Part shown: positions 1 through 64,000 of the stretch, piece by piece | Numbering within the stretch: position 1 is the first letter of the stretch | How the letters are laid out: each line of letters opens with the position of its first letter | Notes under the pieces: generated by a model | The model's input: only the letters and a program-made list of their open reading frames with translations | What the model was told of the DNA's origin: nothing | Database searches by the model: none | Source of the DNA: Antedon bifida | Lineage: Eukaryota > Echinodermata > Crinoidea > Comatulida > Antedonidae | Assembly (NCBI GenBank): GCA_963402885.1 | Contig: OY727103.1 | Coordinates: 12,488,085-12,552,084 of the forward strand | Direction of reading: 5' to 3' | Length of the DNA: 64,000 bases | Position numbers and translations under genes: made by a program

Positions 1-303
1 TATCCATCTACAATACGTACGGTTCCTGATCTTTATTTAATGTACATATCCATCTACAATACGTACGGTTCCTGATCTTTATTTAATCGAAACAAAATTT
101 GTTATACATTGTAGTCTTAATACAAATGGAATCAAAGAGAAATAAACAAATTGTTTCTATAGACAATCTTAGTATTGTCTATAGACAATCTTGGTATTGT
201 CTATAGAAAAGAGGAAGTAACATGTTCAATTGTCCAATTACTGATGATGTAATTATAAGCAAATTTGAATGTTGTTTATAATGTATCCAACTTCTTTAGG
301 AGG
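1..303. repeat. Tandem 46-bp duplication and short inverted repeats
   Basis: The first 86 bases are two nearly identical copies of a 46-base unit beginning TATCCATCTACAATACGTAC. Bases about 149-207 hold short repeats built on TATAGACAATCTT and TATTGTCTATAG. The segment lies just beyond the 3' end of the minus-strand gene at 304-796 and probably includes its 3' untranslated region. TTTATT at about 78-83 reads AATAAA on the minus strand and is a possible polyadenylation signal. I see no coding exon. Confidence 0.6.
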
Positions 304-796
304 TTAGAAATAGTAACTTAGCTCAGACATACCTGCCCCATGTTGTCCATTGTAAGCTCTACATACTACAGCGCCATCACTATCTACCTCAATCATCTCT
401 CCATCTCGTCTACCTTCATCTACGTCATTTTCACCGAATGATAAACATGACGTCATAACCTCATTATCTCTACATCTTACTTCACTAAAATCATCATCAT
501 CGGTTCCAGACAGTTCTGATTTCCTGGTAGTACAGACAGGCTCAGCACTCTGAAAAAAACAACAGAGGCCTAAGTTAAAAAAACTAGTAACGGTACAAGG
601 CAAAAAATATGTACGAAATACACATTTGAAAACCAGTATTATGTCAGAGATTAACCCTAAATTAATCCAGTTTAATCTGGTATGACGTCAAATAAATGGT
701 ATCTTCATCCGGGGATTCCTCTTAACTTACCTGAGAGTATATTGTTTGTATTACCATCAGTGAGATTATTATAAATTGTCGGAGTATCATCTTCAT
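304..796 (-). CDS. Small secreted protein with one PCSK9 C-terminal-like cysteine module
   Basis: There are two coding exons, 731-796 and 304-549, joined in phase 0 through GTAAGT and TTTTTTTCAG, giving 103 residues. Exon 1 is a complete signal peptide with a hydrophobic core at residues 8-16 (FIIISLMVI), ending near the splice junction. Exon 2 is acidic and has four cysteines (28, 48, 57, 85). The segment RCRDNEVMTSCLSF, then the RRDGEMIEV stretch and VVCRAYN, follows the first module of the PCSK9 C-terminal domain (human RCAPDEELLSCSSF, then RRGERME and LVCRAHN). The usual final double-cysteine strand is missing. In vertebrate PCSK9 this region follows a subtilisin-like protease; here no protease is present and the module has its own signal peptide. 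The function is unknown, perhaps a secreted ligand or regulator. The signal-peptide assignment rests on frame and splice signals. If it is wrong, exon 2 would be the last exon of a longer gene. Confidence 0.6.
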
Positions 797-3304
797 ATTG
801 CTACGTCACATCATGGAAATAGTCTTGTTATCGTAAGCTAGTTGACGGGTTCAGCATTGAAACAGGTACAGGAGTTATGATCACTAAAACTAGAAGGAGA
901 ATAAATAAATAAATGGAGAGAGATCATAATGAAATCGATCAATGTGGCCACTGATCTTCTTGATTGTAGTACAGTAACATTGGGTTTACATCCGTTACGT
1001 TTGGTTCCAACTTAGGCGCAATGTACGGACGTAAATACAAGCTTGTGATTGGTCAACTAACGTGCGTTATGCTTACGTCATTGCGTTGCCCGCAAGTGGG
1101 AAACAACCTTTTACATGGGCTTGTACATTTGAAATAGACCTACTATCATTTAAAATCACGGAAAGCCTAGATGACGATATCTCATAAGCCTATAAAGTAC
1201 TAGTTCAATACGTTAATAAAACTGTAAATTGTAAAAGGTTGGACACGTCAAGTGGATAACAGACAAACCACACGATGCCTGCTTTCTTTTAATGAATTGT
1301 TATCAAACGTTTTACTTGGATACATTTGAACAATGTTGATGTCTTAATCACAGAATTGAACTAACCACCTGCAAACAAGGCTTTGTGACTCGATTCAATT
1401 GAAAAGAACCGAAACATACAACAACAAATTGGGATAAAAAGACTGCAATGAACAGACTGCATTGGCAATCACGTAGGCGATGATAAACCGGATGACAGCA
1501 GACAATATACAAACGAAGAACCTCAATGGCTTAGTTAGATGTAATCTTTTTTATTGTCTAATAAGCGCCCTCGTGGTAGGCCTATCTAGTGTAGCAAACA
1601 TACTGTTATACTATAGTAGGCCTACAGTACATCCCCACCGTACTCCCCTCTAACGACAAATTTTCAGGGTGAGGAGTATAATGTGGTTTGGTTGTTAAAT
1701 TCTGGAAGTCGTAATTTGAGGGAATCTATATAATAGAGACAGGAGACACCATTAATAGGAGTGTCCATAAGGAGACTGGGTTCTCTAACAATTTAAATTG
1801 TCAATCATGACATTGTTTTTTTTAAACATTGTTTGGTGTTGGTGTGTAAATGTCTCTTAGGTTATACGATGATAGATGGAGACGGTCTATTTTATACCTC
1901 CATTGACAAATAGTGTAGGCCTACAGTTTGTAGATCTCTTATGCAGAGTATTTCCGAAATAAACACATTTAAATGTTTGTTAAAATGTGTTTATTTGCAG
2001 CCTTACAACTCATTTTTCTCGTAAGTCATCTATTCTAGATACCGCCATTGTTATAGTACTCTAGTCTTCACATGCTTTTGTATTCAATGTGTGTTACTGT
2101 ATATGTATCAACCATTTATGAAAAATAATAATTATATCCAGCCATTATCGTTAAAGTGCATTCACACTGATCTGGGCCTCCGTGGTTAAATAAAGAATAT
2201 TTGCTATGGTAACCTGCGCGAACGGGTACTGTTGGATACAAATATTATAAATATTCAATAATCGAATATTAAGTACATTTATGTAAAATAGAAATAAAAT
2301 GATAATAAGCGTATGTATATACTCACAATGGATTCCGTTATTAACGTCAGTCAGTAGCCCATAAAACGTAAGTCTAATCTAAAAATGACACGGTCATAAT
2401 TAAGATAGCATCTATTATTAAACTTACCTTCGTATATCAAAATATATAATATCCAAATAATAATTTACTTAAAATTAATATCCGTAATATTGATAAGAAG
2501 GTCGATAATATCGTTACATTATGTACTGGGTTGTTCTATAATCAAGAGATAGCATTATTGTATATGTATAAAATGGGCGAGGGTTGGCAGCATTTTCTAG
2601 CGATGATGTCAGAGCGTATTGCGCGTATAATAATAGAATTAATCAAGCGTGATGTATGTCCTATTGAAATCATTGTATAGAGCCCTACCTTCACAACAAT
2701 GCTAAATCCTACTCTATTTACTCCATGCTTTAGGCTAACACTCAAGAGCCATAGGCAAATTATGAGGCATTCAAAGGGTACTGTGTATTGGAATATCTTT
2801 ACGGTTCGATGGGAAACCCCGTGTGACGTCAGATACACGCGAGTGGTACACGCGCGCGCTTAATAGACCACTTTTATTACAGGTATAAATGACGTATGCT
2901 AGACTGCAACCAATCGATGACTGCTTATAGCGCGGGGTATATGACGAGAGGTGTTACGCATTGGAAACGTCACAACAAACTTACTACAGTAGTGCGATGA
3001 GGATTTGAAACGCATTGACCGTGACGTCATCACGGCGTAAAAAATGACAATATTCATACAAATGCCTATACTTACTCTATTTAAATATGTTATGTTAATA
3101 AGATAAAAAAATATGGTGTTATTCTACGTTGCAATATGTACAAACTATACGTCATAGTAACAGACTTAAATGATCATTATAACAGTACAGACTTAATTTA
3201 TAACAGTTTATTCAGAAATTATTTAACTTTTGTCCGAATTAGCTTAGATATCAAGATATTTTAATAAATAATTTTTTTCTTTCAGATTTTTCTTCATCGG
3301 AAAA
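797..3304. other. Intergenic region between the PCSK9-module gene and the cytokine receptor
   Basis: No exon is supported here. The 98-codon open frame at 2542-2838 has no domain pattern and no matching splice partners. The region contains a diverged family A repeat at 1000-1110, several TAGGCCTA octamers (about 1577, 1616 and 1917), and the presumed promoter of the gene ending at 796. The 3' end of the receptor gene also lies here: GTTTATTC near 3206-3212 reads AATAAA on the minus strand. Confidence 0.5.
1000..1110. repeat. Family A palindromic element, partial
   Basis: It keeps GGTTCCAACTT at the left edge, the central TGATTGGTCAACT, and the right arm TTGCGTTGCCCGCAAGTGGG. The left CCAAT half is mostly lost. 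Confidence 0.6.
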
Positions 3305-6300
3305 CTAATGTACTATAAAATTAGGCAAGTAGTTGGTTTGGACATAGTCGTCGGTCGCCGGGATTATGACGTCATTTTTGGAGCGGCGGCGTTCATACGC
3401 GACGACGACATTAAACTCGTCTTCTTCTTCGTGTACTTCTGGTTCTTGTGACGTCAGTTCTTTACTAGAGTCACGTGACGTCGTGTGTTCTTGAGTGGTG
3501 TTTCTTCCAACTTGTCGATAGCCTGTACTTAGTCTAATTGGATTCAGGTCATCAAATGTTTCACACGATTCCGTTTGTTGCGGAGGAGGAGGAGCCGATG
3601 ACTTATATTCAGCCATAACCGAAGAAAACTACAAACAAGAGACAACAGTTACTTACTGCAGTAAAGACAATACTTAAGGAATGTTGTCACAGCATATAAT
3701 ATTTTGGTGGTTATAAAGAAAAACAAAATCCCAAAGAACAAACATATTCATGTTTGAACTTTATTCTGCGCATGTGCATTATGTTTCTAAGTTCACAGAA
3801 AGTCTTTTCGACTTGACATGCTGCGTAGTCGCGGCGAGCGTCGTAAAAACAAAAAAGGTTGCTAGTGGTTAAGAGCATGCTTACCCAGTGTGGTAGATGA
3901 AATCGACGTCTATGCTCAAACACACGAAGGAACTTAACTACAGCGACTGAGGCGAACAGGATGACGACGACAGCACATGTGAACAGAGTGTGCGCCAACG
4001 ACCAAGACGACGACGCAGTGACGTCAGCAACTCTCAAATAGTCTATAAACACAAAGTTACATTTATATTATACAGTGTTTTATTACGGTTTATGCTGTAT
4101 ATATTTCAAATGTTTGTTTGTAACTGAAGTCACACGAAAGACTTGTCGATTCTCTGTAGATACATATTGTATCACATGTGATGCCTGTATCGTATCCAAT
4201 AACCTATACAGGCTCCATGGTGACACTCAGCCGACTGAAACAGTGCAACACACACCATTAACATATCCTGCAGTAGGCCATGGTTTGGTATTGAAGCAAA
4301 GATAGTTGATTGCATCAAGGACCTGGATGTGACGCAGGTGGTAATAAAATTACGTAATAACAATTTGTATTTTACCATAATAAATGTTTTAAAAACTAAC
4401 CGTTGATTATGATAAAAATGTACGTCATCAATTAATGTTAAAGTTAAAATTGAAAAGCAGCTGCAATGCCGCTTACATAGAGGGATGAGAACAAGAGAGG
4501 GCGATCGGTCACATTACATAACATGACATTAAATAACATTAATGTTGCACATTAATTCACCTTTGACCTGCTGAGTAGCATCATGTTCATCATCTGCAAC
4601 ATGAGATTGTGTATAAATATTGGTGACGTCATTAATCAGACTAATCGTTCCGTCATCTCTTAATTGAAACTTCCTCGTGGAGGGCGGTGCAGGACTTGTT
4701 GTTCCCGAAAATACAGAAGTGACATGTGCCATGTACACTGCTTCTGGTTCTAGAGAAATGTCATTCACGTAGTATGTATTTGTCGGCTCTGGCGTATACA
4801 ATTCATCAATCTATTGATCAAAAACAAGACGAAAATGTTGGTAAAAATAATGTCATAAATAATGTTGATTCATCGGTTGATAATATCCTAACGTGAACGG
4901 CCGCCAATTTAAATTCAAAAGTAGGCCTATGAACTAGACACTATTTTAAAAATCGGCTGGGGATAGATTAAATAATCAGTTTAATAATCAATTAATAATA
5001 TAATAATAATGCTCTATACCTATACTAAAGCTCTGTCTACACTATCAAACTATGTGATACTAAAATGTGATATGCCCATATATGGACATGATGATTTCAT
5101 ATCACTACCATATTTGGGCATATCCCACTTTGTCAAACTAGTTTGATAGTGTAGACAGAGCTTTAGGCCTACCTGTAATCCTTCTGGGCCCATAATGATT
5201 ATGTTTGCTTCTAGAAGAGATACCAAGTTCAATTCTTCATTGTCGACGCGCATTGGGACGTCAGTGTCACCAACCAAATAAGGTGTTGTTGGAAACAACA
5301 AGGTAAACACCAATGTATCGTTGTTGATCAAACTAATGTTGTTGATATCCGGAGCTCCAATGATACCTGCAGTGCATTTAACACAAATATAAATGATATT
5401 GTGTTTCAATATTGTAAATACTGGTTATATCTTTTTATTAGTGTTTTTAACTGGTTCACTCATAAGCCAGAATTGGCTGCTGCTATTGTAGTAATCAAGA
5501 GTGTGATTAAATAAATTAATAAATAAAATAAATGTGAAAGCAATCAAGTAGTTTCAATCACACCGCCAGCGAATCAAAAAGTGTACGCGCGCGTACACAA
5601 TTCTGATAATTACTACGCCTTTTATGCGCACAACATTCAAGTTGTGTTTTTTTTCATGTCACTGACAATTTGACATCATACTTTCGGTTTTTGTTTACAA
5701 AAAAATAAGCTCCATCTTCTTTGTTGCTTAAAAGTACACATAAGTTTTAAGTAGCAACTTTTTTTTCCTTTATCTTTCGCACCTGTTTCTCTGTATTTGT
5801 TTAGAATCATCTTATTATTGCTTTTAATTACATCGGAATGCACGATTTTAGAATGATGTCTCCGCGGCACTTATTGGTTTCACTGCGGAAGTCGAAAGGA
5901 ACTATTCAAACGCAATTATCCATAAATAAAAAGTACAAATCATCATTACATATTAGTATCATTTACAGGTTATGTTGAAGACTTCTTTTTAATAACGATA
6001 AAAACAGAACAAGGCCAAGGACAATCCGATAATATGTTACGTTTAGCGGGCACAACATTTTAAATGTTGCCTCTTCGTTTTTTTAAACATTATTTAAACA
6101 TGTGACTCCAAAAAATGTGTGCTCCTTTGACAATGTAGGCGGATATAAGACAGCTTACCAATATATGACAAGACCAAATGAAAAATCTAATCTAAAAAGC
6201 TTTAGGCCTACCGAAGTACCTAAGTGTAGATTGTGTGCTAAGCACACAAACTTACCATGTTTTACTGGATTGTGTTCGGCAGCTTCAACCCATTCACTGA

Positions 6301-7109
6301 ATATTCTATTTTGGCTGTAGTACGTCCTCACTCGTGCGAAGATCGGAGCTTGCATCGCAATGTACTCAGCGTCCTCCATCTGTATTTTACAAATTGTTGT
6401 TGATATGTTCTGACACATCTTTTCTATTTTCCATGGCCTGAATTAAAATAACAGTTGTAACATTTAAGCTTGTTAATTATAGGACGCAACGCAAGGACAA
6501 CGCGCGACGCAACGACAACGCGCAGCGCAAGGACAAACGCACATCGCAATGACAACGCGCAACACACTGACAAACGCGTAATACAATGACAAACGCGCAG
6601 CAGCGCAAGTGAGTTGACCAATGACTCGACAAGCCACACTTCGGATGATTATAATCACGTCGTGAAGAGTATAAAACCCGATATTTACCCAAATTTCTCG
6701 CTATTCCTACTTTGGACGGTGTACGTGAGTGTAGCGTTGGTCACTTTTGGTCCGTCCCATGCCATCGTGGTGGACAGGTCATGTGTCACAACAGTCACAT
6801 TATAAGGCTCATAAATACCTTGCAAAATAAACATTATTAAATAAAAATAAAATATTGAAAGACGTAAATAACAAAAAAATTGCCTATTATGGTAATACTA
6901 AGGTAATTGGTTAGTACGTGCGTGGCAAGTCATCTTAATTTCGCACATACCTAAAGCCCTATTACAAACTAGTCACAGTTAAAACAATATATTTCATCCT
7001 ATAATTATTATTAAATTAATTTAATAACATTTGGCGACATACCTTTAATTCTTTTGACAGATACAGACAGTGTAATACAGAGAATAACAACTCTAGTGGT
7101 TCCATGCAT
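3305..7109 (-). CDS. Class II cytokine receptor (interferon/IL-10 receptor family)
   Basis: Seven coding exons (7043-7109, 6689-6818, 6256-6437, 5173-5366, 4561-4810, 3885-4042, 3305-3628) encode 434 residues. Exon 1 is a signal peptide starting MHGTTRVVILCITL. Exons 2-3 form fibronectin-III-like domain D1 (residues 23-126), with YTVQSR, PWKIEKMC, then TTICKI and PIFARVRTYY followed by FSEWVEAAEH. This matches the family pattern YTVQY, W..C..I..T.C, Y.ARVR and S.W. Exons 4-5 form D2 (127 to about 245), opening with IIGAPDINN, the place of the family's T.IGPP hinge, then LEPEAVYMAHVTSV. Exon 6 holds the membrane span (about 289-310) followed by basic residues. Exon 7 is a 107-residue tail with several tyrosines. 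Intron phases are 1-2-1-0-1-0, the arrangement known for vertebrate class II receptors. D2 has no cysteine, unlike most vertebrate members. By family knowledge it would sit at the plasma membrane, pair with a second chain and signal through JAK/STAT. The ligand cannot be inferred. Confidence 0.85.
5027..5165. repeat. Family B inverted-repeat element in receptor intron 4
   Basis: The outer arms AAAGCTCTGTCTACACTATC and its reverse complement enclose an imperfect palindrome with ATATGGACATGATG in the middle. The element ends about seven bases inside the intron from the splice donor of receptor exon 4 (exon edge at 5173). It looks like a non-autonomous DNA transposon (MITE) of about 139 bp. Confidence 0.75.
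6470..6605. repeat. Degenerate short tandem repeat in receptor intron 2
   Basis: Loose repeats of CGCAAGGACAACGCG and CGCAGCGCAAGGACAAACGC units of about 13-20 bases run between exon 3 (ends 6437) and exon 2 (begins 6689). They resemble the arm of a family A element and probably arose from one by local duplication. They create several overlapping open frames that are not genes. Confidence 0.5.
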
Positions 7110-8309
7110 AATACACGATGTCGCAGTCTATAAGCACCACTCACAAACCCAACACCACCACACAATTGATTTTAAAAAATTCGACGAAAGATAAACATTT
7201 TCTTTGTATACTTTAGTTTCGAATCTTATTAACTGTGCGCTTGTTGGTTAGTTTCTGTGACGTAACAACTTGTTCGGAAAGTCTGTTTCAGGTCGAAAAG
7301 ATATATACTGACAGATATTGAAAAAAAAATAAATATGTAGTGTAATGTAATAATGTATATGCTACTCGGACAACACATACAACTAAAACTTGGTTCCCAC
7401 GCAACTCAAGTAATTTGACCAATCACAAAGCAGTGATAATCATCCGTGGATTGTGATTGGTCAACTCACGTACGCTGCGCTTACGTAATTGCGTACCGCC
7501 CAATTGTGATGGAAGCAATAAAAACGAAGCTCATCTGAATGATTTCTTGCTATTTTCGTAAATTTCGCATGTTTCAACAATCGATTAAAAAAACGACAAT
7601 TATGGATGGAATGGAATTGTTTATTTCAAAAACATATTCGTTGTTCTTAGATATAATTGAGTGAAATGACGTAAAACATTCATTTTACCCTTTTTAGAAT
7701 GTTTCAAATAGATGGATGTAACAGCAGGGATAAAAAGCAACTCGCAATTAACGCAATTAATAACATACTTCACTGTAATTTGGCAAAATACCAAACACGT
7801 ACATTAAATAACATGATAATCTACCTGTGTTGTAATAATATGAAGAGTAAAGTTAAAACAGTTGTTTCAATTTATAAAACATTATTTAACCGGCCGCGTG
7901 CTTAATAGAACCATCAAATCCATTACATCTTCCATAGTCTGTATAAATCGGTTACAACAAAAAGAGATGACGTGTACGCTTATTTCCATGACGTCTACGC
8001 TAATTTCCCTGAAGTCTACGCTACATTTCATGACATCACAAGTAGTACCCGACAGTTGTACTAGTTTTTTAATGTAGTACGGTAACGTACATAGATTTCG
8101 TCAACATTTAAAAGCGTTACCAACGATACTATAACAATATCTATTTCAAAAGTTCGAATAGGCTTAAATAGTATACACGCTTTAACATGAATTACATTCC
8201 TTAGTACAACAACAATGTATAAACACAAATATGTTCTTTTTTTATTATAAAAAATGTACAAGCGAAGGTTTAATGTCTGATGTGCATCATCAGCTGCCGG
8301 CGGCGCACT
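7110..8309. other. Intergenic region between cytokine receptor and scavenger receptor
   Basis: It holds the presumed promoter of the cytokine receptor (just above 7109), a family A element (7389-7515), and AT-rich DNA with no supported exon. TTTTTTTATTATA near 8237 reads as an AATAAA-type polyadenylation signal on the minus strand for the scavenger receptor ending at 8310. The small open frames on both strands show no domain pattern. Confidence 0.5.
7389..7515. repeat. Family A palindromic element
   Basis: It carries CTTGGTTCCCACGCAACTC on the left, TTTGACCAATCACAA and TTGTGATTGGTCAACTC in the centre, and TTACGTAATTGCGTACCGC on the right. The two CCAAT boxes face each other across a short spacer. 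Confidence 0.7.
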
Positions 8310-11300
8310 TTACAAGCCGCCGAGCACAGCACTATCACTTTCATCATTGTTTTGGAATTCATAATTACAGAACGGTGTATCGTCTTTGTCGTGGTTCACG
8401 TCCGGTAAATTGACGCCGTGATCTTTGTTGATATACGAACGAGGTAACCGGTTACTGTGAATAAAATAGTAAGTGAAATAACTATTAAACTCCAATACAC
8501 GTGCCAACAGCTATTAAACGTACATCAACACACGCGCCAACAGCTAATTGACGCACACCAAAACACGCGTCAACAAGTATTAAACGCATACCAACACACG
8601 CTCCAAAAGCTATTAAACGCACACCATCACACACGCCAACAACTATAAAAACGCACACCAACACACGCGCCAACAACCTTTAAACGCACACCAACACACG
8701 CACCAACAACCATTAAACGCATACCAACACACGCGCCAACAACCATAAAACGTAAACACTCGCGTCACAGAAATATCATCTCTGTCATGGTAATCATCAT
8801 TTTTAAATCATCACCAGAATTCACCTCCCTCCAATTAATTCCACAATATATTTGCTTTCATACCGTTCATTTTTCTTCCTAATTATTAAGATGGCGGCAA
8901 CAATAATGATGAACAAGATCAGAACAATAACTATTATTACTAGTCCTACAACCACCGCTGAGTTATCTGAATCTGCAATGATAAACAATACAAAATGTCA
9001 AACTATACTATTACTAAACTATTTCTTGATAAAGTTCCTACTTGGACTCGCAATGCAGTAAGTAAATTGACCAATCACAACACACAATGGATCATTCGAA
9101 CTGGTCGCTTGTGATTGGTCAACTCACTTGTGTTGCGAGTCTGCTGAGTGGAAACGAACCATAATTTGAATATTTCAAATTTATGTTGATGGGCCTATAG
9201 AACGACGTATTATATTATTACTTACCGTTGTTGTCACCTCGATAAGTATCGACATTTGGTGGTTTCTTTTCATCAGGCTTTTCTGTGACCTTTTCAGTGA
9301 CCTTTTCAGTTTTCTTCGTCACTGGTGGTACTTTTTTAGTAGGAGCAGGTTTAATTTTAATTTCTACAATAATAATAATAAGAATGAGAAAATGCGATGA
9401 ATAGTAAAGGTGTATTATATCGATGAGTACGGGAACCATTGAACTATCACGGCGATCACCAATAGAGGGGGTAGTAGTGTTTTTTGCTGCTATCACAAAT
9501 TGTTGAAAATCAACTTTTGTTATTTATTTACCTATACCTTACTAAATTAATTAGTTTAAAAGCAAGTAGTGACCTATCTATGATGAGTTGCAATAAATAC
9601 TAGTTTAACTAAGTAATACATAGATAATAAGGTGTATTGGAAGGAAAATAGATTATTTTTCCTATCGGGGAGTACGGGAACCATTGAACTATTAATGTGA
9701 TTAACAATAGAGGGGGTAGTTGTGTTTTTTACTCCGATCATAATTTTTGACGATCTATTTTCTTTTTAATATTGACCTACAGTTTATCGTATTACATTAA
9801 TTTGTTTAACAGCAATCAATGGTCTATCCATAAAGAGGTGCTTGGATACTAGTATTGACGCTTTTTTTCATAAATAAAATGTGTATACTTTATGTTGAGG
9901 AAATTGATTTACTTTCATAAGTACGGGGGAAAATATATGATTTCTATTTTAATAGAGAATTAAAACAGAATGGATCTTAAGCTGGTTTATTTCTGAAGAA
10001 TAATATGAATAAAGAAGAGTTAATCTCACGTTGACAAGAAGGCGGTTGTCCCTTCCAGACGCCGCCTGCACTGCAGATCATATAGCCTCTCGTCTTGGAG
10101 TTATCTTCATAGCCGTCTTGGCAGTCGTAAAACACAACGGAGCTGAACGGATGTGACGTGTCCACTGAACGCACCTTTGCGAACGATATCTCAGGAGGTT
10201 TGTAACAAATAATTGCTAAAAGAAAAGTTTACAAATATTTACTCTTGTCAAAGTTTCGAGGTTTAAGTGATTTCACCATTTTATTTGGACCCCAATTGAA
10301 ACTAATTCTTTTTTTTAAGGATTAATTGGGTTGTCCTGAATTCATCATCAAATGTTTTTCCTTTGTTTTTCTCTCATGTTTTATCATTTGACTGTTTTTA
10401 TTTATGATGTATGAGATGGATTCGAAATAAAACAAACAAACAAACATATCAATCACTTTCGAAATTCCTGAAATTTGAAAAGCTTACTTTTGCATGTTGG
10501 TAGAGGATTGTCCCATTGGCAATCGTCTGTACACGTCAGTGTATCAGCACCAATCAGCTCAAAGCCATCATTACACGTGATCTTTAGCGTATCTCCCAAT
10601 TCGTACTCGTCTTCATTTGGTAATACGTCACCATTACAAATATCACCAGGATACATACACGCTCCTGTACAAACAAAATACTTTGTTTGAATGTTGATTT
10701 AAAGGATACGACATTGACATTGACTGTACCAAGTTACCAATGCTCTGTCTACACTATCAAACTTTATGTGACTAAGATTATAATATTTGGTCAAACTTTA
10801 GACGATCGAGATAATAATTTAAACCGTTACACTTACTTCTGCAATAAACTCCAGCTTCGTCCGCTTGTCTGGAGCAGGGTGACGGGCCTAGCCGTTTATT
10901 ACACTCCCGTAGGTGCGTCTCTGATCCCGAACATTTCACTGTATTCCACACCAATTCTGTCAGGCTAGGAAATTCGCCTTTAACAGCTGACCTTGCCGCG
11001 CAAAAGCCGACTTCACGACAAGCGACCTTTGCTGCATCAATGTCCCAGCCATTGCCGCATATTCCACCCCATCTACCCCCGACAAGCACCTCTACTCGCC
11101 CTCCTATTTCGTCTTCGCCGTTGTTCACCAACCTCACCTCTGGAGTTAAAGAAAACCCGTTACATATAAGATTGCTTTAAATAAAAATAATATAGTGCCA
11201 TGCGCGCATTGCTGGAGAAGTGTGCATTTGTGATTTGACCAATCACAAACCGTTCTTTGCTTGGATGAATATCCACATCGGGTGAATATCCACGTACGTC

Positions 11301-14300
11301 ATAAAAATAATGGTTTCTTACCGGCACACTCGACTTGTACTATGGTATCCGAGTCACATGTACCGTTCGTGTACGCGCAGTTGGTCAGAGTGGACTCAGC
11401 GCCCGTGCATTCTATATTGCGTATGTTGGTAGGATAGTTCGCTCGTGGCACGCCGGAGTAGCTTGTCGCTGTCGTGTTGAACAGTTGACTGCATACGATA
11501 TTGGCTGCTGTCATGTTGAAGCCTTTCAAACACACTCCAGTCCAATTACCATTCTGTAAAACGTCTACGATTCCACTCATACTGTCCGTGTTTGCATTAT
11601 CGGAACGAAGACGAATGTCTGAAATAAGAAACGTGTACACATACTTGGGAATAGATTTGGCTGTTTTGCGTTGGAAACGATAACTGCACGTGGCCTTTTT
11701 TTCAAGGAGCCTACGTCTACAGGGCGCCGTTATGTTGATAAAATTAGTCCCGAACGGCGCCCCGTACACGCCTATATTTTGCAATACACACCTGTACACA
11801 TGACACCTGCATCTTCATTGTGATTACAATTATGGGTTGTCCATCCAAGATGAGTGCAATCATGTAGATTATCTTCCGAGCCAGTGCACTGCACACCATC
11901 CAACATAATCGGACCTATGCCGCTCCCATATGCACCGCAACACCGCGACGCTTTCAGCGTTTTCGGTAAATAGCCGCCAAGTTGGCGACAGACGACCACT
12001 GCGTCGTTGTAGTCCCAACCGTCGTCACACACCGTTCCCCATTCGCCACTATGATACACTTCAACACGGCCTTCTAGAGGATTAGGTCCATCAACCAGTC
12101 GAACGGGAAGACCTAAATATGAAACAATATCAACGCATTTTCAACTGAAACTAATTGAAAACTGAAAAACGATCCTATTTAGTCAAGTTTGGTCCCCACT
12201 TTTTGACGCAACGCATCGCAAGTAATTTGACCAATCACGACGCGATGAACATCCAAACCGTCGCTTGCGATTGGTCAACTCACTTGCGTCGAGCCTACGT
12301 CGTTGCGTTAAGTTTTAAGTTTTAATTGTACAATATATATATTATAACGTACGGTATTTATTTTAATATTCAGTGTTTTTATCATAAGCCTACATTAATG
12401 TTAGTAAGTATCAACATTGTACCTCGTTCACATTCAATCATGATATCTTGGTCGTGTGAACAGGAGGTAAATCCTCCCCATTGATCGTGCTTGCAGTCAT
12501 CCAGCGTTCCTTCCGTCCCGTTACAACCTAAATTCGACACCAGTATCGGTCCGTCAGATTTTGGCGGGATTTCGTCGCTTCGTAAAGTGATTCGTTTGAC
12601 GTTGTAACCACCCATCATACTGCAGATTACGCGCGCGTCGTTTATGTCGTATCCACGGTTACAGATCGTTCCCCATTCGTTGTTATGGAACACTTCCACG
12701 CGCCCGATTAGTTCAGTTGCTCCGCCCACGATACGAATTGGTCCTATTGTAAAAAGAAAAAAAGTACATACACATTTAAAATGGAAAGAGTGAATGAAAT
12801 GCAAAGCTTTTCAGTTCGCCAAAACAAACAACTTATGGCGCATTACGCAATACGCAGTATAAATACTGTATTATCAATCGTTAAGACAGTGTTTGTACTG
12901 GGCCACCTTCGAAAATGAAAAAATCGATGTAAACAACAAGAGTGGAAATTAGAGGTGTTTTAGGGATTTAGGAGAAATCAGATTGGTAAAAAGTAATTTA
13001 ATAAACAAATAAACAAAATGTTTACGTTTGCATATGACGCCGACATCTTCTTCGTGGCGGCAGTTGTGCTTTCCCCATCCGTTGTGACGACATAGCTCTA
13101 TGGAATCTTCTGTGCCTAAACACGCCAGGTCATCCAGTATGATATTGCCACTACCGGGGCCAAAGCTCTTGCAACACTGGCTAGAATCCGTTCCTTGGTA
13201 GCCTAGCATTGTACAGATTACTTTAGCATCCGTGATACCAAAGCTATCGTCGCAAATGGTGCCCCATTCACCGTCGTGGAATATTTCAACTCGACCCTCA
13301 AGTGCGTTATTTCCGTTAGCTAGACGCACAAGTAATTCTTCGTTTCCTGTAAAACAATCAAACATAACCTGATCTAAATTGCTAGTTCCATACTGGGTTC
13401 CTTATTTAAGTAATCGGACACTTTCTAGTGAAACTAAAAGATCGTACGAGGAAAGCAAGAATTTGTACAAGTTTTTTGATTGGTGGGATAAACCAATCAT
13501 CCGCGTGTGATTCCGCGTTGCGCATACATCGTTGTGTTGCGCGCGTCCAAGTGGGAAAACGGCGTAAAGTGGTGACCAATTAGGATTGATTTTTAGCATG
13601 GTCTTTCCTTGCCTTTTATATCTCTGTTTCGTATTTTAAATAAATCAAATAATATTGAAAATTAAAAATAAAACACGTACCACAATATTCACCGGGAGCT
13701 CCAATATCACATATTTCATACCTAGCATCAGGGTCTGTGGTGTAGCACCACGCATTGGTGTACTGATCTGGGTTACGGCAGAAATTGTGATCTCCCAGGC
13801 CCCCGTTAGGATAGCGTTCAGGCGTCCTCTCGTGCTGGTGAGGGTACTGTGACGTCCATCTCTGACACGTCTTACCGGTAATGGTTGTATTTACCGAGCC
13901 TCGGTAGTCTGATCCATCGTGCCTATTGGAACATTCTGATGATGATAAAAACAAGTAGTAATTATTGTATGACATTTTAAGTTCGTCTGTATGTCATATT
14001 CCCTGTATCAGTTTGAAGCAGCGCGTTGATACTTAAGCACGCACTATTCTACGCCTACCTATATGGTCTATACATACCTCCACAGCCTACCTATATGGTC
14101 TATACATACCTCCACAGCCTACCTATATGGTCTATACATACCTCCACAGCCTACCTATATGGTCTATACATACCTCCACAGCCTACCTATATGGTCTATA
14201 CATACCTCCACAGCCTACCTATATGGTCTATACATACCTCCACAGCCTAGAAGTTCAAATCGGAGACTAATTTGCCCCCTCCACGTCATCGAATTCATCC

Positions 14301-17300
14301 GAATAAATCTTCCCATTACCGGTTTATTAAAGTAGTTCGTTACAACAGAATTATCGTCTGTATTTCCTACAAATACCTACAAAATAAATAAAACGCTGCA
14401 GAATAAATGAAGTTATGGTCTTTGGTTTGATTGATTACAAATTGTAGGGAGATTTGCGACGACCGACTCAGTCGTCGACGACATAGGAGCAAGTTCGTTC
14501 ATGTCAACTGATGTGTCGTCGGCTGGACATAAAAACAATCAAAAAACTTTGTCGAGGTACACAGCAAGGAAAAACTTCTTCGCACGCGCACAACGAATCA
14601 ATATGACGTAGTTAGGTCGTTGCAAATCGAAAGTTCCTCCTCACAATAAGCAGAGATTATTTGAAATACCACCAGACAAATACAAATACCACCAGACAAA
14701 TACAAATACCTCCAGACAAATACAAATACTTATTCAACACAAAACATTTCAAACAAATTCAAAGTTATATAAAAATAAAAGCACTCACCATACTGGAACT
14801 AGATTTGCGCACATCAGCCCAAGTATTTCCATCTTGGCTATACTGCAACCGGAATTGTCGAACGTATTCTCCAGAACGATTCCTGCCCTGTGTTTGTATG
14901 CCAGACACTATGTGAGGCACTCTGAGGTCCACCTTGATCCACTGCATACTGGTTGAGAACACTGGTTTCCAGGCAACGCCACTACCGCCAGGTACGTCTA
15001 AATTCAGTCGTGCCTTTGAGGGCGCGTATAACGGAGAGGCAAACGACGACGCACTTATTCGAATATCATCAATATTTCTATTTTCCATTCCTAGAGGATC
15101 TCTACAATCTATAAATAGATCAAGTTTATCCACAATATTAAGGGTATTTCACACCTGTACTGTGTCATTTTGTTATGCTTAGCTAGGCTAGCTCGGTGTA
15201 ATCAGGAGATATTAATTACACTCTTCCCTGGTGGTAGAATATCATTTACTTACTTAAATACTTAATACTTACGTTCACTAATGTCGGTGGACGGTGTCGG
15301 AATAAACCCACCACCAGTAGTCAGCACGGTTGCGTTTACTTCTATACCATCTAAGAAAATACATAATCTTGTTTTTGTGAGTGGCGACAATTGAACCGGA
15401 TTGATTAGTTACCTCGGTTATCATATATGCACATAATATAATGAGAATAATTTGAACATACAAAATATCAATGCACTAAACAATGGCTGGTTTGTAGAGA
15501 GGCAAACTGATTGACCTCAACTGACCTGAAGTATCGCACACAACTCCCGCGTCTTCGTGGTGACCACAGTTGTGATCTCCCCAATCAGGGTGTCGACACT
15601 CATCTAGACGAGATTCTGCTCCAGTACAGAGAAGGTTGTCTAAATGTATCGCGCCTGTTCCTTGGCCAAACTTCCTTACTGGTGTGTCCTGATTGGCTCC
15701 GCGGTATCCCAGTTGCCGGCAGACGACATTAGCTTCTTCTGTGCCAAAGTCGTCATCACACACGGTGCCCCATGTTCCAGAGTAGAAGATTTCCAAACGT
15801 CCTTCGCCTTCGTTAACTCCGTCTTTTAGGCGAATGTTTCCAGATTCTGTAAAACAATATAGAGAAATTGATATGGTGTATCTTATAGACACGGAATGTT
15901 TTCATAAGATGACTGTATGATGAATGTAGCACAATGGCTGGCTCAAATATGGCTCAATTATGGCTTATGTTAAGTTTTAAAAAAAATGCATATATACCTC
16001 TACATTGTATTGTCGCAACCTGTCCACTATTACATGTAAAATTACCCCATGATGCAACGGTGCAATTCGCTAGAATGGTTTCATTTCCTGAACACTTCAA
16101 TCCTTTCATAAAGACGGCAGATTCCTGAGGAACACTTCCGTATTGAGCAGGCTCCGTCATGTGCAGCTGATAGCAGAACACCTTGGCAGCATTGTTATCA
16201 AAATCTTCATAGCAGATATTTCCCCACTGGCCTTCGTGTAAAGTTTCGATCACTCCGTCCCAGCCAGACGTAAGGTTCCCTTGAGAGATTCGGATGTCTA
16301 CAAGGTAAATGGTAGATGATCAGAATAACAATAATATACACTACAGCAGTCTCTAAAGCATGATTCACACTAATGATAATGATGATCCTGTCAATTGTAT
16401 AGCAAAATATAAGAAAATTAATGAAAAAAGGAGTAATACAGAATTCATATATGTAAAAATGTTACTTATGAACTGTAACGACATTTACAAGTTAAATAAT
16501 ACGATTTTATGTAATATGAGATAATATGAATGTGAATAAAAGTGGTGTTTGCGCCACAAAAGAGAGAAAAAAAAGAAGAGACGCAACGCCGTACGCTCAA
16601 GTCATTTAACCAATCACTATCAATCACGTTTTATTGTATCGCCTTATGGCTCAAATGATATAGAGCAGCAGCATCACAGAGATGGCTATTATAAACGAAA
16701 AACCAACATTATTCCTCGCGCTAGAGGCTACTTCAATTTCAAGACTTCTTGATAATATCTAACCGGCTATTGCAAGTCAACTAGATACAATTCTATGTGT
16801 ATAATATATTCTATAATACAAGCTAACTATACCTGTGCATTCTATGCCAGAATTACGTCAAGGCTGCAAGCTATCACTTGATAATATCTAACCGACAATT
16901 GCAAGTCAGCTAGATACAATTATATGTGTATTAAATATTATATCATACAAGCTTACTATACCTGTGCATTCTACGCCAGAATCCTCATGATGACCACAGT
17001 TATGAGTTCCCCAACCACTGTGAACACAATCTTCGATTCTGTTTTCCACTCCCGTGCAACTGAGGTTGTCCAGATGAATTACTCCTGTTCCTGTCCCGTA
17101 AACGGCGCAGCATTTTGCTGAATTACTTTGTTTGACTGCATAGTTACCAAGATGGCGACATGCAACAACTGCATCGAAAAAGTCCCATCCGTCGTCACAG
17201 ATTGTGCCCCACTGTCCGTTATAAAACAGCTCAACTCGGCCTTCTAAATGGTTGTTACCGTTCACCAGTCGGATTTTAGTAGCACCTAAAAATACATATA

Positions 17301-20300
17301 ACCTATTGTTGTTGGAATTTGTACAATTGTTGTTTATGAGGATTACTGATATGAGTCTATTAAATAACAAATATTATTTCAACAAGCTAAAAGGCGAATC
17401 AATCTGGACTAACGATTACGTAAAATCCAGTTAATTTGACTTCACCATTTCTTCACATATTTTTAATTATTCTATAATGTTTAACCTAAAAAACATGTTT
17501 AAAATGTCATTACCTACGCACTCTACAGCTGCGATCTTATTAGACGGGCACGTTGATTGCCACGGGCCATGTGGGCAATCAGTAAACATAGCCTCATCAC
17601 CAGAGCACGCCATGTTAGTAGTAATAACCTCTCCACCAATATCGTCAAGATCTAACTCAAAGGCTCGAACGGCACTTGTGTTGAAGAGCTGCCTACAGAT
17701 AACAGACGCGTCGTTCATGTCCCAGCCATCTGCGCAGATCTTACCCCACGTACGGTTATTAACGATCTCTATGTAGCCCTCTGACGCTGAAGCAAACGTA
17801 GAGCCCACAACTCGAACATCTGTCATACAACAATTAAATATATGTTATACAAGCACAGTAGTAATACAACAAATAAGGCAATTGTATGATACTCATCCTC
17901 AATTGAGGGAATTCGGATTAGGCCCTCTATGGACCCACAGAAGCTACAGTGCAGCGTCTAAAGTTTGGTTTGGTTCCCACCCAATGAAAGAACGGAGACG
18001 CAACGCAAGCGGGTGGACCAATGACAAGCGACAGTTTGAATATTTCATCGCTTGTGATTGGTCAAATCACTTACGTTGCGTCTCTAGTGGGAGCCAAGCT
18101 TGACGCCAATAGCAATTGAGATATGTGAAATTAAGGTTGCCAAAACAGAAATTACAGCCATTTTAAAGCTTGGTTCCCACTCTAGGACGCGCGACAATGC
18201 AAGGGCGTAAGCGCAACGCAACAAGTAATTTGAACAATCACGACGCGACGGAAGCTACAGTGCATCGCTTGTGATTGGTAAAATTGCTTGAGGCGCGCTT
18301 ACGTCCACGCGCGTGCGTTTCGTCCTAGAGGGAACACCCAAGCTTAAATATGATAGGAATAGGCAAATATTGAGAGTTTGCGGTATTTCTAATTGGTTTG
18401 AAAACTGTCACGTACCTGTACACACAACTCCTGCATCCTCATTATGGTTACAATTATGGTTTTTAAATCCGTTATGACGACATTCATCCAACTTGTTCTC
18501 AAAACCAGTACACTGTACATTATCAAGGAACACTTCACCAATTCCAGGCCCGTACGCCCCGCAACACTTGGCAGAGTTACTGGAACGTGTAGCGTAATTG
18601 CCAAGTTGGCGGCAAATAACTGCCGCTTCGTTGGAGTCGAATGAATCGTCGCAAACGGTTCCCCACTCGCCGTCGTTAAACAATTCTACACGTCCTTCTA
18701 GCTTATTTTTTCCATCCGCCAGACGAACATTAAAAGCTATGTAAACAAATAAAGTAGGCTATTAGTGTTTTGTTTAAAAACCAGTAATACAAAAAAAAAA
18801 TTTGAATGACAATTCTTTAATAATAACAATTTTGTATTTTGCAAAAAAAATCAGGAAGGAGTTATAATACAATATACTGGTATTACAAGGTATGAATGTT
18901 ATTATGATGAAACTCAATATTTCGAAATGGATTTGTGAATTAATTACTGTAAGGTCGAATTATGATTTTGAAAGTATCTTGTGCATGCGAGGGGTTGTTT
19001 TGGCATTACAAGGCAATAGTGCCATTATTTTTCGTTTCATTTTCTCTAAGGTTGTGTTCGTAAAATCTAAATAACACAATGCTATATCAATATTTAACAT
19101 TGAATTTGATTTCCAATCGTTTTACGCAGGTATCAGTAATTATAGGATTAAATACGATTTGACGCGTTCAAACATGGATAGTAATGTTACATGTTATTTA
19201 CGCGCGCGTCGATATGACGCGTTCAAACATGGATAATAATGATACATGTTATTTACGCGCGCGCTGATATTATGAGCCCAAACATTGATAACAATAGTAC
19301 ATTATATTTACACGCGCATCGATATGACGCGTTCAAACATGGATAATAATGGTACATTTTATTTACGCGCGCGTCGACATGATGAGCTCAAATATTGATA
19401 ATAATAGTACAATGTATTTATGCGCGCGTAAACTCGTCACTGAAGATATCAGCATGTAATTGCATTGCATTGTGATTTTGACCTCAAGTGGCCGGAACAA
19501 AGTCACGCTAGCATGTAATTGAGATCCTATTATATCCTCTACTTAATATCAATAAACTGAAAACCTTTAGCAATTGAGGAAACGTTGTAAACCAAGGGAT
19601 GTCACAATCACATATCCCCAAAATAGAGCTAGTGTTCCTGGCACAACATTGTGTACTTAACAACGTTAAGTAACAATAGGTGTGTTTATGTTAGCATGGG
19701 GAAGGAAATACTTGCATTAACAGTGTGCTATTTATTTAAATAAACTTCCACACATAGAGATCACTTTCTATCGCATATAGTTTTATACATACATCCTGAC
19801 CAAGGCATAGTGTTTTCCGAAAGCTTTCAAATTTCTTTCTGGCTGTTTTACTTCACGATTTTGATTCAGGTTTTTGCTTATTTTATTTGAAATTTATTTT
19901 GACTGAACCACAATTCAGTTTCGATCATTTTTTTCCCTCGAAATTTATGAATTACATTAACGTATGTTCATCATAAAAATTATATTATGATGTTTATCTA
20001 TAAACAATAAATAAGCTTCATAACTTATTTCTAATGTTCTATTTTTAGCTATCGTAAAGTGGAACACCATTGCTACAATGTTGCAACTACTTTCGATAAA
20101 TCGGTTTCCGATTTAATAATCTAAAGGACAATTCATTGACTAAAGGCTATCATTAGGGACAGCATGTAATCTATAACACATCCCTTTGGTAGTTATACGT
20201 GAGAAACATCAAATCCTTTATTTTTATGATACAAATCGCCGACGAGCTAGATGTGAACACATGTTGCATTCATACTCAAACGTTGTTCTACCATTTGGAT

Positions 20301-22078
20301 GCAACGCAAGGACGTAAGCGCGCCGTAAGTATGTTGACCAATCACGACGCGATACGTCATCAAAATTGTCGCCTGTGATTGGTCAACTCACTTACATTGC
20401 GCCTACGTAGGCTAATGGAAACATTTACCTTGGCTTACAATATTAATTAAACATTCTCCTATAAGTGAAATACCACTAAGGATATCCTAAAATATTAATA
20501 TAGGACATGTGGAATATAAGGTATTAAATGAAACATCTCACGTCAGCAGTACGGTACTTGAACTTAAAAGACTTCTATTCTATTGTAACATCCGTTTTGT
20601 CTAATAGTAAAATGCTCATTTTAGAACGAAATTAAGATGTAGAAAATCATACCGCAATAGCTTTTTACAAAATAAAATGTATTCATTAGTAGCTTGAATA
20701 CCAAATACAATAATTAATATTTCTTTTATTTAATTAGTCTTAAAACAGAAGCAAAATATAATATAAAAAAAAAATAAATCAACAGGGTTTTTGTGATATT
20801 CCGCGGAAGCAGGGGTGTGTCGAATATGGGAAAAATCCCCACGGGACGCATTGCTCGTGTCCTTAAAAAAGCTGCTATATTAAACAATTTCAAAGATAAT
20901 TTTGTTTATATCATATTACGAATTTAATATTTTGTTGTATTTGTTGAGCGGAAACCGACACCTTAAAACAATACGAGGAAGTAAGTAGCAAGATCTTTAC
21001 ATACAATAATAATTTATTTAAAAAAAATAGAAGCATATTATAATATAAAAAAACACGATAAATCAACAGGGTTTTTGTGATATTCCGCGGAAGCAGGGGT
21101 GTGCCGTGATGGGAATAAATCCCCACGGGACGAATTGCCTGAGGCCTTGAAAAAGCTTCTATATATTAAACAATTTCAAAGATAATTTTGTTTAAATCGT
21201 ATTACAAATTTAAATATTTTGTTATACTTGTTGAGCGGAAATTGACACCTTAAAACAATACGAGGAAGTAGTCAGCATGTCGAGAGTCAATGCAGATTAC
21301 AGTATCTAGATATGACTTTTAAAATGTAGTGGTATGAACTAACAATTGGGTTTTTGTCAGTTTCTCGCAACAACTTTCGAATATTGTACTGTCTTACTAT
21401 TCGTCTCTTTCTATGGGTTAGTTATGCTTGGGTTTCACGTGCATAAACATACACGCAAAGTGTTTGACCAATCACAAACAACAGTTTGGACGAACGCTTA
21501 TGATTGGTTAAATTATTTGCGCGTTGGGTGTGCGTCCTTGCGTCGCGCCCACTTTCTCTACTAGCGCACAACGCGAGTGCCACACATAAACTTATTGTTA
21601 TCCAAATACAATTAGATCATTATTTACTGCCAAAATGCATGATTTACTGGAAGCCAAGTTATCAGACTTGGACGCGAATTTATAATTTTATAAATAAATG
21701 TCTGTATACAAACATGAGAGCAATTATAATTTGAATTGCCAACTAATAGAATATTAAACAATTTAGATTTACCACAGGGAACTTTTTTCTTCTAAAGTAG
21801 AGATCGGAAACAAGGATTGAATTGAACAAGCGCAAGAATAACGAATACAATGAACTGAAGTTTAAATGTATCCAATAGCGGCTACCATAAACACACTTGA
21901 CATACGTGACTACCAGCATGATACTTAAGTTCAACTTACTTGGTGATGGTAGACTTGTTGTTGGTTCAATGAACCAGCCTGTAACGTTCACTACTAAGAC
22001 AACACACACAATCAGCAAGGGACGTCCAACGCCTACTGCCATTATTAGAGCGTTCCTCTCACCAACACTTATGTCCAA
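8310..22078 (-). CDS. Mosaic scavenger receptor: SRCR x10, discoidin, kringle, sushi x2, transmembrane
   Basis: Twenty coding exons encode 1606 residues: 21940-22078 (signal peptide), 18416-18736, 17514-17819, 16962-17285, 15998-16297, 15526-15846 (SRCR 1-5), 15273-15350 (25-residue linker), 14789-15108 and 14238-14376 (discoidin), 13681-13935 (kringle), 13026-13346, 12423-12743, 11792-12112, 11322-11618, 10837-11139 (SRCR 6-10), 10488-10664 and 10030-10215 (sushi), 9226-9363 (Lys/Pro/Thr stalk), 8864-8972 (membrane span, about residues 1528-1550), 8310-8454 (tail). Nearly all junctions are phase 1, one domain per exon, which favours exon shuffling. Exceptions are the phase-0 intron splitting the discoidin domain and the phase-2 intron before the tail. 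SRCR hallmarks such as GRVELFNDGEWGTVCDD, VICRQLG and HNCNHNEDAGVVC are clear. The short tail has SYIN and NYEFQ tyrosines. By family, a plasma-membrane pattern-recognition or adhesion receptor. I know no named orthologue with this exact order. Confidence 0.88.
8497..8755. repeat. 33-bp minisatellite in the last intron of the scavenger receptor
   Basis: About eight copies of a unit like AAACGCACACCAACACACGC plus GCCAACAACTATT lie between the membrane-span exon and the tail exon. Because 33 is a multiple of three, open frames appear on both strands across the repeats; they are not genes. Confidence 0.8.
9035..9161. repeat. Family A palindromic element in a scavenger receptor intron
   Basis: It reads CTACTTGGACTCGCAATGC, then TTGACCAATCACAAC, TTGTGATTGGTCAACTCAC and TTGCGAGTCTGCTGAGTGG. 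It lies in the intron between the stalk and membrane-span exons. Confidence 0.7.
9424..9960. repeat. Dispersed intron duplication (two clear copies, one decayed)
   Basis: The motif GAGTACGGGAACCATTGAAC, continuing to AATAGAGGGGGTAGT and GTTTTTT, occurs at about 9424-9495 and 9670-9742. A decayed third copy begins near 9919 (AAGTACGGGGGAAAA). The copies are about 246 bases apart, so a block of roughly that length was probably duplicated in this intron. Confidence 0.6.
10030..10664 (-). other. Two sushi (CCP) domain exons of the scavenger receptor
   Basis: Exon 10488-10664 encodes a sushi domain with ITCNDGFELIG, DTLTC, DDCQWDNPLPTC. Exon 10030-10215 encodes a second one with IICYKPPEI, VVFYDCQDGYED and GGVWKGQPPSC. 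Both are phase 1-1 exons. Sushi modules commonly bind complement-type or other extracellular proteins. Here they lie between the SRCR array and the stalk. Confidence 0.82.
10738..10800. repeat. Family B element, half copy
   Basis: ATGCTCTGTCTACACTATCA and the following AAACTTTATGTGACT match the left arm of the family. The right arm is missing. It lies in an intron just downstream (on the minus strand) of the SRCR 10 exon. Confidence 0.6.
11198..11268. repeat. Family A fragment
   Basis: TTTGACCAATCACAAACC and flanking CGCGCATTGC resemble the left half of family A. The rest is not recognisable. Confidence 0.4.
12186..12310. repeat. Family A palindromic element in a scavenger receptor intron
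   Basis: GTTTGGTCCCCACTTTTTGA begins the copy, followed by TTTGACCAATCACGACGCG, CTTGCGATTGGTCAACTCAC and ACGTCGTTGCGTTAAG. It lies in the intron between SRCR 8 and SRCR 7. Confidence 0.7.
13473..13562. repeat. Family A fragment
   Basis: The right half is recognisable (GCGTTGCGCATACATCGTTG, GCGCGTCCAAGTGGGAAAAC) with CCAAT boxes rearranged around AACCAATCATC. It lies in the intron between the kringle and SRCR 6. Confidence 0.5.
13681..13935 (-). other. Kringle domain exon of the scavenger receptor
   Basis: A single phase 1-1 exon encodes one kringle. Its hallmarks are YRGSVNTTITGKTCQRW, TPERYPNGGLGDHNFCRNPD and AWCYTTDPDARYEICDI. The motif after FCRNPD is NAWCYT instead of the usual PWCYT, a mild deviation. 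Kringles bind lysine-bearing ligands or act as spacers in proteases and receptors. No protease domain is present in this gene. Confidence 0.88.
14054..14245. repeat. Six 32-bp repeats, each with a copy of the discoidin splice donor
   Basis: Copies begin at 14054, 14086, 14118, 14150, 14182 and 14214. Read on the minus strand, each unit contains GGCTGTGGAG followed by GTATGTATAG. That is the last ten bases of the discoidin exon plus its donor. The annotated exon uses the copy nearest the exon body (exon edge 14238). The other five donor look-alikes would place the edge at 14206, 14174, 14142, 14110 and 14078. The unit length is not a multiple of three. Confidence 0.85.
14238..15108 (-). other. 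Discoidin (F5/8 type C) domain split over two exons
   Basis: Exon 14789-15108 gives CRDPLGMENRNIDDIRISAS, W-K-P, WIKVDLRVPHIVSGIQTQGR and FRLQYSQDGNTW. Exon 14238-14376 gives VFVGNTDDN, VVTNYFNKPVMGRFIRM and SLRFELLGC, the normal C-terminal half. They join in phase 0 (GTGAGT donor, TTTTGTAG acceptor). Both domain-bracketing cysteines are present. Such domains usually bind glycans or phospholipid at cell surfaces. Confidence 0.88.
16575..16640. repeat. Family A fragment
   Basis: GAGACGCAACGCCGTACGC and TTTAACCAATCACTATCAA correspond to the left half only. Confidence 0.4.
16740..16985. repeat. Tandem duplication of the 3' end of the SRCR 3 exon with its donor
   Basis: The segment ending the SRCR 3 exon (TATACCTGTGCATTCTACGC at about 16957) and the adjoining intron is repeated about 120-130 bases away. 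There it reads TATACCTGTGCATTCTATGC, at about 16830. Both copies are preceded by GCAAGTCA(A/G)CTAGATACAA. The second copy holds a decoy donor and a stub of about 20 exon bases, but no acceptor or rest of the exon. Confidence 0.7.
17966..18101. repeat. Family A palindromic element
   Basis: GTTTGGTTCCCACCCAATG on the left and GCGTCTCTAGTGGGAGCCAA on the right enclose AACGCAAGCGGGTGGACCAA and TTGTGATTGGTCAAATCAC. It sits in the intron between SRCR 1 and SRCR 2. Confidence 0.8.
18167..18344. repeat. Family A palindromic element, near full length
   Basis: AGCTTGGTTCCCACTCTAGG and GTCCTAGAGGGAACACCCAA form the terminal arms. The centre has TTTGAACAATCACGACGCG and TTGTGATTGGTAAAATTGC. It sits directly beside the previous copy in the same intron. 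Confidence 0.8.
19140..19435. repeat. About five tandem copies of a ~60-bp unit in scavenger receptor intron 1
   Basis: Each unit has ATGACGCGTTCAAACATGGA or a variant, then TAATGGTACAT, then TTATTTACGCGCGCGTCGA. The alternating CGCGCG tracts are potential Z-DNA. The unit lengths vary slightly. Confidence 0.7.
19790..19890. repeat. Retroelement-like fragment (paired with 62636-62740)
   Basis: The run CCGAAAGCTTTCAAA, then TTTCTGGCTGTTTTACTTCA, then GATTTTGATTCAGGTTTTTG matches the segment at 62636-62740 closely. In that copy CACTGATGAAGGGC precedes it. The paired CTGATGA and GAAA boxes are those of a hammerhead-like core known from Penelope-like elements. This copy has lost CTGATGA (it reads CTGACCAAGG). 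Confidence 0.4.
20290..20428. repeat. Family A palindromic element
   Basis: GATGCAACGCAAGGACGTAA, TGTTGACCAATCACGACGC, CTGTGATTGGTCAACTCACT and TACATTGCGCCTACGTAGG mark the arms and centre. It lies in scavenger receptor intron 1. Confidence 0.7.
20745..21275. repeat. Direct tandem duplication, unit about 285 bp
   Basis: AAATCAACAGGGTTTTTGTG, ATTCCGCGGAAGCAGGGGTG, TCCCCACGGGACG and ACAATACGAGGAAGTA each occur twice, about 285 bases apart, with a few point changes. The two units are adjacent inside scavenger receptor intron 1. No coding pattern is visible. Confidence 0.8.
21429..21560. repeat. Family A palindromic element
   Basis: TTTGACCAATCACAAACAAC and TTATGATTGGTTAAATTATT form the centre, with TGCGTCCTTGCGTCGCGCCC on the right arm. 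The left arm is diverged. Confidence 0.65.
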
Positions 22079-22587
22079 ATGGCCCAGAAAAAACGAGATG
22101 ATATTGGCGAAACTTGGCGATGTTAGATAAACTCCCGGTCCTCGTTAACTCCCAGTTCATTGGTTGAATTTTTCCATTTGATGTCGTCATGTATAATTAC
22201 GGAAGTTATCTTGTCAAGACGGAAAGTGGAGAGGGTCACAATCTCGTATAGCAGCACCAAGGCCTAATCCACGGCTTCCGTAACATGGCATAACATTGAG
22301 AGTAGTCACTTGTTGCTGGACCGACGACAGCGTCCACATTATCTCCTAAACTATACAAAGCGTTATATAAAAAAATATTAATTGTTTACATTGGTAATTA
22401 TTCTAAAATAAAAGTGTATGAATTTAACAACATGGCATTTTAACTTATAACGTGCAAGGCAAATGATTTGACTAATAATATCACAAAGTGATGGCTCATC
22501 CGAGCTTTGCTGGCTTGTGATTAGTCGAATGCCTTGCGCGTACGAGTGGTGAGAATTAAACTTTTGCTAAAGTTGTTTAGTTTAAAC
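22079..22587. other. Promoter-side region of the scavenger receptor
   Basis: This stretch lies upstream of the scavenger receptor start codon at 22078; an in-frame alternative start is at 22042. It should hold the promoter and 5' untranslated region, but I see no TATA box or initiator that can be assigned with confidence. A decayed family A copy lies at about 22445-22550 (TTTGACTAATAATATCACAA and TTGTGATTAGTCGAATGCC). Confidence 0.35.
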
Positions 22588-22683
22588 CTTGTTTCCACTA
22601 GACGCAACGCAAGGACGTACACGCAACGCAAGCATTTTGACCAATCAGAAACATAGGATTATTTGAACTGTCAATTGTGATTG
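22588..22683. repeat. Left half of a family A element interrupted by a LINE
   Basis: CCTTGTTTCCACTAGACGCA, then ACGCAACGCAAGCATTTTGA and CCAATCAGAAA run normally up to TCAATTGTGATTG, the centre of the palindrome. There the sequence changes into LINE DNA. The missing right half resumes at 24780. Confidence 0.8.
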
Positions 22684-24778
22684 TACTGTATAAAAGGTTC
22701 ATAAAACACCCTACTGTAAAAAACAAAAATGCGTATAAAGAATTTAAAAAAGCTTTTGCACGCACGTGCAAATTCGCCAAAAAGATGCATTATGAAAATC
22801 TTTTCAATCGAACAAATGGTAATATTAAAAAAACATGGAATGTTATAAATGATGTAATTGATCCGAATAAAGGAAAAACTAAAGTTCCATCTTCTTTTAC
22901 ACATAACAATGAAACTATACATGGTTGCGAAAATGTTGTAAATCACATTAATGATTATTTTATTAATGTAGGTTGTGAGGTTCGAGACAATATTGAGTCT
23001 ACTACGACAAAATATTCTGAATACCTCACAAACAAACAACGCAACTCAATGTTTTTTTGCTATGTTGATGAGGAGGAGGTACTAAAAGTTATTGAATCTC
23101 TCGATTCAAACAAAGCCCCCGGATTTGATGACATTTCAGCAAAAGTTGTAAAGGAAGTAAAATACAATATTTCAAAGCCGCTGACATATATTTTTAATTT
23201 ATCACTCCAAACTGGACTGATACCAGGGAAGTTGAAAATTTCCAAAGTAGTTCCTATACATAAAAAAGGGGACCGCCATTTGGCCTCAAACTATCGTCCC
23301 ATATCGCTGTTGCCCATTTTTTCGAAAGTTTTTGAAAAGATTATCCATAATCAATTATACAATTATCTTACAAAATTTAAAGTGTTAAGCAACAATCAAT
23401 ATGGATTTAGAAACAAACACTCAACTTCTCATGCTATGATCGACTTGGTCCATAGAATATTAAATGCATTTGAAAAAAAGGAATATGCACTTACTACCTT
23501 TATGGATTTGTCAAAAGCGTTTGACATTATCGATCACAGTATTCTGTTGAGCAAATTGGCGCATTATGGTATAAGAGGCATCGTTTTAATGTGGTTTAGA
23601 AACTATTTAAGTGGCCGCAAACAATATGTTTATGCCAATGGTAGATCATCATGTTTAAAAGACACCAATATAGGGGTGCCACAGGGCTCTGTTTTAGGAC
23701 CACTTTTGTTTTTGATTTACATCAATGATATAAGTCGAGCAAGTAGTAAAATAGATATAATTAGTTTTGCTGACGACACAACTTGTATAACAAGGGGAGA
23801 TGACCCTACAATGTTAAACCATACTATGAATATTGAACTAGAAAAAATAAACGTATGGCTTAAAGAAAATAAGCTGTTACTGAATGTCAGCAAAACTAAT
23901 TAAGTTGTTTTTAGAACTAACCAAAAGTACTTTGACAAAAACCAGTTTAAAATAAAAATGAATAATGTGTTATTACATAGAAAAGAAAATGTGACATTTC
24001 TAGGTGTAATTTTAAACGAAAATCTTAACTGGAAACATCACATATTATTAGGAAAAAAATGTCTAGGGCAACTGGTATACTTTTAAAAGTAAGAGAATTC
24101 TTTCCTCATAAAGTCCGTATTAGTCTTTATAACACCTTAGTATTACCTCGCCTTCAGTATGGTAACTTAATATGGGGAAATACATACAAGAGCACGTTAG
24201 AGGTAATACTAAAACTCCAAAAGAGAGCTGTAAAATGCATTACCTTCTCTAAATCCAAACAAGCCTCAGAGCCACTGTTTAAGAAATTAAAAATATTAAA
24301 CGTTTATGATATTTACAAAGTAAACGTCATAGGATTTATGGCAAACGTAAAATTCAATGAATTACCACATCACATTTTAAATATTTTTAATTACTGTGAC
24401 AGTATTAGGCCTACTCATAACCTCAGAACAGAAACTGAATTCGAAATTCCCTTCACAAGACTAACTTGCAGTCAACAGTTTATACACATATCTGGACCAA
24501 AATTGTGGAAAGAATTCACTTGTAATGGTGGTAATAAACCAGTTATTTTAAAGAAACAAAATAAATGTATAAAAAAACAGGTCAAAAAATACTTTTTATC
24601 ACTATATGCTCATTAACAACACGTTTTATTTAAGTTCTATATACTTGTTCTTATGTAAAAGGGTCCTACAAAAAAACGAAGCTACAGCTTTTTTATGCAG
24701 GATCCCTGTTGTCAGTTGTACTGTAATTATGATGTACTGTAATTGATGACTAAATAAATGTGGAATAAATGAAAATGT
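22684..24778 (+). mobile_element. 5'-truncated non-LTR retrotransposon (LINE) with broken reverse transcriptase
   Basis: The reverse-transcriptase part runs from about 22684 to 24616. Motifs in order are KISKVVPIHKKGD, SNYRPISLLPIFSKVFEKII, NQYGFRNKHSTSHA, TFMDLSKAFDIIDHSI, GVPQGSVLGPLLFLIYINDI and SFADDTTC, the catalytic F-ADD box. A TAA stop follows SKTN at 23901-23903, and the same frame continues afterwards with VVFRTN and VTFLGVILNENLNW. A frameshift occurs near 24050 in an A-run, and the C-terminal part (LQYGNLIWGN and on) continues in a new frame to 24616. No endonuclease domain is present, so the copy is 5' truncated. Type: jockey/CR1-like, clade not resolved. It is on the plus strand, 3' end near 24778, and looks dead. 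Confidence 0.85.
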
Positions 24779-24779
24779 A

Positions 24780-24826
24780 ATGGTTAAATTACTTGCGTTG
24801 CGTCTCTAGTGGGAACCACGCTTTAA
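24780..24826. repeat. Right half of the interrupted family A element
   Basis: GGTTAAATTACTTGCGTTGC then GTCTCTAGTGGGAACCACGC is the expected right arm continuing from 22683. It shows that the LINE inserted into the palindrome centre. Confidence 0.8.
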
Positions 24827-25344
24827 TATTGCGTAACAGCGGAGGTGTAAACTCTCAGGTAGAAAAGATGGTTATCGGGATGCTTAGAAAGTTCAATTTC
24901 CGACGACAATCATTGTCATCAAATTGTCGTTTCACTGCCGCACTTCCAATTGTGAAATTTATTTCCGAACATCAAGGTCTTCTGTGAGCACAAGACTAAT
25001 AATAATATCCTATACAATGGATTAATATAATTTCTATCACTTTTGGACGCGCGTACATAAATATTAATTGTATCAGGGTTTGAACGCGCGCTTAAAAGTG
25101 CTTTGCTTCCTTAGTTATCAAAGTGTTAATAACTTAGGAATCAGATTGTAAAATGAAACAAGTTCCGATAGAATATTTACAAAAGTGATCTCATGACGAC
25201 TGTACGCTGTAGGATTAGGTAAATAATAGCCGGGTTCGACGTACTTTTATCCTTGTTACTGGTACCTATGTGTACTCATTGCGTAAGGCCGGTTATCAAA
25301 GAGGTACGAATTCTGGGAAGATTTGTTTTAATTACAAATCTACT

Positions 25345-25455
25345 AGGACGCAACGAAACGCAACGCAAGCAAGTTGACCAATAACAAGCGACTGTTCGAA
25401 TAATCCATCGCTAGTAATTGGTCAAATCAATTGTTGCGTTCACGTCCTTCAACTT
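25345..25455. repeat. Family A palindromic element
   Basis: CTACTAGGACGCAACGAAAC, TTGACCAATAACAAGCGAC, AATAATCCATCGCTAGTAAT and TGGTCAAATCAATTGTTGCG are the family landmarks. Confidence 0.7.
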
Positions 25456-25572
25456 AAGCGACAGTTCGGATGATTGATTAATTAATTAAATTAATGAATT
25501 AAACAATTTGCGTTACACGTACGCTCTCGCGTTACACGAATGCCCTTGGGTTACACGTGTGCCCTTGCGTTA

Positions 25573-25731
25573 GGCTTGGCTCTCACTAGAACTCAACGCA
25601 AGGACGTAAACGCAACGCAAGCGTGTTAACCAATAACAAGCGACAGTTAATAATAATCCATCGCTTGTGATTGGTCAATTCACTTACGTTGCGTTACGTC
25701 CTTGTGTTGCGTCGCTAGTAGGAACCAAGCA
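25573..25731. repeat. Family A palindromic element, near full length
   Basis: GGCTTGGCTCTCACTAGAAC and GTCGCTAGTAGGAACCAAGC are the terminal arms. The centre has TGTTAACCAATAACAAGCGA and TTGTGATTGGTCAATTCAC. Confidence 0.8.
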
Positions 25732-25947
25732 TTACACGTACGTCCTCGCGTTACACGTACGCATTTGCGTTGCACGCATGTCCTCGCGTTACACGTCCGT
25801 CCTTGCGCTGCACGTTGTTCGTCTTCGCGTTACACGTACGTCATCACCACCAGGGGCTGTGCAATTGATATGGAGGTCTCTTTTAAATAGAGAATACATT
25901 GAGATAATCAACGGTGAAGAATTATTACATCAATATCATGTGCATAA

Positions 25948-26070
25948 CTCGTGTGAAACAACCCTCATCCATACATCACATGACTCGTGTGAAACAACGC
26001 TAATCCACAGGTCACATGACTCGTGTGAAACAACCTTAATCCACAGGTCACATGACTCGTCAACCCGTAT
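25948..26070. repeat. 36-bp tandem repeat, about four copies
   Basis: The unit TCACATGACTCGTGTGAAAC followed by AACCCTAATCCACAGG is repeated, with the last copy decayed. The CACATGACTCGTGTG core is itself an imperfect palindrome. Confidence 0.7.
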
Positions 26071-27611
26071 TTACAGGTCACATGATCCATTTACCTACAT
26101 TCGTTGCGGATACAAAATATATAGGCCTTTATACACTTTAATACAATGTCAAGTTTTGTCTACTACTGTACTAATAAAACGACAATACCATATTACTTTT
26201 TTTACTCTTTGAATTACCAATGCTAATTACTGAACGAATAAATGATATATTATTACTACCATTTATAGTATCTGTTTAATTGTATCCATTGAGTTACTTA
26301 CGGTAGGCCTACTATTACAAGGTAACCATCTATAATCTTATACATGTATCGTGGTCGTTTTGGACGAAATTCTCCCAGGCTCAGTACAACTACACGTGTC
26401 TGCCATGAATAGTGCATGTTTACGTGCAATATAATTGTTATATTTCACCTTAATGACAGGTATTATCTAGTATTCGTGTTTAATGTTGACTGTAATCTTA
26501 GTGATGCTCTGAACGATGTATTTAAATGCACATGTGGCCTTAATACCGCCACCTAACAAAATGACAACCTGGTTCAGCATGTAAATACCTGGCCTGGCAT
26601 ATACCATTCTTTTTGCTTCAGTAAAGATAGAAGTAACGGGGGCTTTATTTACCAAACCAATTAATTCTTATCATATTGAATCGACTTCGTTATCTAATAT
26701 TAAGAAGAGAATTCTGAAAACTGAATTTAGCAAAATCATTTATGGTCTACTAAAACATCATTTATAGTAGGCATACTTAAACAAAGTTAATAATTTTGTT
26801 AAAGCGTTTGCTAGGAAGATGCCAGTATAAAATCATTCAATAATAATTAAATTACATACAATATTAAATAATTACATTATCATATATCTATGAACATTAC
26901 AGATTTTTAGTATAAAATGCGACATCTGGATAGATAACTGTAAAATAAAAACGTCCAACATCAGGGAAATAAAATAGTGAATATTTCAAATTGTACAAGT
27001 TTTAAAAAACGCAAATTATAAACATTGAACAGCTATGCGAAGAGAAGTGTGTGCAAAAAAAACATCATTATTTACAATAGTCTTAAACATTAATGTTGCT
27101 AGAGATATTATTGTTTCTTCAGTCTCTACTCTATCAATTTCAAGTTTTGAATTTACCATGATTAATTTATGAATACTAATTTATAATAACTTGCAGTCAA
27201 CAGTCAATACTTAAAAAAAGAATGCTAGAGAGAGAGAGAACAGCCAAAACATATGTATGCACAATCGTTCAAATGTGAATAGAGAAATCATAAATTATTG
27301 ATATGAAAGATATAGATCAGATCATGGACAAATTAATTCGTATAATTCATTTGTCCATGAGCTGATGAAACGCAACACTATCAGAAAACTTTGGGGATTT
27401 CCCATAAAACATCGTGAATCAGTGACGTCATAGATCAACATAGCCTGCTAATACCTGTACTGTATCTCTATATATGGCAGAAGTTTCTTTAAAATTACCT
27501 TGCTTCCTTTTAATGCATCATTTTTTAACAAAATATAAATTCCACATTATTACCAAAAAGAAACAACTCAATTGAATTACCTATATTATAACAAATCTAA
27601 TATATAATCTT

Positions 27612-27722
27612 AAGCTCTGTCTACACTATCAAACTTAATGTGATGTGCCCATATATGGACATTATGATGTCATATCACTACCATATTTGGGTATATCACT
27701 ATCATATTTGGTAAGAATAAGA
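27612..27722. repeat. Family B element, truncated
   Basis: AAGCTCTGTCTACACTATCA, GTGATGTGCCCATATATGG and ATATCACTACCATATTTGG match the family. The right terminal arm is missing. It lies about 130 bases beyond the stop codon of RAD54L2, in the presumed 3' flank. Confidence 0.65.
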
Positions 27723-27848
27723 CGTCTTATTATCTAATATTTGGTGAATAATAATACTGTAGCTATACCGTAATTAATTTCATAGCTCCATTCTGCAATA
27801 ACTAAAAGATTGGCAGTATTTAATTTCGATCAAAATTGAGAATGACAG

Positions 27849-30800
27849 CTAATTTTGAAAAAAGTTTTTGTGAGTGAACGATGATAGGTCTTGCAGGTCT
27901 GAGTTGGTGTCCTTTGGTTCGTTTGTGCTTTCTGTTGTTGATAACAATCCAGCTAGGCCTACAGACGTGTCAATTTGAGATGGAGACACAAACGTGTTGT
28001 CTCCTTGGGAAAGGCACGATAAACTAGAACTAGCACTGCTGTTAGGTTGTCTATGTATATGCATTGCGTTACCTAAAATGTTTGTTGAATTTGAAAAAGA
28101 ATGATTTGGTTGTGAAAATACAGATGTTGGCATGGAAACACCGCCAGAGTATGGCTGCCACCATGAACTTTGACCTGACGTCGACGATGATGATGCAGAG
28201 GTCTGATTGCTTTCAGCCCAGTAGTTGGCAGATACTCCTGAGGTCTGTGGAACCACACCAGATGTCTGAGGTGGAACCACACCAGATGTCTGTTTGTCGA
28301 TGTTAAAACGGTTGGCAGAATTATTTGAACAATTAGCAGTGAGTGGAACGACCTGAGCACTTGGCAGTAAACAGGTCGAGGATTTTGGTGTACTCTGTGT
28401 AACTACTGGGTTACTATTACCCAATGTTGACCCAATTGGTGCTGCTGTCATTATAGGTTTCCACCGTTGACCTGTGACCTGGTTCTGACCTGTGACCTGG
28501 TTCTGGCCTGTGGCCTGATCTGACAAGTCCACCAACTGAGTGCCAGAGGCTGTTGCAGACTGCGGCACTTCAGTATTATCTCTGATTGCAAGAATTCTGC
28601 CATCATTTGTGCGCAAGTACATCCCTTTCTGTGTCTTTATAAACGTCACATTCTCTCCAGCTCTGATAACCTGTGGTTGCGATGTTGTTAATGTGGTGGT
28701 GCTTGGCAAGACAATGTCTGAAAGACATCAATTATAAAAATAATACAAACATATATCAAATTGAATATAATCTAACCTTTTTAATATTCTTTTTTAATTT
28801 TTAAAATTGTTTAGTTGAAATTAAAGCATGTATGTTACATTAATGGTATGTTACATTAATGCATGTCTGCTATGTTAAAGCATGTACAGTATGTTACATT
28901 AATGCATGTCTGCTATGTTAAAGTATGTAACATTTAAGCATGTCTGCTATGTTAAAGCATACAGAATGTTACATTTAAGCATGTATGTTACATTAATGTA
29001 TGTAACTATGTTACATTAATGTATGTTCATTAAAAGCATGTTTATTTCCAAGAATCTGCATTCTGTATGACTAATGCATTACTTGTTTACAAGCAAACTG
29101 AAACACAATTCTAAAGAGAAATACAAATAGAAACATGCACAGTCACAATGTTTTCTTAGTGTTATTGTACTTTTAGGTTTCTATAAAAGTGCAAAGATTA
29201 CAATTGAACTTAAGCCAAATGTGATAATAATTGAATCTTATTCATTCTTTGAAATCATTACTGTTCTATTCAACTCAGCTGGTCAAACTCAATTTTTCAA
29301 TTCAAAAAATATTCTTGAATATTCATTCATTATTTGAACAATATTTATCTCTAGTAGATCAGATTTTAAATTAAATTTGAGACCCAAATATAGTATTAAA
29401 AATATTATGTTCAGAGAATCGTTGAATATACTTTTGGTTTCAAAGAAAATATATCATATAGAAAGGGTGTCATTAGTTGACCCATGGGTTCGGCTGTAAT
29501 CACATCCTAACATTCTAACAATGACATTCAAAGAAATATGATAACTAGTTCAAAGGTCAAAATCAATCTATGTAATAGTAATTAAATACAAGGACTTGCG
29601 TGGGTACATTATTGTAAAACGTAATTTGACACGTTTTGTGCGGAAATAAAAACAATGAAAACTATAATGCTTAACATAGAAAAGCATAGCAAACTAGTTA
29701 GCTGACTTTCTGTCAAGTTTTTCCGATCATTTTTTGCAAAAACGGATAGTGTATACATTGACTACTAGGTTTCTTTGGGTAAACTACAGGCGGAAAAATG
29801 ATGTTAGTGATACAATTTCCAGTTGATAGTGTGCGGAGGAGATGCCGAGAGGGTTAGGTGTCGGGTTTAATGCGTGGTTCCCACTAGAGACGCAACACAA
29901 CAACGTAACGCAACGTTAGTTTTTAAAAAAAGTATGAGGGAAATGTAACCCTGTTAAATACAATTCTAAAACATTTAAATTGTAGAGGGTGGTTGTACTT
30001 AAATTGTAGAGGGTGGTTGTACTTAAATTGTAGATGGTGGTTGTACTTAAATTGTAGATGGTGGTTGTACTTACCTGTGGTGCAGACTATTCTTTGTACA
30101 GACACTCCAGCCTGCTTTAAACTCTCCATCTTATCTTGAGACGATGTCATTTGTTTATGTAGAGGTACCATTGGTATAGGAGTAGATTGCATTGGACGTA
30201 CATTGGCGACAGGCCTTGCTAATGTATGTGATGGGTATCTGAAAGAATGAATATTCAATATTATTGGGCGTAAATTGGAGTTTATAACAAACTATTCCTG
30301 ACATACTATATTCTAATAAAGCTACCATGATTTAATTCTATGAAGAACCATGATTTAAATATAGCCAATTCAATAACATTTTTTTTTTATTCAATTCACA
30401 TTTATTCAGCAATATAAATATTTACATTACAGAGATCTTACAGAGACAAGTAATCATCTGTAGTCATAAGACCCTTTAGAAAAAAACAAGTATTATTACA
30501 AAGAAAAAAACATGAAAAAAATGTTTTAAAGGTACAACAAGTTGGGAAAAAAAGAAATAAGCAAAAGTATAAAATACATAATAATATAAAACAAACTAAT
30601 ACATATGTGTGTACATTCACTTTATGTTTTAAGATAATGGAATCAAATAATTAATTTTTTAAAATGCAAGCAAAAATAAACATACTTGTTAAATACAGAG
30701 TTATTCCATGGTCCTGCCATGTTTTTAGGGAGTGGATGCGGTGCTCCTTTAGGGTAAAATGCAGCATATGACGGCCTAGAGTATGATATGTTCAACATCT

Positions 30801-33800
30801 TTTCTTCCTCATAACTTTTCTTTGCTTGTCGTTTCTCTGCTTTAGTTAGACTATTATTGCTGATATCCTCATGCAATGAATCTGTACAATGAGGAGCCTA
30901 TCAATAAAATTACAGAATACAGTATATTATTTACAGAATACAGTAAATTATTTTTCTCATCAATTTGTTTGACTCTTAAGGCCAATTTACACAGACGAGC
31001 TTTGGTGTCTATTTGGTGTCTAGTCCCTTTTCCTCCAATTAGGACAGACCACTCTCTTGTTGCACAAATGTCAAACGCTGATATTGACCAGTACACTGAA
31101 AGATGCACTGGTTTCTTGTAAGTGCACACAAGCCAGCTGATATTCTTTAATTACCTTAGATAATATATTGCTGTGTTCTTCACAGATATCTTTCAGAATG
31201 TTATCACTATACTGATGTTTCAAATGACTAAAATCTTCAAATGGTTCGTCGCTTTCGTCGTAGTCCATCAGACTCTCAACTTCTTTCTTGGTCAGACATA
31301 ATTTTGGATTTAATTCATCGACAACACGATCTATAATTGAAGAAATTAAACCAAAATTAACTAATTAAAAAGAGTATCATTTTGTTTTCACCTTTCCTGA
31401 CAAGTGGTAAGAAATATGTTTTATTCATTTAGGATTTATTAATAAAGAAATTAATTTAAAACAAACTCTGAAAAAAGCAATGCAAGCCATTATGATGTAA
31501 ATTAACAAATTAAATGATTTTCCAAGGTAGTAAGAAATATATGTTAAAACGTTAGGGTTTTAAGTTTGAAAGTTAAAGCAGACACTTAGCCAACCAATAC
31601 CAGTAACTTATATTAGCTGAGTTTGCTTTTGTCTTTGCTTATAAAACTTCATCAAGTTTATACACAGAATGTTAATTGTATCATTTATGCTTTGAAATCT
31701 AAGAACTTAGTTATGGAATGTCCAAAAAAAACTTGAGACTTGGCCAGCTAAAGGCCTGATTGTAACTTTGCTTTGCTGTAAGCTAAGACATTTCTTGCCT
31801 AGTTTTGTGGTGGCATGTCCACACACAATGAAAGCCAGGATGTGGTCTGACCCAGCATTAAGAAAGGTAAACACAATTAAACACTGGACGTTGTGTTTAT
31901 AAACAATATCCTATTGTGAATGATAACAATGCATTGTTCATTAAATGCAAATGGATGTATATATTTTAATGGCAAGGAAGTCATTTTAAAAAAAAATGCT
32001 TAGATTGTATAATCCAAATTTCCTTTAAATTTCAAACCAGTAAAGGGTAATTCCTGGTTTAAAATGTCCAAATTTCCCTGAACTTAAAACCAGTAAAGGG
32101 TAATTACAGGTTTAAAATGTCATTGTTTATTATAAAAGAAAAAACCTTTGCTTGCAGTAACATTGATATGATAACAGTGAAACAGAATGAAATAAACTCC
32201 CATTTTAAAAAGTGATGCTATAGGATTATTTTCGCAATTTTCAATGACATAGAATCTATGTAAAATTAATTTGTTCATTCTGTTGATATACAACATATTT
32301 ATTTGGGAACCATTAAAATAAAAAAATGAATTCTAACCGGAGATTCCTTGCTTAGAAATTTGTCGATCATAAATCTTCTTTTCTAATGTTTTGTCGGTAA
32401 CGAATCGATACACGTGGCATTTTTTGGTTTGTCCGTAGCGATACACCCGGCACACAGCTTGGGCGTCATGACAGGGATTCCAAGACGCATCGAAAACGAC
32501 AACTCTATTTGCACCAATCAAATTAATTCCAAGTGAACCAGCTCTGTAAATTAATAACAAAAATAAATAAGTATGCCTTAAGCTTTGTCTACACTACCAA
32601 ACTAGTTTGATAAAAAAAGTGTGATGTGCCCAAATATGGTAGTGATATGTCCAAATATAGTAGTGATATGACATCATCACATTTTTTGTCACATAAAGTT
32701 TGATAGTGTAGACAGAGCTTTAGTGAATAAGAGTGAAAGGTTAACAACACAAATTAAACAATTAAAATGAATTACCTTGTTGATAGTAGAAATAACCATT
32801 GTTGATTGTTATTGGGTTTGTTAAATTGACCAATCAATCTCTCTCGTTCAGAAGGAGGTGTACTACCATCAAGACCTGCAAAATAATTAAATGATGAATA
32901 CTTTGTATATATTGTACCTATCTCCTGTTTTAAGCTCTGTCTACACTATCAAACTAGTTTGACAAAAGTGTGATGCGCCCAAATATATTTCCATATATGG
33001 GCACATCGCATTTTTTTTGTCACATAACGTTTGATAGTGTAGACAGCTAGCTTTCACTTGTCATTATCGCTTTATTATACATTTTCACTATAAAACAGTA
33101 GAAGCACCCATTTTAAGTGTCTCCTTAATAGGGCTGTCTCCTGATTAAGGGTAGGCTGTAGTGTTAACACATATATTGCCTCTTGTTAGTTTCACAGGAA
33201 AGTGTCCCCTTGAAGGCCAATTTACACAGACGAGCGGTTACCACTCGTCTGTGTAAATTGTTCTTAATATGTCCCAAAGGAGCGGTTTTACTAAAGTTTA
33301 ATTTAGTTTAACAGCAGTTGACAATATTTAATAGTAAACTTACGAAAATAGGAATGGTTTCTTTGCCATTTGGTAGGCATGTCATCTGCTGCGTTTGGTG
33401 GTCTTGGTATAGTGTGTTGACCTAGGAACTTCTCAATTAATGATAGTGTACCAAGACTTTGACTAAACACAAGTAACTTGTCTCCCAGCTTGATTGAATC
33501 CTCTACAATCTTCATCAACAGGATCATTTTACTGCCGTAAGACAACTTTAATGGTTGGTAGTTTTTCATTATGTCTCTCGCCTTAACAAACAAAAAAGAA
33601 CAAATTTGACCATCAGAGCAGTAGAAAGCATGTGGCAGACTATGCGCTCGCCACAACCACCTCCCACACTATCCCTGGCACAGCATGTATACTATGCGCT
33701 CGCCACAGCCACCTCCCACCCCACACTATTCCTGGCACAGCACGTATACTATGCGCTCGCCACAGCCACCTCCCACCCCACACTATTCCTGGCACAGCAC

Positions 33801-36800
33801 GTATACTATGCGCTCGCCACAACCACCTCCCACCCCACACTATTCCTGGCACAGCACGTATACTTTTAAGACATCTTTGCCTTGTCTGTTTAAAACCTCT
33901 CGTTATGGCTCTGATAATTTTAAGAAGAAAGTCATGAAGCTTTTGATTTGTGACATATTGTGTCAAATGTCAAACGGTATTGAAGTGTCCAAATGACCCT
34001 GCATACACACAATGAAATACTTCTTCTTGGGGTCCTTACAAAAGTAACTCCTAAAAAACTTTTCAAAACTTTGTTATTTAAAAATCGAAGACAGTCAGGT
34101 CTCGGGTCCATTCTATTGTAGCCACAGATTGACTTCTTCATCAGTACTTCTATGAATGGATGATTAGTTGGGAACACGAACACTAGTTGATTATACCCAG
34201 TACCGTTTTGATCGTACGATCATTTGGGAAACCACCTCACGTCGAATCCCATATTAACAAGATAAATGCAGCTTACCCATTCAAATGATATAATGTGATT
34301 AACTTTATCCACATATGAGACGTCATCTGTGTTGCTGTCCATTTTACTGCAGGATGCTACATCCTTACCAGCTACAGAATTCTTCTTGGCGCTCTTCCTT
34401 GCTTTTGTGTTGATATCTGGGATGTCGAGGTCAGCCATTGAGTCCGTCTTTTGAAGGAGGACATCGTGGAGGATGTCAGGATGGTTCCATATCTAGAACG
34501 AGAAAGATGAAGATTAATCAGTGAGAACAACTTGCAATTTAAAAGTAGTTTTTGAAAGTTGGAAAGCAGATGTAGGCAATCATTTGTTTGTAAATCCACA
34601 CACCTTTTTAACTAAGGCTGTTTTTCCGCAGCCATACCAAAATAATCGGTTTATATAATTTTAACCAATCAGATATTTATTTTCTGGTTTTTCTTTTTTT
34701 ATTGTTTTAGTGTCTGTGTATACTACTGTACTTTGTGCAATTTTATTTATGTATGAACAGTATTGGTTACACTATGATATAACAACAACATTTCATAAAA
34801 TTCTAAAATCTTAAATCAACCTACCTTACAAAGGACAGAGAAGGCTTTAATAGGGTTGGATGTGCACCACCCACCAGCACCCATCTCTGTGAAATACTGC
34901 ATAAACTTATGATAGAGGCCTTGCTGGAATGGAGTCAGCCGCACAAATATCACATGTTCCTCTTTAGAAGGCAACGTTGATGTAAGGACTTGGAAGCCAC
35001 GTCGTTGGACAAAACCCTCTAGAAGACTGTGCAGGACGTGCGCTCTATAACGCATTAACTTAACATCCTGGAGAATAAAAAACCATGTTACGTTTGTTTC
35101 TACTGTATAATAATAAAGTATAGATTATGAATACTTATATGCTTGGTCCTCCTCTACAGGTGACTCTCTACAGGGGACACATTTGAGCTGGCCTAATATG
35201 TCTAGTTTTCCAAAAATGCTGTTTTTAATCGTAAAAAAGCATTTAGGACCTTTTGGACATCCAAAGACAGTTTTGGTTTTCTGGTATTAGGAGGGTTTGG
35301 TACTGATTACACAACCTACCTTAGGAGTACTGTCAGAACATTGGCCATTCAGAATTGGCCTTTCAAATAAATTAGAAAATTCATGTTTGGTTCCAAGGAA
35401 GTTAGGCCGTACAAAGTCTACCATACACCAATACTCTAGCAGGTTATTCTGTAGTGGGTAGCCAGTCAACACAACACGCCTCCTACAACAACAAAGGGCA
35501 GAAGTGATTATTATCATTCATACAATCTTTATTTAGGATAAAACATAAAAGAACAATTTTGCCAACTTCATTATAAAATCAAAAGAGAAGTATGATAATA
35601 TGAAACAAACTCGTAAAAGAATCATAGTAGCCTACCTTACTTTGTTATATATATAGTGGAATGGTATAAATAATGGCATGAAGTGAATTATATTATTTGT
35701 AACATTCCAAGAATATAAACATTATTATTTACAAAATTACTATTGAACAACTGTTCAATAGTGCGTATTATTGCACAGCATTGCATGTGACCCACAAATG
35801 TCCAATCAAATGACAGGAATTTAGTTAGGTGTTATATAATATTATATATCAAACTCATTAGTGGTAAAATGAGAACATCAATATAACCTGATTAAAGATA
35901 ATTGTGGAGCAATGATTATGCATTGACAAAGCAAACGTAAATGAACTTAGAGCATGTCTTACCGTGTGCGTATGTTCTTTAGTGTTTGTGATGTACTTGC
36001 ATGACTATTCTTAATCCTATGTCCTTCATCACAAATAACAAGATCTGGTCCTGGGTTACTTAAAGCCATATACACCTCTGCAACATAAACATATTTACCA
36101 TAGACAATCTACGCCTTTCTAGACCTAAAAAGGTTGTTGTTGACAGTGAGTTTTCTGTCTTTGAAAACTAAACTATAGAATGATATCCTCTTGGTAATTC
36201 GCCAGGCTCCTAGTTCTCGTGTTTTTAAGAAACACTTTAAATGACTTTGGGGAACAGTTGATGTGGAATACCCAGACAAATAACTTAATATAAGCCGCGC
36301 ATTACATTATAAAATTATTAAAATGAACTGTAGAGTAAAATCCTATAGAAATGTAGAGTAAAAATTTCAAATCACAAGCACAAAAAAAAAGACACAAAAA
36401 AAATATAATAAATATATAAAATACAAAAATTTTATCAAAAAGTTAAAAAGATGAAGACTAACTTGACAAAATGTTTGTTATTTTGTCCTCTTCCTCCAGA
36501 TCAATAACCATCGGTCCTTTCTTTGTTGTAGTCTTCTTTTTTTGTTTCTTTCTTCTCTCTATGCCGTTGGGATCTCCCCGTCTGAATGATAATAACCTGT
36601 ACATCTCATAACCCATCAGCAACACTCCTCCCGTTTCATGCCACTTCTCTATAAAAATAAAATCATTTATTTGGTGTTAAACTCTGTATGCATGGTAGTG
36701 ATATGCCCTAATATGGTACTGATATGACATCATCATGTCAATATATGGGCACATCACAAAGTTTGATAGTGTACTGTAGACAGAGCTTTACATCGCGATA

Positions 36801-39800
36801 ACAAATATTTTTCTGATGCTAAATAAATATTGCTTACCAATAAGCTTGCCTCTGGACTGTGTTGTTTTGTGAGTGTCATTTAAAACATAAATTGGAAATT
36901 GACGATAAACAATATGGTTTTTTGCGGACTGATCTTCGTCAGATGTGTTGTCATCTTTTGACGACGAACTAGCCACATTATTGTCCTTTTTTGGTAGCCA
37001 CAGATCAAACTCTGCGACCCAGTTCTGTAACGTGTTAATAGGCACGATACACAGCACACTCTTAGCACATGTGTGTGTTAGAAATACTGAGATAAAAGAG
37101 ATGCACTGAAGGGTTTTGCCAAGCCCCATGCTGTGAGCCAGTATACAGCCAAACCCGGTACTTGTTCGATGACGTTCAATTGATTCCACTAAATTGTCGT
37201 ACAAAAATCGTATACCACCAATCTAAAAAATAAATAATTCAGATTTAATTTATAACAAATGTAACATTTAGTATTTACCCGTACAATATTAAAATCCATA
37301 CACATTCAACAGCAGTTAACTTGTCAATTACAGGATGGATAAACTATATCATGCTTATAATTAATAAGGAGTAACATGCATGACACTTGGTTAGGATCGA
37401 ACCCTAGACCTTGGAATTGCAAGGCAAGCATGATAACCACCATTGTACAGCTCCACTGCAATATACATCTTTAATAGAAATAATCCAATTTTACTATAAT
37501 TATTGTTTCTTACTATTATAAGGTAAACTCAAGTTTTTAAGTACCGTCTTATTATCTTCCATACTGGATTGGAAGGCATGTCAACAACCAAGCTACAGCT
37601 AGCTCCATTACAATATACTACATAAACTCAAGTCTATTTAAGTACCATCTTATTATCTTATCCATACCTGATGTGTTTTCATGATCTTTGCTATTTGTGT
37701 GGGTACAAATATATCAGGTTCACTCGGGGGATGACCAACATTGACGAGAATTCTACCTTGCGCATCACGTACGTTGAACTGATCATTGGTGTGGATACCA
37801 GCCACCAGTGTTTTCGTATCCTCCGCATTATCATCACTTAATACGGTAACACCTTCATCATCATCTGAACTTAATATCTCTATTACTTCTGTAAGAGTAA
37901 ATAGTACAAATAATGAATGTTTATGAGTGTAATGGTACAAATCATGGCATGAGGTGAATGATGAAAGGTTATATTTAGTATTGTAACAGATGACACCCTT
38001 TCTATGCATCTAATAGAGGCTGGATTTTGCTGCTAAAATTTAGTATATGCAAGTCTATTTAAGTTTATTCATAGTGTACTTCCACAATCCAACCTACATC
38101 AACGTTCGTGTGCAAATTTATTTTTTAGGATATTGCAGGTTTTTGTGGAAGTTGCTATTGTTAATTTGTTGGTGAATTGTTTTTTCATTTTGTTTTGTAT
38201 GATTTGTATATGGATGTACTATCGAAAATAAAGGATATGAATGAATGAATAGTGTGTTGTATTTATACTCATGTGTGAAATAACAGGTAGGTACACATTC
38301 TTGACAGAGAATAAAATAAAACAGGATAAATGTGTTCATTGCCGTGCCATACCTGGAACTGGTTTTTTCAAACTTGTTGGCTTTTCTTTATTTTCATCTT
38401 CGCTACTGTCGTCTAAAATAATCAACTCTTCTGGTTGCGTTTTGCTTGAGCTGATCACAGCAGGCGCTGTGCTTTCTACAACAAGAGCAATACATATATT
38501 GATATCTGAAGGAATATATTTAAAATACTGTACCATTTCACTGCCTCTCTTACCAAGCTTGTAAGGGCATGTTTTCATATTTCATTCACATTTATTTGAA
38601 ACAGTCATAACATTTAAAGGGTAACAATAATAGGAGCTGTTTCAGGGAAATACAAGTAAAAGATGTATAATTATGACAGAGTCTTAAAATATGATTAATA
38701 TATACAGCAGCAGAACTCCTTGCTTGGGATGTGTATGAGGAGACAAAGCACCTCTGGATTGAGACAGGATATCTCATATGGTGGCTGGAAGAACTTTCAT
38801 GACAATTTACAACTCCACTCCCTAAGACCTGTAATACGACTTTGTTTATGTATTTATGTCTTGCGAACAGGATTGCCACCATTAAGAAGGATAGTGAATG
38901 AATTCGCTTATGGTTATCCTTGGCAATTTGCCTAAATATATTTAAAACAAAATATAACAGTACCTGTGACAGCAGCAGCAGGTGGCAGTGGTAGACTAAG
39001 GAAGCCTCTTGCTTTTTGTTCTTCCAGTCGTTGTTTTCTTTCAGCTTCTTCTTTCTGCGCTGCTACAGTCTCCTCATCTAAGGCATCTGCTTTTAGCAAC
39101 TTCCTGATAAACAAACAATGTTACGATTGTAACATATAAAGACAATATGGTATATAAGTCAAACAAACTAAGCACTGATAGAACAAAATGTTATCTGAAC
39201 GTCTGGTTTAATTAAGCAAAACTAGACTTATTAACCAGCCACAACAAAGCAGTATTGTCTAATTAAGCAAAACTAGACTTTTTGAACAGCCACAACACAG
39301 TACCTGATGTTTCTTCTCTGAGATGCTGGTTTATTGGCCCTTTTCTTTTTTTTCTTAGGTTCACCATTTTTGTCTTTTTTTGTTTTGTCACTACTTGATG
39401 GATCGGTCTTCTTTTTTCGTTTTCTTTTTACTTTGGGTTTAATTTCATTGTTTTCTTGTGCATCATCTGGAATGCTAACAAGTGAAGTCAGATAATCTGC
39501 CTTGGACTCGGAATTACCAGCTGCAAAAAAATGAAGAGAATAGGTTAGCAATTGTGTCAACAAATATTCTAATACAGTTACTGCAGTAACTACATATTTT
39601 TACTGCAGTAAGGTATTATTTAGTTTGTATAATAATGAGAGTCAAGCAAAAGTAATTGCATAAACAGTAAGTACTGTAGTTACTGCAGTAACTGCAGAAG
39701 TGTTTTCCCTTATGAGTGCATACATTAGACTATTCAGAAAGAGTAGGGCATTGTCCATTAATGTACTGACCATGACTGGCTGACAAAAAAAATTATTATT

Positions 39801-40046
39801 ATGTTAATGTTTACAAAATGATTTAATTTAATTAAAATTATAATAACTTAACTAATGAATGAAAAATAAGTATAAACCTTGTGGAGGTGGATCTATAAGA
39901 TCTGGTTCATCTTCTTTTTCATTGTTCACTTCTTTTTCCTCCAGCTCATCTTCCTCATTCTCCTCCTCTTCGTCATCATCAGAAGCATCGCTTTGTAATC
40001 CTCCCGGTAAAAATTCTTCGTCAGATACACTGCCGTCTGTTGACAT
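27849..40046 (-). CDS. RAD54L2: RAD54L2/ARIP4 SNF2-family helicase
   Basis: Eighteen coding exons: 39878-40046, 39304-39520, 38964-39103, 38353-38475, 37668-37888, 36838-37222, 36463-36648, 35963-36077, 35320-35482, 34825-35067, 34277-34492, 33344-33581, 32776-32875, 32338-32543, 31155-31330, 30686-30897, 30075-30238, 27849-28717. They encode 1380 residues (human protein about 1467). Order: acidic N-terminus (runs of D/E), Lys-rich block, [20 protein letters not shown] (like the human EVIELSSGEED segment), ATPase lobe 1 with [14 protein letters not shown] (Walker lysine about 326) and [11 protein letters not shown] (DEGH about 497-500), [20 protein letters not shown], lobe 2 with [10 protein letters not shown] and [10 protein letters not shown] (about 868-877), then [26 protein letters not shown] and a Ser/Gln-rich C-terminus. 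It is a nuclear DNA-dependent ATPase that in mammals acts as an androgen-receptor and DYRK cofactor. Lobe 2 and the tail match human RAD54L2 much better than ATRX or RAD54. The 3' end is the most divergent part. Confidence 0.93.
28830..29045. repeat. Degenerate tandem repeat in the last RAD54L2 intron
   Basis: ATGTTACATTAATGCATGTC, TGCTATGTTAAAGCATGT and similar 10-20 base words recur irregularly. The array lies just beyond the acceptor of the last exon. No coding content. Confidence 0.6.
29868..29918. repeat. Family A fragment in the last RAD54L2 intron
   Basis: GCGTGGTTCCCACTAGAGAC then GCAACACAACAACGTAACGC is a left terminal arm only. Confidence 0.6.
29977..30072. repeat. Four 24-bp repeats abutting a RAD54L2 splice donor
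   Basis: The unit AAATTGTAGAGGGTGGTTGT plus ACTT is present exactly four times and ends two bases from the donor of exon 17 (exon edge 30075). On the minus strand each unit begins AAGTACAACC, overlapping the true donor GTAAGTACAACC. The array probably grew from the donor itself. Confidence 0.8.
30975..31010. repeat. Short inverted-repeat element arm (family C)
   Basis: AAGGCCAATTTACACAGACG then AGC matches one arm of the palindrome at 33210-33266. It lies in RAD54L2 intron 15. Confidence 0.5.
32579..32723. repeat. Family B inverted-repeat element in RAD54L2 intron 13
   Basis: AAGCTTTGTCTACACTACCA and GTTTGATAGTGTAGACAGAG are the ends. The interior holds GTGATGTGCCCAAATATGGT and its partner. 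Full length, about 145 bp. Confidence 0.8.
32932..33053. repeat. Family B inverted-repeat element in RAD54L2 intron 12
   Basis: TAAGCTCTGTCTACACTATC and GTTTGATAGTGTAGACAGCT are the ends, with TTTCCATATATGGGCACATC inside. About 120 bp. This copy lies only some 60 bases from exon 13. Confidence 0.8.
33210..33266. repeat. Short perfect palindrome (family C)
   Basis: CAATTTACACAGACGAGCGG is followed at once by TTACCACTCGTCTGTGTAAA and TTG. The arms are complementary over about 18 bases. The same arm recurs at 30975-31010, so this is probably a small mobile inverted-repeat element. Confidence 0.6.
33639..33866. repeat. 57-bp minisatellite in RAD54L2 intron 11
   Basis: About four copies of ACTATGCGCTCGCCACAGCC, continuing ACCTCCCACCCCACACTATT, CCTGGCACAGCACGTAT. 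Because 57 is divisible by three, five overlapping open frames of about 100 codons appear on both strands. They are artefacts of the repeat. Confidence 0.85.
36676..36792. repeat. Family B element in RAD54L2 intron 6
   Basis: The right arm is intact (GTTTGATAGTGTACTGTAGA, then CAGAGCTTTA). The left arm is diverged (AACTCTGTATGCATGGTAGT). It ends about 45 bases from the exon 6 donor. Confidence 0.65.
37375..37456 (-). repeat. tRNA-like sequence, probably a SINE head
   Basis: The minus strand reads GGAGCTGTACAATGGTGGTT, then ATCATGCTTGCC, CCTTGCAATTCCAAGG (a small stem-loop) and GGGTTCGATCC, the classical B-box of a tRNA promoter. The acceptor ends do not pair well, and the sequence lies in RAD54L2 intron 5. 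A tRNA-derived SINE relic is more likely than a working tRNA gene. Confidence 0.45.
39590..39700. repeat. TTACTGCAGTAA palindromes in RAD54L2 intron 1
   Basis: GTTACTGCAGTAACTAC, TTTACTGCAGTAAGG and GTAGTTACTGCAGTAACTGC lie within about 110 bases, all built on the palindrome TTACTGCAGTAA. Confidence 0.5.
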
Positions 40047-42332
40047 TATTCACTGTAAAAATAAATGTTATTATTATTATCCCTGAATACAGTAACTATA
40101 CACATTACTATATCATTAACTGCACATTACTAAATCGATCCAATAAAGAAATATTATTTAAAAATGACAACAATGTGATACCAGTGAAATACAAAGTAAC
40201 ACACTTAAATCAAAACAGTTATTATTATATTAGTTTATTTATATTAATTACTGTACACTTTAAATGCTGCTAATCACCAGACAACATTTATCATGCATAA
40301 CATTTGTACATAAATTATGAAGGCACTGTATTTGATAATTAATATATTTTCTACAATTGTATTATCTCATTATGTAAGTCAGTCTTATTTATATATCTTA
40401 ATAAGTCTTGGAAAAAATTGTTCAATATTCAAACTAAAAATAAATATTAATAATAATGCTAGCGGTGTCAAAAATATTTCCATTAATAAAAGAGCGCTAA
40501 CGGAATGAGAATCAAGGGTTATATATTATTGTAATTGTGACTTGGTTATTAAGAAAAACAGATACAACAAATGTGAAACAGATTTAGAGAATTGTAAATG
40601 AAAATTGCAAAATAATAATTTGCTGTTATGACCGATCATTTTCATCTTTTCTGCAGAAAATTAATTCGTGTTCAGCTATGATTGTAAATCTTTCTTATCA
40701 AAACAAATGTTTTAAATCAAAATAATTTAAGTTATGTAGAATGGTTGCAAGTAATGTGAAAGATACTTATTACAGTAGGTGAATGAAAATACAGAAAAAG
40801 GTTGTCATCTAACGTTTCAAAAATTAAGTGTGGTATTTCATTAAAATGTTCATCATTACAAACAACATACCTAGTCCTACCCTATAGGCATACACCTTTA
40901 TATTGCACTTGCATTATAGAAATGGATATTTATGTATTGAAAATATAAATTTAAAAAAAATAAATTTAATTTTGATCATCAATCTTAGTATTTAATTTTT
41001 AAATTAAAAAAAAGATGAATAAAAGAAATATATCATGGCATAATATAAAATATACATAATTTATTTCCCATGACGTCATGGTAACGGTATTGTGATGATA
41101 AAAATTAAGGTCACCCTCTATTATAAATAAGGTTAAATAAAATAAATACAAAATAAATGTTTTTGTAAATTAAATTAGGCCCCTAAAAAGCGCTGTATTG
41201 TTAATACTGTGAATACTATTTATGTTAATTTAATTGGTTAGTAAATCATATGTAGGCCTAGGCCTATAGGCCTACTATATTTTTAATTTTAATGTTGTTT
41301 TTATATTAATAAATCTAAATAGATGGCCTACTAGTAGCATATAGCTAGTAGCATATAAATAGCTTTGACTAGGCCTACAGTAGTTGTTAAAGAGAACATT
41401 TAACTAGGCTAGGCCTACATAAAATGCATCAGCATACAGTACGTGCCAGCCTTTTACGGGGGCAGAAACTAGAGTGGTGGCCCCAGTTCTGGTAAGCCGA
41501 TTATAGAGAATGGCCTAGCTTTTTCCAATCGTTAAATACGATCATATCTAAATTAACATAACATTTTACCTATGAAAACTTGGTTACGAAAAAATGAAGA
41601 TTCTTACCTATCCTTTATTTTAAAATTGTATACAAAAAATGAGAGATTTATAGGGTTTTACTTCGGACAAGTGTTTGGCTTTTGTCCACAAAAATTATGA
41701 ATGAGATGTTTCTTCTGCGCATGATCTGATGAAAAAATAATATTAAAGAGCGCCATCTATAAAATACTTTATTAGGCTCTCGATTGATCAAAATAAGTTG
41801 AATTCACAATCTCGCCTACTCTACTTGCGTTGTGTTCTATCTATTTGGCAATGTTGGACATAATTTCTTATTTGGATGACTTTGAATGATATAATCAATA
41901 ATTTAATTTGGAAAGATACCCGGGTGTACATATAAAGAAAGGATGCGAATAGTTTGAAAGACGGAAATATTATCTTAAGACAGAGTCTGTAAGTATTGAT
42001 ATCAAGGCACTATAAATATCGCTCTTTTTATTTTCTTAATAAATCATACAGGATCAGCTCATGTTTTATGTGTTTATAAGATTATAATCATAATAGCACT
42101 AATAAGCGATTTGGTATCTTTTCTTTAAAAAACCTTTTGTCGCATCCTTGTACAAAACAATAACACAATAAAAATATAAAATCAAATATGTTCTTCATTG
42201 TTTGGTTAATAATTAATATGCTTAGTTATTATATTGTCATTGTTTTTGTTCGTTTGTTTTGATATCAAAATATCTCTATTATATGGTCTGTTACGTTCGC
42301 ACTGGTACAAAATTGTACATTTCATTTCGTAA

Positions 42333-42970
42333 GGAAGGTTCATTTATAGAGGTTTAGCTCTTTTAAGGTAAGGTTCATGTATAGAGGTATAGCTCTTTTA
42401 AGGGATCGGAAGGTTCACGTATAGAGGTTTAGCTCTTTTATGGGAAGGTTCATGTATAGAGGTATAGCTCTTTTATGGGAAGGTTCATGTATAGAGGTTT
42501 AGCTCTTTTATGGGAAGGTTCATGTATAGAGGTTTAGCTCTTTTAAGGGAAGGTTCATGTATAGAGGTATAGCTCTTTTAAGGGAAGGTTCATGTATAGA
42601 GGTTTAGCTCTTTTAAGGTAAGGTTCATGTATAGAGGTATAGCTCTTTTAAGGGAAGGTTCACGTATAGAGGTTTAGCTCTTTTATGGGAAGGTTCATGT
42701 ATAGAGGTTTAGCTCTTTTAAGGGAAGGTTCATGTATAGAGGTTTAGCTCTTTTATGGGAAGGTTCATGTATAGAGGTTTAGCTCTTTTATGGGAAGGTT
42801 CATGTATAGAGATATAGCTCTTTAAGGGAAGGTTCACGTATAGAGGTATAGCTCTTTTAAGTTAAGGTTCATGTATAGAGGTATAGCTCTTTTAAGGTAA
42901 GGTTCATGTATAGAGGTATAGCTCTTTTAAGATAAGGTTCATGTATAGAGGTATAGCTCTTTTAAGGTAA
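42333..42970. repeat. 35-bp minisatellite, about 18 copies
   Basis: The unit is AAGGTTCATGTATAGAGGTA followed by TAGCTCTTTTAAGGG. Variants alternate TATAGCTC and TTTAGCTC, and AAGGG, ATGGG and AAGGT at the end. The alternation suggests higher-order duplication. Confidence 0.9.
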
Positions 42971-44019
42971 GACTGATTACAAAAGAATAGCTCAATTAAG
43001 AACAATAGTGGACGTCCATTCGTAATTGAACGAACTTCTTCTAATTAAGAGAGAACAGAATGAGTTTGCTATGTTTTTCCTTGATCTGTCTTAATGAAGA
43101 GCGATTGTCTCTTTACAATATTTCAATGTATTTTATTTTCCTGAAAGGATGGTAATAGGCTTGTATGAATCAGTCTTTTGTCATTGCTATGATTGTGAAG
43201 GAAAGACATCAATTGTAATTAGTAAACGCATCACGAATTGTACGCGCATTAATATATGCGTGCTTCCCGTAATCAGCATACATTTACATGGATTTAACAT
43301 CAACATACTTGTAAATTATGATGTTAATGCTACATGTTTCCATACATTACAAGAATGTTGATGGTTAAATTACACGATTTCAGTAGACAACGGTCGACAA
43401 GGTAATTAGATTGTGCAAGTTTCTCCATCAACAAGCGCGCTATTATATCATTAATCAGACGCTTTGTTTAGAAACAAGCAGACAACAGATTTTATAGCTC
43501 ACCAGAAATGTACACAAATGTCTTCTATTTCATGCATATTTCATTCGTTAACTTGTTTGTCGCTTTCTATCTTTTCTATTCCATCCGTTCATCCGTTCTT
43601 TTCCATTCAATCATGCATTCCATACCTTTATTTTGGTTCTGTGTATTCCATATTATTCATAACTACCCATCTATCCATTAACCCCCCTCAATTCCATTAT
43701 TCCGTCAATTTCATCTCTTGTTTCTGTACATGCTTTCAATATTATTACTGTTATCCATCCACTATTTGTCTGTTTCACCTTTAAAATAGTTTCATCGACC
43801 GGGCACATAATTAATACTGGATACGTTCAAAAATTCTCTTAGAATTAATTAATCATTAAGGCAAATTTGATCGACTAATACTCCTCGGAAGTTGATTAAA
43901 TGCGAGTAATTTAGAATTAAAAGAGACTTTTATGTCGACTAGAGATTTAAGACCGTCAATACATAGTTAATTTTTTACATATTGTTGTAACATGAACTGT
44001 TGAAACATTAACAACTTAA

Positions 44020-44167
44020 GCTCTGTTTACACTATCAAACTAGTGTGATGTGGCCAAACATGGTAGTAATATGCTCAAATGTGGTAGTGATATGACATCA
44101 TCATGTCCATATATGGGCACATCACATTTGTTGTGGCATAAAGTTTGATAGTGTAGACAGAGCTTTA
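44020..44167. repeat. Family B inverted-repeat element, full length
   Basis: TAAGCTCTGTTTACACTATC and GTTTGATAGTGTAGACAGAG are the ends. The interior has GTGATGTGGCCAAACATGG and CCATATATGGGCACATCAC. It is intergenic. Confidence 0.8.
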
Positions 44168-44214
44168 AATCTCTTAAATACATTTTCCGGCACGTTTTTT
44201 TAATGCTGTATAGG

Positions 44215-44437
44215 CAAGATACTTTACTTACGTTTGTCTCTATTCACCCAGGTGTATAAATGGGAACCCGGTTAGATCATATCAAGACACAACTTTGCGC
44301 TGATTACTAGCTGCATTATGGGAGTATGTTTCCATACGTGCTTGATCCCAAAAAATGACTGGGGTAATAATGTTTAGCGCTTAGAGGTTTCACAACATTA
44401 GGCAGTATATAAATCCAGGATATTATTATTATTATAA
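44215..44437 (+). repeat. SINE-like body and tail
   Basis: TTCACCCAGGTGTATAAATG, then GGAACCCGGTTAGATC, TTAGCGCTTAGAGG and AGTATATAAATCCAGGATAT followed by a TATTATTATTAT tail. This order matches the 3' body and tail of tRNA-derived SINEs found in many marine invertebrates. The head is not clear. Confidence 0.55.
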
Positions 44438-45149
44438 CAATGTCTCTTTAAATGATATGCAATCAAGACAAGATAATTAAACACCCCTTTAAATGAATAG
44501 AACACTCCAAGGTGGTATTGTTATGTAATGGGCATCATCATTAGGCAGCAGCAAAACAGCACAGATTCTCTAACAACATTCAATAATAATAATGATGGCC
44601 GCGACGACAAGTGCAGATTGCAATATTAACAGATTTTCCGTGAGAGGTGAGTGGAGTTCATTGTTGTACTGAGTATACTAATCTCCTCGGGGGATACATT
44701 TGACATTTTCCGTTATTTGCCAGTTAGCAGGAAAGCAATTGTGTTTGCAACATAACGTACATCATGTTAATTTATAAAACATTGTGAGACAGACACAAAA
44801 AAAGAGGGAAACAAGATTAGATGGAGAGTAGATGAAGTTCAAGGAATTTAATCACCGTGTGCAGAGAACCTCATAATTATGTTTCTCTGTCTGTCAATGT
44901 CTTATTCCTCATCATCATCGTGTCCTTTTCTTTCTTTCATCGTGTATTTTTCTTTCTCTCTCATAGTTACTTCTTCCTTTTCTTCATCATCATTCTTCTT
45001 CCTCCTTCATCATTTCTTCTTGTTAACATTTCCCTTCCCTTGTCCTCCTTTCTTCTCGGACGTGGTCAAACGTACGCTTGATTCAATGGACATCCTTTCT
45101 CTTGTGGTCAGCATCTTTTTTGACCTTTTACAATTTATAATCCAGAATG

Positions 45150-45272
45150 GTGCGTAGTTCGTCGCGCGGCACATCGACATGTGCGTATTCGCCGCGCGGC
45201 ACATCGGCATGTGCGTATTCGCCGCGCAGCACATCGGCATGTGTGTATTCGCCGCGCGGCACATCGGCATAC
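45150..45272. repeat. 30-bp tandem repeat, about four copies
   Basis: The unit GTGCGTATTCGCCGCGCGGC then ACATCGGCAT is GC-rich against an AT-rich background. The open frames across it come from the 30-base period. Confidence 0.8.
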
Positions 45273-45965
45273 ATTGCTATTTAAACTGAATTCAGAATTA
45301 ATGACGTCCTTGTCCATAAAATCTCTCGATAATCTAAAACTCAGGAATTTATTTTAATACAGTCTATAATATCATACATACAGCTAGATATGCATTCATT
45401 TAGCATCGACAAATTATGACGAATTTTACACGCACGACGTTTAAAATGCCTTTGTACGCGTGCGCACGTGACGTAATCAATGAATTAAATACCCAAAATA
45501 TGTGCTGCAAATTAGTTGACCAAATTGTATCTGAAGAATTGAAATGATTTCTTATATCTCTTGATTTATTAAGAGACCGTGTTTTGTAGAATTAAGCGAA
45601 CAGCGAATGTTAACAAAAAATCAATATTGTTGAGTTTTTAAAAGTTGAATGCGATGTTTATTTGAAATGTAAAATCATCTGGCAATTAATAAAACTCAAT
45701 CCTGGTTGAGTGTAGTAATTCTGCCGGCTTTCATTTCCTTCACAGATATTACTTCAAGTAGGTATTTTGACATTTAATATAAAAGCTGTTGAGAGATATT
45801 CTCTCAGGTTACTTGTTACAAATAAACTTACATTAATATAGTGGATTGAACCTGATTAGATTTAAGAATCTGCAATTAAGATAAACAAAAATCTGTTGCA
45901 TTTCATAATTTATGTGAACTAAATGAAACGAACAAAAAGAGAGTGGAGAAGTAGCTGCTGCAGTA

Positions 45966-47780
45966 TTAAGGCAGGTAGTACGTATAGGCCTACCCCACTC
46001 TTCCTCTACCACCACCTCCTTCATCCAAAGTAGTACGTAGGCCTACCCACTCTTCCTCTAACACCACCTCCTTCATCCAAAGTAGTACGTATGCCTACCA
46101 CACTCTTCCTCTAACACCACCTCCTTCATCCAAAGTAGTACGTAGGCCTACCCCACTCTTCCTCTAACACCACCTCCTTCATCCAAAGTAGTACGTATGC
46201 CTACCACACTCTTCCTCTAACACCACCTCCTTCATCCAAAGTAGTACGTAGGCCTACCCCACTCTTCCTCTAACACCACCTCCTTCATCTAAAGTAGTAC
46301 GTAGGCCTACCCCACTCTTCCTCTAACACCACCTCCTTCATTCAAAGTAGTACGTAGGCCTACCCCACTCTTCCTCTAACGCCACCTCCTTCTTCTAAAG
46401 TAGTACGTAGGCCTACCCCACTCTTCCTCTAACACCACCTCCTTCATCCAAAGTAGTACGTAGGCCTACCCACTCTTCCTCTAACACCACCTCCTTCATC
46501 CAAAGTAGTACGTAGGCCTACCCCACTCTTCCTCTAACACCACCTCCTTCATCCAAAGTAGTACGTAGGCCTATCCCACTCTTCCTCTAACACCACCTCC
46601 TTCATTCAAAGTAGTACGTATGCCTACCCCACTCTTCCTCTAACACCACCTCCTTCATCCAAAGTAGTACGTAGGCCTATCCACTCTTCCTCTAACACCA
46701 CCTCCTTCATCCAAAGTAGTACGTAGGCCTACCCCACTCTTCCTCTAACACCACCTCCTTCATTCAAAGTAGTACGTAGGCCTACCCACTCTTCCTCTAA
46801 CACCACCTCCTTCATCCAAAGTAGTACGTAGGCCTACCCCACTCTTCCTCTAACACCACCTCCTTCATTCAAAGTAGTACGTAGGCCTATCCCACTCTTC
46901 CTTTAACACCACCTCCTTCATCCAAAGTAGTACGTAGGCCTACCCCACTCTTCCTCTAACACCACCTCCTTCATCCAAAGTAGTACGTATGCCTACCACA
47001 CTCTTCCTCTAACACCACCTCCTTCATCCAAAGTAGTACGTATGCCTACCCCACTCTTCCTCTAACACCACCTCCTTCATCCAAAGTAGTACGTAGGCCT
47101 ACCCCACTCTTCCTCTAACACCACCTCCTTCATCCAAAGTAGTACGTAGGCCTACCCCACTCTTCCTCTAACGCCACCTCCTTCATCCAAAGTAGTACGT
47201 AGGCCTACCCCACTCTTCCTCTAACACCACCTCCTTCATCCAAAGTAGTACGTATGCCTACCACACTCTTCCTCTAACACCACCTCCTTCATCCAAAGTA
47301 GTACGTAGGCCTACCCCACTCTTCCTCTAACACCACCTCCTTCATCCAAAGTAGTACGTAGGCCTACCCCACTCTTCCTCTAACACCACCTCCTTCATCT
47401 AAAGTAGTACGTAGGCCTATCCCACTCTTCCTCTAACACCACCTCCTTCATTCAAAGTAGTACGTAGGCCTACCACACTCTTCCTCTAACACCACCTCCT
47501 TCATCCAAAGTAGTACGTAGGCCTACCCCACTCTTCCTCTAACACCACCTCCTTCTTCTAAAGTAGTACGTAGGCCTACCCCACTCTTCCTTTAACGCCA
47601 CCTCCTTCATCTAAAGTAGTACGTAGGCCTACCCCACTTTTCCTCTAACACCACCTCCTTCATCTAAAGTAGTACGTACGTAGGCCTACCCCACTCTTCC
47701 TTTAACGCCACCTCCTTCATCTAAAGTAGTACGTAGGCCTACCCCACTTTTCCTCTACCGCCACCTCCTTCATCCAAACC
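45966..47780. repeat. 53-bp minisatellite, about 34 copies
   Basis: The unit is AAAGTAGTACGTAGGCCTAC, then CCCACTCTTCCTCTAACACC and ACCTCCTTCATCC. Each copy carries the palindrome GTAGGCCTAC (in some copies GTATGCCTAC) and a long pyrimidine tract. Copies vary by point changes and a few one-base gaps. This is the largest repeat array of the window. Confidence 0.92.
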
Positions 47781-47814
47781 CTTCATGAGCTTAGATGTTT
47801 GTAAGAAGTTATTA

Positions 47815-47960
47815 CGCCAATCAAAGATTGGTTTTCCACAATGACGCAACGCAACGCATGGACGTAAGCGCAACCCAAGGACGTATGCGCAACGCAAGGA
47901 AGTAAGCGCAACGCAATTAAGTCATTTGACCAATTACGAGACGATTCCCTCAGAAACATA
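47815..47960. repeat. Family A element, left half expanded
   Basis: The arm words GACGCAACGCAACGCATGGA, GTAAGCGCAACCCAAGGACG, TATGCGCAACGCAAGGAAGT and AAGCGCAACGCAATTAAG show the GCGCAACGCAAGGACGTA motif in tandem before TTTGACCAATTACGAG. It shows how the arm can expand. Confidence 0.65.
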
Positions 47961-49133
47961 TATACACCTTGCAATAGTTATAATAGGCAGAGAATATTTC
48001 GATATGCTGCAGTGTTAAGTATTTATCTGTAAATGTTAATCTTTTAGTTTCTAAAAATCCTTTTTATAGCTATGCATACAGATTATTTATTGTCATAAAA
48101 TTCGAAGTATAGAGAGAGACCTAATATGAAATCTGTCTTTAATATACACATATGACGTCACATAGCTCACACAAAGCAATCAATAGCTACTACTATCAGT
48201 GATATTTACAGTATTTTTATTACTTTTTTCAGTCACCTTGATAATATTTTTGAATCACTAAATTATAAAGTCTTTGTAGTAAATCTCGCATTGTGTTCTA
48301 GCTACAAAATGTAATTTATATATGATAGAACCCAGCCTTTGGGCGGGCGGGACACCCCTAATCAGAGGACACGTAGAACCCCTCCTTTGGGACACACACC
48401 CCATATTCAGAGGACATTAGACATGTATTATTTTTGTATTTACACATTTATTTTTCACAATTACCAATTACATTTACAATATTTAATAGTATACAAAAAG
48501 AAGCGAGTGCTTGTCAGTTTGGTAACCATTTAATAATGCATATAAATGTACGGTACACACATCCCAGACAACATTCAACAAAAATGGACACATAGAACCC
48601 ATCTTTTGGGACACTTTCCCTCGAGACAACATTATGTTTTGTCACTACGGGCAGCCCCTTGACACCTCCTCTTACCCCTTCCCTTGATATATTTTGTTTT
48701 ATTTATGTTACAATGTTTATACTTTATATTTGTGGGTAAATAAAAGAAAGAAAGAAAGAAAGAAGAAAATAAAAGGGATACTTTATTGGTTGCCGAATGT
48801 TTTCTATATCTGAATCGTGTCATCGCAAACTGTATTTATCTTGTCATCCATCTTCAGATGTCATCATCATCACTTCAATATCTCCGTTCTTAATTGATTG
48901 ATTAATTGCCGCCAAGTTGCTTAGTTATTGTTTTATAATCTGCCCTTTAGTATCTTATGAAAGATGACACTACAGCTTTCAATTTCTACATCATCTACCT
49001 CGATCGTTATATCAACTTATTTTGGTCGTCGTCGATAGTTGATGAATAACTAAACTGATGTATCTTACAAACTCAATGTACTACTTCAATGTAATTCCTG
49101 TTCTATAGATTGCTTGCTGCGAAGATTTGAAAG

Positions 49134-52100
49134 ATGTTGAAATCGTTTAAACGACCCGTTTGCCTAGGAGATGTATGCTGTTTGCTAAGAGGGGTCACTA
49201 TACTCTGCTTTAAACTGACCATTGTTGAAGCTTTGCAACAAAACTCGTCAGGATTTACTACAAGTGAGTTGCCTTCATTATATTTATATTACAAATACGA
49301 AAATCTCAAAAAGATATTCTTCATGATGAATGCTGCCTCAAAAAAGTTATCACTTAAGCCTGCGTGGTTCCTACTAGAGACGCAAAGCAAGGACCTACGC
49401 GCAACGCAAGCCAGTGGACCAATGTTCGAATAATTTATCGGTTGTGATTGGTCAAATCACTTGAGCTTGGTTCCCACTAGGACGCAACGCAAGTACGTAG
49501 ACGTAACGCAGGCGTGTTGACCAATGATAAGCGACAGTTTGAATAATCCATCGCGTGTGATTGGTCTACTCACTTACGTTGCGTTACGTCCTTGTGTTGC
49601 GTTTCTAGTGGGAACCAAGCATTACGTTGTGTTACGTCCTTGCGTTTCGTCTCTAGTGGGAACCAAGCTTAAGTGTGTATGTGCATTGACACCTGTCCTC
49701 GTTCTACCGTTCCTGTATGGAATGGTAATCGCAATGTAAAGTGGTTGATTATTTCAAACTTAAATATTAATTAGAACAAAAATATACTTTTAAAGGGGTA
49801 CTCTGGGATAAAAAAAAGTGTTTCTTAAAGTGGGCGTCCTCCTATGAATAGCGGATGGTCGTAAGTGCTCCCCTCGTTCGTTCCAGAAAAATGTCCCTTC
49901 AATACCTGCTTTGTGTTCAGTTTTGAGTTCCCTATTTTCACATTGTATATGATTTATTAAGAATAATAAAAAAAGTCGTCTTATCAAAACATGACGATGT
50001 TTTCCAACGACACTTTACAGCGTGGGTGAAATATCTGTCTATTTACATTACAAATTAAATTGTCTCTAAAAAAGGAATTCTAAAATCAGAACTGCATTAC
50101 TGAAATTGAAATCTAGAAATGAATAAATTGAATTTTTTATGAAAATAAAATGTGTAAATAACTCAGTTGCTTTTGTTTTGTATCATCAATCATACGCAGA
50201 AAGAATGATATTTGAATTTGTAAAAATCTTTCTTTTTCGTTAGTATTTGTAATAAAAACACATATATTCTACAATGTAAGTATTTTCGCTTACATTTACA
50301 CTAATCTTTTAAAAGGTAAATCAATAAAATGTAGTTAAATCTACCTTTTAACATTTGTTTCCATTAAAATATATATATAATTTCTATAACACTTTTGTGT
50401 CATCATAAGTTGGAACATTCCATTATTGTTAAATGCAAATTCAAATGTTCACAGTATTACAGAGACACCCCTAAAGCCCGGCGCACACTAGAGCTTCCGA
50501 CTGAGCCAACTGGCACGAGTAACACTTGCCTCACAGTGTGCGCCGGGGATTTCGTGAGGAATCGGCCACGCGTGCCGCTGAGGAAAATATCTATCGTGTT
50601 TAATATTTTTTGGCACGCGTGCCATTTTCCTCAAGTGTGCGCCGAACGTGAGCTTCCTGCTCACTAAAAAATTAAACTGCGCATGACATATTATGTTCTG
50701 ATTTATTATGATATTTCAGCGCGTGCTGTATAGCGTAGTAAGTAATTATCCAATCAGAAAATCGCGTACTGAAGGCGTTTAGTGTGCGTCCGATAGAACG
50801 CGATCATAGTTTGCGGCAAATTTTTTAGTGAGCTAAGTGTTACTCGTGCCAGTTGGCTCAGCCGAAACCTCTAGTGTGCGCCGGGCTTAAACGGCGGGAA
50901 CACTTTGTAGGGTCTCTGTCTCCTTGGTTTCCAATTGTTCGCAACGCAAGGACGCAAACGCACCAACAATAATTTGACCAATCACAACGAGGAGCACCCT
51001 AACTATCGCTTATGATTGGTCAATTCGATGGCGTTGCTCCTACGTCGTTGCGCGCGTCGCGTCCAAAAGTGGGAACCAATTAGCTTAAGGTTCTACTCTA
51101 CATATTTCTTAGAAAAACTGATTTATTTTTGTTTATATTTCAGTGTGTAATTTTAGTGATGGTAGTGTGTATAGCTGTGAACATGGTGGTTTATGTGGAC
51201 CTAACAAGACTTGTCATTGCCAAGCTGGTTACTATGGACACAGCTGCGAGGATCAAGGTAACATGCTCGCAGCCGCCCCTTCATTTGCCTAATACTATTA
51301 TATATTTGCGTAAATAAAATATCATAGAATTTGTATCATTTAATTTTGGCCTATTTTAAAATATTTCAAAATATATAAATAATACACTTGAACATAAAGT
51401 TTGGTGGCGAGGTATACCAGGACCCAATTCTAGCGGATTTGCTCGTATGACCAAATTTGGAACGGGACTTATTGAATATGTAAATAAAATGCATTTTTTC
51501 TTCAATAATTACTTTCTTTTAACCCTCTAGTTGTCACAACCGTGATAGTTGTTTTGATTTGCGTAATGCCACCGATTTGTTGGACTGTACTCTGCATTTA
51601 TGGATGTAAAAATTGTAAGTTACATGTTATTATGTATCCATATGGTTGAAATCAAATGTAGTGACGTCAGCAATTAATGTTTGTTAAAGGCCTATGCTTC
51701 ACTCATACCTTTATTAATGTAATAAGTTGTACCTTAATTTATTATGTAATGGTTTATTTTTAAAGTGAAGATCGGAAATAAAAAGATTTTTTTTCCTTTT
51801 AAAAATAACGCAACTGAGTTGACCAATCACAACCGATACTTCGGATGATCCATGTCGTGATTGGTCAAATAATTGCGGCGCGCGTACGTACTTGCGTTGC
51901 CTCCTAGTAACAACCAAGCGTACTAAATGCGCTGTGACGATTTCTACTTTGGTTTTCAGGCTTAATATTTCAGGTTTATTTTGTCTCTACAAATTTACAT
52001 CACTATACATTGACCTTTTATTAATATCATGTAGTGAATTTTATGTCAATTTTATATGATGGCATCTGATTTATCCATTTTACTTCGAAATGCCAACGTT

Positions 52101-54175
52101 CGTTTTGCATATTTCTTTAGCGTCATGCTTTCTCACAAATTCAATCATAGCATTTATCCGGTTAAAAACTAGGACTCTGTTCCTAAGCGTGCATTTCAAT
52201 TTTCACATTAAATCTAAAGTTCTTTACGTTGCTGCCTATAAATTTAGCCTACTACTGATTTTAATGGTATGATATATTTCATTTTACCCATACGTCGTCG
52301 TCGTCAATTCATGTCGCGACGAACGTACACAAGATTTACACGGGGCGCCGTTTGGAATAAATATACTACATTGTCTGCTGGGTAGAATACATTCCTAGAA
52401 GAATATAACATATTCAATGCATCATACTGTACATTAATGAAATAATAATGTCCCAAATAGTTTTAACAACTAAATTATGATGTCTTTAACTATGCCCCGT
52501 AAGCGTAACTAAGGCGTGGTGTGTGTAAGCGTAACCAAGGCGTGGTGTGTGTAAGCGTAACCAAGGCGTGGTGTGTGTAAGCGTAACCAAGGCGTGGTGT
52601 GTGTAGGCGTAACTAAGGCGTGGTGTGTGTAATCTTTAATAATTTAATTATATAATTATCTTATATCTTAGATATGTGCTTTTTTTTTTGTACCGTGCTA
52701 ATATTATGGGTGACGTCACAATCTTAAATGCACGGAAGACTACAAACGTACACTTCCGTTTCAAAATAAGATTATATGGTATTATACTATAACATTCAAT
52801 CATGTTACTTCACTTGGATATAATATTTACTAAGTACGGAAGCCCGTTCGGGCCACTAGTTAAATATAGAATTAACTAGTGGCCTGAACGGGCTTCCGTA
52901 ACTATGCCTCTTTGATCATCCAATATCTACAACATGGTATCACTTTACAATATTAGGAATGTTACATATAATATTTAAGTAGTCCAATATCAAGTAATGT
53001 AAATGTAACATTTTAATGTTATTTTAATGTTTGAATATACGACACGAATGTGACATAATGTGTATTTAAGCACATCCTCGCCGTCGTCGCAATTTAGTTT
53101 TTGTCATCTCGATGCTTTTTAAGTAATTGTGTCCACAATACGTCTGCTACTGTTGTGTCTTTAATCTGACATTTTTAATCGCGACAGCAGCCGTCTCTAT
53201 AGGCATTCAGCGCCGTCTACTTTTAGACGTGATGTCAATTTCAAATTCAGCGACGTATCTCCTTCTTCTTCTCTAATCGTTACCCTATTATTCATATAAC
53301 GTTTATGTTGTATGTCAGTTTTAAATTGTTGATAGTTTTTGCATGTTACCGTCTTCTTAAGTTGGCAGAATGAGATAAATGATACTCGTGTATGTCAATG
53401 TGTCACAGCCTCAGGATTATGTTTGTAAAACACATGTAATTTTATTCAACATGTATGCTAACGATTAAATGCGATTTTCATTTAATGCAGTTTTTTAGTC
53501 TATAATCTTTGTAGGATTTTTTTTTTTTCATATTTGAGATAAAATAAAGAGTTTTCTTTAAAATACTGACCGGTATAGACTAGAACACATCTTCTGAGAC
53601 TAACCCTATTGGGACGAGCGCGCTCCGATTTTGACATATCAACTAACCAAATTAACTAACCAACCAAATTTCCATTGTACCGTGTTGTTTAAATGACAAT
53701 AAATTATATCGTATCGCGTCCTACATATTTTTGACAGACTATTAATATTAAAAATAGCGCCGCCTTCCCGCCCCATGGATCCACTTCCCTTCGACAAGAA
53801 GCTTTAACAAATAATGTTTTCCATTTCAAACCTACAGACGACAGCAGCCAACGACAGCGGAACATGGACAGCGTTAGCAGGTCTTTCCACACAGACGACG
53901 AGTCAGTACCTGCTGGACTCACTGATCTACCACCATGCTACCATGACGTCACCAATCCATTACACTCACTCCGGTCGTTACAACTAGAGCATTGTGGGAA
54001 TACTGACCATCCTCCGGCCTACGAAGAGGTCATGAAAGTATTTAGAAATATTAAAATTCAAGAAAATAGTAATAACGAAAGGTCAAAGGTTAATACATCA
54101 AGGATATCATTAGGCTCTAAAAATTCGGCATTTTCGTTTGAATTAGAAGATATTGACATGGCGGAAGAAGTTTAA
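49134..54175 (+). CDS. Single-EGF transmembrane protein with PPxY tail, copy A
   Basis: Four coding exons, 49134-49263, 51144-51257, 51531-51614 and 53838-54175, all joined by phase-1 introns, give 221 residues. Exon 1 is a likely signal sequence with hydrophobic GVTILCFKLTIVEA after a long N-region. Exon 2 is one EGF domain with six cysteines (spacing 9-5-5-1-8) and the GYYGHSC ending. Exon 3 is the membrane span (VVTTVIVVLICVMPPICW and on). Exon 4 is the tail with LPPCYHDV and HPPAYEEVM, two PPxY motifs that in known proteins bind WW domains of NEDD4-type ubiquitin ligases. It has the same design as the gene at 59494-62244. The layout recalls membrane-anchored EGF-family ligands, but the tail motifs are unlike the known ones. 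Signal-peptide exon assignment is the least certain part; the last three exons are firm. Confidence 0.75.
49362..49463. repeat. Family A element, 102-bp partial copy
   Basis: CTGCGTGGTTCCTACTAGAG and AACGCAAGCCAGTGGACCAA start the copy. It breaks at GATTGGTCAAATCACTTGA, where the next copy begins. It lies in intron 1 of the EGF-TM gene, about 100 bases after exon 1. Confidence 0.75.
49464..49670. repeat. Family A element, reference-quality full copy
   Basis: GCTTGGTTCCCACTAGGACG begins and TCTCTAGTGGGAACCAAGCT ends the element. The centre is TGTTGACCAATGATAAGCGA, AATAATCCATCGCGTGTGAT and TGGTCTACTCACTTACGTTG. The right arm is partly duplicated (GTTGCGTTTCTAGTGGGAAC, then GTTACGTCCTTGCGTTTCGT). 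Nearly perfect terminal palindromes with no coding capacity mark it as a MITE-like element. Confidence 0.85.
50472..50890. repeat. ~419-bp element with ~60-bp terminal inverted repeats (family D)
   Basis: The left end TAAAGCCCGGCGCACACTAG continues AGCTTCCGACTGAGCCAACT and GGCACGAGTAACACTT. The right end is the reverse complement: AAGTGTTACTCGTGCCAGTT, GGCTCAG, CCTCTAGTGTGCGCCGGGCT. There is a second inverted pair inside (CTCACAGTGTGCGCCGGGG and CTCAAGTGTGCGCCGAACG). It is a non-autonomous DNA-transposon structure in intron 1 of EGF-TM gene A. Confidence 0.75.
50923..51088. repeat. Family A palindromic element
   Basis: TTGGTTTCCAATTGTTCGCA and GTCCAAAAGTGGGAACCAAT are the ends. The centre is TTTGACCAATCACAACGAGG and TTATGATTGGTCAATTCGAT. 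It ends about 55 bases upstream of the EGF exon at 51144. Confidence 0.75.
51800..51917. repeat. Family A element, truncated on the left
   Basis: AACGCAACTGAGTTGACCAA, GTCGTGATTGGTCAAATAAT and TACTTGCGTTGCCTCCTAGT remain. It lies in intron 3 of EGF-TM gene A. Confidence 0.65.
52496..52633. repeat. 26-bp tandem repeat, five copies
   Basis: The unit GTGTGTAAGCGTAACCAAGG followed by CGTGGT is repeated with only one or two changes. It lies in intron 3 of EGF-TM gene A. Confidence 0.85.
52833..52903. repeat. Long near-perfect hairpin
   Basis: AGTACGGAAGCCCGTTCGGG then CCACTAGTTAA faces TTAACTAGTGGCCTGAACGG then GCTTCCGTAACT across a loop of about eight bases. The arms are about 29 bases with one mismatch. 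It is either a tiny foldback transposon or a structured element. Confidence 0.75.
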
Positions 54176-54289
54176 CCTATGACCTCATGTTATCCCAATT
54201 GTCTTCATATTTGCACCTTGGAATCGAATGGTGTTTTTTTTACTAGACCCTGTCCTGTTGTGTCCTGAGAATTCGTCATGACCGGACGC

Positions 54290-54830
54290 AAACCATGTTT
54301 GTTACACGTCCCTATACCTCTGCGTTTTTGATGTGTGGACGGGGTATATTTACGCGTCCTCCTATGCCTCTTGTGTTCTTGATGCGTGGACGGGGTATAT
54401 TTACGCGTCCTCCTATACCTCTTGCGTTCTTGATGTGTGGACGGGGTATATTTACGCGTCCTCCTATGCCTCTTGCGTTCTTGTTGCGTGGACGGGGTAT
54501 ATGTACGCGTCCCTCTAATGCCTCTTGCGTTCTTGATGCATGGACGGGGTATATTTACGCGTCCCCCAAATGCCTCTTGCGTTCTTGGTGAGTGGACGGG
54601 GTATATTTACGCGTCCTCGTGCCTCTTGCGTTCTTGATGCGTGGACGGGGTATATTTATGCGTCTTTGTGCCTCTTGCGTTCTTGGTGCGTGGACGGGGT
54701 ATATTTACGCGTCCTCGTGCCTCTTGCGTTCTTGGTGCGTGGACGGGGTATATTTACGCGTCCTCGTGCCTCTTGCGTTCTTGGCGCGTTCCTATACCCC
54801 TTGAATCGTGGACGGGGTTTAGTAGAAGGC
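54290..54830. repeat. ~50-bp minisatellite just after the stop codon of EGF-TM gene A
   Basis: About eleven copies of GCCTCTTGCGTTCTTGATGC then GTGGACGGGGTATATTTACG and CGTCCT, with variable lengths of 46-51 bases, begin about 115 bases after the stop. The array is probably inside the 3' untranslated region; an AATAAA occurs later at about 55087. Five open frames on the plus strand here are produced by the repeat. Confidence 0.85.
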
Positions 54831-55415
54831 CATTCAATCGAATTAGTACATTTTTATGCTCATTTTATGTATATTTATAAAACAAAATGTAAAAAACTGT
54901 TGTGCACCTTGTATATTTGCATACGATGCATGTGATTAATCAAATCCAAATATTTATTTTCATTCTATTCAGGTTTTCTATATTTAAAAGAGTACTATAA
55001 AGTAATTCAAAATATCAGTCCATATATGGAAATAGTATGTATTTTAAAACGAATCTGCCTATTTATAACCATGATATAAATACATAATAAAAGGCATTTA
55101 TTAAATATACATTCGCGTGCAACGATGTTTTATAGCTCAGGCTTTAGCTGGCTTTATTTTATTGATCCATGTCCAATAATATATATTTTTTAAATTTATA
55201 AACTGTTTTAATTTACTGTAATGAATACAACTACGGTGGTACATCATTTATGAGCAAGCATTTCAATTTAAGTTGATTTGATTTGCATTTATTTGGAAAA
55301 TCGTAACATACAGTAATAACATTATTAATATACTGACGTACGTGAAAATGGGGCAATTATTGAATGTTGTCGAGGAGAGCTCGAAAACTTGGTGGTTAAT
55401 ATGTGTCTGTAGTTT

Positions 55416-55766
55416 TACATTCTAGGCCTCCTACTCTATTTTAGTTTTACATTCTAGGCATCCTACTCTATTGTAGTTTTACATTCTAGGCCTCCTATTC
55501 TATTTTAGTTTTACATTCTAGGCCTCCTACTCTATTTTAGTTTTACATTCTAGGCCTCCTACTCTATTGTAGTTTTACATTCTAGGCCTCCTATTCTATT
55601 TTAGTTTTACATTCTAGGCCTCCTACTCTATTTTAGTTTTACATTCTAGGCCTCCTACTCTATTGTAGTTTTACATTCTAGGCTTCCTACTCTATTTTAG
55701 TTTTACATTCTAGGCCTCCTACCCTATTTTAGTTTTACATTCTGGGCCTCCTACTCTATTTTAGTC
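55416..55766. repeat. 32-bp minisatellite, about eleven copies
   Basis: The unit TAGTTTTACATTCTAGGCCT then CCTACTCTATTT alternates TATTT and TATTG at its end and CTACTC and CTATTC inside. It carries the palindrome TAGGCCT. Confidence 0.9.
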
Positions 55767-56187
55767 AGAGAAGAGTGAAATTACAATCTTATCTGATTTT
55801 CATGATCATAATGAATTGTGGGATATCATCTTTTATGTACGAGTATTTAATATAAGTGGATTTTTCATCAACAAAATTAAATTAAATATAATAAAATAAA
55901 ACGCACGTCTCTGCAGGATGGATTTAGTGTAGTTGGTAAATAATATCGGATGGCCTAAATAATATCGGATGGCCTGAGTATGTTTGATAACCTGAATATG
56001 AATTGGAAGTATCAAACTACTCATATATATTCATGTTCAAGGTTTTGTATTTACATTTTTACGAATATAACACTCTAACTTCTTTTTCCTTTTCTAATTA
56101 AACGATCGAAATGTTCAGTTATAAGTTATTCAAAAGGGCGTTTTGCGCACACACAGTCATAACGTTATACAGTATATAACTGTATTA

Positions 56188-56361
56188 AAGCGTTCCCACT
56201 AACAACGCAACGCAACGCAGTGCTGTATTGCGTAAGTACAAGTGGGAATCGACGACGCATCAGTGCTGCAAACATCGTAGTTTTTAATTCACGCAGGCGG
56301 GGGAAAACAATTATTGGAAGGGAATTTTCTTACGTTGCGTCGCTAGTGGGAACCACGCTTA
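56188..56361. repeat. Family A element with atypical centre
   Basis: GCGTTCCCACTAACAACGCA and TGCGTCGCTAGTGGGAACCA are good ends, but the CCAAT-bearing centre is replaced by unrelated sequence. Confidence 0.55.
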
Positions 56362-57083
56362 ACACGCGCGAACAAGCGCCCCATCTTATGCGCTGTCCGA
56401 AATAAACTCATGCCTCCCCTTTTTTATTTTGTTCGTTTTTCTGGTTTTTTTTATTCTGTAAGTTTGAAGTTCAATACGGGAACTCTACACTTTCCTTACA
56501 TTAACTCACTCTATAGTAATATCAATGTATGTCTCTTATACATATATTATCTAAAGTTACCATACTTATGACGTGTGCTCTGTGTCGTATTCCTATCACA
56601 CAGAAATACTGTACATATTGTTTTCGTTATGTGTACTCAAATTAAATTTATAATTTTCTTTATCATTCTAGTGTTTTATTTATTATAATTGGCTAAAACT
56701 CAGACATAAACCCGTCCATAAAATACATATTGCACTAAATACGTAAAAACAAATATTTTATTTTTGTATATCACAACATTACATTTCCCCTTGTTCATTT
56801 CTGAGGAAAATGTTAATAGGAGTGCAGTCCCCTGAATACGCGGGGTCACAAAGAAGGTGTGAAGATACTACGAATAGATTCGTCAGCCCCGACAAAACAT
56901 ATAATTATATTTTTCATAAGGAATTCCATATTTTTGGCCGTTGACGCAAACCATAGTTTTCGAACAAAAACCAATTCAGAATATCATTTATTAAAAATCA
57001 AGTAATTTCCATGGCAACAGATGACTCACCTGAATCATTAAAGCGTTACGTATCTACTAATGAGTTACGGTGTGATATTTGAT

Positions 57084-57158
57084 AATACATTGAATGTTGT
57101 GTACATAATACATTGAATGTTGTGTACATAATACATTGAATGTTGTGTACATAATACA
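57084..57158. repeat. 23-bp tandem repeat, about three to four copies
   Basis: ATAATACATTGAATGTTGTG TAC is repeated head to tail with almost no variation, which indicates recent expansion. Confidence 0.75.
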
Positions 57159-57385
57159 TCATTGCTACTTTAAAGCATTCATGTTCACAGAACTAAGACA
57201 CTCGAGTTTATTATCAACATTGCTTTTAGTATTCAAACTTCATTCAAATTTCCTGTTGTAGAGTTCTAATATTTGCTAATACTAACACTGTTCGGATGCA
57301 GAATAAAGAGTTTATTCCGGCCTCCTCATCATGTTCTTTAACAATGTCACCTATAACACCCATCATCTGCATCACCAATAGGTTA

Positions 57386-57540
57386 AAGCTTTATTCCCAC
57401 TAGCACTCAACGCAATGACGTAACGCAACGCAATTGATTTGATCAAACACAAGCGATGGGATATTCGAACAGTGGCTTGTCGCTAACTCGCTTGCGTTGC
57501 GCGTACGTCCTTGCGTTGCGTCTCTAGTGGGAACCACGCA
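57386..57540. repeat. Family A palindromic element
   Basis: AGCTTTATTCCCACTAGCAC and GTCTCTAGTGGGAACCACGC are the ends. The centre is TTTGATCAAACACAAGCGAT. The CCAAT boxes are mutated in this copy. Confidence 0.75.
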
Positions 57541-57673
57541 TAAGGACGTAAGCCGCAATGCAAGCGAATTGACCAATCAAAAGCTAGGCTTATTCCAACT
57601 GTTGTTTGTGATTGGTCAATTCGTTTGCGTTGCGGCTTACGTCCTTGCGTTGCATCGTAGTGAGAACCAAGGT
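57541..57673. repeat. Family A element joined to the previous copy
   Basis: AAGGACGTAAGCCGCAATGC, TTGACCAATCAAAAGCTAGG, TTGTGATTGGTCAATTCGTT and TGCATCGTAGTGAGAACCAA follow directly. The two copies share the GGAACCACGC junction. Confidence 0.75.
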
Positions 57674-58401
57674 TTATGGAAAAATATTTATCTAGTACTT
57701 TCAATAGGCAATTTAGAAATAAAGCGTCCCATGTACATCCCAAGTGATGCCTGTATCATGGAAGGTCAAGGTTTATTGTTTACGATACAGGTGTCACATG
57801 TGAAACACATGTGGGACTGTATCACGGCATTTGACTATGATACTGGATACAGTGAATCGGTTTAAAAACTATGGTATGGAAACAAGAGCAATGTGACTAA
57901 TACAAAAAGAACCAGAGTTAAATAAACATGACAGCCTAGACGAATCGTTATAAGTTGATAGGTTAATATTCCCATTTAATGTAATATTTTCATGATGCAG
58001 CTGTACTGTCAAGCTATTTAAACGGATAACATCTTCGGGTTGTACTATTGATCCGTTGATAAGATGCGGCATTGTATCGCTGTAGGCGTCTATTATCTAA
58101 GTACATGCTTAGACGGTAATGCACCTAACTTCTCTTAACTAAACGAACATGATACGACAATTAGTCGTACATAAACATTTTAATTAGATGCGAGGTTGAT
58201 GGATATTGTAAGCAGAATTCAACGCTGATGCTGCTCGTCATTTAAATTGCTAATGTAAACAGTTCATGAATACCGTAATTGGATAATTTTTACCGAGAAT
58301 TTGGTGCTTTATGTTTAATGACATTATGTATAACTAATACTGTTATCGTGTTTTGTAAATTATACTTCAAACACAATTAGAAGCACACAAACATCGCTTT
58401 A

Positions 58402-58557
58402 AAGCTTGGTTCTCACTAGAGACGCAACGCGAAGACGTAGACCCAACGCAGGCGAGTTGACCAATGACCAGCCACTGTCCGAACAATCCATTGCCTGTGA
58501 TTGGTCAAATCACTTACGCTGCGTTACGTCCTTGCGAACCAAGTGGAACCAAGCTTA
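58402..58557. repeat. Family A palindromic element, near full length
   Basis: AGCTTGGTTCTCACTAGAGA and GAACCAAGTGGAACCAAGCT are the ends. The centre is GTTGACCAATGACCAGCCAC and CTGTGATTGGTCAAATCACT. Confidence 0.8.
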
Positions 58558-58693
58558 AGCAATTAAAGTCATCCAAACATCAACAAGACGATGACCCTTC
58601 CCGGAGAACATGATTTTAATCTTAATGTTTAAACAAGTTGATCATACCCAGAACCGTTTGGATGTTAAGATCATTCGGGAAATTACCTTCTGC

Positions 58694-58886
58694 TAGCTTG
58701 GTTCTCACTAGGACGAGGACGAAACGTAATGACTTAGACGCAACGCAATGATGTAGACGCAACGTAATGACGTAGACGCAACGCAAGCGTGTTGACCAAT
58801 CACAAGCGACAGTTCGGACTATCCATCGCTTATGATTGGTCAAATCACTTACGCCCTTGCGTTGCGTCCAAATGGCAACCAAGCCG
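58694..58886. repeat. Family A element with triplicated arm motif
   Basis: AGCTTGGTTCTCACTAGGAC opens the copy. GACGCAACG-AATGA-GTA words occur three times before TGTTGACCAATCACAAGCGA, and TTATGATTGGTCAAATCACT and GTTGCGTCCAAATGGCAACC close it. Confidence 0.8.
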
Positions 58887-59493
58887 AAGTGGTTCATATA
58901 AAACGTATATTCCACAAGGAATACAAAACAAATAAACGAATGACAAAATAAAATGCGTTAAAATGGCAGTGTTTTGTTTACAGAGTCCTTCAAACCCACA
59001 TACTGCACTGGAACTAAATATTGTTAGGAAACAAACAAACAACACAAAGCCAGTTGTAATGGACGAATAGTCATCATGAAAAGGTAGTTTTACAAGTACA
59101 ACTTACAACAATAGACTACTCAATCCATCTACTTTTAGTATCAACAATTCTATTTTGGTGTCGAGTCGAGTGACTGTGCAAAACCAGTCGTTTGACGAAC
59201 TTCCTTGTCGTCTGCTGACGTAATTTACATTTTTTACAAACAGGAAGAATTATAGTTTTAACAATAAGGAACTGGTGGTACTAACTCTTATTTTGTATAC
59301 GTACTATTATAGTAGATAGATAGTGTACAAAACAGACAATTCTAATGCAATATCACTACACAGGGCAAGCTAGCTATTGTTGTTGAACTTCCAACATTTT
59401 GTTAAGACAGATACTAGGGGTATACTAGGTCTTCTTGGCTTAGGACTAATAAAACAGTACTGGTGTTTCAATATTTCTGTATTTACCAAGAAA

Positions 59494-62244
59494 ATGGATA
59501 GTTATAAGCAACTGTTGTTATACATTGGAGTGTTTACTGCTATTGTACTTTTTGCAACCGTTGACGCAACTTATTCTTCCAAGTCAAGTAAGTATTAACG
59601 ACAACATGTATTCTTTAGTCATCATAATAACTAAGACTTTACAAGAAGGGGGTCATATGCAGGGGTCATGTCATGATAAACAATGTTTGACAAGGGGTAC
59701 AGTTGACGAAAACACGAGAAAGTTCCGTTAAACGACGACAAGGACTATGTTCGATGATGGGTCTAGTTATAAACGAGAGGCCCAGTCGACACGAAGACTC
59801 TGTTCGACGAGAAGGTGATTCGACGATTAGACTCACCGGTCATCGGATCGGCATTAGAGTGTCAACAGCCCCAATAAAATCAGTTGTTTTAAGAAATATT
59901 ATATTATGTCTCCACCACCAAGGTTGTTAGGTAAGCTGAATTTGTTTCACGTAAACGAGGGGGGCGTGATGTTGGCTATTATTGACCAGCCTCAACATTT
60001 ATAAATATCTTTCATGTTCTAGAAACATGTTTTGATGGAGCACGTAACGTGACATATCGATGTGTTAACGGTCATTGTGACCCATTAGCGGCATTCTCAA
60101 GGTGCGAATGTGATCCGGGTTACTACGGAAAATCTTGTGATAAACACGACAAATCATGTAAGTTATCGTCATTTATAGTCTTACTACGTGAGTATTATTC
60201 TCTATATTGCTATGTGTGTTTGTTATTGCCTACTACATGCAGTTTATTTACACTTCATCTTCCTAGCAAAGCCGCGGAGTTTAAACACACCGCGCGCGGC
60301 GTCACTTTGCGTTTTATATGGTGTGTCTCCCGGTGTGTGTAAACACTCGGGAGTTTTGCCATGCAGTGTGAAAGGGGGAATTAGAACGTAGAGAATAATA
60401 CAGTTTTTAAAAATACGTTATGTTTTATTCGATATAGTTTTGAGCGAGTCTATAATTGGTCTGATCATCCTGATTCCAGTGCTCATATGGATTATATTAA
60501 GAGTGTATAATCGTAAGTTGCCATTTTGCTTACTAAGCTTTCGCGCATTGAACAACATGTTATATCGTAGCCTATGGGCTTTAAAGTGACCCTGGCGGTT
60601 TTTTTTATATTTGCATTGCATTTGGCAGAAGGTTGGATTATAAATAATGTAATCTGAAAAGGCAAATATGAACAACGCCTGAAGACAAAGTTGGTTGTCA
60701 CTTTTTTAAGAAAACTGTATTTTAATGAGAATATTTCAAAATAGCATGCGCGCAACTGTCGTCAAAGAGAGACACAACAATTTAAAACGCGCGTTTAAAT
60801 ATTGATGAAATATTATGGTACGCGGGCGTCAACTTTGTACGTAGTCACTGTGATGCATTTAAAAATAAGTTGTACGATTAACAATGGTCGCACGTATCGA
60901 CGAGTTTGTCTTTTTTAACAATAGGGCTATTTAACTAATTCGAAGTCACAACTAGAATGTGATCGTCTTAATTAGTATTGATGATACAAAACAAAATGAA
61001 GAGTCTTTATTTTAAAAGATAACATGCAGCTTACGACCTTTCAATGAATGTTTAAGTACCAAAGCGGAAACGTGCAAATGCATTGCTTATTTATAATGAT
61101 AATATGCCTGCAGGTTTTCAACTTATATTACTTATTATTATAATATGAACTTGTCAAAATAATGTCAAATTGGTACATTATTTTCAAGTCCTTAAAGATA
61201 TAAACAATTTGCTTTAAAAGAAAGCCAATAAGTTTAGGTGAATTTGTTATTAACACGACAAAAAGGGCACTGTAGGCCTACTATATTGTCCAATCACAAG
61301 CGATTGATCAAGTCACAATTGGTCAAATTACTTGCGCTGCGCTTATGACACTGCGTTGCGCAGTGGAGCGGAAAACGGGAGGGGCATGCACATTTATTGT
61401 AAGGGCATGTGCGCGCATAGGTTGCTAGGCTAGTGGGAACTACGCTTTAACAAGTTTTATACGCGACGCTCGTTTTATTTCACCTGTCGTTAACTTTGCG
61501 GCGGCGATGTAAATGTTTCTATTATTTCTGTATGGTTTTAAGCGTCTTTGTTTCCTTAACTTGATGAATCATCAGATTATTGCTTTATATAACAATTATT
61601 CACTCACTCAGTCCATCATAATAAACATCTGCATTTTACAAAGTCATTGTATTTATCCTATTAATCTCATCAATGCTATAATAATATATGTACATTGCAA
61701 AATAAGGTAGTTGTAATATTTCACTAGTCTCCTTGATATATCATTGTACGTGGAATAGACACCTAAAGGTAGTAGGCCTAAGGTGGGGGTATCGGGACAC
61801 CGCCCAGTTCCGTTTACCACTATTTCTTGTCAAATTATTTGAATCGAATCCCGTCCCAGATTTTTATTTGATGAGTTAGAAGACATTATTTTACTAATTT
61901 CTAATTAATAATTTTTAAATATTATAATTTTAGGAAAGCATAGAATTTCCCGCAACAGTTTGATACGTAAGCGACAACGTCCTAGAAGTACTAGACGTTC
62001 GGTCGAAGACGGTCGTCGTAGGGACGACGACGACGGCAACAGCCAACCCGTCGGTGGCGGCGACAATCCTCCGAACTACACGGAGGCAGTAAATAGCCCG
62101 GATGGTACGTTATCACAACACCCGTACCCATTATTTATGATGTCATCGACGACGCAAACAGACACGTTTATTTTACCAAGTTATGATGACGTATTGAAAG
62201 AGAAAGAACAACACGAAGGAGGAGGAGGAGAAACGGCGAAATAG
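59494..62244 (+). CDS. Single-EGF transmembrane protein with PPxY tail, copy B
   Basis: Four coding exons, 59494-59587, 60023-60157, 60438-60512 and 61934-62244, joined by phase-1 introns, give 204 residues. Exon 1 is a clear signal peptide (LLLYIGVFTAIVLFATVDA). Exon 2 is one EGF domain (cysteine spacing 10-4-8-1-8, ending GYYGKSC). Exon 3 is the membrane span (SIIGLIILIPVLIWIILRVY). Exon 4 is a tail that starts very basic (RKHRISRNSLIRKRQRPRS) and then has NPPNYTEAV and LPSYDDVL, a PPxY and a PPxY-like motif, and ends in a Gly/Glu-rich stretch. An AATAAA is at about 62479-62484. Exon number, phases, domain order and tail design match the gene at 49134-54175, so the pair arose by tandem duplication. 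The sequences are well diverged. The function is unknown; possibilities are a membrane-anchored growth factor or an endocytic adaptor. Confidence 0.8.
61285..61450. repeat. Family A element, rearranged
   Basis: TGTCCAATCACAAGCGATTG, GTCACAATTGGTCAAATTAC and TTGCTAGGCTAGTGGGAACT are present, but the left arm is lost. It lies in intron 3 of EGF-TM gene B. Confidence 0.6.
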
Positions 62245-62257
62245 TGTATTGCCACAA

Positions 62258-62414
62258 TGCGTGGTTGCCACTAGAGACGCAACGTAAGGACGTACGCGCA
62301 ACGCAAGCGAGTTGAACAATGACAAGCAACTGTTCGAATAACCCATCGCTTGTAATTGGTCAAATTACTTACGTTGTGTCCTTGCGTTGCGTCGCTAGTG
62401 GGAACCAGCTTTAA
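62258..62414. repeat. Family A element in the 3' untranslated region of EGF-TM gene B
   Basis: GCGTGGTTGCCACTAGAGAC and GTCGCTAGTGGGAACCAGCT are the ends. The centre is GTTGAACAATGACAAGCAAC and TTGTAATTGGTCAAATTACT. It lies between the stop codon (62244) and the AATAAA (62479), so transcripts should carry it as a long hairpin. Confidence 0.8.
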
Positions 62415-62635
62415 GACTATGGTAAAATGTAGTAACAAAGAACGTGGTGCCATTGTTAAATTGATCGCAAACTAAAGCAATAAAAATTTCTGGATTATAT
62501 AATTTTACATTAAAGCATTCAAATATTAAAATTAAATGTGACGTACAGTTTCTGTGTGGGGTAGTGCGTACGTGCTAGTTCATAGTGGATTTATCGGGTT
62601 TATGTATATATATATTTCTTTTTGACGTTATCCAA

Positions 62636-62740
62636 ATTCCTTCACTTGCACTGATGAAGGGCTAGTGTTGCCCGAAAGCTCTGCTAATTTTTCTGGCTGT
62701 TTTACTTTATCGTTTTGATTTAGCTTTTCGCTTTTTTTTT
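62636..62740. repeat. Retroelement fragment with hammerhead-like core
   Basis: CACTGATGAAGGGCTAGTGT then TGCCCGAAAGCTCTGC contains CTGATGA, a GGGC-loop-GCCC stem and GAAA in the order of a hammerhead ribozyme core. TTTCTGGCTGTTTTACTTTA follows, as in the fragment at 19790-19890. I could not find a convincing stem I, so activity is doubtful. Confidence 0.45.
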
Positions 62741-63934
62741 GTATCTCCTGATGAGAGAGAGATTGAGATCCAGCCACTGATACCCACAGCATTGTAATTT
62801 TTTCAGTAATTTGCCTTTGGATTTATATATTTTTCTTATATATAGAAAAAACAAAACTAAAACAAAACTATTTTCATATATATCGGGAGAGAAAGAGAGA
62901 TACATAATCGGACAGAATACATTAATCGTTGTAATATACGCAAGGAAATAATAAAACGAAAATAGCCTATTATTGATTGTGTTTGTGTGTTCTATCTCAT
63001 GGTATGTGAAGAAATATTTTAGCAAATTAGGCTCTATAATAGGAATGATTATTTTAAGAGTAGGCCTACTACAAAACTTTATATTATAATATAAATTATA
63101 ATGTTCTGCCGTACTATTAAAATAATTTTAATTTAATTTAAACTGTTGACATCACACTACATATTATATATTTATTTATATTTTATCTATAAGAAACATT
63201 TCGTTGTATCGTAATTCTAACTGTTTTCTGCATATTATCTGAATTAAGTAACACATTCGAAGTTACGTAAAATAAATAAATCATCACTTTAATAGACAAA
63301 AGCGCCACCATCTACATGTCCTTAAAATAATCACTATAATTATATAAATGAAACGGATGAACAAATATTACATAGGCCTATAAGATTATTAAATATTAAC
63401 AAATAAAACGCTGCCGTTTTATTAATCACTAACCATTATACCGCCCTCTATCGGTTTGTTTTGAACTGTGCCCATCCATGCATAACTTCCGCGATGATGT
63501 AATGTTTATTTACATCACGGTAGATACAATCAACAGAGAATTGCACAACGGTTGAGAAATACATACCATATAAAAATGATCGCAATAACTTCAGCAACAG
63601 CCAAATCATTTTACACACACACATACCAAACACAGAGAAGAACCCACCGAGAAAAGTAAGTACTTGTATTGAGCTATAAATTTTATAAAATGTTGTGGTT
63701 GAAACCACTTAAATAAGGCTAGTAGGCAGGCCAGGCACAGGGGTTTATTTTAGGAATATATTGTCTATACGAGCTCTAGGCCTAGAAAGCAACTTTAGCT
63801 TTAGAAACTATAAGATTAAGAAAGAAAACTACAGCAATTTCGGTTTATACAGATAGATAGCAATTGTAGGTATTAAACCAAAAACTAAATATTTTATATT
63901 TCCATAGAAAAGTAAAAAAAAAACTATTATCATC

Positions 63935-64000
63935 ATGGGACAAAAACGTCAAAAATTTGGCCGTACAACTGGAGCAACGTTGAGACGACATCGCGGAGTA
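63935..64000 (+). CDS. Start of an unidentified gene, truncated by the window end
   Basis: ATG at 63935 lies in CATCATGGGACAAAAACG and opens a frame of 22 codons that runs to the last base: MGQKRQKFGRTTGATLRRHR then GV. The N-terminus is strongly basic. An acceptor-like TTTCCATAG lies about 28 bases upstream, which suggests a 5' untranslated exon before it. I do not recognise the protein from so short a piece. Confidence 0.45.
   Translation, partial: MGQKRQKFGRTTGATLRRHRGV

Follow-up and report, generated by a model that had tools for sequence, protein, structure and literature searches.

Gene structure at the receptor locus

The window, by which we mean the whole 64,000-nucleotide stretch of DNA analyzed here (C16:12488085-12552084), lies in an assembly of the crinoid Antedon bifida that spans 315.6 Mb in 27 contigs. 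On the minus strand of the window, from 7109 to 3305, is a gene (gene 1) with seven coding exons that encodes a 434-residue type I membrane protein. Its features are as follows.

7043..7109, minus strand: exon 1, start codon and signal peptide (residues 1-22); phase 1 at its end
6689..6818, minus strand: exon 2, first half of domain 1; phase 2 at its end; exon-level match to PF01108
6256..6437, minus strand: exon 3, remainder of domain 1, including cysteines 74 and 82; phase 1 at its end
5173..5366, minus strand: exon 4, first half of domain 2; phase 0 at its end; within the IL-20RA alignment
5024..5165, no strand assigned: palindromic repeat of 142 bp inside intron 4, which recurs elsewhere in the genome
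4561..4810, minus strand: exon 5, remainder of domain 2, including LEPEAVY, and the linker; phase 1 at its end
3885..4042, minus strand: exon 6, membrane span and juxtamembrane segment; phase 0 at its end
3305..3628, minus strand: exon 7, 107-residue cytoplasmic tail containing five tyrosines, and stop codon
3207..3212, minus strand: possible polyadenylation signal (AATAAA), 92 bases past the stop codon

The introns of gene 1 follow the GT-AG rule in all six cases and have the phases 1-2-1-0-1-0, and the ATG is preceded, seven codons upstream, by an in-frame TAG. As a check on whether the phases had been chosen to fit, GT and AG sites were scored within open frames in the stretches around the borders, using a simple consensus splice-site matrix that was not trained on the A. 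bifida genome. At 11 of the 12 borders, the site used outscores every other in its open frame; the exon 2 donor is the one border with a tie, and its rival, a phase 1 donor, does not pair with the acceptor of exon 3. The listed sites scoring at least 3 yield four phase-consistent chains, which differ only at introns 2 and 3. Intron 3 is in phase 1 in all four, and the best chain is 1-2-1-0-1-0. Except for intron 2, where the best-scoring pair agrees with the series, the splice sites leave no choice of phase. According to hydropathy, the signal peptide has a hydrophobic core at residues 7-16, and a single membrane span lies at about residues 294-313. The tyrosines of the tail are found at positions 335, 364, 405, 422, and 427. 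The seven exons, 434 residues, consensus splice sites, and phase series proposed in an earlier note on this DNA were thereby reproduced, and the signal peptide and single span that it described are both supported by hydropathy.

Several other features were recognized by eye in the window. On the same strand and 5' of gene 1, frames between 8821 and 18758 (minus) resemble a large scavenger-type receptor with SRCR repeats, a kringle (13619-13993), an F5/8C-like domain (14768-15148), and a membrane span (8821-8997). Two long frames on the plus strand (22641-24613) are similar to a LINE-type reverse transcriptase, and exon-like frames on the minus strand (27852-37222) resemble a SNF2-type helicase of the ARIP4/RAD54L2 kind.

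Family assignment through domain 1

Gene 1 matches the Pfam model Tissue_fac (PF01108) with an E-value of 2.5e-11. Since the score is 43.8 bits against a cut-off of 27, this match is not due to chance. The sole other Pfam model found for gene 1 at E <=10 is a glucanotransferase model (0.056, below its cut-off). When the protein was compared to the PDB using phmmer, all three chains returned were class II receptors: IL-20RA (E 2.1e-9, with an alignment of residues 23-239 that runs across both domains), IFNGR1 (0.009), and IL-22RA1 (0.17). Domain 1 alone retrieves IL-20RA (4.4e-5) and IFNAR1 (7.7e-4). Among the six PDB matches of this domain at E <=10, three are class II receptors, and the others are a ribonuclease inhibitor and two Tie2 chains (E 0.07-1.2). 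These matches bear out the assignment to the class II cytokine receptor family made in the earlier note. The Pfam comparison that the same note had proposed divides between the two halves of the protein, as PF01108 was found in domain 1 and PF09294 was not found in domain 2.

A search of 5.8 billion proteins produced 3540 candidates, none of them at E <=1.

A second receptor gene in the same genome

Through a search of the genome with PF01108, eight matches were obtained at E <=10, among them exon 2 of gene 1 and an exon on contig C12. The latter surfaced at a lowered threshold and reads GISKPRNVTIKTID. Six more frames were found around it, and the best donors of the first six exons have the phases 1, 2, 1, 0, 1, and 0. 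The resulting gene 2 (G000:C12:2684145-2679501, loci L033 and L034) is on the minus strand and encodes a 468-residue spliced protein. In this model, the frames were picked by eye, the acceptors of exons 2, 3, 4, and 7 were selected to make the phases agree and are not the top-scoring ones in frame, and the donor used for exon 3 is the second best, the best donor having an equal phase. The first four exons measure 67, 133, 179, and 197 nucleotides in gene 2 and 67, 130, 182, and 194 in gene 1. The two proteins are 26% identical over 179 residues (E 2e-12, for a single comparison).

Like gene 1, gene 2 matches PF01108 (E 7.1e-12). Its matches to fn3 (17.7 bits, cut-off 25) and to PF09294 (14.7 bits, cut-off 21) are both below cut-off. 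Against the PDB, the top five of its eight matches are class II receptors (IL-20RA, IFNAR1, and three IFNLR1 entries), and the last three are unrelated (E 1.8 to 7). A profile built from the two crinoid genes alone detects IL-20RA over both domains (E 1.8e-11) and IFNAR1 (2.5e-7), with class II receptors making up 12 of its 16 PDB matches at E <=10, including the top 10.

The genes for vertebrate class II receptors are typically built with two exons per domain and the phase series 1-2-1-0-1-0. The exon plan that the earlier note had recognized in gene 1 is found in both crinoid genes.

The other six PF01108 matches in the genome were rejected. The top three are long GTPase-like frames with ordinary FN3 domains; two of these were run in Pfam, and both prefer PF00041. 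The last three appear by eye to be plain FN3. The genome search with PF09294 gave two matches, both of which are below cut-off and better described as fn3. No third receptor emerged when the genome was searched with gene 1 or with 313 residues out of the 468 in gene 2, in searches that respond poorly to pieces the size of an exon: the first recovered nothing but gene 1 itself, and the second reached gene 1 only at an E-value of 1.24.

A divergent second domain

Domain 2 of gene 1 has no match to PF09294 or PF00041 in Pfam, and when used alone it retrieves no chain from the PDB. A domain 2 profile of the two genes retrieves four PDB chains: fibronectin (0.46), two chains of an unrelated enzyme (0.97), and IFNAR1 (0.98). 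In hhalign, comparison of domain 2 with four vertebrate domain 2 sequences gave a probability of 12.8% for a 26-column stretch around LEP..Y. Three vertebrate receptors run as controls score 85-100 bits on PF09294, so the crinoid domain 2 is truly divergent, and the result is not that of a weak model. The cysteine pair of domain 2, which is aligned in all four of the vertebrate sequences, is absent from both crinoid genes.

Some features favor a second FN3 domain. Against IL-20RA, domain 1 alone scores 26.9 bits and the whole gene 1 protein 40.3 bits; the domain 2 segment starts with an IGxP-type linker, as in IL-20RA; and a phase 0 intron divides this segment, in line with the family plan. 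Given that the gene otherwise keeps to that plan, the PF09294 match and the cysteine pair are taken to be typical of the family rather than defining for it. With respect to the two FN3-like halves that had been claimed for this gene, the first is upheld, and the evidence for the second is weak.

Relation to known class II receptors

IL-20RA (PDB 4doh, chain R) is the best PDB match of both crinoid genes. In domain 1, it shares with them the TYTVQ motif, a tryptophan before the cysteine pair, the pattern C-x-N-I-x4-C, and R-V-R. The cysteine pair itself (C-x7-C after the tryptophan) is formed by cysteines 74 and 82 in both genes and is aligned with that of IL-20RA. In domain 2, IL-20RA scores 89.5 bits on PF09294 and has the second cysteine pair, whereas the crinoid proteins have neither. 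IFNAR1, IFNLR1, and IFNGR1 are the next best PDB matches of gene 1, gene 2, or the joint profile, and are weaker than IL-20RA. No orthology of gene 1 to any single vertebrate receptor is claimed.

Alternative readings and source of the sequence

Gene 1 could in principle encode an ordinary FN3 receptor that is outside the cytokine receptor family and resembles it in one domain. The PF01108 cut-off is also passed by plain FN3 domains elsewhere in this genome, as found by profile search of the contigs, and is therefore unspecific in A. bifida. This reading would likewise account for a domain 2 that is not recognized as class II, and for the weak fn3 match of gene 2 noted above. Domain 1 of gene 1, however, behaves differently from such domains: of the three plain FN3 domains over the cut-off, the two that were tested score 45-49 bits with PF00041, which is higher than their 32-33 bits with PF01108, whereas domain 1 of gene 1 scores 41.6 bits with PF01108 and has no PF00041 match. 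In addition, the best PDB matches are class II receptors, and in gene 1 and gene 2 alike the intron phases follow the family series at all six positions. An ordinary FN3 receptor is thus an unlikely explanation. The three loci that come first in the PF01108 search (L001, L002, and L003, on C15 and C7) consist of long frames in which FN3 domains are combined with a GTPase-like part, and their FN3 domains score over the PF01108 cut-off.

Two other kinds of receptor have to be weighed. The Pfam model matched by gene 1 is named after tissue factor, and tissue factor is said, in one review, to be expressed in horseshoe crabs (PMC10242999), so that a protease-binding receptor of this type with no JAK signaling might be envisaged. 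As in gene 1, exon 1 of tissue factor encodes the signal and exons 2-5 the extracellular part; yet its gene is divided into six exons and the protein has a very short cytoplasmic portion of 21 residues (PMC10242999), as opposed to the seven exons and 107 residues found here. Tissue factor is also missing from the PDB matches of gene 1 and of the two-gene profile. This reading is highly improbable. Slighter still is the chance that gene 1 is a class I cytokine receptor of the gp130/Domeless type. Class I receptors similar to IL6R have been reported from a sea urchin (PMC13203501), and the class I pattern, as outlined in PMC1963337, comprises a WSXWS motif and a four-cysteine domain 1. Both crinoid proteins, on the other hand, are without WSXWS, have only two cysteines in domain 1, which are eight residues apart, and show no class I Pfam match. 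Least probable of all is contamination by vertebrate DNA, for which no supporting point was found. Gene 1 is embedded in a contig of 19.35 Mb, and the palindromic repeat (~142 bp) in its intron 4 has further copies in the window (at 27.6, 32.6-33.1, 36.7, and 44.0-44.2 kb) and in the portions of contigs C1, C7, C12, and C13 that were retrieved. Since the contig is of this size and the intron 4 repeat is native to the genome, a vertebrate contaminant is very unlikely, and the presence of a second, divergent gene on another contig is further evidence against it.

The mitochondrial contig (C27, 15,844 bp) is informative as to the organism itself. It carries cox1, as well as other mitochondrial genes identified by reading of the frames, and these are open under the echinoderm code. 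AGA and AGG, which are stop codons in the vertebrate mitochondrial code, occur inside all four of the correctly framed genes counted (cox1 left out). In the gene order, nad4L is flanked by nad4 and nad5, and the orientation of nad1 and nad2 is opposite to that of cox1. The main coding strand contains 26.4% A, 11.4% C, 15.4% G, and 46.7% T. This is close to the composition given for the 15,887-bp mitochondrial genome of the feather star Comaster schlegelii (A 26.73, C 11.38, G 15.89, T 46.00%; PMC8820819). The code, gene order, and composition are in accord with the non-vertebrate source that had been suspected from the window, and they point to an echinoderm that is almost certainly a crinoid.

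Taken with the evidence above, it is very likely that gene 1 encodes a divergent class II (interferon/IL-10-type) cytokine receptor chain in an echinoderm. To call it a previously undescribed system, as the earlier note did, is an overstatement; the receptor type is already known, and gene 1 is a homologue of it in an animal branch new to the family.

Candidate signaling components and a proposed mode of action

The genome also contains candidate partners for such a receptor. A JAK-like gene on contig C13 (from 22866414) has a FERM_F1 match over cut-off, a FERM_F2 match under cut-off, an SH2 domain, and two successive tyrosine-kinase sets, as in a JAK. A 96-residue frame between the kinase sets is without a match, and the only match to Jak1_Phl in the genome is below cut-off and located within this gene. 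A STAT on contig C1 is represented by two STAT DNA-binding frames. With respect to ligands, the genome profile search, which was run without a positive control, detected no member of the interferon family, and the single match to the IL-10 family (E 2.46, below cut-off, likewise without a positive control) was set aside, its frame being unlike a cytokine.

The gene 1 product is probably one chain of a JAK-coupled receptor, for which the C12 gene product is a candidate partner chain. By homology, domains 1 and 2 would form a bent ligand-binding module, and an unknown helical cytokine could join the gene 1 chain to its partner, possibly the C12 product. A JAK held at the juxtamembrane segment may then phosphorylate the tail tyrosines, which would in turn recruit STAT. 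Cytokine binding, chain pairing, and JAK-STAT signaling are each inferred here from homology with known receptors.

Age of the family and implications

It has been hypothesized that type I interferons are new to vertebrates, clear homologues not having been identified in invertebrates (PMC10210618). A study of JAK-STAT evolution describes the purple sea urchin as having no apparent cytokine receptor signaling system (PMC3296744). Other publications lean in the opposite direction, namely those on the sea urchin class I receptors and horseshoe crab tissue factor cited above and one that reports an interferon-like protein from an oyster (PMC8218723). A search of the open-license literature, which covered mostly titles and the beginnings of abstracts, turned up no description of a class II cytokine receptor from an echinoderm. 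It is quite possible that class II receptor genes in other echinoderms carry automatic annotations.

An echinoderm gene with a matching exon plan suggests that the receptor family is older than vertebrates, and the class II exon plan itself probably is. Both the family and the plan would then have been present in the common ancestor of echinoderms and chordates. More tentatively, and with somewhat less than even confidence, we propose that this ancestor already had a working two-chain JAK-STAT receptor of class II, and that crinoids use a divergent, hidden helical cytokine related to the interferons and IL-10. If there was such an ancestral receptor and there is such a hidden ligand, the interferon/IL-10 axis would not be a vertebrate invention.

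Gene 1 represents a known receptor kind in an unexpected branch, and its second domain is unusual. The extracellular domains would provide concrete bait for finding the ligand, and the age of the interferon/IL-10 receptor family is now directly testable in other deuterostome genomes. The presence of at least two class II-type receptor genes together with a JAK-like gene and a STAT would move the receptor side of this axis to the base of the deuterostomes.
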